A stretch of 41,376 nucleotides of DNA from Herbidospora yilanensis (GTDB lineage Bacteria; Actinomycetota; Actinomycetes; Streptosporangiales; Streptosporangiaceae), in the NCBI RefSeq assembly GCF_001570565.1, contig NZ_BBXE01000053.1, positions 1 to 41,376 of the forward strand, given 5' to 3'. Position 1 is the first letter of the stretch, and every line of letters begins with the position of its first letter. The translations under genes were made by a program, and so were the position numbers. The notes under the pieces are model-generated. The model searched no databases. It was not told the origin of the DNA and saw only the letters and a list, made by a program, of their open reading frames with translations. Positions 1-41,376 of this stretch are shown piece by piece.

Positions 1-1
1 G

Positions 2-35
2 GACAGAAGCCCAGCCACATGGCTGGGCTTCTGTC
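2..35. terminator. Strong hairpin at window start
   Basis: A 15-bp stem (positions 2-16 pairing with 21-35, loop ACAT) is followed by GTTTCC. It most likely terminates a rightward gene lying left of the window. The ATG at 19-21 sits at the loop/stem junction, which argues against it being a start codon. Confidence 0.8.
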
Positions 36-105
36 GTTTCCGGTGCCGGGAGTTCAGCCGGGGAATGGTCCGGTGTTCGGCTCAAGGGCTACATTGAGGC
101 CCACG

Positions 106-1020
106 ATGTCCCCCCGTCGTCTGGTTCTTCCCCTCCTCGCAGCGCTGGCCCTGGCCGTCAGTGCCATCTCGCCTGGGCGGGACCTCCCTCAGTTGGTCAC
201 GCCGGCGCCACTGCCAGTCAGAGCGGTCGCGGCCGTACCGCTGCGGGCCGATCCCCAGTTCGTGCCGAAGCCGAGGCCGACGGATCCCCCCGTCGACAAG
301 CGAAAGCTCACCCAAGCGGTCAGGCGGTTGCTGAAGAGCCGGCCGGGGCGGACGTCGATCAGCGTCGAGGATCTGCACACCGGCAGGGTTTTCCGGTTCG
401 GGGCCAATACGGTTCTCCCCACGGCCAGTGTCGCGAAGGTCGACATCCTCATGGCGCTGCTGCTGGATGAGCGCTGGGATCGGCTGCCCAGGTCCGTGAA
501 GAGGGACGCCGAGATCATGATCCGCCACTCCGACAACAAAGCGGCCGATCGGCTCTGGGAGCGGATCGGCCGTGAGGGCGGGCTGGCGCGGGCGAACAAG
601 GTGTTCGGGCTGAAGGCGACGACCGCGGTGCCCGGGAGGTGCGTCGACCTCTACTGCTGGGGCATCACCCGGACCACCGCCGACGACCAGGTGCGGTTGC
701 TCAGGTATCTGCCGAGGCTCGGCGACGGGGACGTCGTCCGGCGGCTGATGCGCCGGGTCGTACCGGAACAGAAGTGGGGGGTGAGTGCGGGGGCCTGCGC
801 GGGGGAGCGGGTGGCGCTCAAGAACGGCTGGTTGAAGCATGTGGCCAACGACCTGTGGGCGATCACGAGCGTGGGTCTCATCGCTGATCGGTACGCGGTG
901 GCCGTGCTCACTGAGGACAACGCCACCAGTGAGGCCGGGATCGCCAAGGTCGAGAAGCTCGTCGAGAGGGTGCTCGACGGGTTCCGGGAGTGCGGTTCTC
1001 AGGGGGTGACGAGCCGGTAG
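106..1020 (+). CDS. Secreted or anchored serine hydrolase, class A beta-lactamase fold
   Basis: 304-residue protein. The N-terminus (about residues 3-23) is hydrophobic after Arg-Arg, so it is exported or membrane-anchored, followed by a Pro-rich linker and a penicillin-interactive serine hydrolase domain from about residue 70. Visible motifs are SVAK (Ser108, Lys111), SDN (142-144) and KNG (239-241) in place of KTG. True class A enzymes carry KTG/KSG plus a Glu in the omega loop. I see no clear Glu motif, so a cell-wall or ligand-binding role is as likely as beta-lactam hydrolysis. The start at 106 is chosen because GAGG lies 6 nt upstream; the in-frame ATG at 19 is inside the preceding hairpin. 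The 3' end overlaps the convergent regulator gene by 22 bp. Confidence 0.8.
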   Translation: MSPRRLVLPLLAALALAVSAISPGRDLPQLVTPAPLPVRAVAAVPLRADPQFVPKPRPTDPPVDKRKLTQAVRRLLKSRPGRTSISVEDLHTGRVFRFGANTVLPTASVAKVDILMALLLDERWDRLPRSVKRDAEIMIRHSDNKAADRLWERIGREGGLARANKVFGLKATTAVPGRCVDLYCWGITRTTADDQVRLLRYLPRLGDGDVVRRLMRRVVPEQKWGVSAGACAGERVALKNGWLKHVANDLWAITSVGLIADRYAVAVLTEDNATSEAGIAKVEKLVERVLDGFRECGSQGVTSR

Positions 1021-1685
1021 CCGACCCCCCTCACGGTCTGGATGAGTTTGTCGTCCTCGTCGCCCAGCCGTGCGCGCAGGCGTTTCACGTGGACGGCGAT
1101 GGTGTTGGTGGACATCGCGTCCGCGGAGTGCCAGACATGCCGCATGATCTGCTCGCGGGTCACGGTGCGGTCGGCGTTGCGCATGAGGTAGTGCAGCAGC
1201 TCGAACTCGCGCAGGGGGAGGTGGACGACGCGGCCGCCCACCTTCACCTGGTACGCCGTGACGTCGAGGGCGACGTCGCCGATGGTCAGGACGGTCCGCT
1301 GGATGCCCTGCCGGCGGAACGCCGCGTGGACGAGCGGCAGCAACTCGGGAACACGGTAGGGCCGGGCGACGCATGCCGTCGCGCCGGCCGCCAGCGCCTC
1401 CATGGCCTGTTCCGCGAATCCCTCGCCGACGCCCAGCAGGACCGGTACGGCTCGTGCCAGGCGGACCGCCCGCACGAAGTCGACCGGTCCGATGATGGGC
1501 AGCGACGCGCTGATGAGGACGGCGTCCGGGCGCAGTGCTCCCGCCTGGAGCAGCGCCTGGGCTCCGTCGAACACGCCGGTGACGTCGATTCCCTCGGATT
1601 CGAGTTCGTGTGTCAGGTTCTCGACCAGGGCGCTGTCGGGGTCGGCGACCAACAGCGTCGGCGCGGATCGAGTTTCCCCGTCCAC
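999..1685 (-). CDS. OmpR/PhoB-type regulator with degenerate receiver domain
   Basis: 228 residues: N-terminal receiver-like domain (about 10-120) and C-terminal winged-helix DNA-binding domain (about 130-226, ending VRGVGYRLVTP, typical of OmpR/PhoB). The phosphoacceptor Asp is missing: the strand normally reading LLD...P is LISASLP with Ser59 at the Asp position. The conserved Lys is Arg108 (VARPY) and the Thr/Ser switch position reads Gly (PVLLGVG). Only part of the acidic pocket (Asp15, Asp17) remains. It therefore probably works without phosphorylation. The start is GTG with GGGGAGGA just upstream. It begins 23 nt after pstB on the same strand and looks like the fifth gene of the pst operon. 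No partner kinase is adjacent. Confidence 0.85.
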   Translation of the reverse strand: MDGETRSAPTLLVADPDSALVENLTHELESEGIDVTGVFDGAQALLQAGALRPDAVLISASLPIIGPVDFVRAVRLARAVPVLLGVGEGFAEQAMEALAAGATACVARPYRVPELLPLVHAAFRRQGIQRTVLTIGDVALDVTAYQVKVGGRVVHLPLREFELLHYLMRNADRTVTREQIMRHVWHSADAMSTNTIAVHVKRLRARLGDEDDKLIQTVRGVGYRLVTP

Positions 1686-1708
1686 CCGGTCCTCCCCAAT
1701 GTGTCGGA

Positions 1709-2485
1709 TCAGCCGAAACGCCCGGTGATGTAGTCTTCGGTCGCTTTCTGGGACGGGCTCGTGAAGATCTTGGTGGTTTCGTCCATCTCGATCAGCTTGC
1801 CCGGTTGTCCCTGGGCGGCCAGGTTGAAGAACGCCGTCTTGTCACTCACGCGAGCGGCCTGCTGCATGTTGTGGGTGACGATGACGATCGTGAACTCCTG
1901 CTTGAGCTTGGCGATCAGGTCTTCGATCGCCAGCGTCGAGATGGGGTCGAGCGCCGAGCAGGGCTCGTCCATCAGCAGGACCTGGGGCCGGACGGCGATG
2001 GCGCGGGCGATGCACAGACGCTGCTGCTGTCCGCCCGAGAGGCCCGAACCGGGCTTGGGCAGCCGGTCCTTGACCTCGTTCCACAGATTGGCGCCCTTGA
2101 GGGACTCCTCGACGATGCCGTCGAGCTCGCTCTTGGAGTAGCGGTGGTTCAGGCGCAGGCCCGCGGCCACGTTGTCGTAGATCGACATCGTGGGGAACGG
2201 GTTGGGACGCTGGAACACCATGCCGATGGTGCGGCGGACCGACACCGGGTCGACTCCGGCGCCGTAGAGGTCCTGCTCCTCCATGCGGATCTTGCCCGTG
2301 ACGGTGGCGCCCGGGATGACCTCGTGCATGCGGTTCAGGGTGCGGAGGAAGGTCGACTTGCCGCAGCCCGACGGGCCGATGAAGGCGGTGACGGCGCGCG
2401 CGTCGATGGTCATCGAGATGCCTTCGATGGCCTTGTGGCCGCTGTAGTAGGCGTCGACGTCCGTGACCTCGATCTGTTTGGCCAT
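1709..2485 (-). CDS. pstB: Phosphate ABC transporter ATP-binding protein PstB
   Basis: 258 residues, normal length for PstB. This is the cytoplasmic ATPase that powers high-affinity phosphate import through PstC-PstA. Walker A is GPSGCGKST (37-45), the family-typical FQRPNPFP follows the Q-loop, the signature LSGGQQQR and Walker B LLMDEP are present, then the H-loop VTHNMQQA. The ATG start has AAGGAAGAGG upstream and lies 5 nt after the pstA stop. A much longer open frame continues upstream through pstA but is not coding there. Confidence 0.97.
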
Positions 2486-2490
2486 GGCTA

Positions 2491-3378
2491 TTACCTCTTC
2501 CTTGCGGGCGAGCGCCAGTACGTGATGAGACGCGCGGCCAGGTTGAGCAGCATGATGATGATGATCAGGGTGAGCGCGGCGGCCCACGCGCGGTCGATCG
2601 CGGTGTCGTTGGGCCGGGCGGCCTGGTCGAACACGTACAGCGGAAGACCCATCTGCGGCCCGCTGAACGGGTCGTTGTTGATCGAGTCGGTGAAGAAGAC
2701 CGTCAGCAGCAGCGGCGCCGTCTCGCCGGCGACACGGGCGACGGCCAGCATGACTCCGGTCACGATGCCGGTGAAGGCGGTGGGCAGCACGACCTTGACG
2801 ATGGTGCGCCACTTGGAGACGCCCAGCGCGTAGGAGGCCTCGCGCAGGTCGTTGGGCACCAGCAGCAGCATCTCCTCGGCGGCCCGGACGACCGTGGGCA
2901 ACATCAGGATCGACAACGCCATCGCGCCGGCGAAGCCGGAGAACGGCATGCCCAGGATCAGGATCCAGAACGCCAGGATGAACAGACCGGCGACGACCGA
3001 CGGCACACCGGTCATGATGTCGACGAAGAAGCTGATCGAGCGCTTCAGGCGGCCGTTGGTGCCGTATTCCACCAGGTAGACGGCGGTGAGCAGGCCGATC
3101 GGCACGGAGATGAGCGAGGCCAGGGCGACCTGCTCCAGGGTGCCGATGATGGCGTGGTAGGCGCCGCCGCCGGCGTCCCTGGCCCCGATGTTGCGCATCG
3201 AGTGGGTCAGGAACTCCATGTCGAAGCGGGCCAGGCCGTTCGCGATGACCATCCACAGGACGGAGACCAGCGGCACGACCGCGATGGCGAACGCCAAATA
3301 GACAAGGACCTGAACGCCCTTGTCCTTGAACCGGCGCAGGCCGGAGATTCGCTGGATTTCTGGGGTGACGGCACTCAC
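2491..3378 (-). CDS. pstA: Phosphate ABC transporter permease PstA
   Basis: 295 residues with about six hydrophobic membrane segments. The binding-protein-dependent transport (EAA) loop is visible in the [21 protein letters not shown] stretch. PstA pairs with PstC to form the membrane channel for phosphate. It starts with GTG at 3378, overlapping the pstC stop by 4 bp (GTGA), which points to translational coupling. It is followed 5 nt later by pstB. Confidence 0.96.
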
Positions 3379-4358
3379 GCGGCGACCCTCGCGTATTCCT
3401 TGCGGCGGGAGATGACCCAGCGGGCGGCCATGTTCACCAGCAGGGTGATGATGAACAGCACCAGACCGGACGCGATGAGCGCGCCCCGGCCGATGTCGTT
3501 GGCCTCGCCGAAGCCGTTGGCGATGTTGGCCGCGATGCTGTTGCCGTTGGCGCTGAGGATCTCGAAGCTGATCGTGAAGGTGGCCGGGAAGATCAGGGCC
3601 ACGGCGATGGTCTCACCCATGGCGCGGCCGAGGCCGAGCATCGCGGCGCTGATCACACCGGGACGGCCGAACGGCAGCACGGCCATCCGGATCATCTCCC
3701 AGCGGGTGGCGCCGAGGGCGAGGGCGGCCTCTTCCTGCATCTTGGGGGCCTGCAGGAAGACCTCGCGGGAGATCGCGGCGATGATCGGCAGGATCATGAT
3801 GGCCAGCACGAGCGACCCGACGAGCATCGAGCGGCCGACGACCTGGTCACCGCCGAAGATCGGGATCCAGCCGAGGTAGTCGTTCAGGAACTGCGAGGGC
3901 CCGCGCATGAACGGGACCAGGAAGATGATGCCCCACAGGCCGTACACGACCGAGGGGACCGCCGCGAGCAGGTCGATGACGTAGCCCAGGAACGAGGCCA
4001 GGCGGCGGGGGGCGTAGTGGGAGATGAAGAGCGCGACCCCGATCGCGATCGGCGTGGCGATGATCAGCGCGAGGAATGAGCTGAGGACGGTGCCGAACGC
4101 GAGCGCGCCGATGCCGAACTTCGGCTCTGAGGCGTTGGCGTTCCACGTCATCTCCGTGAGGAACGACGCGGTGTTCGCCTGGAGTGCGGGGATGGCTCGC
4201 GCGATCAGGAACACGGCGATGGCCGCCATGATCACGAGCAGCAGGATGCCCGCACCGGTCGATGCGTAACGGAAGGGGCCGTCGCCACGGCTGCGCCGGA
4301 AGGCGGACCGGCTCAGGGGAGCCGACCCGCCTTCGCGCGTTTGCGTCGAGGTCGCCAT
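3375..4358 (-). CDS. pstC: Phosphate ABC transporter permease PstC
   Basis: 327 residues. A short charged N-terminus is followed by membrane segments from about residue 30. The permease coupling loop [20 protein letters not shown] is typical of PstC. It forms the second half of the phosphate channel. ATG start, only 3 nt after the pstS stop, so its ribosome binding site lies inside the pstS coding end. Its own stop overlaps the pstA GTG. Confidence 0.96.
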
Positions 4359-4361
4359 TGG

Positions 4362-5474
4362 CTAGGAGATGGCCTCAACCGCGGTGCGAACCTTGGTCAG
4401 CAGCGACGCGGGGAGCGGCGCGTAGCCGAGGTTGGTCAGCACCTGCTGGCCCTCGTCGGAGGCGGTGTAGCCGAGGAAGGACTTGACGAGCGGGAGGTCC
4501 TCGGCGGAGAGGCCCTTCTCGCAGGTGATCTCGTAGGTCACCAGGACGATCGGGTAGGCGCCCGCGGCCGAGGTGGCGTAGTCGATCTTCATCTTGAGGT
4601 CGTTGCCGGTGCCCTCGACGGTGGCGGCCTCGACGGTCTTGCCGGCGCTCTCCGGGGTCAGCTCGACGAACTCGCCGGAGCCGTTGGCGACCTTGGACTT
4701 CTGCAGGCCGGAGTTCTCGGCGTAGGAGAGCTCGACGTAGGAGATGGCGCCCTCGGTCGACTTGACCGACGCGGCGATCTGGTCCGAGCCCTTGGCGCCC
4801 TGGCCCTTGGCCTCGGCCGGCCAGGCCTTGCCCGGCTCGTACGGCCACTCGGCGGTGGCGGCCAGGAACTTGGTGAAGTTGTCGCTGGTGCCCGACTCGT
4901 CCGAGCGGTGGAACGCCTGGATGTCGGTGGAGGGCAGCGTGGCGTCGGGGTTGTCAGCCTTGATCGCGGGGTCGTCCCACTTGGTGATCTGGCTGTTGAA
5001 GATGCCACCGATGGTCTTCGGCGAAAGCTGCAGGCCGTCGACACCGGGGAGGTTGTAGACCACGGCGACCGGGCCCACGACCATCGGCAGGTTGATGGCC
5101 TTGCCGGTGGCGCAGCGGGCGTCGGCCTGAGCCGGCTCGTCTTCCTTCAGGGCCGAGTCGGAACCGGCGAACGCGACGGTGCCGGCGATGAACGCCTGGA
5201 CACCGGCGCCCGAGCCGCTCGGCTGGTAGTTGATGCTCACACCGGGGTTGGCGCTCTGGAACGCCTTCTTCCACTCGTCGACGGCGTTGGCCTGAGCCGA
5301 GGAGCCGGCGGCGTTGATGGTGCCGCTGAGCTGGGCGTCGCCCGAGGCCGCAGGAGCGGCGGCGGTGCCGCCGTCAGTCGCGGTGGAAGGGGTGGTGTTG
5401 TCGTCAGTACCACACGCGGCGAGCGACAGCACGCCGGCGATGGCGGCTACGGCGAGCCGGCCTGCATACTTCAC
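4362..5474 (-). CDS. pstS: Phosphate-binding lipoprotein PstS
   Basis: 370 residues. The signal peptide ends in a lipobox (LAAC, Cys21), so the mature protein is a lipid-anchored extracytoplasmic phosphate receptor. A Ser/Thr/Ala-rich linker precedes the solute-binding domain. Phosphate-loop features are visible (AAGSSAQ, SGSGAGVQAF, RSDESGTSDNF), as expected for PstS. GTG start with AGGAGG 6-7 nt upstream. It is first gene of pstSCAB and lies directly behind a PHO box, so it should be induced by phosphate starvation through PhoP. Confidence 0.97.
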   Translation of the reverse strand: MKYAGRLAVAAIAGVLSLAACGTDDNTTPSTATDGGTAAAPAASGDAQLSGTINAAGSSAQANAVDEWKKAFQSANPGVSINYQPSGSGAGVQAFIAGTVAFAGSDSALKEDEPAQADARCATGKAINLPMVVGPVAVVYNLPGVDGLQLSPKTIGGIFNSQITKWDDPAIKADNPDATLPSTDIQAFHRSDESGTSDNFTKFLAATAEWPYEPGKAWPAEAKGQGAKGSDQIAASVKSTEGAISYVELSYAENSGLQKSKVANGSGEFVELTPESAGKTVEAATVEGTGNDLKMKIDYATSAAGAYPIVLVTYEITCEKGLSAEDLPLVKSFLGYTASDEGQQVLTNLGYAPLPASLLTKVRTAVEAIS

Positions 5475-5521
5475 GGCTGAATCCTCCTGATTGTTTCTTC
5501 AACAACCGGGAGGCTAGGGAT

Positions 5522-5565
5522 CGAAGGTGACCTGACGACTGGACGAAGGTGAACGAAGAATGAAC
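5522..5565 (-). promoter_or_regulatory. PHO box upstream of pstS
   Basis: Read on the minus strand there are four 11-nt units in a row: GTTCATTCTTC, GTTCACCTTCG, TCCAGTCGTCA and GGTCACCTTCG. Units 1, 2 and 4 match the GTTCACC-type 11-nt direct repeats that PhoP binds in Streptomyces; unit 3 is degenerate. The box ends 47 nt before the pstS GTG. Confidence 0.85.
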
Positions 5566-5637
5566 GGGTCAGGTCCCCTTCGTGCAGGTCTCAGTAGATA
5601 ACGGCCAGGTCACAGGCGTATTGCGGCGTTAATGAAA

Positions 5638-5662
5638 GCCCCGCTCCGCAAGGGAGCGGGGC
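5638..5662 (-). terminator. Intrinsic terminator of the XRE gene
   Basis: A 10-bp GC stem (GCCCCGCTCC/GGAGCGGGGC) with a short loop. On the minus strand it is followed by TTTCATT. It lies 13 nt beyond the stop of the XRE-family gene. Confidence 0.8.
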
Positions 5663-5674
5663 CGCTGGACCGAT

Positions 5675-6931
5675 TCAGTAAGTGCTGGTCGCACGCAGTC
5701 TGTCGTCGAAATCGCGGACCAGCAGCGACGGCGGGCCCTCGTAGTCGCGGCGGAACCGCCGCACCCGGTGGAGGACTCTCTCGGACGAATAGACGACCCC
5801 CGCCTTGAGCGCCTCGCCCGCGAGGGTGAAGGCCTCGTCGACCTCCCCGGCCATCCGGCGCGCGGTGGCGATCTCCAGCATGAGCAGCGCCTGCTGCTTG
5901 GCGGCGGGGCGTACGGAGACGAGGGATTCGGCGAAGGCCGAGACGGCGTCGTGGGGGCGGCCCAGGCGGACCATCACCAGCGCGCGGTATCCGGCCAGTT
6001 TGCCGGGGTCGAAGGGGAAGACCCACGGCCAGGGCGGCGACGACGCCCGTTCGCTCTGGGCGACGGCGATCTCCGCCTCGCGGAGGCAGTTGAGCGCGGC
6101 CATCACGTCGCGTTTGCCCGCGTGGCCCAGCGCCTCGATGCACGCCAGCCACGCCCGCGCGGTGGCCGGCGGATTGCTCCCGGCCTGCGCCCTGGCCTGG
6201 GCGACCATCGTCAGCCCGAGCAGCGGGTCGTCGTGGTCGATCTCGAAGGCGGCCAGGCTGCCCAGCATGTAGGCCTCCAGCAGCGGATGTTCGGCCCGCC
6301 GGGCCGAGTCGACCGCGAACCGGTAGAACATGCGGGCGGTCCCGATGTCCTGCATGTCGGCGTGTAACCAGGCGGCGAACCCGGCGGCCTCGCTGACGGT
6401 CGGGCAGACCTCCACCGCGAACGGGGTCTCGGCCGATCGGGCCAGGGCCCGTTTGGTGAGCTCGACGTGGGCGACGGCGCCGCGGGCGAGTTCCCGGGCG
6501 GGGGTCTCGGCCTCCAGCCGGCGCTGCGCGCCGGTGATCGCGGCCAGGGACGACGCGGTCGTCTCGTCGGCCGACCGGTAGGAGATGGACGGCGCCACGG
6601 GCATCGCGGCCAGGAAGGCTATCTTGCTGAAGTCGCGGCGTTTCGTGGGGTCCTCACCCCCGGCGTCGCCGATTCGCAGCAGGTATTGCGGGATGCCGAC
6701 CTGCCGCGCGAGGTCGCGGATCTGGTCGACGGTGAGCGACTGGCGCCCTCTGAGCACTTTCGACACCCAGCTCTGGGAGTAGCCGAGGAACTCGGCGAGC
6801 TGGCCCTGCGTCCATCCGCGAGCGGATCGGACCTGATCGAGAATGGTCGCCATATCACACTCGGCGAGCGCGCTGGCGACGGGCGGCCGGGCCCAGAAGT
6901 CCGGCGGCAGACCGTTACCGTCATGACCCAT
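5675..6931 (-). CDS. XRE-family helix-turn-helix regulator with TPR-like C-terminus
   Basis: 418 residues. The N-terminal XRE/Cro helix-turn-helix spans about residues 28-82 (TQGQLAEFLGYSQSWVSKVL). The rest is Ala-rich and helical with periodic pairs such as EAYMLGSLAAFEIDHDD and ARAWLACIEALGHAGKRD, which read like tetratricopeptide repeats of the kind used for ligand or peptide sensing. Many actinobacteria carry numerous paralogs of this layout, and the target is unknown. ATG start at 6931. It is transcribed away from a small ORF at 7087 across a 155-bp gap. Confidence 0.8.
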   Translation of the reverse strand: MGHDGNGLPPDFWARPPVASALAECDMATILDQVRSARGWTQGQLAEFLGYSQSWVSKVLRGRQSLTVDQIRDLARQVGIPQYLLRIGDAGGEDPTKRRDFSKIAFLAAMPVAPSISYRSADETTASSLAAITGAQRRLEAETPARELARGAVAHVELTKRALARSAETPFAVEVCPTVSEAAGFAAWLHADMQDIGTARMFYRFAVDSARRAEHPLLEAYMLGSLAAFEIDHDDPLLGLTMVAQARAQAGSNPPATARAWLACIEALGHAGKRDVMAALNCLREAEIAVAQSERASSPPWPWVFPFDPGKLAGYRALVMVRLGRPHDAVSAFAESLVSVRPAAKQQALLMLEIATARRMAGEVDEAFTLAGEALKAGVVYSSERVLHRVRRFRRDYEGPPSLLVRDFDDRLRATSTY

Positions 6932-7086
6932 GACGGTAAGTTACGCCCATTCGCGACGTCACGCAGGAATTCGCCGGACGAATATCGCGATTTCTGATCC
7001 GCATGGCGTATTCCCCGGGGTCCCCCCAGGTCGTGAGTATCGCGGGCATGGACGCCCCCACCAAGACAGTTCCACGCGGAAAGGTC

Positions 7087-7362
7087 ATGACCACCTATCA
7101 CGGCCCGCACGTGCCGAGCCACCCAGATCCGGACGCCAGGCCGCTGACCTGGCGTCCGGGCGCGCGGTGGACCGACCGCGAGCGGATCAGGGCACATTCG
7201 TGCTCGTGCCGCGGGGTGGTCTACGAATTCGTCGGCGCCGCCGGTCAGTACTTCATTCGGCGTACGACATTGCAGTCGCAACTCACCGAGGAGACCGAGC
7301 GTATGGTCTCCTCACGCGCCGAACAGATGTGGGCTGACCTTTTCTCCGGAAAAGTCTATTAA
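7087..7362 (+). CDS. Hypothetical 91-residue protein divergent from the XRE gene
   Basis: No family recognised. The protein is charged, has a short HSCSCRG motif (two Cys) in the middle and an amphipathic, Glu-rich C-terminal helix; there is no signal peptide or membrane segment. The ATG at 7087 is preferred because GGAAAGG lies 3-4 nt upstream; in-frame starts at 7003 and 7048 lack a comparable site. Divergence from the XRE gene suggests it may be the regulated partner, as is common for such pairs. It ends in a TTAA shared with the convergent hisN stop. Confidence 0.6.
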   Translation: MTTYHGPHVPSHPDPDARPLTWRPGARWTDRERIRAHSCSCRGVVYEFVGAAGQYFIRRTTLQSQLTEETERMVSSRAEQMWADLFSGKVY

Positions 7363-8138
7363 GCGAGCTTTTCGAGTACTTCGCGGTGTAGAAGCCCGTT
7401 TGAGCACACCATGCTCCCGCTGTCGAGCGGCGGATTCCCGCCCACGCCGGTGCACGCACCGCCGGCCTCTTCCACGATCACGGTGAGCGCGGCCATGTCC
7501 CATGGCGACAGTTCCGGTTCGGCCGAGACGTCCACCGCACCCTCGGCCACCATCATGTGGGACCAGAAGTCGCCGTAGGCCCGCGTCCGCCACACACTGC
7601 GCGTCAAGTCGAGGATGTTGTCGAGCTTCCCCTCCTTCTCCCAGCCGCTCAGGCTGGAGTAGGAGAAGGAGGCGTCCTCCAGTCTGGCGACCGACGACAC
7701 CTGGCACCGGGTGGCCTTGGTCAGACTGCGGCCGGTGAACGCGCCGCCGTCGCGGGCCGCCCACCAGCGCCGGTTGAGAGCCGGCGCGGAAACGCATCCG
7801 ACGACGACCTTGCCCTCCTCCATGAGCGCGATCAGGGTCGCCCACACGGGCACGCCACGCACGAAGTTCTTGGTCCCGTCGATGGGGTCGACGACCCAGG
7901 AACGCATGCCGTAGCCCGTCTTGCCGAACTCCTCGCCGATGACGGCGTCGCGGGGGCGAGCCCGGCGAAGGGTGCCCCTGATCGCCTCCTCGACCGCCCG
8001 GTCGGCGTCGCTGACCGGGGTCAGGTCGGGTTTGGTCTCGACCTTCAGATCCACGGCCTTGAAACGGCGCATCGTGATGTCGTCGGCCGCGTCGGCCATC
8101 ACGTGCGCGAGTCGCAGATCATCGCTGTAAGCCGTCAC
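7359..8138 (-). CDS. hisN: Inositol-monophosphatase family, probable histidinol-phosphatase
   Basis: 259 residues, full length for the family. The Mg2+-binding motif WVVDPIDGTKNF (81-92) and the upstream GEE (68-70) are present, and the C-terminal metal Asp is in SPWDMAAL. In actinobacteria this HisN-type subgroup dephosphorylates histidinol phosphate in histidine synthesis; inositol-phosphate phosphatase activity is the alternative. GTG start with TAGCGT placed 7 nt upstream and no Shine-Dalgarno, suggesting a leaderless message. It converges on the small ORF at 7087-7362. Confidence 0.88.
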   Translation of the reverse strand: MTAYSDDLRLAHVMADAADDITMRRFKAVDLKVETKPDLTPVSDADRAVEEAIRGTLRRARPRDAVIGEEFGKTGYGMRSWVVDPIDGTKNFVRGVPVWATLIALMEEGKVVVGCVSAPALNRRWWAARDGGAFTGRSLTKATRCQVSSVARLEDASFSYSSLSGWEKEGKLDNILDLTRSVWRTRAYGDFWSHMMVAEGAVDVSAEPELSPWDMAALTVIVEEAGGACTGVGGNPPLDSGSMVCSNGLLHREVLEKLA

Positions 8139-8145
8139 GGATCAC

Positions 8146-8151
8146 ACGCTA
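8146..8151 (-). promoter_or_regulatory. -10 element of probable leaderless hisN transcript
   Basis: TAGCGT on the minus strand ends exactly 7 nt before the GTG start, the spacing expected if transcription starts at the start codon. Confidence 0.5.
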
Positions 8152-8220
8152 GCGGTTTTGGTGGCATTTCCAGCAGACCCGGGACCGCTCCAGATCCTAC
8201 TAGCGAGTAACATGCCGTCC

Positions 8221-8667
8221 ATGACCACTTTCGACACGGGGGCTCTGTTCCTGCAGAGCGTCCCCTTCGCGCGCACCCTCGGCGTGTCATTCGACTCCGT
8301 CGACTCCGGTACGGCTGTCGCCCGTCTCGCAGACCGGCCCGACCTGCACAACCACGTCGGCGGACCCCATGCCGGAGTGGTCTTCTCCCTGGCCGAGTCG
8401 GCCTCCGGGGCGGCCATGCTCTCGCTGTTCGGCGACACCCTCGACCGGGCGACGCCGCTGGCCACGGTGGGGCGGGTGGCGTACCGGAAACTGGCTCTCG
8501 GCGATCTGACCGCCGAGGCGGTCGTGAGAGCCGAGCGCGACGCGGTGCTCGCGGAACTCGCTTCGCAGAAGCGGCCGGAGTTCACCGTCGAGGTGACGGT
8601 ACGCGATTCAGCGGGCGTGACGGTCGCCGAGGTCACCGTGGAGTGGACGCTGCGGCCCAACCGCTAG
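8221..8667 (+). CDS. Hotdog-fold protein, DUF4442/PaaI-like thioesterase
   Basis: 148 residues from the ATG at 8221 (an ATG at 8212 is also possible). The hotdog core is visible: LHNHVGGPHAGVVFSLAES around the long helix, then beta strands VGRVAYRKL and FTVEVTVRDSAG. The family hydrolyses or binds acyl-CoA; the substrate cannot be told. It converges on rsgA, sharing the palindromic stop CTAG. Confidence 0.75.
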   Translation: MTTFDTGALFLQSVPFARTLGVSFDSVDSGTAVARLADRPDLHNHVGGPHAGVVFSLAESASGAAMLSLFGDTLDRATPLATVGRVAYRKLALGDLTAEAVVRAERDAVLAELASQKRPEFTVEVTVRDSAGVTVAEVTVEWTLRPNR

Positions 8668-9671
8668 TCGTCGTCCGGAGCGCCCTCACGGCTCGACAGC
8701 AGCCGCCGCAGCGACACCAGCCGGGCGGGGTCGCCGTGGCCCTCGGCCACGAACCGGTCGAGGGCGCAACCGTCGCCCAGGTGGGTGCAGCCCTTCGGGC
8801 AGTCGACCGCGGCCTCGTTGAAGTCGGGGAAGGCGACCAGCACGTTGTCGATCTCGACGTGGCCGAGCCCGAAGCTGCGCACGCCGGGGGTGTCGATGAT
8901 CCAGCCGCCGTCGGGCAACTCCAGGGCGACGGCGGAGGTGGAGGTGTGCCGGCCCCGGCCGGTGACGGCGTTGACGTGGGAGACCGCGCGGCCGGCGGTC
9001 GGCACGAGCTGGTTGACCAGCGTCGACTTGCCCACCCCCGAGTGGCCCACCAGCACGCTGACGCGGTCGGTCAGATGGTCGCGCAACTCCGACAGGTCGC
9101 CGCCGCGCTGCACGGTGATGTGCCGGACGCCGAGCGGTTCGTACAGTGAGATCAGCTCGTCGGGGGCGGCCAGGTCGGCCTTGGTCAGGCAGAGCAGCGG
9201 GTCGATGTCGGCGTCGAAGGCCGCCACCAGCAGGCGGTCGATCATGCGCGGGCGGGGTGGCGGGTCGGCCAGCGCGGTCACGATGACGAGCTGGTCGGCG
9301 TTGGCCACGACCGGCCGCTCGACCTCGTCGTAGTCTTCGGCGCTGCGCCGCAACATCGAGCGGCGCTCCTCGCGGCGCACGATCCGGGCCAGCGAGTCGG
9401 GCCGGCCCGAGGTGTCGCCGACGAGCGCGACCTCGTCGCCGACCACGATGCCCTTGCGGCCGAGCTCCCGGGCCTTCATCGCGGTGATCACGGTCGACGG
9501 GCCGCTGTCGTGGATGCCGCGCCCGGTCAGAACCGTGTAGCGGCCCCGGTCGACGGCGACGACGAACCCCGGCACCGCCGCCTCGTGGGCAGGCCGCAGC
9601 CGGGTCCGCGGCCGGGAACCCTTGCCCGGCCGGACCCTGACGTCGTCTTCGTCGTATTCGCGCCGTTTCAG
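8664..9671 (-). CDS. rsgA: Ribosome small-subunit-dependent GTPase A, CTG start
   Basis: 335 residues from the proposed start. RsgA is a circularly permuted GTPase that checks late maturation of the 30S subunit. An OB-fold comes first (about 30-95), then the permuted G domain with TKAD (163-166, G4) before the P-loop GHSGVGKST (209-217) and IIDTPG (G3), then a Cys/His zinc motif [12 protein letters not shown] near the C-terminus. The only longer start is a GTG at 9701 deep in aroA. A CTG at 9671 forms a CTGA overlap with the aroA stop, has GGGGAG 7 nt upstream, and gives an N-terminus ([10 protein letters not shown]) like known RsgA proteins. Confidence 0.9.
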
Positions 9672-10945
9672 GACGCGTCTCCCCGCAACATCTCCGCCCA
9701 CATCGTGGCGAACTCGGGCAGCGTCTTGGCGGTCGTGGCGATGTTCTCGACTTCGACGCCGGGCACGGCCAGGCCGATGACGGCGCCGGCGGTGGCCATG
9801 CGGTGGTCGTCGTAGGAGTGGAAGACACCCTCGTGGAGCTTCTTCGGGAAGATCTCCAGCCCGTCGTCGGTCTCGCGGGCGTCGCCGCCCAGGCGGTTGA
9901 CCTCGGTGGCCAGCGCGGTGATGCGGTCGGTCTCGTGGCCCCTGATGTGGGCCACGCCCCGGACGCGGGTCGGCGAGTCGGCCAGCGCGGCCAGCGCCAC
10001 GATCGTCGGCGTCAGCTCGGCCTCGTCGCGCAGGTCGACGTCGATGCCGTGGAGGCCGCCGCCGTGGACGGTCAGGCCCTCGCCGGTCAGCTCGACCCGG
10101 GCGCCCATGCCGGTCAGCAGCTCACGCAGCCGGTCGCCCGGCTGGGTGGTCTCGGCCGGCCAGTGGGGGATCGTCACCGAACCGCCGGTGACCACCGCGG
10201 CGGCGAAGAACGGCGCCGCGTTCGACAGGTCGGGCTCGACGGTGAAGTCGGTGGCCGCGATGGGGCCGGGCAGCACCCGCCACACGTACCGCTCGGAGTC
10301 GTCGACCTCGACGCCCCGGGCCCGCAGCATCTGGACGGTCATCGCGATGTGGGGCATGGAAGGGACCGGCGGGCCGACGTGGCGGACCGTGACCCCCTTC
10401 GGGAACCGCGCCGCCGCCAGCATCAGCCCGGAGACGAACTGGGAGGAGCCCGACGCGTCGACGGTCACCTCGCCGCCGGAGAGCGGCCCGCGGATCGTGA
10501 ACGGCAGCCGGTCGCCGTCGACCCGAGCGCCCAGGCCGCGGAGCGCGTCGAGGATGGTGCCCATCGGGCGCTTGCGGGCGTGGGGGTCGCCGTCGAAGGA
10601 GACCTCGCCGTCGGCCAGCGCCGCGATCGGCGGCAGGAAGCGCATGACGGTCCCGGCCAGGCCGCAGTCGATGTGGCCGCCGCCGGTGATCGGGCCGGGC
10701 GTCATCTCCCAGTCGGCGGACGAGGCGCTCTCGGCGCTCGCGACCATTCGGGTGCCCAGCTTCCGCAGCCCCTCGGCCATCAGATCGGCGTCGCGGCTGC
10801 GCAGCGCCAGCCGCACCCGCCCGGGACCGTCGGCCAGCGCGGCCAGCGGCAGGGCGCGGTTGGTCACGGACTTGGAGCCGGGCAGCGCCACTGTGGCGAC
10901 CACCGGGCCGGACGCGACGGGCGCGGGCCACAAGGGAGCGGACAT
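9668..10945 (-). CDS. aroA: 3-phosphoshikimate 1-carboxyvinyltransferase (EPSP synthase)
   Basis: 425 residues. It transfers enolpyruvyl from PEP to shikimate 3-phosphate in aromatic amino-acid synthesis. The N-terminal [17 protein letters not shown] substrate motif, the [17 protein letters not shown] segment (LAGTVMRF where many AroA have NAGTAMRF), HARKRPMG and [14 protein letters not shown] are all visible. The ATG has TAGGCT 7 nt upstream (leaderless type), though a G-run there could also act as a ribosome binding site. Adjacent rsgA is translationally coupled. Confidence 0.96.
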
Positions 10946-10952
10946 GCCCCCA

Positions 10953-10958
10953 AGCCTA
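10953..10958 (-). promoter_or_regulatory. -10 element of aroA, leaderless spacing
   Basis: TAGGCT on the minus strand with a 7-nt gap to the aroA ATG. It faces the yedK -10 element across a 32-bp intergenic space. Confidence 0.5.
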
Positions 10959-10965
10959 TCGGTGG

Positions 10966-10971
10966 CAGTCT
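10966..10971 (+). promoter_or_regulatory. Possible -10 element of yedK
   Basis: CAGTCT, 6 nt before the yedK ATG. GGAGGG abuts the ATG too closely to serve as a normal Shine-Dalgarno, favouring a leaderless transcript. Confidence 0.35.
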
Positions 10972-10977
10972 GGAGGG

Positions 10978-11694
10978 ATGTGTGGAAGATACGCGTCGGC
11001 GCGCAAGCGCCACGAACTGCTTGAGGAGTTCGAGGTCGAGCTCGACTCGGAGGAGGAGCTCGCCCCCGACTACAACGTCGCCCCCACGAAGAACGTGTAC
11101 GCGGTCATGAGCCGCGTCCCCCACGTCGAGGGCGCGACGAGACCGGTCCGGCAACTCCGCGTGGTCCGCTGGGGCCTGGTCCCGAGCTGGGCCAAGGACC
11201 CGTCGATCGGCTCCCGCATGATCAACGCCAGGATCGAGACGGTCGCCGAGAAGCCCGCCTTCCGCAAGGCGTTCGCCACCCGCCGCTGCCTGCTGCCCGC
11301 CGACGGCTACTACGAGTGGATGCCGACCGACGACAAGCGCAAGCAGCCCTTCTTCATCCACCCCGAAGACGGCGGTGTGCTGGCGATGGCCGGCCTGTAC
11401 GAGTTCTGGAAGGACCCGGAAGGCGAGTGGATCTGCACCTGCACGGTGATCACCCAGGACGCCGAAGACCGCCTGGGCCACATCCACGACCGCATGCCGA
11501 TGCTGATCGCGCGGGACAAGTGGGCGGAGTGGCTCGACCCCGGGGTTTCGGACGCCTCCGAGCTGTTGGTTCCGGCCACCTCGGCGGGCCTGGTCGCCTA
11601 TCCGGTGGATCCGGCCGTGGGGAACGTCCGCAACAACGGAGAGCGGCTCATCGCCCCACTTCAGGACAGCGGTGACAACGATCGGCTTTTCTGA
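10978..11694 (+). CDS. yedK: SRAP-family abasic-site DNA-protein crosslink protein (YedK/HMCES)
   Basis: 238 residues. The start is fixed by the invariant MCGRY N-terminus: after Met removal Cys2 forms the covalent crosslink to abasic sites in single-stranded DNA. Other family landmarks are [37 protein letters not shown] and [10 protein letters not shown]. It protects abasic sites during replication. It is divergent from aroA across only 32 bp. A related gene sits beside aroA in mycobacteria. Confidence 0.93.
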
Positions 11695-11700
11695 GTCGCC

Positions 11701-11731
11701 GGGGTTCGGGGAATGGGGATTCCTGAACCCC
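11701..11731 (+). terminator. Imperfect hairpin after yedK
   Basis: GGGGTTC pairs with GAACCCC, continued by a G-T wobble and GGA/TCC. It begins 7 nt after the yedK stop. There is no T-run, so termination strength is uncertain. Confidence 0.4.
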
Positions 11732-11750
11732 AGACGATCCCGCCGCGGAT

Positions 11751-11803
11751 CCTCAGGTTCTGCTGTTCGGCCCAGGCGGGGAGTTGCCGGGCGGGACCTG
11801 AGG
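11751..11803. repeat. Inverted repeat between yedK and the methyltransferase
   Basis: CCTCAGGT at 11751-11758 pairs with ACCTGAGG at 11796-11803 across 37 nt. No gene is evident in the 191-bp gap; the function of the repeat is unknown. Confidence 0.4.
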
Positions 11804-11885
11804 AATGTGCCCCAGGGCGCCAGGTCCGGATCTCCGAACCCATTGAGATGCCCTTGCCGTCCGGCAGACGGCAGTATTTCGATGT

Positions 11886-12662
11886 ATGACACGCAAAGTG
11901 GACGGAAGCGCCGGAGACGCGGACTACGGAACGATCGGCTCCGGGTACACCGGCTACCGCAGTCCCGATCCTCGCATCGCCCAGTTCATCGCCGACGCGC
12001 TCGCGGGGGCGAAGACGGTCGTCAACGTCGGCGCCGGCGCCGGGTCGTACGAGTCGACGGCGGCTCAGGTCACGGCGGTGGAACCCTCGGCGTCCATGCG
12101 CGCCCAGCGACCCGCCCACCTGCCGGCGGCCGTGGACGCCGTCGCCGAGAACCTGCCGTTCGGCGACGACGAATTCGACGCGGCGATGACCACGTTCAGC
12201 GTTCACCAGTGGAGTGACCTCACGGCGGGGCTGCGCGAGATGCGGAGAGTGGCGCGCGGGCCCGTCGTCGTGCTCACCTGCGACCCTGATCTCGTCCGTG
12301 ACTTCTGGTTGTACGAATACGCCCCCCTCGTGCTGGACACCGAGGCCCGGCGCTACCCGGCGATCGGCGAGATCACCGAAACTCTCGGCGGCGCGTGCAC
12401 CGTCACGCCCGTCCCGATCCCGCTCGACTGCACCGACGGGTTCAACGAGGCGTACTTCGGCCGGCCTGAGCGGCTCCTCGATCCGGGAGCCCTGCAGGCC
12501 TGCTCGGCCTGGAGTTTCGTCGATGCCGCGACCCGTGACGAGTACGTCGGCCGGCTGCGCCGTGACCTTGAGTCCGGGGCCTGGGACGACAACTACGGCG
12601 CGATGCGTCAGCAGCCTTACCTGCACGGGTCGCTCGTGCTGGTCCGGGCGGTTCCCGAGTAA
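11886..12662 (+). CDS. Class I SAM-dependent methyltransferase
   Basis: 258 residues. The Rossmann-like motif I is VVNVGAGAGSYE, with the acidic residue of motif II in AVEPS and motif IV FDAAMTTFSVHQW, typical of the Methyltransf_11 group. The substrate is unknown. The ATG lies beyond a 191-bp non-coding gap. There is no obvious Shine-Dalgarno, so the start is the least certain part. A second, unrelated-looking methyltransferase lies about 500 bp downstream on the other strand. Confidence 0.8.
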   Translation: MTRKVDGSAGDADYGTIGSGYTGYRSPDPRIAQFIADALAGAKTVVNVGAGAGSYESTAAQVTAVEPSASMRAQRPAHLPAAVDAVAENLPFGDDEFDAAMTTFSVHQWSDLTAGLREMRRVARGPVVVLTCDPDLVRDFWLYEYAPLVLDTEARRYPAIGEITETLGGACTVTPVPIPLDCTDGFNEAYFGRPERLLDPGALQACSAWSFVDAATRDEYVGRLRRDLESGAWDDNYGAMRQQPYLHGSLVLVRAVPE

Positions 12663-12859
12663 GCCGCGGCCCACAGGCAAAGCACGCCTCGGGTGCCTCT
12701 GACCAGGTGTCCGCACCGCACAAGAGCGGAATACCTCTAATGGCAGGTGGGATAGGGAGGAACGGCCGACTCGCTGTCCCTCCTGCTCGATCGCAGAGGT
12801 GTCACAACTCGGCCGCCGGCCTCCCGGCGGCGTCCCCCCATTCCCGGAGGTGCGGATTC

Positions 12860-13165
12860 GTGGAATCTGCGGCCGCGCGTATGCGCCTGGAGATGATGCT
12901 CGACGACCTGGACCGGTCCATCGGAGTCCTGACGACCACCCCCTCAGCCGAGATCACCCTCGGCGACGCCGACCGGAACCGGGCCATGATCGAGGCGGCG
13001 GGCCGGCAGCGGCAGGCGGTGGTGGCCGCCCTGTCGCGGCTCGACGCCGGCACCTACGGCCGCTGCGTCGACTGCGGCGTCGCGGTGCCCGACGGCAGGC
13101 TGGAGGCGCGCCCCGAGGCGGCCCGCTGCATCGGGTGCCAGTCGAGGCGGGAAAGACGCCGCTGA
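12860..13165 (+). CDS. TraR/DksA-family C4 zinc-finger protein
   Basis: 101 residues. An N-terminal helical segment (coiled-coil-like) is followed by a C4 zinc finger CVDC...CIGC at the C-terminus, the TraR/DksA layout. These proteins insert into the RNA polymerase secondary channel or bind nucleic acid. The acidic tip typical of DksA is not obvious. The start is GTG with GGAGG 9 nt upstream; an in-frame ATG at 12707 would add 51 residues without family character. It ends 1 bp before the convergent methyltransferase gene. Confidence 0.8.
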   Translation: MESAAARMRLEMMLDDLDRSIGVLTTTPSAEITLGDADRNRAMIEAAGRQRQAVVAALSRLDAGTYGRCVDCGVAVPDGRLEARPEAARCIGCQSRRERRR

Positions 13166-13166
13166 T

Positions 13167-13910
13167 TCAGAGCGGCTTGCGCCCGCTCGCCACCAGGTGG
13201 ATGCCGACCGTGTCGTCGTCGTCGGGGTGGGCGTCGAGCTCCGTCCTGACCAGCCACGACAACGATCGCTGGTCGCTGCCCAGCACGTGGTCGACGGTCG
13301 AGGGCGACAGGACGGTGCGCGGGCGCACCCACTCGACCTCCAGGCCCGCGCCCGCCAGCAGGTCGCGGAGCTGGGCGGCCGAGAAGCAGCGGGTGATGCT
13401 GCCGTCGGGCCAGGGCACCAGCATGACCTCGCCCGTCTGGCGGAGGTGGGCCCAGTAGTTCTGCTCGGCCAGGATCGCCATGCCGAGCACGAGCGAGTCG
13501 ACGCAGACCAGCACCCGGCCGCCCGGCTTGAGCACCCGGGTCACGTCGGCCAGGGCCGACTCGGCCATGATCTCGACCGACAGGGCGCGTTCCTCGGCGA
13601 CGACGGCGTCGACGCTCTCGTCGGCCAGGAACGCCAGGTCGTCGCTGCGCACCTTGTGGATGCGGTCGGAGGCCTCCCGGAGCCACGGCTCGGCGGCGGG
13701 ACGGCGGAAGTCCAGCACCTCCACCACGCGGTGCCCGGCGCGGGCGGCCTGGGCGGGCCAGCGCCCCCGTCCGCCGGACAGGTCCAGCAGCAGCGAGGGC
13801 TTCTCGGGCAACCAGCGGCGCAGTTGCTCGGCGACGACGGCGTGGTAGAAGGTCCAGTAAGGCCCGAGATTTCCTGTGCCGTTGAGTTCATTGGCCGGAA
13901 TGGGCAGCAC
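13167..13910 (-). CDS. SAM-dependent methyltransferase
   Basis: 247 residues. Motif I LLLDLSGGRGRWPAQAA, motif II EVLDF, motif IV VDAVVAEERAL and the LKPGGRVLVCVD segment show a class I methyltransferase; the substrate is unknown. GTG start with AGGAG 7 nt upstream. It is transcribed away from sigR, so the 146-bp gap holds both promoters. Confidence 0.75.
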   Translation of the reverse strand: MLPIPANELNGTGNLGPYWTFYHAVVAEQLRRWLPEKPSLLLDLSGGRGRWPAQAARAGHRVVEVLDFRRPAAEPWLREASDRIHKVRSDDLAFLADESVDAVVAEERALSVEIMAESALADVTRVLKPGGRVLVCVDSLVLGMAILAEQNYWAHLRQTGEVMLVPWPDGSITRCFSAAQLRDLLAGAGLEVEWVRPRTVLSPSTVDHVLGSDQRSLSWLVRTELDAHPDDDDTVGIHLVASGRKPL

Positions 13911-13991
13911 GAGCGGCTCCTGGACGTTGACGTTCTCAGAAGGAGGGTCTGGTGGAGACGGTGTCCCTACCAGCCGGTACGTAGCTTTTTC

Positions 13992-14022
13992 CCCGGATAA
14001 GGCATTGCGTACCTTGTCCGGG
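13992..14022. repeat. Inverted repeat overlapping the sigR -35 element
   Basis: CCCGGATAAGG and CCTTGTCCGGG form an 11-bp stem with one wobble and a 9-nt loop. The right arm overlaps the SigR-type -35. There is no T-run on either side, so it may be an operator rather than a terminator. Confidence 0.4.
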
Positions 14023-14046
14023 AACAGACTCTACGCCGCCGCGGTT
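14021..14046 (+). promoter_or_regulatory. SigR-type promoter of sigR-rsrA
   Basis: GGAAC (14021-14025), an 18-nt spacer, then GTT (14044-14046). This matches the SigR/SigH consensus GGAAT-N18-GTT, so the operon should be autoregulated. Transcription would start about 14053-14057, at or beside the ATG at 14057. Confidence 0.8.
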
Positions 14047-14056
14047 GACGATGGGC

Positions 14057-14743
14057 ATGAACGCGTTGCTGGTGAGGCCGGAAACTCCGGCCTATGCCGT
14101 CCCGGTATCCTCGGATGCGATAAGCATCTATGAGGGGGTGGGTCCGGTCTCCAAGACAGCCGAGGAGACTCTGGAGCAGCGCAGTGAGCGGTTCGAACGG
14201 GATGTCATGCCCTATCTCGACCAGCTCTACTCCGCCGCGCTCCGGATGACCCGCAACCCCGCCGACGCCGAAGACCTCCTCCAGGAGACCTTCGCGAAGG
14301 CCTTCGCGTCGTTCCACCAGTTCCAGGTGGGCACCAACCTGAAGGCCTGGCTCTACCGCATCCTGACCAACACCTTCATCAACAGCTACCGCAAGAAGCA
14401 GCGCGAACCGAAGCAGGCCGGCACCGAGGAGATCGAAGACTGGCAGCTCGCCCGTGCCGAGTCCCACACGTCGAGTGGGCTCAAGTCGGCCGAGCTGGAG
14501 GCGCTCGAACACCTCCCCGACAGCGACGTGAAAGACGCTCTGGCGGCGCTCCCCGAGGAATTCCGGATCGCGGTCTACCTGGCCGACGTCGAGGGGTTCC
14601 CCTACAAGGAGATCGCCGACATCATGGGGACCCCCATCGGAACCGTGATGTCGCGCCTCCACCGCGGCCGCAGGCAACTGCGCTCGCAGCTTGAGGACTA
14701 CGCGCGCGAGCGCGGGCTTGTGCGATCGGAGGAGGGCGCATGA
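14057..14743 (+). CDS. sigR: ECF sigma factor SigR (SigH-type, thiol/oxidative stress)
   Basis: 228 residues from the ATG at 14057. Region 2 ([28 protein letters not shown]) and region 4 ([27 protein letters not shown]) are close to mycobacterial SigH and Streptomyces SigR. It directs the response to disulfide stress and is held by RsrA. A TTG at 14045 and an ATG at 14051 extend the frame, but the TTG overlaps the promoter -10, so the message from this promoter is probably leaderless. A GTG at 14138 would give the short form matching SigH. The stop overlaps the rsrA ATG (ATGA). Confidence 0.93.
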
Positions 14744-15006
14744 GCTGTGGTGACCACCACGACACCGACTGTAGTGAGGTGCTCGACCGGGTCTACAGCT
14801 TTCTCGACGGTGAGCTCGACGAGGACAAGTGCGGAGACATCCGGCAGCACCTCGACGAGTGCGACCCGTGCCTGCGGGAATACGGGCTCGACAAGGTCGT
14901 GAAGCAGCTCGTGGCCAAACACTGCGGGTGTGACCCGGTGCCCGACGACCTGCGGGCCAAGATCCGGCTGCGGATCGAACAGGTGCGAACCGAACTGGTG
15001 GAATAG
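14740..15006 (+). CDS. rsrA: Redox-sensing zinc anti-sigma factor RsrA
   Basis: 88 residues. The ZAS motif H-x3-C-x2-C is His37, Cys41 and Cys44 with Cys11, the same numbering as Streptomyces RsrA. In that family zinc is lost on oxidation as a disulfide forms, releasing SigR. Further Cys are at 3, 31, 62 and 64. It is translationally coupled to sigR through a 4-bp overlap. Confidence 0.95.
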
Positions 15007-15016
15007 CCTGCTGGCC

Positions 15017-15925
15017 ATGCGGATTCTGGTCACGGGCGGTGCGGGTTTCATCGGTTCCAACCTCGTCGATCGGCTGCTCGCCGACGGCCACGAGGTCGTC
15101 GTGGCCGACGACCTCTCTTCGGGGTCCAACCGGGCCCCGCGGGCGGAGTTCCACCAGATCGACGTCCGCGACCCGGCTCTGGCCGAGGCCGCCGACGGCG
15201 CCGAGGTGATCTGCCACCTGGCCGCGCAGATCTCGGTCCGCGCCAGCGTCGCCGATCCGCTCACCGACGCGCGCGTCAACGTCGAGGGCACCCTCAACGT
15301 CCTCGAAGCGGCCCGCGTGAAGAAGGTCCGCAAGGTCGTCTTCGCGTCGTCGGTGGCCCGCTACGGCCGCCCCGAGACCATCCCGGTGCCCGGGAACACC
15401 CCGGCCCGCCCGATGTCCCCCTACGCCGCCTCGAAGGTGAGCGCCGAGGCCTATCTGTCGGCCTACCGGGCGCTCTACGGCATCGAATACACCACGCTGG
15501 TGCTCTCGAACGTCTTCGGGCCGCGCCAGTCGCCCGGCGGCGAAGCGGGCGTGGTGGCCATCTTCACCGACGCCCTCCTCGGCGGCCGGCCGACCGTCCT
15601 CTACGGCGACGGCTCCCAGACCCGCGACTACGTCTACGTCGACGACGTGGTCGACGCCTTCGCCCGCGCCTGCGGCACCCGGGGCGACGGCGGGACCTTC
15701 AACATCGGCACCGGCGCGCAGACCTCCGACCGCGTGCTGCACTCCCTCATCGCCGCCGCCGCCGGGGTGCCCGACCATCCCGAACTCGCGCCCGCCCGGC
15801 TGGGCGACCTGCCCGCGATGGCGGTCGACCCCCGGCCCGCCTTCGAGGGGCTGGGCTGGCGGCCGGAACACGACCTCGCCTCCGCGCTCAAACTCACCGT
15901 GGATTGGGTCCGCGACGCTCGGTGA
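15017..15925 (+). CDS. NAD-dependent epimerase/dehydratase (UDP-sugar epimerase type)
   Basis: 302 residues, an extended short-chain dehydrogenase. The NAD-binding motif GGAGFIG lies at residues 7-13, the catalytic Ser in FASSVARYG and the Tyr-x3-Lys pair in SPYAASK. RDYVYVDDVVDA and NIGTG are typical of UDP-glucose 4-epimerase-like enzymes. Product identity within the family cannot be fixed. The ATG is 10 nt after rsrA, so it may be read from the sigR promoter. Confidence 0.85.
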   Translation: MRILVTGGAGFIGSNLVDRLLADGHEVVVADDLSSGSNRAPRAEFHQIDVRDPALAEAADGAEVICHLAAQISVRASVADPLTDARVNVEGTLNVLEAARVKKVRKVVFASSVARYGRPETIPVPGNTPARPMSPYAASKVSAEAYLSAYRALYGIEYTTLVLSNVFGPRQSPGGEAGVVAIFTDALLGGRPTVLYGDGSQTRDYVYVDDVVDAFARACGTRGDGGTFNIGTGAQTSDRVLHSLIAAAAGVPDHPELAPARLGDLPAMAVDPRPAFEGLGWRPEHDLASALKLTVDWVRDAR

Positions 15926-16038
15926 TGACTTGATCACGGTTTGGCGACAACCCAGTGAAGTGCCTGTCCGCTGGGTAGCCTGACCCTGCACATCAATGTG
16001 GAGGCGGCGCAGGTTGTCAGACGCGCCTTCTTTGAGGG

Positions 16039-17391
16039 ATGGCCGCTTTGCGCGAAATGCCGTGGCCGGCGAAGATCTACTTCGTCCTGTGCATAGGGGC
16101 GGCCGGAATTCTGCTCGTCTGGAGCGGGCAGGCCTATGACCGGCTCGACTGGTCGTCGACGCTGGTCCTCGCGCTGCTCTTCCTCGTGTGCGAGTCGGTG
16201 CCGACCCAGCTCAGCGTGCGGCAGGCGGCCATCTCGGTCAGCTTCTCCGCCGCGCTCGCCGCGGTGGTGCTGGTCGGCCCCGAGGGCGCGGCCCTCGTCG
16301 CCGCCACGGCGGTCTTCTCCGTACGTCCGGGGCTTCCCACCCACAAACGCCTGTTCAACGGGGCGCAGTTCCTCATCTCCGGCTATGCCGCCGGGTGGGT
16401 CTACACCCTGGCCGGCGGGGTGCCGGGGCTGCCCAGGCGCACCGACTTCCCCGAGATCATCCTGCCCTACGGCGCCGCGACCTTCGTGTTCGTGGCGCTC
16501 AACTTCGTGCTGACCGCGCTGATCCTGGCGCTGGCCGAGGGCGTGGGCAAACGCCAGGTGCCGGTGCCCGACGTGGCGCAGTTCCTGCTCTCCTACCTCG
16601 GTTACGCCACCTTCGGCCTCCTCATCGCCGGCCTGTGGGCCACCGTCCAGTCGATCTCGGCCGTGCTGGTCCTGCTGCCGCTGTTCGTGGCCCGCTGGGC
16701 GTTCGGCCAATACCACGCGCAGCACCGCTCCTACGAGGCCACCATCGCCGCCCTCTGCCAGGCCGTGGAGACCAAAGACTGGTACACCCGGGGCCACTGC
16801 ACCCGTGTGTCGGCCGCCGCGTCCATGATCGCCGAGGAGATCGGCATGGGCACCGAACGCCTCCACGCCATCCGCTACGCCGGCATGCTCCACGACGTCG
16901 GCAAGCTCGGCGTGCCGACCAAGGTCCTGCAGAAGGAGGGCTTCCTGACCGAAGAGGAGTTCGCCGCGATCCAGCTCCACCCCATGCGGGGCCTGGAGAT
17001 CGTGCGCGGCATCGGCTTCCTCGACGAGGCGTTCGCCGGGATCATGCACCACCACGAGCGATACGACGGCCGGGGCTATCCGATGGGCCTGGCCGGGTCG
17101 GAGATCCCCGAGTTCGCGCGCATCATCTGCGTCGCCGACGCGTTCGACTCGATGACCTCCGACCGCTCCTACCGCAAGGCCAAACCGCAGGAGGAGGCGG
17201 TGGCCGAGCTGCGCAAGTGGTCGGGCACCCAGTTCGACCCGATCATGGTGGGGGCGTTCATCCGGGCGCTCGACCGCGACGGCTGGAACCCGCCCGCGAG
17301 CGTGCCCGCGCCCAGCGGCATGCCGGTGGTGACCGCCGCCAAAGACCACGACGACCCGACCACGCCGATCCAGGTGGTGTCCGACCGATGA
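16039..17391 (+). CDS. Membrane HD-GYP domain protein, putative phosphodiesterase
   Basis: 450 residues. The N-terminal half (about 10-220) is a membrane domain with several hydrophobic segments; the C-terminal half is an HD-GYP domain. Metal-binding HD is at 285-286 (LHDVGK), and HHHERYDGRGYP at 337-348 is a complete HH...GYP motif. HD-GYP proteins hydrolyse cyclic di-GMP or related nucleotides. GAGGG abuts the ATG; a TTG at 16048 has better spacing and may be the real start. It overlaps the next gene by 4 bp. Confidence 0.85.
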   Translation: MAALREMPWPAKIYFVLCIGAAGILLVWSGQAYDRLDWSSTLVLALLFLVCESVPTQLSVRQAAISVSFSAALAAVVLVGPEGAALVAATAVFSVRPGLPTHKRLFNGAQFLISGYAAGWVYTLAGGVPGLPRRTDFPEIILPYGAATFVFVALNFVLTALILALAEGVGKRQVPVPDVAQFLLSYLGYATFGLLIAGLWATVQSISAVLVLLPLFVARWAFGQYHAQHRSYEATIAALCQAVETKDWYTRGHCTRVSAAASMIAEEIGMGTERLHAIRYAGMLHDVGKLGVPTKVLQKEGFLTEEEFAAIQLHPMRGLEIVRGIGFLDEAFAGIMHHHERYDGRGYPMGLAGSEIPEFARIICVADAFDSMTSDRSYRKAKPQEEAVAELRKWSGTQFDPIMVGAFIRALDRDGWNPPASVPAPSGMPVVTAAKDHDDPTTPIQVVSDR

Positions 17392-18653
17392 CGAGCGAGA
17401 CCCGGGGCATCCAGGGCCTCGACTCGGGGCAACTCCTGCTGATCTGCGCCGGCGGCATGCTCGCGGTCGCCGGGATCTCCCACACGGCCGCCGTCGGCCT
17501 GGTCGACTCCCAGGTGGCGATCGGGTTCGGCGCGCTGATCGCCTGCGGCGAGCTGGCCCGGCTGACCATGCCGGGCAACCGCGAGGTGGCGCCGATCAGC
17601 ACCGCCGCCGCGTTCGGCTACGCGCTGCTGCTCTACGTCGGCGGCGACCAGGCCGCCCACTCGGCGTTGCAGGTGGTCGCCGTCATGGCCGTCGGCATGA
17701 TCGCCGGTGGGCTGCCGCACCTGGCCGTCGGCCGGGCGCCCCGGCTCGACGCGCTGGCCCGGCGGCTCATCTGCGGCTCGCTGCTGGCCTTCGCGTTCCG
17801 GCCGTTCGCCGACGTGCTGCGCCCGCCGCCGGGCGGGGCGTGGTGGGTGGCGCTGCTGGTGATGGTGCTGCTCATCGGGGTGGCGCTCGCCGTCGACGTC
17901 GTGGTGGCCGGGCTGCTGCGGGCCGAACAGGTCCGCACCGCGTTCTCGGTCGCCGTACGCGACGAGGCGCGCATGGCCGCGCCGCTGGGCGCCGCCGTGT
18001 CGGCCAGTGGCATCCTGCTCGCGCTCGCCCTGCACAGCATGGAGCTGACCGCCCTGCTGGCCTTCGCCGCGCCGCTGCTCGTCACCCAGGTCGCCTTCCG
18101 CAAGTACGCGGGCATCCGGGCGACGTACCTGCAGACCATCAGAGCGCTCGCACGGGTCACCGAGGTCGGCGGCTACGTCGAACCGGGCCACTCGCGCCGG
18201 GTCAGCCGCCTGGCCGTCGCCATCGGGCGCGACCTCGGCATGGCCGAACCCGAACTGCTCGAACTCGAGTACGCCGCCCTCATGCACGACATCGGACAAC
18301 TCAGCCTGACCGACCCGATTCCCGGCGGCGCGACCGTGCTGACCGATCCCGAGCAGGCCCGCCGCATCGCCGAACTGGGCGCCGAGGTCATCCGCAAGAC
18401 GGGCGTGCTCAACCAGGTCGCCGACATCGTGCGCCGCCAGTGCGACCCCCTTGAGGAGCGCCCGCCGCTGGCCAGCCGCATCATCAGGGCCGCCAACGCC
18501 TACGACGACCTCGTCAGCGGCTCCACCAACCGCGACCGCGCGGCGGCCGCGCTCGAACGCATGCGGCTCGACGGCGGAACCCAATACGACCCCGAAGTGG
18601 TCGAGGCGATGGCGACCGTCATCGACCGGCTCGTTCCGGTCAACAGGCTGTGA
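17388..18653 (+). CDS. Second membrane HD-domain protein lacking the GYP motif
   Basis: 421 residues, same layout as its upstream neighbour: hydrophobic N-terminal half (roughly 15-240), then an HD domain with MHDIGQ (His300-Asp301). The region where the first protein has HHERYDGRGYP reads RRQCDPLEERPP, so the HH metal ligands and GYP are gone. It probably arose by duplication and acts as a partner or sensor rather than a c-di-GMP phosphodiesterase, though a plain HD phosphohydrolase activity is possible. The ATG overlaps the first gene's stop (ATGA). Confidence 0.8.
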   Translation: MTSETRGIQGLDSGQLLLICAGGMLAVAGISHTAAVGLVDSQVAIGFGALIACGELARLTMPGNREVAPISTAAAFGYALLLYVGGDQAAHSALQVVAVMAVGMIAGGLPHLAVGRAPRLDALARRLICGSLLAFAFRPFADVLRPPPGGAWWVALLVMVLLIGVALAVDVVVAGLLRAEQVRTAFSVAVRDEARMAAPLGAAVSASGILLALALHSMELTALLAFAAPLLVTQVAFRKYAGIRATYLQTIRALARVTEVGGYVEPGHSRRVSRLAVAIGRDLGMAEPELLELEYAALMHDIGQLSLTDPIPGGATVLTDPEQARRIAELGAEVIRKTGVLNQVADIVRRQCDPLEERPPLASRIIRAANAYDDLVSGSTNRDRAAAALERMRLDGGTQYDPEVVEAMATVIDRLVPVNRL

Positions 18654-18728
18654 CAATTGTGGGCTTCCTACAGTTTGAGGCGTAACGATCAGTGCTCAAG
18701 AGTGCACGGCGCGGGATGATCCGGGCCG

Positions 18729-18734
18729 TAAGGT
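18729..18734 (+). promoter_or_regulatory. -10 element of accC-like gene, leaderless spacing
   Basis: TAAGGT followed by 7 nt and the GTG start; no Shine-Dalgarno is visible. Confidence 0.5.
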
Positions 18735-18741
18735 TGGCTGC

Positions 18742-20073
18742 GTGTTCGAGTCAGTCTTGATCGCCAATCGCGGCGAAATCGCCCGCAGGATCATCCGGAC
18801 CCTCAACGAGATGGGGATCAGATCGATCGCCGTCCACTCCGAGGCCGACGCCGACCTGCCCTTCGTTCGTGAGGCCGTCGAGTCGGTGAACATCGGCCCG
18901 GCCAATCCGGCGCAGAGTTACCTCGACCAGGCCCAGGTCCTGGCCGCCGCACGCGCCACCGGCGCCCAGGCGATCCACCCCGGCTACGGCTTCTTCTCCG
19001 AGAACGCCGAGTTCGCCCGCGCCGTCATGGCCGCGGGGCTCACGTGGATCGGCCCCTCGCCCGAGGCCATCGTCCAGATGGGCGACAAGATCAACGCCCG
19101 CAACCTCATGGAGACCGCCGGTGTGCCGGTCGCCGCGGGCACCCGGGAGCCGGTCACCACGATCGAGGAGGCCACCAAGGCCGCCGCGAAGATCGGCTAC
19201 CCGGTCATGGTGAAGACCGCCGGTGGCGGCGGCGGCATCGGCATGGGCGTCGCCCACGACGAGGGCACTCTCGCCAAGGCCTTCGACCAGGCCTCCCGCG
19301 CGGCCGCCCGCTTCGGCGGCACCGCCGCGATCCTGCTTGAGCGCTACATCGAGCGCGCCCGCCACGTCGAGGTGCAGATCCTCGGCCTCAACGACGGCCG
19401 CGTGCTGGCCCTGGGCGAGCGCGACTGCTCGGTGCAGCGCCGCCACCAGAAGGTCGTCGAGGAGTCGCCGTCCCCGGGCATCACGCCCGAGCTGCGCGAG
19501 CGCATGCTCGCGGCGGCGGCCCGCGCGGGCGCGGCGGTCAACTACCGCGGCGCCGGCACCGTCGAGTGCCTCGTCGACGCCGACGCGCAGGACTTCGTGT
19601 TCCTGGAGATGAACACCCGCCTGCAGGTCGAACACCCGGTGACCGAGCTGGTCACCGGCGTCGACCTGGTCGCCGCCCAGCTCCGCATCGCCGCCGGCGA
19701 AGACGTCGAAATCGACGCCACCCCGCGCGGCCACGCCATCGAGTTCCGCGTGTACGCCGAAGACCCCAAGCGCTTCCTGCCCGGCCCCGGCCACGTCACC
19801 CAGTGGGTGGAGCCGTCGGGTGAGGGCGTGCGCGTCGACTCCGGCTACGAGGCCGGCAACACGGTCACCCCCTTCTACGACCCGCTGATGGCCAAGCTCT
19901 GCGTCTACGGCGCCACCCGCGCCGAGGCGATCGAGCGCGGCAGGGCGGCCGTCGCGGGTTTCACGATCTCCGGGCCGAAGCACAACCTGCCGTTCTGCGC
20001 CGAACTCCTCGACCACCCCGAGTTCGTCAGCGGCGACTATGACACCGGTCTGGTGTCCCGCATGAGATCGTGA
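18742..20073 (+). CDS. accC: Biotin carboxylase (AccC-type)
   Basis: 443 residues, the length of a stand-alone biotin carboxylase. It carboxylates biotin on a carrier protein using ATP and bicarbonate. The N-terminal VLIANRGEIARRIIRT, the ATP-grasp glycine loop GGGGGIGMG, the HVEVQILG and ERDCSVQRRHQKVVEE active-site segments and EMNTRLQVEHPVTE are all present. The GTG start is in a leaderless setting. A mini-carrier gene follows after 32 bp, but no carboxyltransferase is nearby, so the final acyl substrate is unknown. Confidence 0.94.
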   Translation: MFESVLIANRGEIARRIIRTLNEMGIRSIAVHSEADADLPFVREAVESVNIGPANPAQSYLDQAQVLAAARATGAQAIHPGYGFFSENAEFARAVMAAGLTWIGPSPEAIVQMGDKINARNLMETAGVPVAAGTREPVTTIEEATKAAAKIGYPVMVKTAGGGGGIGMGVAHDEGTLAKAFDQASRAAARFGGTAAILLERYIERARHVEVQILGLNDGRVLALGERDCSVQRRHQKVVEESPSPGITPELRERMLAAAARAGAAVNYRGAGTVECLVDADAQDFVFLEMNTRLQVEHPVTELVTGVDLVAAQLRIAAGEDVEIDATPRGHAIEFRVYAEDPKRFLPGPGHVTQWVEPSGEGVRVDSGYEAGNTVTPFYDPLMAKLCVYGATRAEAIERGRAAVAGFTISGPKHNLPFCAELLDHPEFVSGDYDTGLVSRMRS

Positions 20074-20105
20074 TCCGGAACGACAGAGGTTGATGGGAGA
20101 CAGCG

Positions 20106-20315
20106 GTGGCTGAGGTACGCGCGGAGATGGTGGCGAACGTCTGGAAGGTCGTCGTCGCCGAAGGTGAGACGGTGTCCGACGGAGACACCCTGGTCATCCT
20201 GGAGTCCATGAAGATGGAGATCCCGGTCATCGCCGAAGACGACGGCGTGGTCGCCATCAAGGTGGCCGAAGGCGACGTCGTGCAGGAAGGCGACCTGATC
20301 GCCGTCATCGAGTAG
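20106..20315 (+). CDS. Minimal biotin carrier protein
   Basis: 69 residues, consisting only of the biotinyl domain. The biotin acceptor is Lys36 in ESMKME. It resembles the tiny biotinylated protein TB7.3 of mycobacteria rather than full-length AccB. GTG start with GGGAGA upstream. It is downstream of the biotin carboxylase, which presumably loads it. Its last 11 bp overlap the 3' end of the convergent thioesterase gene. Confidence 0.9.
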   Translation: MAEVRAEMVANVWKVVVAEGETVSDGDTLVILESMKMEIPVIAEDDGVVAIKVAEGDVVQEGDLIAVIE

Positions 20316-20688
20316 CGCGTGAGAGGAACTTCTCGCGGTCGACCACGACGCGCTCGATCACCCCTGTGGCGACGAGCGAACCGTCGAGGTGGGCCGCGGT
20401 GAAGGCGAAGACCAGGCGGCGCCCCTCGACCTCGGTCAGCTCGACCGAGATCTCGACGTGGGCGCCCAGCCCGCTCGCCGCGAGGTGCCGCAGTTCGACG
20501 CGCACCCCGACCGAGGTCTGCTCCGGCGCGAGCTGCCCGCCGATCGCCTCGCAGGTCAGCCCTTCGGCGAGCGCCAGCAGCCTCGGCGTGCCCAGCACGG
20601 GCACGTCGCCGCTGCCGAGCCTCTCCGCGGTGTCACTCTTCTCCACCATGATCAACCGATTGGCCCGCAGTCCGGGTGTGAGCGCCAT
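20305..20688 (-). CDS. Hotdog thioesterase, FlK-like
   Basis: 127 residues. The motif [20 protein letters not shown] followed by [15 protein letters not shown] matches the fluoroacetyl-CoA thioesterase-like group, where Thr, Glu and His act in hydrolysis. Later strands ([24 protein letters not shown]) complete the hotdog fold. Most members are generic acyl-CoA thioesterases, and the substrate here is unknown. It converges on and overlaps the biotin carrier gene by 11 bp. Confidence 0.8.
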
Positions 20689-20735
20689 GGTGGGATGCTA
20701 GTAGTTCGACCCTCCAACTGATCGAAAGGTGTGAC

Positions 20736-20918
20736 GTGGACCTTTACTGCGACCACTGCGGGGGCCTTTCGGATGACGGCGACCACGGGGCCTGTCAGGG
20801 CGCCCGCGAGATGGAGCCGCCCCGCTACTGCGCCAAGTGCCGCCGCCGGATGACCGTCCAGGTGACGCCGACGGGCTGGTCGGCGCGTTGTTCCCAACAC
20901 GGGCTCACCGCAGCCTGA
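20736..20918 (+). CDS. Small Cys-rich protein, possible biotin synthase auxiliary protein
   Basis: 60 residues with Cys5 and Cys8 (CDHC), Cys20, Cys32 and Cys35 (CAKC) and Cys52. The central [19 protein letters not shown] and the ending ARCSQHG resemble what I recall of BsaP, the small actinobacterial protein needed by biotin synthase to make biotin from dethiobiotin. That match is from memory, not a search; a zinc-ribbon protein is the fallback. BsaP is usually beside bioB, whereas here bioB is about 3.5 kb away. The window's other biotin genes (carrier, carboxylase, bioF/D/B) surround it. GTG start with AAAGG upstream. Confidence 0.55.
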
Positions 20919-20944
20919 ACACAGCCTGAACCAAACCTGTGTTC
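20917..20944 (+). terminator. Hairpin after the Cys-rich gene
   Basis: GAACACAG/CTGTGTTC, an 8-bp perfect stem with a 12-nt loop, directly overlapping the stop codon. There is no T-run. Confidence 0.4.
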
Positions 20945-21057
20945 TGACCGTTATGGTGAGGGATTCCTGGGAGATCTGGGCTTACCGGCCGATTTTGTCG
21001 GTGCCCGCTAGACTTCCGGCACGACAGTGGTCAGTGACATAGGGGGTATCCGGGGGC

Positions 21058-22683
21058 ATGGTTGCCCAAGGGACGACGCTGGCCGGGCGCTACCGATTGG
21101 ACCAGCGCATCGGCGCTGGCGGAATGGGCGAGGTCTGGCGCGGGGAAGACATGGTCCTCGCGCGCACGGTCGCCGTCAAGGTACTGCTCCCGGGCCGTCT
21201 CGACGACCCCGGATTCGGGGCGCGCTTCCAGGGCGAGGCGCGTGCCATGGCCCTCATCAACCACCCCGGCGTGGTCGACGTCTACGACTACGGGGTGACC
21301 GACGTCCCGGGTGACGGCCCGACCGCCTACCTGGTGATGAAGTTCGTCGACGGCGAGCCGCTCGACCGGCTGCTGCTCCGGATAGGGCGCATCCGCCCCG
21401 AAGCGGTCATGGAGCTCATCGGGCAGGCCGCGGCGGCGATCCAGGCCGTCCACGACCGGGGCATCGTGCACCGCGACGTGAAGCCGGGCAACCTGCTCGT
21501 GCAGGCCGACGGCACTCTCGTCCTCACCGACTTCGGCATCGCCCGCTCCGACGCGGCGAGCCGGCTGACCGACGCCGGCATGGTGCTCGGCACCGCCGCC
21601 TACTGCGCGCCCGAGCAGGCCGAGGGCGAGCCGGTGACCCCGGCGGTCGACATCTACGCGCTCGGCGTGGTCGCCTACGAGTGCCTGGCCGGACGCCGCC
21701 CCTTCGACGGCGACACGCCGGTCACGATCGCGCTCAAGCACATCCGCGAGCAGCCGCCGCCGCTGCCGGCCGACATCCCGCCGCACATCCGCCACGTGGT
21801 GGAACGCGCGCTGCTGAAGTCCGCGGCCGAACGCTGGCCGACGGCGGCGGCGATGAGCCAGGCGGCCCGGCAGGCCGCCAACCCCGGCGCCTCGCTGACC
21901 CAGCCCAACCCGGCGCAGCCCAACTCCGGGGTGTTCCCGAAGACGGGCGACTGGTACGAGCCCCCGGCGACCGGAACCTACGCCGCGACCGGCAACTACC
22001 CGGCGACCGGCGGCTTCCGCACGACCGCGGCCACGCCCGAGACGCAGTCGGCCGGTCAGGGCGGGCGGCGCAGGCAGCACAACAAGAAGCGCGGCCTGAC
22101 GATCGTCGCCATCGTGGCGGCGGTGTTCGCGTCGGTCGGCATCGGCTGGGCGGGCGTGAGCATAATCAACAACCCCGGCACCGACCCGGGTTCCGTCGCC
22201 GTGCCGGGGAAGACGAATCTGGCGGCGGAGGAGACAAGTCCTTCTCCAAGCCCGTCCAGGACGCGCACCCCCAAGCCGAGTCGGACGCCGACCACCAAGC
22301 CGCCGGTGACCGAGAAACCGTCGGTGGAGCCCTCCGAGGAGCCGTCGCCGAGTCCCTCACCGAGTCCCTCGCCGAAGCCGACCCCGAAGCCTTCGCCGAG
22401 TCCGACCAAGGAGACGAAGGCCGTGCCGACGCTCTGGAAGTTGTCGGCCGACGCGGCCGAGGCGGCGCTGCTCAAGAACGGGTTCCAGGGCTCTTTCCAG
22501 ACCAAGGGCGACACCGGTCTGGGCTGCACGGAGGTCTACTCGCAGAACCCGAAGGCCGCGACGCAGGCGCCGGTCGGCTCGACGGTGACCGTCTACGTGC
22601 GGCGGATCGCCTGCCCGGCGGCCTCCCCGTCGCCGTCAGCGACCCCCACCGCGACGTCGTCGGGCGCGGCCACGAGTCCCTGA
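21058..22683 (+). CDS. Membrane Ser/Thr protein kinase with PASTA domain
   Basis: 541 residues. The cytoplasmic kinase domain (about 10-270) has GAGGMGEV, Lys41, HRDVKPGN (Asp140), DFGIA (158-162) and CAPEQ. A linker with GNYPATG-like repeats leads to one transmembrane helix (about 346-368), then an extracellular Pro/Ser/Thr/Lys-rich stalk and one PASTA domain (about 455-520) ending in another Pro/Ser/Thr tail. Two Cys bracket the PASTA fold. PASTA kinases such as PknB sense peptidoglycan; this one has a single PASTA domain, fewer than PknB. The ATG is preceded by a G-run that may serve as ribosome binding site. Confidence 0.92.
   Translation: MVAQGTTLAGRYRLDQRIGAGGMGEVWRGEDMVLARTVAVKVLLPGRLDDPGFGARFQGEARAMALINHPGVVDVYDYGVTDVPGDGPTAYLVMKFVDGEPLDRLLLRIGRIRPEAVMELIGQAAAAIQAVHDRGIVHRDVKPGNLLVQADGTLVLTDFGIARSDAASRLTDAGMVLGTAAYCAPEQAEGEPVTPAVDIYALGVVAYECLAGRRPFDGDTPVTIALKHIREQPPPLPADIPPHIRHVVERALLKSAAERWPTAAAMSQAARQAANPGASLTQPNPAQPNSGVFPKTGDWYEPPATGTYAATGNYPATGGFRTTAATPETQSAGQGGRRRQHNKKRGLTIVAIVAAVFASVGIGWAGVSIINNPGTDPGSVAVPGKTNLAAEETSPSPSPSRTRTPKPSRTPTTKPPVTEKPSVEPSEEPSPSPSPSPSPKPTPKPSPSPTKETKAVPTLWKLSADAAEAALLKNGFQGSFQTKGDTGLGCTEVYSQNPKAATQAPVGSTVTVYVRRIACPAASPSPSATPTATSSGAATSP
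22245..22412 (+). repeat. Low-complexity Pro/Ser/Lys stalk-coding repeat
   Basis: Imperfect repeats of units such as CCGTCGCCGAGTCCC encode Ser-Pro, Lys-Pro and Thr-Pro dipeptides of the kinase extracellular stalk. This is an in-frame coding repeat, not a mobile or CRISPR element. Confidence 0.7.
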
Positions 22684-22688
22684 CAAGG

Positions 22689-22719
22689 GTGGCGGTGACG
22701 GGACGCCCGCCACCGCCAC
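22689..22719. terminator. Hairpin between convergent kinase and ThDP-enzyme genes
   Basis: GTGGCGGTG and CACCGCCAC form a 9-bp stem with a 13-nt loop inside the 40-bp convergent gap. It probably serves both genes, though the T-runs are poor. Confidence 0.6.
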
Positions 22720-22723
22720 GTCG

Positions 22724-24358
22724 TCAGACGCCGGTCGTGTTGCGCGGGTAGGCGATCTCGGGGTCGGTCGCGATGTTCACCATGTAGGGCACGCCCGACT
22801 CGAAGGCCCGCTTCAGCGCCGGGCCGATCTCGGACGGCTTGGTGACGAGTTCGCCGCCCCCGCCGAGTGCGGTCACGACCTGGTCGTAGCGGCACTGGGG
22901 CTGAAGGTCGGCGGCGACGTCGTAGCCGTAGAGCATCTGCATGGGGTGTTTCTCCAGGCCCCACATGCCGTTGTTGCCGCAGATCATGACGACCGGCAGC
23001 TTGTGGCGGACCAGCGTGTCGACGTCCATCAGCGAGAAGCCGGCCGCGCCGTCGCCGAGCAGGAGCACGACCTGCGACGACGGGCGGGCCAGCCGGGCGG
23101 CGATGGAGTAGCCGAGGCCGGTGCCGAGGCAGCCGTAGGGGCCGGGGTCGAGCCAGTGGCCGGGGCGTTTCGGCTCGACGTACTTGCCGGCGTAGGAGAC
23201 GAAGTCGCCGCCGTCGCCGATGACCACGGCGTCGTCGGCCAGTTGCCGGTTGAGCTCGCCGTAGATGCGCATCGGGTGGATCGGGTCGCTGTCGGAGGCG
23301 AGCAGTTCGGCGTCTTCGGCGATGGCCGCCTTCGCCGCCTCGGCGAGCTTGGTGGTCCATTCGTCGCGGGGCTTCACGTTCGCCGTGCGGCACGCGGCGG
23401 CCAGGCCCCAGAAGAGCAGCGACAGGTCGCCGGCCGCCGAACCCGACAGGCCGGTGTGGGTGGCCAACTGGGAGGGCGCGTCGGCGAGGTGGACGACCCG
23501 GGCCAGCGGCGCGCCCTGCTTGCCGCCGAACCAGCCGTAGTTGAGCCGGAAGTCGAGCGGGGTGCCCGCCACGATGACCAGGTCGGCCTGCGAGAACGCG
23601 AGGCCGCGGGCGCGGGTGACCAGCAGTTCGTGTCCCGAGGGCAGGATGCCGCGGCCCTGGCCGTTGGGCACCACCGGCAGGCGGAACTCCTCGGCGAAGT
23701 CGCGCGCGGCCTCTTCGGCGCGGTCCATCCACACGTCGGAGCCGACCACCAGCATCGGCCGCTCGGCCTCGGCGATCAGTGCGGCGATGGCGGCCAGGTG
23801 GTCGGTGTCGGGCTCCAGCGGCGAGGGCGCGAGCGTCTCGGTCTCGACCGCGGGGGAGGGCGCGAACAGGTGGTCCATGTAGAAGTCGAGGAACACCGGG
23901 CCGCGATGGGGGGCCAGCGCGGTGCGGAAGGCCATCTCGACGTCCTGGCCGATCGAGTCGGCGCCCGAGCCGGTGAAGGCCAGCTTGGTGATCGAGTCGA
24001 ACAGGGGCGGATGGTCCATCTCCTGGAGCGCGCCCGAACCCCAGCGCGACTGCGGGGCCCGGCCGCCGAGGATCACGACCGGGCTGCCGTTGAAGTGGGC
24101 GGTCGCCACGCCCGACACTCCGTTGGTGATGCCGGGCCCGGCCGTGAGCACCGCCAGGCCCGGTTTGCGAGTGAGCCGCGCCGTCGCCTCGGCGGCGAAA
24201 ACGGCGCTCTGCTCATGGCGTACGTCGAGGATGCGCATGTCTTCGTGGACGGCGCCGTCGTAGAGGGGGAAGACGTGGCCACCCGAGAGGGTGAACATCG
24301 TCTCGACGCCGTAGGCCTTGGAGACGCCGACTGCGACGTCGCCCGCGTGCTTGCTCAT
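22724..24358 (-). CDS. Thiamine-diphosphate enzyme, acetolactate synthase-like
   Basis: 544 residues. It has the three-domain ThDP fold: N-terminal domain with the ThDP-activating Glu49 (VRHEQSAVFAAEA), middle domain, and C-terminal domain with the cofactor motif GDGAAGF...NN. Glycine-rich AGPGITNGVSG and NGSPVVILGG segments match the acetolactate synthase/2-hydroxyacyl-CoA lyase group. No small regulatory subunit lies nearby, so a catabolic or lyase role is as likely as branched-chain amino-acid synthesis. ATG start with TAGGTT 6 nt upstream (leaderless type). Convergent with the kinase. Confidence 0.85.
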   Translation of the reverse strand: MSKHAGDVAVGVSKAYGVETMFTLSGGHVFPLYDGAVHEDMRILDVRHEQSAVFAAEATARLTRKPGLAVLTAGPGITNGVSGVATAHFNGSPVVILGGRAPQSRWGSGALQEMDHPPLFDSITKLAFTGSGADSIGQDVEMAFRTALAPHRGPVFLDFYMDHLFAPSPAVETETLAPSPLEPDTDHLAAIAALIAEAERPMLVVGSDVWMDRAEEAARDFAEEFRLPVVPNGQGRGILPSGHELLVTRARGLAFSQADLVIVAGTPLDFRLNYGWFGGKQGAPLARVVHLADAPSQLATHTGLSGSAAGDLSLLFWGLAAACRTANVKPRDEWTTKLAEAAKAAIAEDAELLASDSDPIHPMRIYGELNRQLADDAVVIGDGGDFVSYAGKYVEPKRPGHWLDPGPYGCLGTGLGYSIAARLARPSSQVVLLLGDGAAGFSLMDVDTLVRHKLPVVMICGNNGMWGLEKHPMQMLYGYDVAADLQPQCRYDQVVTALGGGGELVTKPSEIGPALKRAFESGVPYMVNIATDPEIAYPRNTTGV

Positions 24359-24364
24359 TCGTGA

Positions 24365-24379
24365 AACCTACCAGTCGGT
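24365..24379 (-). promoter_or_regulatory. -10 and possible operator of the ThDP-enzyme gene
   Basis: TAGGTT (24365-24370) lies 6 nt before the ATG. It abuts ACCGACTGGT (24370-24379), an 8/10 palindrome of the type bound by TetR-family repressors. The regulator is not identifiable here. Confidence 0.35.
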
Positions 24380-24433
24380 TAACTAGTGGGACCTACGAGC
24401 TGCCCTGGCCGCGGGCGAACGAACCCTCCTGGT

Positions 24434-25426
24434 CTAAAGCGTCTGGGACAGGGCCTTGATCGGCATCTTCAGGTCGGTCAGCAGAGCCAGATCGTCGGCT
24501 GGGGGGCGGCCGAGGGTGGTCAGGTAGTTGCCCACGATGATCGCGTTGATGCCACCCATCATGCCCGCACGAGTGCCCAGGTCGCCAAGGGTCAGCTCAC
24601 GTCCGCCGGCGTACCGGAGGATGGTTCGCGGAAGTGCGAGGCGGAAGGTCGCGATTGTCTTCAGGGCCTCGGCGCCCTCGACGACCGGGTAGTGGGCGAA
24701 GGGCGTGCCGGGACGGGGGTTGAGGAAGTTGAGCGGGACCTCGTCGGGCTGGAGCTCGCCGAGCTGGGCGGCGAACTCCGCGCGCTGCTCGATCGACTCG
24801 CCCATGCCGATGAGGCCGCCGCAGCACAACTCCATGCCGGCCTCGCGCACCATCAGGCAGGTGTCCCAGCGCTCCTCCCACGTGTGGGTGGTGACCACGT
24901 TCCCGAAGTGGGACCTGCAGGTCTCCAGGTTGTGGTTGTAGCGGTGGACGCCCATCTCGGCCAGTTCGTCGACCTGGGCCTGGGTCAGCATGCCCAGCGA
25001 GCAGGCCACGTTGATGTCGACGGCCTCCTTGATGGCCTTGACGCCCTCGCGGACCTGGTCCATCAGGCGCTTGTCGGGCCCGCGCACGGCCGCGACGATG
25101 CAGAACTCGGTGGCGCCGGTCTGGGCGGTCTCGACGGCGGCCTTCACCAGTTCGTCGATGTCCAGCCACACCGAGCGCACGGGGGAGGTGAACTGGCCCG
25201 ACTGTGAGCAGAAGTGGCAGTCCTCCGGGCAGCCGCCGGTCTTCAGGGAGATGATCCCCTCGACCTCGACCTCCGGGCCGCACCACTTCATCCGCACCTC
25301 GTGGGCGAGGGCGAGGAGGTCGGGCAGGCTCTCGTCGGGCAGGTTCAGGCATTCGAGCGCCTGCTCCCGCGTCAAGCCCCTGCCCTCGTCGAGCACCTGC
25401 GTTCTGGCGATCTCCAGGATGGTCAT
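24434..25426 (-). CDS. bioB: Biotin synthase
   Basis: 330 residues. This radical SAM enzyme inserts sulfur into dethiobiotin. The CxxxCxxC cluster motif is Cys66, Cys70 and Cys73 ([10 protein letters not shown]). Downstream landmarks include [26 protein letters not shown] and YAGGRE. Actinobacterial BioB of this kind is reported to need the auxiliary protein BsaP; a candidate lies at 20736. The ATG overlaps the bioD stop by 4 bp. It is the last gene of the bioF-gntR-bioD-bioB operon. Confidence 0.97.
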
Positions 25427-26145
25427 TGGGAAATCCTAAGGGCCGATCGAAAAGCCGACGGGTCGAACGCGCCGCCCAGCGGCGCCCCCAGCGAGGCCCG
25501 CGCGACCTTGCCGAACGCCTGCCTTCTCAGCGCGCCGGCATTCTCCGGCACGGCCCCCGCCAGCGGCCGGGCCGCCAGCATCTCCAGGTCGGCGACGTTG
25601 CACCGTTCGGCCAGCCCCGGCTCGGCCGGCCACGACCCGATGACCACCCCGGCCAGGTCGAGCCCGTGGTTGGCCATCGCCTCCAGCGTCAGCGCCGTGT
25701 GGTTCAGCGTGCCGAGCCCGGCCCGCGCCACGACCAGCACCTGGGCCTTCAGCGTGTGGGCCAGGTCGGCCAGGGTGGCGCCCTCTTCGTCGAAACGTAC
25801 GAGAAGACCGCCCGCGCCCTCGACCACGACGAGCGGGTGCGACTCGGCGAGTTCGGCGATCCGCCTGGCCGTCTCGGCCAGGTCGAGTGTGGGCAGCCCG
25901 GACACCCGTGCGGCGGCGGCCGGGCTCAGCGGGTCGGGGTAGCGGGCGAACTCGAAGGTGTTCGTCGCGCCGGAGAGCCGGATCACCTCGTCGAGGTCGC
26001 CCGGCTCGTCCTTCCCTACGCCGGTCTGGGCCGGTTTGACCACCGCGACGGCGCCGCCCCGCTCGATCGCCAGGGCCGTGACGGCGGCCGTGACCACGGT
26101 CTTCCCGACACCGGTGTCGGTGCCGGTCACCACAAGAACGCTCAT
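25423..26145 (-). CDS. bioD: Dethiobiotin synthase
   Basis: 240 residues, normal length. It closes the ureido ring of dethiobiotin using ATP and CO2. The P-loop GTDTGVGKT is at 8-16, VKPAQTG follows and [10 protein letters not shown] is the second conserved loop. The ATG is 10 nt after the gntR stop, and the stop is shared with the bioB start (ATGA). The product feeds the adjacent bioB. Confidence 0.96.
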
Positions 26146-26155
26146 CCGGCCAAGA

Positions 26156-26881
26156 TTACGGAGTCGGACGCCGCAGCCGGGTGACGAACTTGTAGCGGTC
26201 GCCCCGATAGAGGGACTGCGCCCATTCGACCGGGTTGCCGTCGGCGTCGAAGGCGTGGCGGGTCAGCATCAGCATCGGCAGGCCGATGTCGACGCCGAGG
26301 ACCTGCGAGTCGTAGGGCGTGGCGAGGACCGTCTCGATGATCTCCTCTGCGTCGGAGAGACGGACGCTGTAGGCGTTGTGGAGCGTTTCGTACAGCGAGG
26401 GGTGGCCCTCCAGCTCCCGCCGCAGCCGTGGGAATCGCCGCGCCGACAGGTGGGTGGTGTCGATCGACATCGGTTCGCCGTTGGCCAGGCGCAGGCGGTG
26501 GATGCGCAGCACCCGGCCGCCGGGGTTGATGGCCAGCCGCCGGCCGAGGGCCTCGTCGGCGGTGATGTAGGAGATGTCGAGGATCTTGGTGTCGGGTTCG
26601 AGGCCGACGGTCCGCAGGTCCTGGACATAAGAGGTGAGCTGGAGCACCTGGGCGACCTTGGGCTGGGCGACGAAGGTGCCCTTGCCCTGGATGCGGATCA
26701 GGCGGCCCTCGACGACGAGTTCGGTCAGCGCCTGGCGTACCGTCGTGCGTGAGGTCTCGAAGCGCACCGCGAGGGTGCGCTCGGGGGGCAGGGCACTCCC
26801 GGCGGGCAGGCTCTTGGTGAGCTCGAGCAGGCTACGTTTGACGTCGTAGTACTTCGGCACCCGGGGAGTGTCTTCGGTCAC
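26156..26881 (-). CDS. GntR/HutC-family regulator with UTRA domain, inside the biotin operon
   Basis: 241 residues. The N-terminal winged helix (about 5-75: [33 protein letters not shown], then QGKGTFVA) is followed by a UTRA ligand-binding domain (about 90-235). The GTG start forms a GTGA overlap with bioF; a longer in-frame start at 26977 would run deep into bioF. It occupies the place where bioA stands in many actinobacterial biotin operons. Location suggests it senses biotin, a precursor or a pimeloyl compound, but HutC-type regulators often bind sugar phosphates or amino acids, so this is inference. Confidence 0.85.
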
Positions 26882-28029
26882 GCGGTCACCTTCGTTCCGG
26901 CCACGGCGGCGAGCGCGCGCCCGGTCACCGCGAGATCTTCGGACCCCAGATTGGCCCGAGCGGTCAACCTTAGGCAAGACCGCCCGTCGGGGACCGAAGG
27001 GGGTCGGAAGCAGCCGACCTTCACACCGTGGTCCGCGCAGGTCGCGGCGGCGGCCAGGGCCCGGTGGGGGTCGCCCAGCACCACCGGCACCACGGCGGCG
27101 GCCGGCTCGGTGGTCTCGAACCCGAGTTCCCGGGCGGTCGAGGCCAGTGCGAGGGCGATTTCGCGGGCTCGTTTCGGCAGGTCAGGCTCCTCTTCGAGGA
27201 TGTGCAGCGCGGCGAGGGCCGCTCCGGCGCTCGCGGGGGCGAGGCCGGTGTCGAAGATGAACGACCGGCCGGTGTCGACGAGGGTGCCGATCACCTCCGG
27301 CGCGCCCAGCACGGCGCCGCCCTGGGAGCCGAGTGACTTCGACAACGTGATGGTTCTCACAATGTGAACATTCCCCGCAAGTCCGGCATCGTGAACCGCC
27401 CCGCGGCCGGATTCCCCGACGACACCGAGAGCGTGGGCCTCGTCGACGACAAGGAGCGCTCCATTCCGTACGGCCACCTCGGAGAGCGCCCCCAGCGGCG
27501 CGAGGTCGCCGTCGACGGAGAACACCGCGTCGGTGACCACCACGGCGTTCTCCTCCTCGCGGCCGGCCAGTGCCTTCTCGACGGCCGCGACGTCACCGTG
27601 GGGGGTCACCACCACACGCGCGCGGGCGAGCCGGCACGCGTCGACGATCGAGGCGTGGTTGCCCGCGTCGGAGACGACCAGCCCGTTCCTGCCGAGCGTC
27701 GCCACGGCGGCGAGGTTGGCGAGATAGCCCGAGGAGAACACCAGCGCCCCGGGGGAGTGGGTGAAGGCCGCGAGGGCCTCCTCCAGGTCGTGGTGGAGGC
27801 GGGTGCTCCCGGTGACCAGCCGGGACCCGGTCGCGCCGGTGCCCCACTCGCGGGTCGCCGCCACGGCCGCCTCGGTCAGCCGGGGATCGCGGCAGAGCCC
27901 CAGATAGTCGTTGGAGGCCAGGTCGAGCAGCCCGTCGAAGTCGGGCGAGCGCGGACGCAGCACCCGGGTCAGCCCGGCGGCGGCGCGGCGCTCGGCGGCC
28001 TGGCGAAGTCGGTCGATCGGCCCATGCAT
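26878..28029 (-). CDS. bioF: 8-amino-7-oxononanoate synthase
   Basis: 383 residues, typical for BioF. This PLP enzyme condenses pimeloyl-CoA or pimeloyl-ACP with L-alanine. The cofactor Lys is Lys231 in [23 protein letters not shown] and SNDYLGL are family motifs. It is first gene of the biotin operon and divergent from the histidine kinase across 89 bp. CATCAT 6 nt before the ATG could be a leaderless -10. No bioA is present in the window. Confidence 0.94.
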
Positions 28030-28118
28030 GCAGAGATGATGCCAGGTGCGGTGTCCTGAGACGACGCCTCGGGTGTCCCGATTGGCGTTCCGGCCTGCTC
28101 AGCACGCATGATGCAGGG

Positions 28119-29597
28119 GTGCCGACTCTCAGCGACCTGGTGGCCAAGCACACCGATCTGTCCGCAGCCGACCTCGAATGGGTGCATTCGCTGGTCTCCG
28201 ACTGGCAGTTGCTGGCCGACCTGTCCTTCGCCGACCTCATCCTGTGGATCCCCGCCGAAGAAGGATGGATCGCGGTCGCCCAGATGCGGCCGACGACCGG
28301 CCCGACGGTCTACCACGACGACGTCGTCGGCTCCTTCGTGGCCCGCAACGAGCGGCCGCTGATCGAGACGGCCTGGCAGGAACGGCGGATCTGCCGCGAG
28401 GGCGACCCCGACTGGTCGACCGGGGTGCCGGTCCGCGAGGAGACGATCCCGGTCCGCCGTGCCCTCGACGGGCCGCTCATCGGGGTCATCCAGCGCTCGA
28501 CCAACCTCTCGTCCGCGCGTACGCCCTCGCGGCTGGAGCTGACCTATCTCCAGAGCGCCTCCGACCTGGCCCAGATGGTCGCCGAGGGCCGGTTCCCCTT
28601 CCACGGCGACGAGCCGATGCTGGTCCGGTCGCCGAGGGTGGGCGACGGGCTGCTGCGGCTCGACCGGGCCGGGCGGGTGACCTATGCCTCGCCCAACGCG
28701 CTGAGCGCCTACCGGCGGCTCGGGCTGCACGCCGACCTGGTCGGCTCGGAGCTCGGGAAGACGACCGCCGACCTCTGCTACCGCGACGAGCCGATCAACG
28801 AAGACCTGATGCTGGTCGCCAGCGGCAAGGTGCCGAGGGAGACCGAGGTGGAGCGCGGCGGGACGGTCGTCCAGCTCCGGGCGATCCCGCTGATCATCTC
28901 CGGGGGGCGGATAGGCGCTCTGGTGCTGGTGCGCGACGTGACCGAGCTGCGCCGCCGGGAGCGCGAGCTGCTGACGAAGGACGCCACGATCCGGGAGATC
29001 CACCACCGGGTCAAGAACAACCTGCAGACGGTGGCCGCGCTGCTGCGGCTGCAGTCGCGCCGCCTGCGGGTGCCCGAGGGGCGGGCCGCGCTCGACGAGG
29101 CGGTGCGAAGGGTCGGATCAATCGCGATCGTGCACGAGACCCTGGCGCAGATGCCCGAGGAGCTGGTCGCCTTCGACGAGATCGCCGACCGGGTGATCCA
29201 GATGACGGCCGAGGTGTCGGTGGCCCAGGTCGCGCTGCGGCGCGCGGGCACGTTCGGCATCCTGCCGGCGGCCGTGGCGACGCCGATCGCGATGGTGCTC
29301 ACCGAATTGCTGCAGAACGCCGTGGAACACGGGCTCGACGGGCGGCCGGGCAACGTCGAGGTCCGGGTGGAACGCCATCAGGACACGCTCGAAATGGTGA
29401 TCGCCGACGAGGGTCAGGGGCTGCCGCCCGGATTCGACATCGAGACGAACAGCAATCTGGGCCTGCAGATCGTGCGGACCCTCGTCGTGGGAGAACTTTC
29501 CGGGCGCCTGAACATCGCCCCGCGAGAGGGCGGCGGCACGGAAGTCGTCCTCAGCATTCCGGTGAACGTTCCCACGACCGACATTCACCGGATTTGA
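28119..29597 (+). CDS. pdtaS: Sensor histidine kinase PdtaS-like (GAF-PAS-HisKA_2)
   Basis: 492 residues without membrane segments. An N-terminal GAF-like domain (about 1-150) and PAS-like domain (about 180-285) precede an HWE/HisKA_2 phosphoacceptor region with REIHHRVKNNLQTVAALLRL and a HATPase with LTELLQNAVEHG (N-box) and DEGQGLP (G-box). Mycobacterial PdtaS phosphorylates PdtaR, an RNA-binding ANTAR regulator; no pdtaR is in the window. GTG start without a Shine-Dalgarno, 6 nt after CATGAT. Its neighbourhood with whiB1 is conserved in mycobacteria. Confidence 0.92.
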   Translation: MPTLSDLVAKHTDLSAADLEWVHSLVSDWQLLADLSFADLILWIPAEEGWIAVAQMRPTTGPTVYHDDVVGSFVARNERPLIETAWQERRICREGDPDWSTGVPVREETIPVRRALDGPLIGVIQRSTNLSSARTPSRLELTYLQSASDLAQMVAEGRFPFHGDEPMLVRSPRVGDGLLRLDRAGRVTYASPNALSAYRRLGLHADLVGSELGKTTADLCYRDEPINEDLMLVASGKVPRETEVERGGTVVQLRAIPLIISGGRIGALVLVRDVTELRRRERELLTKDATIREIHHRVKNNLQTVAALLRLQSRRLRVPEGRAALDEAVRRVGSIAIVHETLAQMPEELVAFDEIADRVIQMTAEVSVAQVALRRAGTFGILPAAVATPIAMVLTELLQNAVEHGLDGRPGNVEVRVERHQDTLEMVIADEGQGLPPGFDIETNSNLGLQIVRTLVVGELSGRLNIAPREGGGTEVVLSIPVNVPTTDIHRI

Positions 29598-29601
29598 CCC
29601 G

Positions 29602-29618
29602 TGCGCAACATTTGCGCA
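29602..29618. terminator. Short perfect hairpin between convergent pdtaS and whiB1
   Basis: TGCGCAA-CAT-TTGCGCA, a 7-bp stem just after the pdtaS stop. No T-run; a weak terminator or other signal. Confidence 0.4.
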
Positions 29619-29650
29619 ATGCGGGCGCGCTCTAATTCGGTTGTATGAAT

Positions 29651-29905
29651 TCAGACGTTGGCACGGGCGCGGGCCCGGGCGGTGCGGCGCTTGAGAGCGC
29701 GACGCTCGTCCTCACTGAGGCCGCCCCAGACGCCGGCGTCCTGAGCCGACTCCAGAGCCCACTTCAGGCACAGTTCGCTGACCGTGCACTGACGGCATAC
29801 CTGCTTGGCCTCTTCAATCTGCATCAACGCGGGCCCGGTGTTGCCGATCGGGAAGAACAGCTCGGGGTCCACGTCACGGCAGGCAGCGCGGTGGCGCCAG
29901 TCCAT
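29651..29905 (-). CDS. whiB1: WhiB1/WblE-type [4Fe-4S] transcription factor
   Basis: 84 residues. The cluster ligands are Cys9, Cys37, Cys40 and Cys46, the same positions as in M. tuberculosis WhiB1. GVWGG (58-62) and a basic C-terminal tail (KRRTARARARA) complete the family pattern. WhiB1 binds the primary sigma factor and responds to nitric oxide. The ATG at 29905 is chosen over an upstream GTG because AAGGAG lies 8 nt before it. A long 274-bp gap upstream holds its promoter. Confidence 0.95.
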   Translation of the reverse strand: MDWRHRAACRDVDPELFFPIGNTGPALMQIEEAKQVCRQCTVSELCLKWALESAQDAGVWGGLSEDERRALKRRTARARARANV

Positions 29906-30143
29906 GCGTTCCACTCCTTCGTAAGTGGAGCCTGGGCGGCTCCTGCACCTTTGTGAACAGATTCACTAGCTGACGCGAACGGCCGCCCGAAAAGTTGAGG
30001 GACGAGATTCGCGATGACGATCGCCGGGAACCTTGGCGGGAGCGGTGGCTCTCGAAAGGTCCTACGTTCCGACGTCGCGTTCAGCTTTTCAGCCACTCCT
30101 ACAGCACACAAGAGGTTTGGGGGAAGGTTTTGCGGGTCCTAGC

Positions 30144-30159
30144 TGTCGGATGCGTCACA
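30144..30159 (-). promoter_or_regulatory. Weak Crp-like site upstream of whiB1
   Basis: TGTGA-N6-CGACA on the minus strand: one perfect and one 3/5 half-site, about 240 bp before the whiB1 ATG. Mycobacterial whiB1 is Crp-controlled, which makes it worth noting. The evidence is thin. Confidence 0.25.
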
Positions 30160-30179
30160 CTATGACCGCTTGTAACTGT

Positions 30180-31133
30180 CTAGACCAGAACTTGTAACGC
30201 GTCCGGGATAGAGCGAAATGTCACCCTTTCCCGTTCTCCCAGGTAGTCGCCGTCAAGCTGAAGTGCGATGGGGCGGACCGCCTCGATCGTGAAAACACTC
30301 TCGTCATGTGCTTGAACGAGGTGTTTACCCGTCGGCAACCCCTGAGGCTCGCCGACGATCTGCCGGAGCAGGTTCACCACGGCCGGCAACCGCAGTTTCG
30401 TCATCGCCAGCAGATCGAGGCCCGTGTCGAATCCGGCCCACGGCGTCGGGTTGACCGGCCGGCTCCCGACGAACGTCCAGGGCGCGGTGTTCGACACGAT
30501 CGCCAGGAAGATCCCCGGTGTGTCGCGCTGCCCCGGCCGGGTCAGGGTCATCGCCGGATGCCGCCGGTCGGTCATGAGGTAGTGCCGCAGGGCCGTCTGC
30601 ATGTACAGCGTCGGCGAAGCCCGGTAACCGGCGCTGCGCAGGCCTTCGACGGCCCTGATGACCTCGGCGTCCCAGCCGAGGTCGGCACAGAATGTGAAGT
30701 AGCGAGACTCCACACCTGCCCCTGTTCCGGAATCCCTAACATCCCATTCGGCCAGCCCGAGGCTGATCGTGCGCGACCGGCCCTCGCGCAGCGCCTCCAG
30801 GAGCGCGCCGGTGGCCTCGATCGGGTTGTTCGGCAGCCCGAGCGCCCGCGCCAGCACGTTGGCGCTGCCCCCCGGAATGATGATCATCTTGGCCCGGTCT
30901 TCGGCCGCCATCAGCCCGTTGGCCACCTCGTTGACCGTTCCGTCGCCGCCGAGGACGGCCACCGCGTCGAAGCCCTTCTCCTTCGCCTGGGCCGCCAGCA
31001 CCGACGCGTGACCCCGATATCCGGTCTCGGCGACCTCCAGGTCGACCGCCGCTCCGAGCGCCCGCAGCAGGACGTCGAGCGTGCGCCGGTTGGTCGAGGT
31101 CGCCTTGGGGTTGACCAGCAGAAGTGCCCGCAT
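30180..31133 (-). CDS. Diacylglycerol kinase-family lipid kinase
   Basis: 317 residues. The catalytic LGGDGTVNEVANGL and the IPGGSANVLARALGLP nucleotide-binding segments identify the DAGK/sphingosine-kinase-like family; the C-terminal beta-rich domain ends QLDGDYLGERERVTF. It probably phosphorylates a lipid such as diacylglycerol. The ATG has TAACCT 6 nt upstream and no Shine-Dalgarno (leaderless type). Divergent from a small membrane protein with only 35 bp between them. Confidence 0.9.
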   Translation of the reverse strand: MRALLLVNPKATSTNRRTLDVLLRALGAAVDLEVAETGYRGHASVLAAQAKEKGFDAVAVLGGDGTVNEVANGLMAAEDRAKMIIIPGGSANVLARALGLPNNPIEATGALLEALREGRSRTISLGLAEWDVRDSGTGAGVESRYFTFCADLGWDAEVIRAVEGLRSAGYRASPTLYMQTALRHYLMTDRRHPAMTLTRPGQRDTPGIFLAIVSNTAPWTFVGSRPVNPTPWAGFDTGLDLLAMTKLRLPAVVNLLRQIVGEPQGLPTGKHLVQAHDESVFTIEAVRPIALQLDGDYLGERERVTFRSIPDALQVLV

Positions 31134-31139
31134 GCCTGA

Positions 31140-31160
31140 AGGTTATGCGACGGGTAGTCT
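31140..31160. promoter_or_regulatory. Back-to-back leaderless -10 elements
   Basis: TAACCT (31140-31145, minus) serves the lipid kinase with a 6-nt gap to its ATG. TAGTCT (31155-31160, plus) serves the membrane protein with an 8-nt gap to its GTG. Both promoters fit in 35 bp and must overlap. Confidence 0.5.
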
Positions 31161-31168
31161 CACCAACT

Positions 31169-31549
31169 GTGCAGAACCGTCCCTTCACCATCCTCGTCGC
31201 CGCGGCCGTCGTCGCGCTCGAAGGACTGGCCGCCCTCGTGATGGGCGGCTGGGTCGCGTACGAGACCCTGATCGGCAAGGCCGGCGACGTCATGAGCTCG
31301 CTCGTGCTGGCCGGATTCGCCCTGGCCGTGGGCGCCGGGCTGGTCTGGGTCGCGTGGGGGATCCTCCAGTTGATGCGCTGGAGCCGGGGGCCCGCCGTGG
31401 TCACCCAGATCTTCGCCGTGCCCCTCGCGATCAGCCTGATCCAGGCGGGGCAGCTCGCCTGGGGCGTGCCGCTGATCGCCGCGGCCGCCGTGATTCTCGT
31501 CACTCTTCTCGCGCCGCCCTCGACCCACGCCCTCATGGGCGACGTCTAG
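31169..31549 (+). CDS. Small four-helix membrane protein, unknown function
   Basis: 126 residues from the GTG at 31169. About four hydrophobic segments (roughly 6-27, 43-62, 73-90 and 96-113) separated by short charged loops; short tail SSTHALMGDV-like at the end. No family recognised. The GTG is chosen because TAGTCT lies 8 nt upstream; an ATG at 31124 would overlap the divergent lipid kinase start. Confidence 0.65.
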   Translation: MQNRPFTILVAAAVVALEGLAALVMGGWVAYETLIGKAGDVMSSLVLAGFALAVGAGLVWVAWGILQLMRWSRGPAVVTQIFAVPLAISLIQAGQLAWGVPLIAAAAVILVTLLAPPSTHALMGDV

Positions 31550-31566
31550 CGGCCGGAAAAAGAGTT

Positions 31567-31590
31567 GGCCGGCGTCTTGCGACGCCGGCC
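31567..31590 (-). terminator. Intrinsic terminator of the sigma factor gene
   Basis: GGCCGGCGTC/GACGCCGGCC, a 10-bp perfect stem with a 4-nt loop. On the minus strand it is followed by AACTCTTTTT. Confidence 0.85.
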
Positions 31591-31601
31591 GAAGTGGATC
31601 G

Positions 31602-32402
31602 TCAGTCTTCCGCGGTCAGGCCCTCGCGTAGTTGCGCGAGAGTCCGGGCCAGCAGGCGGGACACGTGCATCTGCGAGATGCCCAGCTCGGTGGCGATCTG
31701 CGACTGCGTCATGTTGCCGAAGAACCGCAGGAGCAGGATGCGCTTCTCCCGAGGGGGCAGGCGCTCCAGCAGCGGCTTCAGCGACTCGCGGTATTCGACG
31801 CCCTCCAGCGACTCGTCGACGATGCCGAGCGAGTCGGAGACCGCCGGCGCGTCGTCGTCGCCCGAGTCGGGCGCGTCGAGCGAGACCGTCGAGTAGGCGT
31901 TGGCGGACTCAAGGCCCTCCAGCACCTCTTCCTCGGTCATCTGGAGATGGGCGGCCAGCTCGGCCACCGTGGGCGCACGCCCCTCGCGCTGCGAGAGCTC
32001 GCTGATCGCCTTGGTCAGCGACAACTTCAGCTCCTGCAGGCGGCGCGGCACGCGGACCGCCCAGCCCTTGTCGCGGAAGTGGCGCTTGATCTCACCGACG
32101 ATGGTCGGGGTGGCGTAGGTGGAGAACTCGACGCCCCGGGCCAGGTCGAACCGGTCGATCGACTTGATCAGGCCGATCGTGGCCACCTGGGTCAGGTCGT
32201 CGAGCCACTCGCCGCGGTTGCGGAACCGGCGCGCGAGGTATTCCACCAGCGGAAGGTGCAGTTCCACGAGCTCGTCGCGGATGCGCTGGCGGCGCGGGTC
32301 GTCGGCCGGCAGCTCAGCGAGCTCCCCGAAGAGGGTGCGGGCGCGCACCCGATCCGGGACTCCGGAGTCGCTGGTGGCCATGGCACGGGTCCTTTCCGTC
32401 AC
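31602..32402 (-). CDS. SigB/SigF/SigG-subfamily sigma factor
   Basis: 266 residues from GTG 32402. Region 2 (LVEYLARRFRNRGEWLDDLTQVATIGLIKSIDRFD), region 3 and region 4 (LPPREKRILLLRFFGNMTQSQIA) are complete, as in stress/development sigma factors of the SigB/F/G group. The GTG overlaps the stop of the upstream anti-sigma gene (GTGA). An ATG at 32381 has GGAAAGGA 8 nt upstream and may be the main start, giving 259 residues. Gene order corresponds to SigH of Streptomyces, from memory. Confidence 0.92.
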   Translation of the reverse strand: MTERTRAMATSDSGVPDRVRARTLFGELAELPADDPRRQRIRDELVELHLPLVEYLARRFRNRGEWLDDLTQVATIGLIKSIDRFDLARGVEFSTYATPTIVGEIKRHFRDKGWAVRVPRRLQELKLSLTKAISELSQREGRAPTVAELAAHLQMTEEEVLEGLESANAYSTVSLDAPDSGDDDAPAVSDSLGIVDESLEGVEYRESLKPLLERLPPREKRILLLRFFGNMTQSQIATELGISQMHVSRLLARTLAQLREGLTAED

Positions 32403-32818
32403 GCCGGCCTCGCCGCGCCTCGCCGCTTGCGCAGCACGATCGCCATGTGATCGGGGGAGGACACGGCATCGACGTCGTCGGCGAGCGCGGTGAGCACCAT
32501 CCAGGCGAAGTCATCGCGTTTGGGCTCGGCGATCCCGACGGTGGTGACCTCGACCCGGATCGACATCTCCTGCCCGGTCAGCTCGAACTCCGCGATCAGA
32601 TCGGTGCCGGGGACGGCATGGCGCAGCAACATCGCGCACGCCTCGTCGACGGCGATCCGCAGATCTTCCATCTCGTCGATGGTGAAGTCGAGCCGTGCCG
32701 CCAGACCTGCTGTCGCGGTCCGCAACACGGACAGATAGGCGCTGGCCGCCGGAAGCCGTACGCTCACGGCGTCGCGGATCCCGGCCAGATCCCCTGTGAC
32801 ATCAGTTGCGTCGGTCAC
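32399..32818 (-). CDS. RsbW-like anti-sigma factor
   Basis: 139 residues. The GHKL/HATPase fold of the RsbW/SpoIIAB type is seen in LDFTIDEMEDLRIAVDEAC and the C-terminal SSPDHMAIVLRKR. It should bind and hold the sigma factor encoded directly downstream. The GTG start has AAGGAGG 3-4 nt upstream, a short spacing. No anti-anti-sigma gene is adjacent. Coupled to the sigma gene by a 4-bp overlap. Confidence 0.88.
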   Translation of the reverse strand: MTDATDVTGDLAGIRDAVSVRLPAASAYLSVLRTATAGLAARLDFTIDEMEDLRIAVDEACAMLLRHAVPGTDLIAEFELTGQEMSIRVEVTTVGIAEPKRDDFAWMVLTALADDVDAVSSPDHMAIVLRKRRGAARPA

Positions 32819-32923
32819 GATCCTCCTTGCCCTGCCGGCCACATCTCGCGGGGCCGCATGTTTGCAACCTACCGCCACTCGACCGCGATTGCTCGGCTTG
32901 GACGCGCCGATGCCGGAAATGCG

Positions 32924-32965
32924 CGGACCCCGCACGGAAAGTTCCAAGTGAACGTGCGGGGTCCG
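32924..32965 (-). terminator. Terminator of sodN
   Basis: A 13-bp perfect stem CGGACCCCGCACG/CGTGCGGGGTCCG with a 16-nt loop, 12 nt past the sodN stop. T-run weak (CATTTCC). Confidence 0.75.
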
Positions 32966-32977
32966 GGGCGGAGAGGC

Positions 32978-33364
32978 CTAGGCGGCCTTCGTCTCCCAGA
33001 AGATCTTCGCGATCTCGTCGATCTTGCCCAGGAGGTCGTCGGCCTTGGCGACGTCGACGGTGCCCTTGGCGCCGGCCGCGCCGGCCAGCTTGGTGGCGTC
33101 CCAGAAGAGCTGGTGGAGCTGCGGGTGGGCCTCCAGGTGCGGGGGCTTGAAGTAGTCGGTCCACAACACCCACAGGTGGTGCTTGACCAGCTCGGCCCGC
33201 TCCTCCTTGATCGTGAGGGCTCGCGAGCGGAACACCGGGTCGTCGTTGTCGGCGTACTTCTGCATGATCGCCTTGACCGATTCGGCCTCGATACGCGCCT
33301 GTGCGGGGTCGTAGACGCCGCACGGCAGGTCACAATGGGCCGATGCCACGTGCTTGGCAAGCAT
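32978..33364 (-). CDS. sodN: Nickel superoxide dismutase precursor
   Basis: 128 residues. The nickel hook HCDLPCGVYDP starts at His10, with Cys11 and Cys15 as the mature Cys2 and Cys6 ligands. The first nine residues (MLAKHVASA) are a propeptide that must be cut to free His1; I recall 14 residues for the Streptomyces enzyme. The rest (KHHLWVLWTDYFKPPHLE, KIFWETKAA) matches SodN closely. It removes superoxide in the cytoplasm. Divergent from its maturation protease gene across 57 bp. Confidence 0.97.
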   Translation of the reverse strand: MLAKHVASAHCDLPCGVYDPAQARIEAESVKAIMQKYADNDDPVFRSRALTIKEERAELVKHHLWVLWTDYFKPPHLEAHPQLHQLFWDATKLAGAAGAKGTVDVAKADDLLGKIDEIAKIFWETKAA

Positions 33365-33421
33365 CGGGTTTCCTTTCGTCAGAGTGGCTGCGGTTCCGAC
33401 ATTACTGCTCCGAGGTGGATC

Positions 33422-33736
33422 ATGTTCACCAGCGTCCGGGTGTCCGGGGATTCCATGCTTCCGGCCCTGCGGCCCGGCGACTGCCTGTTGGTCCGCCGCA
33501 ACGCGAAGATCCGTCCGGGAGACGTCGTGATCGCTCGCATACCCGGAAACCTCATCGTCAAAAGGGTGTTCCGGTGGACCGGCGAGGGCTGGTGGCTGGA
33601 GAGCGACAACCAGCGTGCGCCCGGCCGCAGGGACTCGTGGGACTTCGGCGCGATTCCCCAGGACCGGATCGTCGGGAAGGTGGTCGGCCGTTACTGGCCG
33701 TCACTCGCCTTGGGGCCGCGTTTCCTGGCCCGGTAG
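33422..33736 (+). CDS. sodX: Nickel-type superoxide dismutase maturation protease
   Basis: 104 residues, an S26 signal-peptidase-like enzyme. The Ser-Lys pair is Ser11 (GDSMLPAL) and Lys47 (IVKRVF), with a final GKVVGRYWP segment. It trims the SodN propeptide so that His1 can bind nickel. The ATG has GAGGTGG upstream. The frame is open far to the left, but that is not coding. The 3' end overlaps the convergent CGNR gene by 46 bp. Confidence 0.93.
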   Translation: MFTSVRVSGDSMLPALRPGDCLLVRRNAKIRPGDVVIARIPGNLIVKRVFRWTGEGWWLESDNQRAPGRRDSWDFGAIPQDRIVGKVVGRYWPSLALGPRFLAR

Positions 33737-34236
33737 GCGGCCACGTTGGCCCGGCTGGCGCACCGCTCGGAGCAGTAGCGCCGCGACCTGTTCGACGAGG
33801 TGTCGAGGTAGGCGTTGCGGCAGGGCGCGGCCTGGCAGATGCCGAGCCGGTCGGCGCCCAGGCCGGTGACCACGCTGGCCAGGCCCATCACCGACCCGAC
33901 CGCGACGGTGTCGCCGACCCGGCCGCCCTCGGTCAGGTGCATGTGCCAGGGCTGGCCGTCGTGCCCGGCGATCTGGGGGTGGACGGGATGGCGCACCAGC
34001 AGCCCGTTCAGGCGCTGGACCACGTTCTCCTCATCGCCTTCGGCGGCCGACTCGAACACCTCGGTCAGCTCGTCGCGCAGCTCGATGACGTGGTCGAGGT
34101 CGCGCCGGGTCGCCCGCCCGGCGGCCTCGGTCCGGCCGGTCTCGGCCAGCAGGGCGCGCAGCCCGTCGAGGGTCTTCAGATCATCCCGGCGGTTGACGAG
34201 GAGGACGGCCAGCTCGGCGTAGGAGGTCAAGTCCAC
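33691..34236 (-). CDS. ABATE/CGNR zinc-finger protein, probable transcriptional regulator
   Basis: 181 residues from the GTG at 34236. An N-terminal ABATE-like domain begins VDLTSYAELAVLLVN. The C-terminal CGNR zinc finger reads CQAAPCRNAYLDTSSNRSRR then YCSERCASRANVAAYR; the usual CGN is CRN here. Such proteins are presumed stress-linked regulators. The open frame extends to 34374, but the extra residues look non-coding. An imperfect inverted repeat lies just upstream of its start. Confidence 0.8.
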   Translation of the reverse strand: MDLTSYAELAVLLVNRRDDLKTLDGLRALLAETGRTEAAGRATRRDLDHVIELRDELTEVFESAAEGDEENVVQRLNGLLVRHPVHPQIAGHDGQPWHMHLTEGGRVGDTVAVGSVMGLASVVTGLGADRLGICQAAPCRNAYLDTSSNRSRRYCSERCASRANVAAYRARKRGPKASDGQ

Positions 34237-34245
34237 GGGGAACCC

Positions 34246-34278
34246 TGTAATAGGTGACTCAGGACATTGAGTATTACA
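34246..34278. promoter_or_regulatory. Interrupted inverted repeat upstream of the CGNR gene
   Basis: TGTAAT then (after 5 nt) ACTCA pairs with TGAGT-ATTACA: 11 paired bases with a 5-nt bulge on one side. On the minus strand it includes TAATAC, a possible -10. Candidate operator for autoregulation. The remaining gap up to 34505 holds the malic enzyme promoter, which I could not place with confidence. Confidence 0.35.
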
Positions 34279-34505
34279 CAGGGACGGAAAGTTCCAAAGA
34301 GATTGACAGTGCATTAAAGGCCAAACGGCTGCGGCGTATCTGACCGCGAGTGGCCGTCTCAGCATGTGGCACACTAGGGCAACGGGTGACCCCCGTGCCC
34401 GAGACGGCCGTCAACGACGACGGTTCCGGTGTCTATCCATGCCGCGGGCCCTCGTCTCGTAACGGTCTGTGTTGTGTCCGTCACCAGACATCAGGGGTCA
34501 GCGTA

Positions 34506-35681
34506 ATGACTGCTTCCCTCGAAGCCCTCGACCTCGATCCGGCCTTCGCGCTGCACCGCGGCGGAAAGCTAGAGGTCAGAGCCACCATCCCGGTCCGAAA
34601 CGCCGACGATCTGTCGCTCGCCTACACGCCCGGCGTGGCCCGCGTCTGCTCGGCCATCGCCGATTCGCCCGAGCTCGCCAACGAGTACACCTGGGTCTCC
34701 AACGTGGTGGCCGTGGTCACCGACGGCACCGCCGTGCTGGGGCTCGGCGACATCGGCCCGGCCGGCGCGATGCCCGTCATGGAGGGCAAGTCGCTGCTGT
34801 TCAAGGAGTTCGGCGGGGTCGACTCGGTGCCGATCTGCCTCGACTGCACCGGGGTCGACGAGATCGTCGAGACCGTCGTCCGGATGGCGCCCTCCTTCGG
34901 CGGCATCAACCTGGAGGACATCAGCGCCCCCCGGTGCTTCGAGATCGAGGGCCGGCTCCGCGAGCGCCTGTCGATCCCGGTCTTCCACGACGACCAGCAC
35001 GGCACGGCGATCGTCGCCACCGCCGCGCTGACCAACGCCGCCCGGCTGGTCGGCCGCCCGCTCGGCGAGCTCCGGGCCGTGGTGGCCGGGGCCGGGGCGT
35101 CCGGGGTCGCGGTGACCCGCATGCTGCTCAACGCCGGCATCGGCGACATCGCGGTCTCCGACAGCAAGGGGCTGATCTTCGAGGGCCGGGCCGGGATGAA
35201 CCCCTACAAGGACGCCCTGGCCAGGGAGACCAACAAGGCCGGGCTGACCGGCTCGACCGAGGCGGCCCTCGCCGGGGCCGACGTCTTCATCGGCCTGTCG
35301 GGGGCGACCATCTCCGAGCAGGCCGTCGCGTCGATGACGCAGGACGCCATCGTGTTCGCGCTGTCCAACCCGACGCCCGAGGTCCACCCCCAGGTCGCCG
35401 CCAGGCACGCCGCCGTGGTGGCGACCGGGCGGTCCGACTTCCCCAACCAGATCAACAACGTGCTCGCCTTCCCCGGGGTGTTCCGGGGCGCGCTCGACGT
35501 GCGGGCGACCACCATCACCGAGAACATGAAGATCGCCGCGGCGGCGGCGCTGGCCGGGGTCGTGGGCGACGACGTGCGGGCCGACTACATCATCCCGTCG
35601 CCGTTCGACGACCGGGTCGCCCCGGCCGTGACCCGGGCGGTGGCCGACCAGGCCCGCAAGGACGGCGTCGCGCGCCGGTAG
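34506..35681 (+). CDS. Malic enzyme, bacterial NAD(P)-dependent type
   Basis: 391 residues. It converts malate to pyruvate and CO2 with reduction of NAD(P). The N-terminal RATIPVRNADDLSLAYTPGVA, the metal-site region VPIFHDDQHGTA-like (VFHDDQHGTAIV), the nucleotide-binding GAGASGVAV and the ALSNPTPE motif define the short bacterial form. In Streptomyces the gene in the equivalent place is, from memory, the NADP-linked enzyme; cofactor choice is not provable here. The ATG has AGGGG 9 nt upstream. Confidence 0.93.
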   Translation: MTASLEALDLDPAFALHRGGKLEVRATIPVRNADDLSLAYTPGVARVCSAIADSPELANEYTWVSNVVAVVTDGTAVLGLGDIGPAGAMPVMEGKSLLFKEFGGVDSVPICLDCTGVDEIVETVVRMAPSFGGINLEDISAPRCFEIEGRLRERLSIPVFHDDQHGTAIVATAALTNAARLVGRPLGELRAVVAGAGASGVAVTRMLLNAGIGDIAVSDSKGLIFEGRAGMNPYKDALARETNKAGLTGSTEAALAGADVFIGLSGATISEQAVASMTQDAIVFALSNPTPEVHPQVAARHAAVVATGRSDFPNQINNVLAFPGVFRGALDVRATTITENMKIAAAAALAGVVGDDVRADYIIPSPFDDRVAPAVTRAVADQARKDGVARR

Positions 35682-35693
35682 GACGCCGAAGGA

Positions 35694-35716
35694 CCCGGCC
35701 TCCCCCCGAGGCCGGG
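35694..35716. terminator. Bidirectional terminator between malic enzyme and protease P1
   Basis: CCCGGCCTC/GAGGCCGGG, a 9-bp stem with a C-only loop, in the 51-bp convergent gap. Confidence 0.75.
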
Positions 35717-35732
35717 CCCTTCCGTCCAGGTG

Positions 35733-36872
35733 TCACTTCTTGACGATGCTGCCGGACCAGTTGCCGGCCGCGGCCTTGTAGACGTCGTACGTCTCGCCGT
35801 CGAAGTAGGGCGAGGTGATCTTGTCGATGCGGTCGTTGCCGTTGGAGTCGGCGAAGGCGCTCGTCACGCCGTTGACGTAGCCCAGGCGGCGGGCGTTGCT
35901 GTACTTCAGCAGCCACGGGCCGCCGTCGGCGCCCGGCGTCATCGAGCAGGTGATCGCGATCTGCTCCTCGATCTTGAGCCCCGGGTCGGTGACCTCACGG
36001 TTCGGCTTGCCGTAGCACCACTTCGGGGTGACCCCGGTGAACGCCTTGTTGCCGTCGGGGTGCCGGGCCGCGGGGTAGCCGAAGGCGTAGACCGCGCCGG
36101 CGCCGACCTTCTGGTTGTAGGCCAGGCCCTGGCCGCCGACGTTGTCGCCGAGGCGGCCGGCGTCCTTGATGGTGAGGATCCACCACTTGCCCTTGTCGCG
36201 CCACCTGACGCCGCCGTGGGCCTTGTACTGCTTCTCCGAGACGGACCTGGTCGCCTCGAACTTCACGCCGTTGTAGACCGTGACGAAGGCGTAGTCGCGG
36301 TCGTAGTCCTCGTAGACGTCGAAGTCGTAGTGGGTGAAGCCCTGCTTGGCGACGTACACACCCCACGGGGCCTTGCCCTGGTAGTAGCCCGGAACGAAGA
36401 TCCACTGGTCGAGCATGTGGTCGTTGTCGTCGGTGTCGAAGACGCAGTGCCCCGCGGTGGCGACCAGGTTCTTGTACTTGGCCTGGATCGAGGTCGCCGA
36501 GCACCAGTGGGTCTTGCCGTTCTTGCGGAAGAAGACCTTGCCCAGCGTCTTGGGGATGTTGATGTTCTTCGACTTGCCCGCCTGGCCGCCGGGCCCGGTC
36601 GGGGAGACGGTGCCCGCCTTGCCGTCGGCCGACGGGCCGCCCTTGGAGGAGAGCTTGGCCACCTTGGCGACCGTCTCGGCGTCGGGGCCCCACTGGGTGG
36701 CGGCCCTGAGCGCCTTGTTGTTGCTGCGGAACCAGAAGCCCGCGATGTCGTCGGCGTCTGCCACGGAGACCGTGGGTCCGTCGGCGGGCGAGGCGTTCGC
36801 CGGTAAGGCCACCAGGACGGCGGATCCGGCCAAGCCGGCGGTCACGAGACCGAGGCGTGCGCGCTTGTCCAC
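35733..36872 (-). CDS. Secreted trypsin-like protein P1, catalytic Ser replaced by Asp
   Basis: 379 residues. The signal peptide ends near ALPANAS (about 22-28); a propeptide-like stretch with KGGPSADGKAG follows; the chymotrypsin-fold domain runs from about 105. His142 (TAGHC) and Asp193 (DRDYAFV) of the triad are kept, but GxSGGP reads GADGGPW with Asp316 at the nucleophile. Cys124/143 and Cys286/309 are kept. The C-terminus SPYFDGETYDVYKAAAGNWSGSIVKK is shared by all four copies in spirit. GTG start with GGAGGG 5 nt upstream inside an inverted repeat. It is the leftmost, most diverged member; probably a pseudoprotease or ligand-binding protein. Confidence 0.9.
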   Translation of the reverse strand: MDKRARLGLVTAGLAGSAVLVALPANASPADGPTVSVADADDIAGFWFRSNNKALRAATQWGPDAETVAKVAKLSSKGGPSADGKAGTVSPTGPGGQAGKSKNINIPKTLGKVFFRKNGKTHWCSATSIQAKYKNLVATAGHCVFDTDDNDHMLDQWIFVPGYYQGKAPWGVYVAKQGFTHYDFDVYEDYDRDYAFVTVYNGVKFEATRSVSEKQYKAHGGVRWRDKGKWWILTIKDAGRLGDNVGGQGLAYNQKVGAGAVYAFGYPAARHPDGNKAFTGVTPKWCYGKPNREVTDPGLKIEEQIAITCSMTPGADGGPWLLKYSNARRLGYVNGVTSAFADSNGNDRIDKITSPYFDGETYDVYKAAAGNWSGSIVKK

Positions 36873-36880
36873 GTGAACCC

Positions 36881-36956
36881 TCCTTTTCCTCCCGTTGCGG
36901 ATGTGGATCTCGAAGGTGACTAACCGTGAGACCGAAAACAAACGGGAGGAAAAGGA
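36881..36956 (-). promoter_or_regulatory. Perfect 16-bp inverted repeat over the P1 ribosome binding site
   Basis: TCCTTTTCCTCCCGTT at 36881-36896 is the exact complement of AACGGGAGGAAAAGGA at 36941-36956, with a 44-nt spacer. In the P1 mRNA the 3' arm is the purine-rich stretch at the ribosome binding site. The 5' arm would be present only in transcripts starting upstream of 36956. A possible -10 (TAGTCA, 36917-36922) lies inside the spacer. Confidence 0.7.
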
Positions 36957-36957
36957 A

Positions 36958-36973
36958 TGTGACCTAAGTCACA
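36958..36973. promoter_or_regulatory. Perfect Crp-type palindrome upstream of P1
   Basis: TGTGACCTAAGTCACA matches the actinobacterial Crp/FNR-family consensus TGTGA-N6-TCACA in all ten fixed positions. Its centre is about 55 bp upstream of the transcription start implied by the TAGTCA -10. Confidence 0.65.
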
Positions 36974-37007
36974 CAGGGATGTCGGACAGTCGCCCGCGTC
37001 TGGCTTG

Positions 37008-38093
37008 CTACTTGACTTCCGTCAAGCCGAGCGTGCCGTCCTTCTTGACGATCGAGCCCGACCACAGCGGCGCCGCGGTCTTGTAGACCGCGTAGGTCTC
37101 GCCGTCGAAGTACGGCGAGGTGATCAGGTCGCTGCGGTTGTTGCCGTCGGTGTCGCCGCCGAGGCTGCTGACGCCGTTCAGGTAGCCCTTGCGGGCCGTG
37201 CTGCTGTACTTGATGATCCACGGGCCGCCGGAGGCGCCACCGGTCAGCGAGCAGCGGAGGGCCATGTGCTCCTCGGCCTTCACGCTCTTCTCGGCCACCG
37301 GGTAGATCGGCTTGCCGTAGCACCACTTCATGGTCGAGCCGGTGTAGGTGTAGTCGCCGTCGGGGTGGGCCGCGGTCGGGTAGCCGAACACGAAGACGTT
37401 CTGGCCGACCTTCTGGTTGTACGCGAAGCCCAGCCCGCCGACGTTGTCGCCCAGGCGCCCGACGTCCTTCCACTTGCCCTCCGACCACGTGATGCCGTTG
37501 TAGACGGTCACGAAGGCGAAGTCGCGGTCGATGTCCTCGTAGACGCTGAAGTCGTAGTGGGTGTAGGCCGTCTTGCCGACGTACACGCCCCACGGGGCCT
37601 TGCCCTGGTAGTAGCCCGGGATGAACACCCAGTGGCCGACGACGGAGGCGTTGCTCTCCAGGTCGTAGGCGCAGTGCCCGGCGGTCGCCACGAGGTTCTT
37701 GTACGCCGACTGGATCGACGATGCCGAACACGAGTAGAGGGAGTCGCCGAGGGTGAAGAACACGCGGCCGGCGCTCTTGGGCAGGTTGACGTTCTTGGTC
37801 GTCGTCGTGGGCTTGGCCTCGTCGCCGATGGCCGGCACCACACCCGGCTTGCCGTCGGCGGCCGGACCGCCGGTGGAGACGTGCTTGGGAACCTTGGCGT
37901 GCTCCAGGCCGTAGGGAGCGGCGGCCTTGAGGTTCTTGCCGCCGTCGGCGGTCCAGAACTCCAGGGTGTCGGCGGCCGCGGCGGGCGTCGCCATCTTGGC
38001 GGACTGGCCCACCTTGGGGCCCGCGTGCGCCGGGACCGCTAAGCAGGCGGCCACGAGGCCGGCCACGCCGACGGGAAGGAGGATGCGCTTCAC
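37008..38093 (-). CDS. Secreted trypsin-like serine protease P2, intact triad
   Basis: 361 residues. Signal peptide to about AHA-24, then a propeptide-like region with HVSTGGPAADGKPG. The triad is complete: His140 (TAGHC), Asp191 (DRDFAFV) and Ser288 (GASGGPW). Two Cys pairs are kept, 122/141 and 258/281. The loop between VYNG and GRLGDNVGG is the shortest of the four. It resembles V8-like or trypsin-like secreted peptidases; specificity is unknown. GTG start with AAGGAG 10 nt upstream. It alone lacks a Crp palindrome in its upstream gap but shares the 5'UTR hairpin with P3 and P4. Confidence 0.92.
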   Translation of the reverse strand: MKRILLPVGVAGLVAACLAVPAHAGPKVGQSAKMATPAAAADTLEFWTADGGKNLKAAAPYGLEHAKVPKHVSTGGPAADGKPGVVPAIGDEAKPTTTTKNVNLPKSAGRVFFTLGDSLYSCSASSIQSAYKNLVATAGHCAYDLESNASVVGHWVFIPGYYQGKAPWGVYVGKTAYTHYDFSVYEDIDRDFAFVTVYNGITWSEGKWKDVGRLGDNVGGLGFAYNQKVGQNVFVFGYPTAAHPDGDYTYTGSTMKWCYGKPIYPVAEKSVKAEEHMALRCSLTGGASGGPWIIKYSSTARKGYLNGVSSLGGDTDGNNRSDLITSPYFDGETYAVYKTAAPLWSGSIVKKDGTLGLTEVK

Positions 38094-38119
38094 AGGGGGT
38101 TCGCTCCTTGCGATTGGCG

Positions 38120-38140
38120 TGAGACGCCTCTTGCGTCTCA
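38120..38140 (-). promoter_or_regulatory. 5'UTR hairpin of P2
   Basis: In RNA sense TGAGACGC-AAGAG-GCGTCTCA: a perfect 8-bp stem, 5-nt loop, 26 nt before the GTG. The P3 and P4 versions share the loop-side GC pairs and differ by paired changes in the stem. Confidence 0.65.
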
Positions 38141-38163
38141 TGCGCCAGAAAGGGATAGCCAGA

Positions 38164-38169
38164 AACTTA
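38164..38169 (-). promoter_or_regulatory. Candidate -10 of P2
   Basis: TAAGTT in the shared context CATGTAAGTT, also found before P3; TTTAGC 18 nt upstream could be the -35. It predicts a 5'UTR of about 65 nt containing the hairpin. Confidence 0.45.
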
Positions 38170-38208
38170 CATGACTCTGGCAACTCCGCTAAAGAACACA
38201 TAAAAAGG

Positions 38209-38237
38209 AAAAAGCCCGGCTGGTTGCCGGGCTTTTT
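38209..38237. terminator. Intrinsic terminator of P3
   Basis: GCCCGGC/GCCGGGC stem with loop TGGTT, flanked by A-run and T-run (AAAAA...TTTTT), 15 nt beyond the P3 stop. Strong in the leftward direction and symmetrical. Confidence 0.9.
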
Positions 38238-38251
38238 CGCAAGCGGATCGA

Positions 38252-39463
38252 CTAGGCGATCGAGCCGGTCCACAGGTTCGCGGCGGCCTTGTAGACACCG
38301 TAGGTCTCGCCGTCGAAGTAGGACGAGAGCGAGGTGTCGATGCGCTTGTTGCCGTCGGAGTCGGAGACGCCGATGGTCACGCCGTTCAGGTAACCGAGAC
38401 GGCGGGTGTTCTTGTACTGCGCCAGCCACGCCGAGCCGAGCGAGCCCTGGCCGGTGAAGGACGACTTGACGCCCAGCAGCTCCTCGCCCTTGATGGCCGA
38501 GGCCTTGGCGCCGAAGGTCTTGCCGTAGCTCCACTTGAGGGTCTTGCCGGTGTAGGCCTGGTTGCCGTCCGGGTGCGAGCCGCTCGGGTAGCCGAAGACG
38601 TAGACGCTCTGGCCGACCTTCTGGTTGTACGCGAAGCCCTGGCCGCCGACGTTGTCACCGAGGCGACCGGCGTCCTTGAACTTCCACACGAAGTACTTCG
38701 TGACGTCCTTGCCGTCGACCTTCTCGGTCTTCTTCCGGGTGAGGAAGCCGCCACCGTTCTTCTGGTACGTGTTGTACTCGGCCTCGGTGATCTCGGCGGG
38801 CGCACCCTGGCCGAGCGAGATGCCGTTGTACACGTTGACGAACGCGTAGTTGCGGTCGCCGTCCTCGTACACGTCGAAGTCGTAGTGGGTGAAGGCCTGC
38901 TTGCCGACGTACACGCCCCACGGGGTCTTGCCCTGGTAGTAACCCGGGACGAAGACCCAGTAGTTCATGGTCGCCGCGTTGGTCTCGGTGTCGTAGACAC
39001 AGCTACCGGCGGTGGCGACCAGGTTGCGGTAGGCCGACTGGACCGAGGTGGCGGTGCACCAGCGGGGGTTGACCGCCACGACCCGCCCGGTCGCCGGGTC
39101 CTTCTTGACGCCGTCGGCGAAGAACACCTTGCCCGTGGTCTTGGGCAGGTTGATGTTCTTGGACGTGCTGGTCGTCTTCTTCTCGTCACCGATGGCGGGG
39201 ACGATGCCCGGCTTGGTGTCGGCCGAGGGACCGCCGGTCGAGACGTGCTTCGACGGGACCGTGGTCTCCACGTTGTACGGCTGCGCGTTGATCAGGTTCG
39301 CGGCGCCTTCCGTCAGCCAGAGGGCGGCGATGTTCTTGGCCGCGATGCCCGTCGTCGCCAGCGGGTCGGAGGCGACGTCGCCGGCGGCGTTGGCCGGCTG
39401 GGTGACGAGAGCGGAAGCCAGCAGACCGGCTGCCACACCACCGAGGGCGAGAGTGCGCTTCAT
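38252..39463 (-). CDS. Secreted trypsin-like pseudoprotease P3, triad lost
   Basis: 403 residues. The signal peptide (1 to about 26, QPANA) and first 36 residues equal those of P4. The fold is conserved, but the triad is not: His to Ser154 (TAGSC) and Asp to Asn205 (DRNYAFV), and GxSGGPW has become GSLGSAW (Leu342 four residues before Trp346; a gapped alignment could keep Ser341). The second Cys pair is Ser312 and Ser334; the first, Cys136/155, remains. Relative to P2 it has inserts before Trp-Cys (KKDPATGRVVAVNPR) and between VYNG and GRLGDNVGG. ATG with AGGAG upstream. Likely binding, decoy or structural role. Confidence 0.92.
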   Translation of the reverse strand: MKRTLALGGVAAGLLASALVTQPANAAGDVASDPLATTGIAAKNIAALWLTEGAANLINAQPYNVETTVPSKHVSTGGPSADTKPGIVPAIGDEKKTTSTSKNINLPKTTGKVFFADGVKKDPATGRVVAVNPRWCTATSVQSAYRNLVATAGSCVYDTETNAATMNYWVFVPGYYQGKTPWGVYVGKQAFTHYDFDVYEDGDRNYAFVNVYNGISLGQGAPAEITEAEYNTYQKNGGGFLTRKKTEKVDGKDVTKYFVWKFKDAGRLGDNVGGQGFAYNQKVGQSVYVFGYPSGSHPDGNQAYTGKTLKWSYGKTFGAKASAIKGEELLGVKSSFTGQGSLGSAWLAQYKNTRRLGYLNGVTIGVSDSDGNKRIDTSLSSYFDGETYGVYKAAANLWTGSIA

Positions 39464-39490
39464 AAGGGGGAACTCCTCTTGGTCTGTACG

Positions 39491-39511
39491 TGGGCCGCCT
39501 CTTGCGTCCCA
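39491..39511 (-). promoter_or_regulatory. 5'UTR hairpin of P3
   Basis: RNA-sense TGGGACGC-AAGAG-GCGGCCCA: 8-bp stem with one A-G mismatch and the same AAGAG loop as P2; 27 nt before the ATG. Confidence 0.6.
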
Positions 39512-39535
39512 TGCGTCAGTAAAGGGGCAGTCCGG

Positions 39536-39541
39536 AACTTA
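39536..39541 (-). promoter_or_regulatory. Candidate -10 of P3
   Basis: TAAGTT in the same CATGTAAGTT context as P2. No convincing -35, which suits an activator-dependent promoter. Confidence 0.4.
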
Positions 39542-39668
39542 CATGTCTGTTCGTCACACCGGGTAGCTAATCAGGGGGTGGCCGAAACCCATCCAGAGCC
39601 GTGATCTTTCCGTGATCTGTCGGACGCGAGGTCAGGGGCGATGTCGGGTTGTTATCAACGGGTGATGG

Positions 39669-39684
39669 TGTGACATAAATCACA
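39669..39684. promoter_or_regulatory. Perfect Crp-type palindrome upstream of P3
   Basis: TGTGACATAAATCACA, all ten fixed positions of TGTGA-N6-TCACA, about 127 bp upstream of the candidate P3 -10 and 85 bp from the P4 terminator centre. Confidence 0.6.
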
Positions 39685-39753
39685 TCCTTGCGATGGCACC
39701 GATCCGGGACCTCGTGCGTCCAAGGGGCCCGCGTTGGAACGGGCAAACGAAAA

Positions 39754-39773
39754 GGCCCGGCCGAAGCCGGGCC
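39754..39773 (-). terminator. Intrinsic terminator of P4
   Basis: GGCCCGGC-CGAA-GCCGGGCC, 8-bp stem; TTTTCG follows on the minus strand; 18 nt past the P4 stop. Confidence 0.85.
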
Positions 39774-39791
39774 CTCCGTTTGGGTGGGGCA

Positions 39792-41021
39792 CTACGCGAT
39801 CGAACCGGTCCACAGGTTCGCGGCGGCCTTGTAGACGCCGTAGGTCTCGCCGTCGAAGTACGGGGAGACCGAGGTGTCGTAGCGCTTGTTGCCGTCGGTG
39901 TCGGAGACGCCGATGGTCACGCCGTTCAGGTAACCGAGACGGCGGGTGTTCTTGTACTGCGCGATCCACGCCGAGCCCAGTGCGCCCTCACCGGTGAACG
40001 ACGACTTGACGCCGATGAGCTCCTCGGCCTTGATGGCCGAGGCCTTGGCGGCGAAGGTCTTGCCGTAGCTCCACTTGAGGGTCTTGCCGGTGTAGGCGTG
40101 GTTGCCGTCCGGGTGGGAGCCGCTCGGGTAGCCGAAGACGTAGACGTTCTGGCCGACCTTCTGGTTGTAGGCGAAGCCCTGGCCGCCGACGTTGTCACCG
40201 AGGCGACCGGCGTCCTTGAACTTCCAGATGTAGAAGTGCCACTTGTTGGCGGCGTCCTTCTCGGCGCCGGCCAGCAGGAGGCGCCCGCTGTTCTTCCAGT
40301 AGGTCTTGTACTCGGCCTCGGTGACCTCGACCTTGCTCACGGGAGCGGACTGGTCGGGGCCGTTCAGGGTGAGGCCGTTGTAGACGGTGACGAACGCGTA
40401 GTTGCGGTCGCCGTCCTCGTAGACGTCGTAGTCGTAGTGGGTGAAGGCCTGCTTGCCGACGTACACGCCCCACGGGGTCTTGCCCTGGTAGTAGCCCGGG
40501 ACGAAGACCCAGTAGTTCATGGTCGCGCTGTTGGTCTCCGTGTTGTAGACACAGCTACCCGCGGTGGCGACCAGGTTGCGGTAGTTCGACTGCACCGACG
40601 TGGCGGTGCACCAGTGCGGGTTCTTGGCGACCCACTTGGGGTTCCAGAACGTGCCCTTGTTCTCGAAGCCGTCGGCGAAGAACACCTTGCCCGTGGTCTT
40701 GGGCAGGTTGACGTTCTTCGACGTGCTGGTGGTCTTCTTCTCGTCGCCGATCGCGGGGACGACACCGGGCTTGGTGTCGGCCGTCGGACCGCCGGTCGAG
40801 ACGTGCTTGGAGACGACCTGGGTCTCCACGTCGTACGGGGTGGCGGCGATCAGGTTGGCGGCGTTCTCCGCCAGCCAGAATGCCGCGACGTTCTTGGCCT
40901 GGATGCCCGTCGAGGCCAGCGGGTCACTGGCGACGTCGCCGGCGGCGTTGGCCGGCTGGGTGACGAGGGCGGAGGCCAGCAGGCCGGCCGCCACGCCACC
41001 GAGGGCGAGGGTGCGCTTCAT
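39792..41021 (-). CDS. Secreted trypsin-like pseudoprotease P4, triad lost
   Basis: 409 residues, the closest paralog of P3. Triad changes are His to Ser156, Asp to Asn207, and the nucleophile region reads GALGSAW (Ala347, Leu348), with no Ser at either alignment of the active-site position. The second Cys pair is Ser318 and Ser340; Cys138/157 remain. The insert before Trp-Cys (FENKGTFWNPKWVAKNPH) and the insert after VYNG differ strongly from P3, while flanking core segments are nearly identical. Signal peptide as in P3. The ATG has AAGGAG 8 nt upstream. Likely secreted, stable and non-proteolytic. Confidence 0.92.
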   Translation of the reverse strand: MKRTLALGGVAAGLLASALVTQPANAAGDVASDPLASTGIQAKNVAAFWLAENAANLIAATPYDVETQVVSKHVSTGGPTADTKPGVVPAIGDEKKTTSTSKNVNLPKTTGKVFFADGFENKGTFWNPKWVAKNPHWCTATSVQSNYRNLVATAGSCVYNTETNSATMNYWVFVPGYYQGKTPWGVYVGKQAFTHYDYDVYEDGDRNYAFVTVYNGLTLNGPDQSAPVSKVEVTEAEYKTYWKNSGRLLLAGAEKDAANKWHFYIWKFKDAGRLGDNVGGQGFAYNQKVGQNVYVFGYPSGSHPDGNHAYTGKTLKWSYGKTFAAKASAIKAEELIGVKSSFTGEGALGSAWIAQYKNTRRLGYLNGVTIGVSDTDGNKRYDTSVSPYFDGETYGVYKAAANLWTGSIA

Positions 41022-41044
41022 GAGGGAACTCCTTGGTCTGTACG

Positions 41045-41064
41045 TGGGCCGCGCTTGCGTCCCA
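41045..41064 (-). promoter_or_regulatory. 5'UTR hairpin of P4
   Basis: RNA-sense TGGGACGC-AAGC-GCGGCCCA: same stem as P3 with a 4-nt loop, 23 nt before the ATG. Confidence 0.6.
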
Positions 41065-41286
41065 TACGTCAGGAAAGGGATGTTCCGGAGGTTACTCCCG
41101 CGATCTTTCGCGGCTGAAGTGACGGAAAGAGCCCTTCGGGCTCCGCGATGCTCGTGTTATCTGAGCGACTCACAGTTTTGTTATGAGTCAATAAATGTCA
41201 TGGGGCAAAAGAGCCTGCCCGAAGGGGTTCCGGCCCTTGCGAGTGTTGTTAACAAAAGGTGAAGAAGTCGGACAGATATCCATAGA

Positions 41287-41302
41287 TGTGACGCGAATCA
41301 CA
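41287..41302. promoter_or_regulatory. Perfect Crp-type palindrome upstream of P4
   Basis: TGTGACGCGAATCACA, all ten fixed positions of TGTGA-N6-TCACA, about 193 bp upstream of the candidate P4 -10. Confidence 0.6.
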
Positions 41303-41353
41303 CCTGATCGAGGGAACCGTTTCGGGTGATCAAGAAACGAGTCCGAGAACGGG

Positions 41354-41376
41354 AAAAGGCCCGGTCGTGAACGACC
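41354..41376 (-). terminator. Truncated terminator-like hairpin at window edge
   Basis: AAAAGGCCC then GGTCG-TGAA-CGACC, cut by the window end. The layout matches the P4 terminator (AAAAGGCCC start) and implies a leftward gene ending just beyond the edge. Confidence 0.5.

What the first reader, a model, noticed from the sequence alone, without database searches (positions are those of the whole stretch)
35733..41021. Tandem array of one trypsin-like protease and three probable pseudoproteases
Four co-directional genes encode secreted proteins with the same core (GYYQGKxPWGVYV, GRLGDNVGG, YFDGETY). P2 has His140-Asp191-Ser288. P1 keeps His and Asp but has Asp316 at the Ser. P3 and P4 have His to Ser and Asp to Asn, and a remodelled GxSGGP loop (GSLGSAW, GALGSAW). 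The reading frames are intact, signal peptides and ribosome binding sites are kept, and each copy has its own promoter or terminator signals, so these are not decaying pseudogenes. Loss of catalysis with retention of expression suggests new roles: decoys for protease inhibitors, regulators or stabilisers of P2, substrate binding, or surface structure. I know of no described system of this form.
Basis: partly seen in the sequence, partly recalled or inferred. Interest (0 to 1): 0.85.

Follow-up and report, generated by a model that had tools for sequence, protein, structure and literature searches.

The report
Secreted protease array with dead copies
A soil bacterium carries a row of secreted protease genes in which several copies have lost the residues needed to cut proteins but are kept intact by selection and specially regulated, so they probably now bind rather than cut.

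Summary
Four co-directional genes encode secreted trypsin-fold proteins. P2 keeps His140/Asp191/Ser288; P1 has Asp at the Ser; P3 and P4 have Ser, Asn and Leu at the three sites. The window is one contig of a Herbidospora-like genome and cuts the array; six sister species carry 10-11 copies, three or four with all triad residues. Both flanks are conserved in 13 of 15 sister loci. Of 422 family proteins (a biased sample), 199 keep Ser, 127 have Asp, 75 Leu/Ile. Dead groups show dN/dS 0.14-0.37 against 0.14-0.27 for intact ones, joint loss of one disulfide in the Leu/Ile class, and class-fixed residues around the old cleft. Seven of the genome's 17 perfect CRP-type sites precede copies of this family, none a copy that keeps Ser; P2, P3, P4 share a conserved leader hairpin. 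In other genera an SSI-type inhibitor gene lies beside an intact copy. Best reading: retained pseudoproteases whose cleft now binds a ligand within an extracellular protease-inhibitor module; binding is inferred. Precedents exist (UmbA, CspA/CspC, MamO): a new variant of a known kind. Independent contrasts did not tie Ser loss to the CRP site.

The parts
35733..36872 (-). P1, secreted trypsin-fold protein, triad His-Asp-Asp (Ser to Asp at residue 316)
37008..38093 (-). P2, secreted trypsin-like protease with intact His140-Asp191-Ser288
   Evidence: (passes Pfam Trypsin and Trypsin_2 cut-offs)
38252..39463 (-). P3, secreted pseudoprotease Ser-Asn-Leu, loop GSLGSAW
39792..41021 (-). P4, secreted pseudoprotease Ser-Asn-Leu, loop GALGSAW
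38089..38171 (-). conserved leader with hairpin in front of P2
39460..39542 (-). conserved leader with hairpin in front of P3
41013..41095 (-). conserved leader with hairpin in front of P4
36958..36973 (.). perfect CRP-type palindrome TGTGAN6TCACA upstream of P1
39669..39684 (.). perfect CRP-type palindrome upstream of P3
41287..41302 (.). perfect CRP-type palindrome upstream of P4
38208..38238 (-). terminator-like hairpin between P3 and P2
39754..39768 (-). weak terminator-like hairpin after P4
34350..35681 (+). malic enzyme gene, the conserved flank of the array (start of the frame not refined)
   Evidence: Pfam PF00390 and PF03949; synteny

Best explanation
This is part of an old, tandemly expanded family of secreted trypsin-fold (S1-type, Anisep/AL20-like) proteins of Streptosporangiaceae. 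Shown: some copies keep the full triad, while others lost it by at least two routes (Ser to Asp, as in P1; Ser to Leu/Ile with later loss of His and Asp, as in P3/P4), and the dead groups tested are kept by purifying selection. Shown: in this genome seven of eight copies with the Ser replaced (one of the seven is cut before the Ser) have a perfect CRP-type site upstream, and P2, P3, P4 share a conserved leader hairpin. Inferred: after secretion the dead copies fold like the protease and use the old, remodelled substrate cleft to hold a peptide strand or protein without cutting it (as UmbA does with UmbB), and so act next to the active copies as binding, shielding or titrating proteins in an extracellular proteolysis module. 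The ligand is unknown.
For: Triad survey: 422 non-redundant proteins, 199 Ser, 127 Asp, 75 Leu/Ile, 16 other, 5 not readable. Selection: NG86 dN/dS means P1 0.14, P3 0.29, P4 0.37, two further Leu groups 0.19 and 0.34, against 0.26, 0.27 and 0.14 for the intact P2, A and B. The Cys pair beside the Ser loop is absent from all 75 Leu/Ile proteins, present in 173 of 199 Ser and 104 of 127 Asp proteins; in these classes it is kept or lost as a pair. 7 of 21 class-specific non-signal positions of the Leu/Ile class fall in 21 of 377 residues of the Ser loop and the adjoining strand, 1.2 expected (windows chosen after seeing the list). Asp class: His and Asp kept in 125 of 127 over tree length 21.3, against 21 of 75 over 5.9 in the Leu/Ile class. 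Fold. Regulation: 7 of 17 perfect CRP-type sites of the genome lie upstream of family copies, none of them one of the six classified copies that keep Ser. Leader hairpin: 97.1% of cells paired, 6 of 11 pairs with double-sided change.
Against: No binding partner, expression or activity datum. No conserved non-family partner gene was seen in the four other arrays inspected apart from the SSI-type gene, and that gene is missing from Herbidospora arrays. Phylogenetically independent pairs give no support for a link between Ser loss and the CRP site (same way 0.6, opposite 2.0 of 9 pairs) or the leader (0.7 and 1.1 of 9), and both signals also precede some copies that keep Ser, so regulation marks a lineage rather than dead copies as such. 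The Asp-class copy on C21 has neither signal. Singly folded leaders are no more stable than shuffles for P4 and the C15 copy, and only mildly for P3. P3/P4 dN/dS is at the upper end; P4 orthology is uncertain.
Confidence: 0.5

Rival explanations
1. Decoys for a canonical protease inhibitor: dead copies bind the SSI-type inhibitor and free the active paralogues.
For: An SSI-type gene lies near a family gene in 45 of 105 loci examined (37 scored divergent; two of them checked by Pfam PF00720). The Asp class keeps His and Asp in 125 of 127 and the disulfide in 104 of 127, so its inhibitor-facing surface could be intact.
Against: 0 of 7 Herbidospora arrays hold the SSI gene (one copy elsewhere in each genome). 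In the Leu/Ile class the Ser loop has an extra residue, lost its disulfide and changed the neighbouring strand, which a canonical inhibitor would contact (general knowledge of such inhibitors).
Confidence: 0.2
2. Regulators or partners of an active paralogue, as CspA and CspC are proposed to be for CspB.
For: All 16 arrays examined hold at least two intact copies, and 15 of 16 hold at least one Ser-lost copy; P2, P3 and P4 share the leader.
Against: No Nonomuraea protein falls in the P2 clade although Nonomuraea loci hold many Asp-class copies; CRP-type sites precede P1, P3, P4 but not P2; no complex has been shown.
Confidence: 0.15
3. Structural or adhesive surface proteins of hyphae or spores that use the fold as a scaffold, with the variable loop as the recognition part.
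For: The loop between the Asp strand and GRLGDNVGG differs most in length among P1-P4; long forms with about 140 extra residues there exist on C15 and C25.
Against: No anchor, lectin or repeat was found by Pfam in P1-P4.
Confidence: 0.08
4. Still proteolytic through other residues.
For: P1 keeps His and Asp; a loop Ser (P3 residue 344) is invariant in the Leu/Ile class.
Against: P3/P4 have no His at the site; S344 is two residues past the nucleophile position and a Ser is already there in the GSSGSAW class.
Confidence: 0.04
5. Young decaying duplicates under relaxed selection.
For: His and Asp decay in the Leu/Ile class.
Against: dN/dS well below 1, full-length open frames in seven species, class-fixed residues, persistence across genera.
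Confidence: 0.02

Closest known systems
UmbA proteins of Streptomyces umbrella toxin particles (PMC11062931, abstract and passages read)
   Same: Secreted actinobacterial trypsin-fold proteins without a complete triad; the trypsin-like domain binds UmbB, modelled with the UmbB N-terminus in its cleft, and the two domains assayed showed no activity
   Different: UmbA has C-terminal lectin domains and UmbB/UmbC partners; P1-P4 have no lectin; a profile of this family found no Umb chain in the PDB copy (presence of Umb entries there not tested); ALF repeats not found in this genome, but the control was silent
CspB with pseudoproteases CspA and CspC of Clostridioides difficile (PMC6464247, passages read)
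   Same: One locus with an active protease and two dead paralogues with proposed regulatory roles
   Different: Subtilisin-like fold, spore proteins, one transcription unit
MamO/MamE of magnetotactic bacteria (PMC4794232, passages read)
   Same: Trypsin-like protein that lost catalysis and gained a binding role; pseudoproteases evolved repeatedly
   Different: HtrA-type; not a secreted tandem array
Anisep (3wy8) and AL20 (3cp7) serine proteases
   Same: Nearest solved structures by sequence and fold
   Different: Solved as proteases (titles); a pseudoprotease array with them is not known to me
Scabies mite inactivated protease paralogues, insect serine protease homologues, azurocidin (recalled)
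   Same: Retained inactivated S1 proteases
   Different: Animal proteins

Membership tests
S1 / Trypsin-like peptidase fold | chymotrypsin-like double barrel | tested here: met
   P3: AlphaFold and Foldseek. P2: confident model, not run through Foldseek, and sequence match to 3wy8/3cp7. P1, P4 by alignment only
S1 / Trypsin-like peptidase | His-Asp-Ser triad in P2 | tested here: met
S1 / Trypsin-like peptidase | His-Asp-Ser triad in P1, P3, P4 | tested here: not met
   they are filed as pseudoproteases
Retained pseudoprotease | purifying selection on a copy without the triad | tested here: met
Retained pseudoprotease | absence of proteolytic activity | not testable with these tools
   needs purified protein
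UmbA | trypsin-like domain followed by lectin domain | tested here: not met
   proteins end after the protease domain; Pfam finds no lectin
UmbA | UmbB and UmbC partners in the genome | tested here: inconclusive
   PF03752 silent in this genome and in all controls; UmbB not tested
Csp-type protease/pseudoprotease locus | subtilisin-like fold | tested here: not met
   trypsin-like fold

The most novel reading that the evidence does not exclude
Streptosporangiaceae run a cAMP-CRP controlled set of secreted trypsin-fold pseudoproteases that was built at least twice from proteases: a Ser-to-Asp class in which the new His-Asp-Asp constellation is itself a conserved ligand or metal site, and a Leu/Ile class with a rebuilt cleft; together with intact paralogues, an SSI-type inhibitor and a family-specific leader RNA they form an extracellular control system in which about half of the family members bind rather than cut.
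Probability: 0.25. Interest if true: 0.82.

Novelty: new variant of a known kind. Interest (0 to 1): 0.64.

Why it matters
The bacterial pseudoproteases known to me are few. Here is a bacterial family with hundreds of members in which about half of those sampled lack the nucleophile (218 of 417 readable), steps of the loss (Ser first, then His or Asp in either order; even Asp/Asn differing between sister species) are visible side by side, intact paralogues remain as controls, and upstream signals hint at when the proteins are made. It makes the question of what a protease fold does after catalysis is lost testable in cultivable soil bacteria.

Tried and rejected
Rfam: no match overlaps the leaders; seven weak hits below gathering elsewhere in 35000-41376 judged chance. 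NCBIfam: nothing over cut-off for P1-P4. UmbA membership: no lectin, no PDB profile hit, ALF search silent without a positive control. A conserved non-family partner gene inside arrays: gene-like frames in four other arrays gave no partner shared by all; the SSI-type gene was followed up. The box ATG as a coding leader: by eye the frame to the real start differs among copies, so not pursued. Expression evidence in Planobispora rosea proteomics: 'protease', 'peptidase' and 'secreted' do not occur in the main text. A causal link of Ser loss with CRP site or leader: tested by independent pairs and not supported; the raw contrast (119 of 222 Ser-lost or unread against 23 of 197 Ser-kept) is therefore reported as a lineage pattern only; so is the contrast within this genome (7 of 8 against 0 of 6). 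Dropped rows: 498 family hits were reduced to 422 (duplicates, under 250 residues); 5 of 422 had no readable Ser site and were left out of the trees (417 rows); 419 of 422 had 400 bases upstream for the CRP count; the copy on C32 (weak match) was not classified. The set is biased towards relatives of P1-P4: the loci were found with their profile, and 75 loci of 218 candidate relatives were kept. The words 'internal stops 0' printed by the script are a fixed text, not a count; open frames rest.

Literature: no description of this family was seen in the listings (open-access PMC only); one search served Umb, SSI, Crp. Seen of papers: passages for PMC11062931 (plus abstract and outline), PMC6464247, PMC4794232, PMC13274773, one passage for PMC4514598; all others as search listing only.
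Full report
What is there. The window is contig C53 of a 7.85 Mb genome. The best matches to its P1 are in six Herbidospora species (93-97% identity), so it is taken as Herbidospora or a very near relative. Four minus-strand genes at 35733-41021 encode secreted proteins: each begins with a Sec-type signal (read by eye), then a pro-region, then a trypsin-like domain. P2 passes the Pfam cut-offs for Trypsin and Trypsin_2; P1 (22.7 bits of 27.6 for Trypsin_2) and P3/P4 (15.6, 13.8) do not. P2 matches the solved proteases 3wy8 and 3cp7. AlphaFold models are confident for P3 (pLDDT 92.1) and P2 (88.6), and P3 is closest to 3wy8 by Foldseek (E 1.4e-14).

The array is larger than the window. Contig C53 ends 355 bases beyond P4. 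Contig C23 begins with a cut copy and four more in the same direction. In the six sister species the run is contiguous, with 11 copies in four and 10 in two: P1 (His-Asp-Asp), P2 (intact), five or six Leu-class copies, one GSSGSAW copy, then two intact copies A and B. That C53 and C23 are adjacent is inferred from these. Outside the array this genome has further copies on C15, C25, C21, C18 (two) and a weak match on C32. Among 15 sister loci of the array, both the malic enzyme flank and at least one gene of the other flank (oxidoreductase, PadR, DUF4097, kgd) were seen in 13, one flank in 1, none in 1 (Pfam names). Of 16 arrays examined, 15 hold a copy with replaced Ser and all hold at least two intact copies; the exception has five intact copies. 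In the search of 60 relatives, 21 have a match at E 1e-15 or better.

How the triad was lost. Of 422 non-redundant family proteins, 199 keep Ser, 127 have Asp, 75 Leu or Ile, 16 other residues, and 5 could not be read. On a FastTree of 417 with the triad columns removed, at least 11 changes between Ser and non-Ser are needed, 10 for His, 10 for Asp. On an IQ-TREE quick tree of 111 rows the Leu/Ile class needs one change, Asp against the rest eight, and Ser against non-Ser nine; it contains only 6 Leu/Ile rows, and the clade support is modest (70; 20 in the FastTree, where one Ile copy of this genome stands outside). The Asp class is mostly one clade, with a few Ser, Asn and Ala members inside, plus the P1 clade, whose joining is weakly supported (37). 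In the Leu/Ile class the commonest state outside Herbidospora is His-Asp-Leu (18 of 36, counted), which suggests that Ser was lost first. In the GSSGSAW gene, four of seven Herbidospora genomes have Asn and three Asp at the Asp site. In the Asp class His and Asp are kept in 125 of 127 proteins over a tree length of 21.3, with one His and one Asp change; in the Leu/Ile class in 21 of 75 over 5.9, with eight and five changes. So Ser-to-Asp leaves a constellation that is still constrained, whereas Ser-to-Leu frees the other two sites.

Selection. In nine orthologue groups over seven Herbidospora genomes (one group has six), mean pairwise NG86 dN/dS is 0.14 for P1, 0.29 for P3, 0.37 for P4, 0.19 and 0.34 for two other Leu-class groups, 0.20 for the GSSGSAW group, and 0.26, 0.27 and 0.14 for the intact P2, A and B. 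Each member is a full-length open frame. P4 orthology is uncertain because copy number varies. The disulfide next to the Ser loop is lost as a pair in all 75 Leu/Ile proteins. Of 21 class-specific positions of that class outside the signal peptide, 7 fall in the Ser loop and the adjoining strand (21 of 377 residues; expected 1.2; hypergeometric 4e-5, 2.5e-4 without the Ser site; windows chosen after the list was seen). This is remodelling, not random decay.

Regulation. P2, P3 and P4 share a leader of about 83 bases that reaches the ribosome binding site and start codon. A model built from 79 such leaders finds 7 matches in this genome, one of them weak (E 0.028), all in front of family genes, including the unlinked C15 and C25 copies. 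Among 148 genomes of the class, 6 have matches (stricter filters): 6 of 11 of the same taxonomic family, this genome included, and 0 of 137 outside it (122 of the genomes without a match are not listed one by one). The 27 matches in four of the other genomes were checked and all 27 precede family genes, some of them cut by contig ends. The hairpin has 97.1% of cells paired against 26-56% for slid versions, and 6 of 11 pairs change on both sides. Singly folded, P2's leader is far more stable than shuffles (z -4.1), P3's mildly (-1.9), those of P4 and C15 not. In this genome P1, A and B have no match.

The window holds three perfect TGTGAN6TCACA palindromes (expected 0.01). They lie upstream of P1, P3 and P4. 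The whole genome has 17; 7 lie within 300 bases upstream of family genes: P1, P3, P4, two copies on C23, C15 and C25 (coordinates compared by hand). Six of these seven have the Ser replaced; the seventh has Asn at the Asp site and is cut before the Ser by the contig end. None lies in front of the six classified copies that keep Ser (P2, the GSSGSAW copy, A, B, two on C18), and the Asp-class copy on C21 has none. Across 419 copies with enough upstream sequence, a perfect site is present in 55 of 74 Leu/Ile, 54 of 127 Asp, 10 of 21 other or unread, 15 of 30 GSSGS and 8 of 167 standard Ser copies. Where site and leader are both present, the gap is 214-228 bases in 94 of 117. The genome has four Crp/Fnr-type DNA-binding domains. 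That the motif is the CRP motif is established knowledge of CRP-family regulators; binding was not shown. Independent contrasts do not support a direct link of Ser loss with the site (same way 0.6, opposite 2.0 of 9 pairs) or with the leader (0.7 and 1.1): site and leader mark the lineage in which most copies died, and they also precede some intact members.

Inhibitor gene. In other genera an SSI-type inhibitor gene sits in the array: 45 hits in 45 of 105 loci examined (some loci repeat a genome). The nearest family gene has a Ser loop in 42, Thr in 1, unread in 2; 37 were scored divergent, 8 not (two hits checked by Pfam). No Herbidospora array has it; each of the seven Herbidospora genomes has one SSI gene elsewhere.

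Interpretation. Shown: retained, secreted, trypsin-fold proteins without a triad, beside intact paralogues, with conserved upstream signals. Inferred: they bind without cutting. UmbA is the best analogue of the mechanism: its trypsin-like domain binds UmbB, with the UmbB N-terminus modelled in the cleft and the contact supported by substitutions; no S. coelicolor UmbA has the full triad, and no activity was detected for the two tested domains (PMC11062931, passages). CspA and CspC with CspB are the best analogue of a mixed locus (PMC6464247, passages), and MamO of a trypsin-like protein repurposed for binding (PMC4794232, passages). The family is not filed as UmbA: no lectin domain, no profile hit. 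Decoy and regulator roles stay open and are listed as rivals.

Verdict. The finding is real and its main claim, that these are not decaying pseudogenes, is strengthened. The count, the 'one protease' reading and the claim of no precedent need correction. Novel as a family and in scale as far as the searches show; a new variant of a known kind.

Noticed in passing
window:38089-38171, 39460-39542, 41013-41095 (-); models: A leader of about 83 bases with a covarying hairpin, found only in front of this gene family in the matches checked and without an overlapping Rfam match in the window; a candidate new cis-regulatory RNA.
   Followed up: partly
window:36958-36973, 39669-39684, 41287-41302; genome sites: Perfect CRP-type palindromes; 7 of the genome's 17 lie in front of this family.
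   Followed up: partly
L136:10295-11053, L068:5657-6160 and 43 other loci: SSI-type protease inhibitor gene, mostly divergent from an intact protease, inside the syntenic array in many genera, missing from Herbidospora arrays.
   Followed up: partly
L140:4208-5791, L141:4346-6010: Unlinked long paralogues (528 and 555 aa open frames) with about 140 extra residues at the variable loop, also Ser-lost, with leader and CRP-type site.
   Followed up: partly
L124:2810-4012 and orthologues: GSSGSAW copy in which the catalytic Asp is Asn in four of seven Herbidospora genomes and Asp in three: a loss step caught within a genus.
   Followed up: partly
upstream regions printed: Between CRP-type site and leader further blocks seem to recur across genera (for example TGATCTGCGGAAAC, TCACGGAANGGTCACG, CAAGATC; by eye), suggesting more regulators.
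   Followed up: no
L136:18170-19528, L137:17723-19159, L134:5123-6493, L135:18865-19974: A long regulator-like gene next to the array in four other genera; named from reading only, not searched for in Herbidospora.
   Followed up: no
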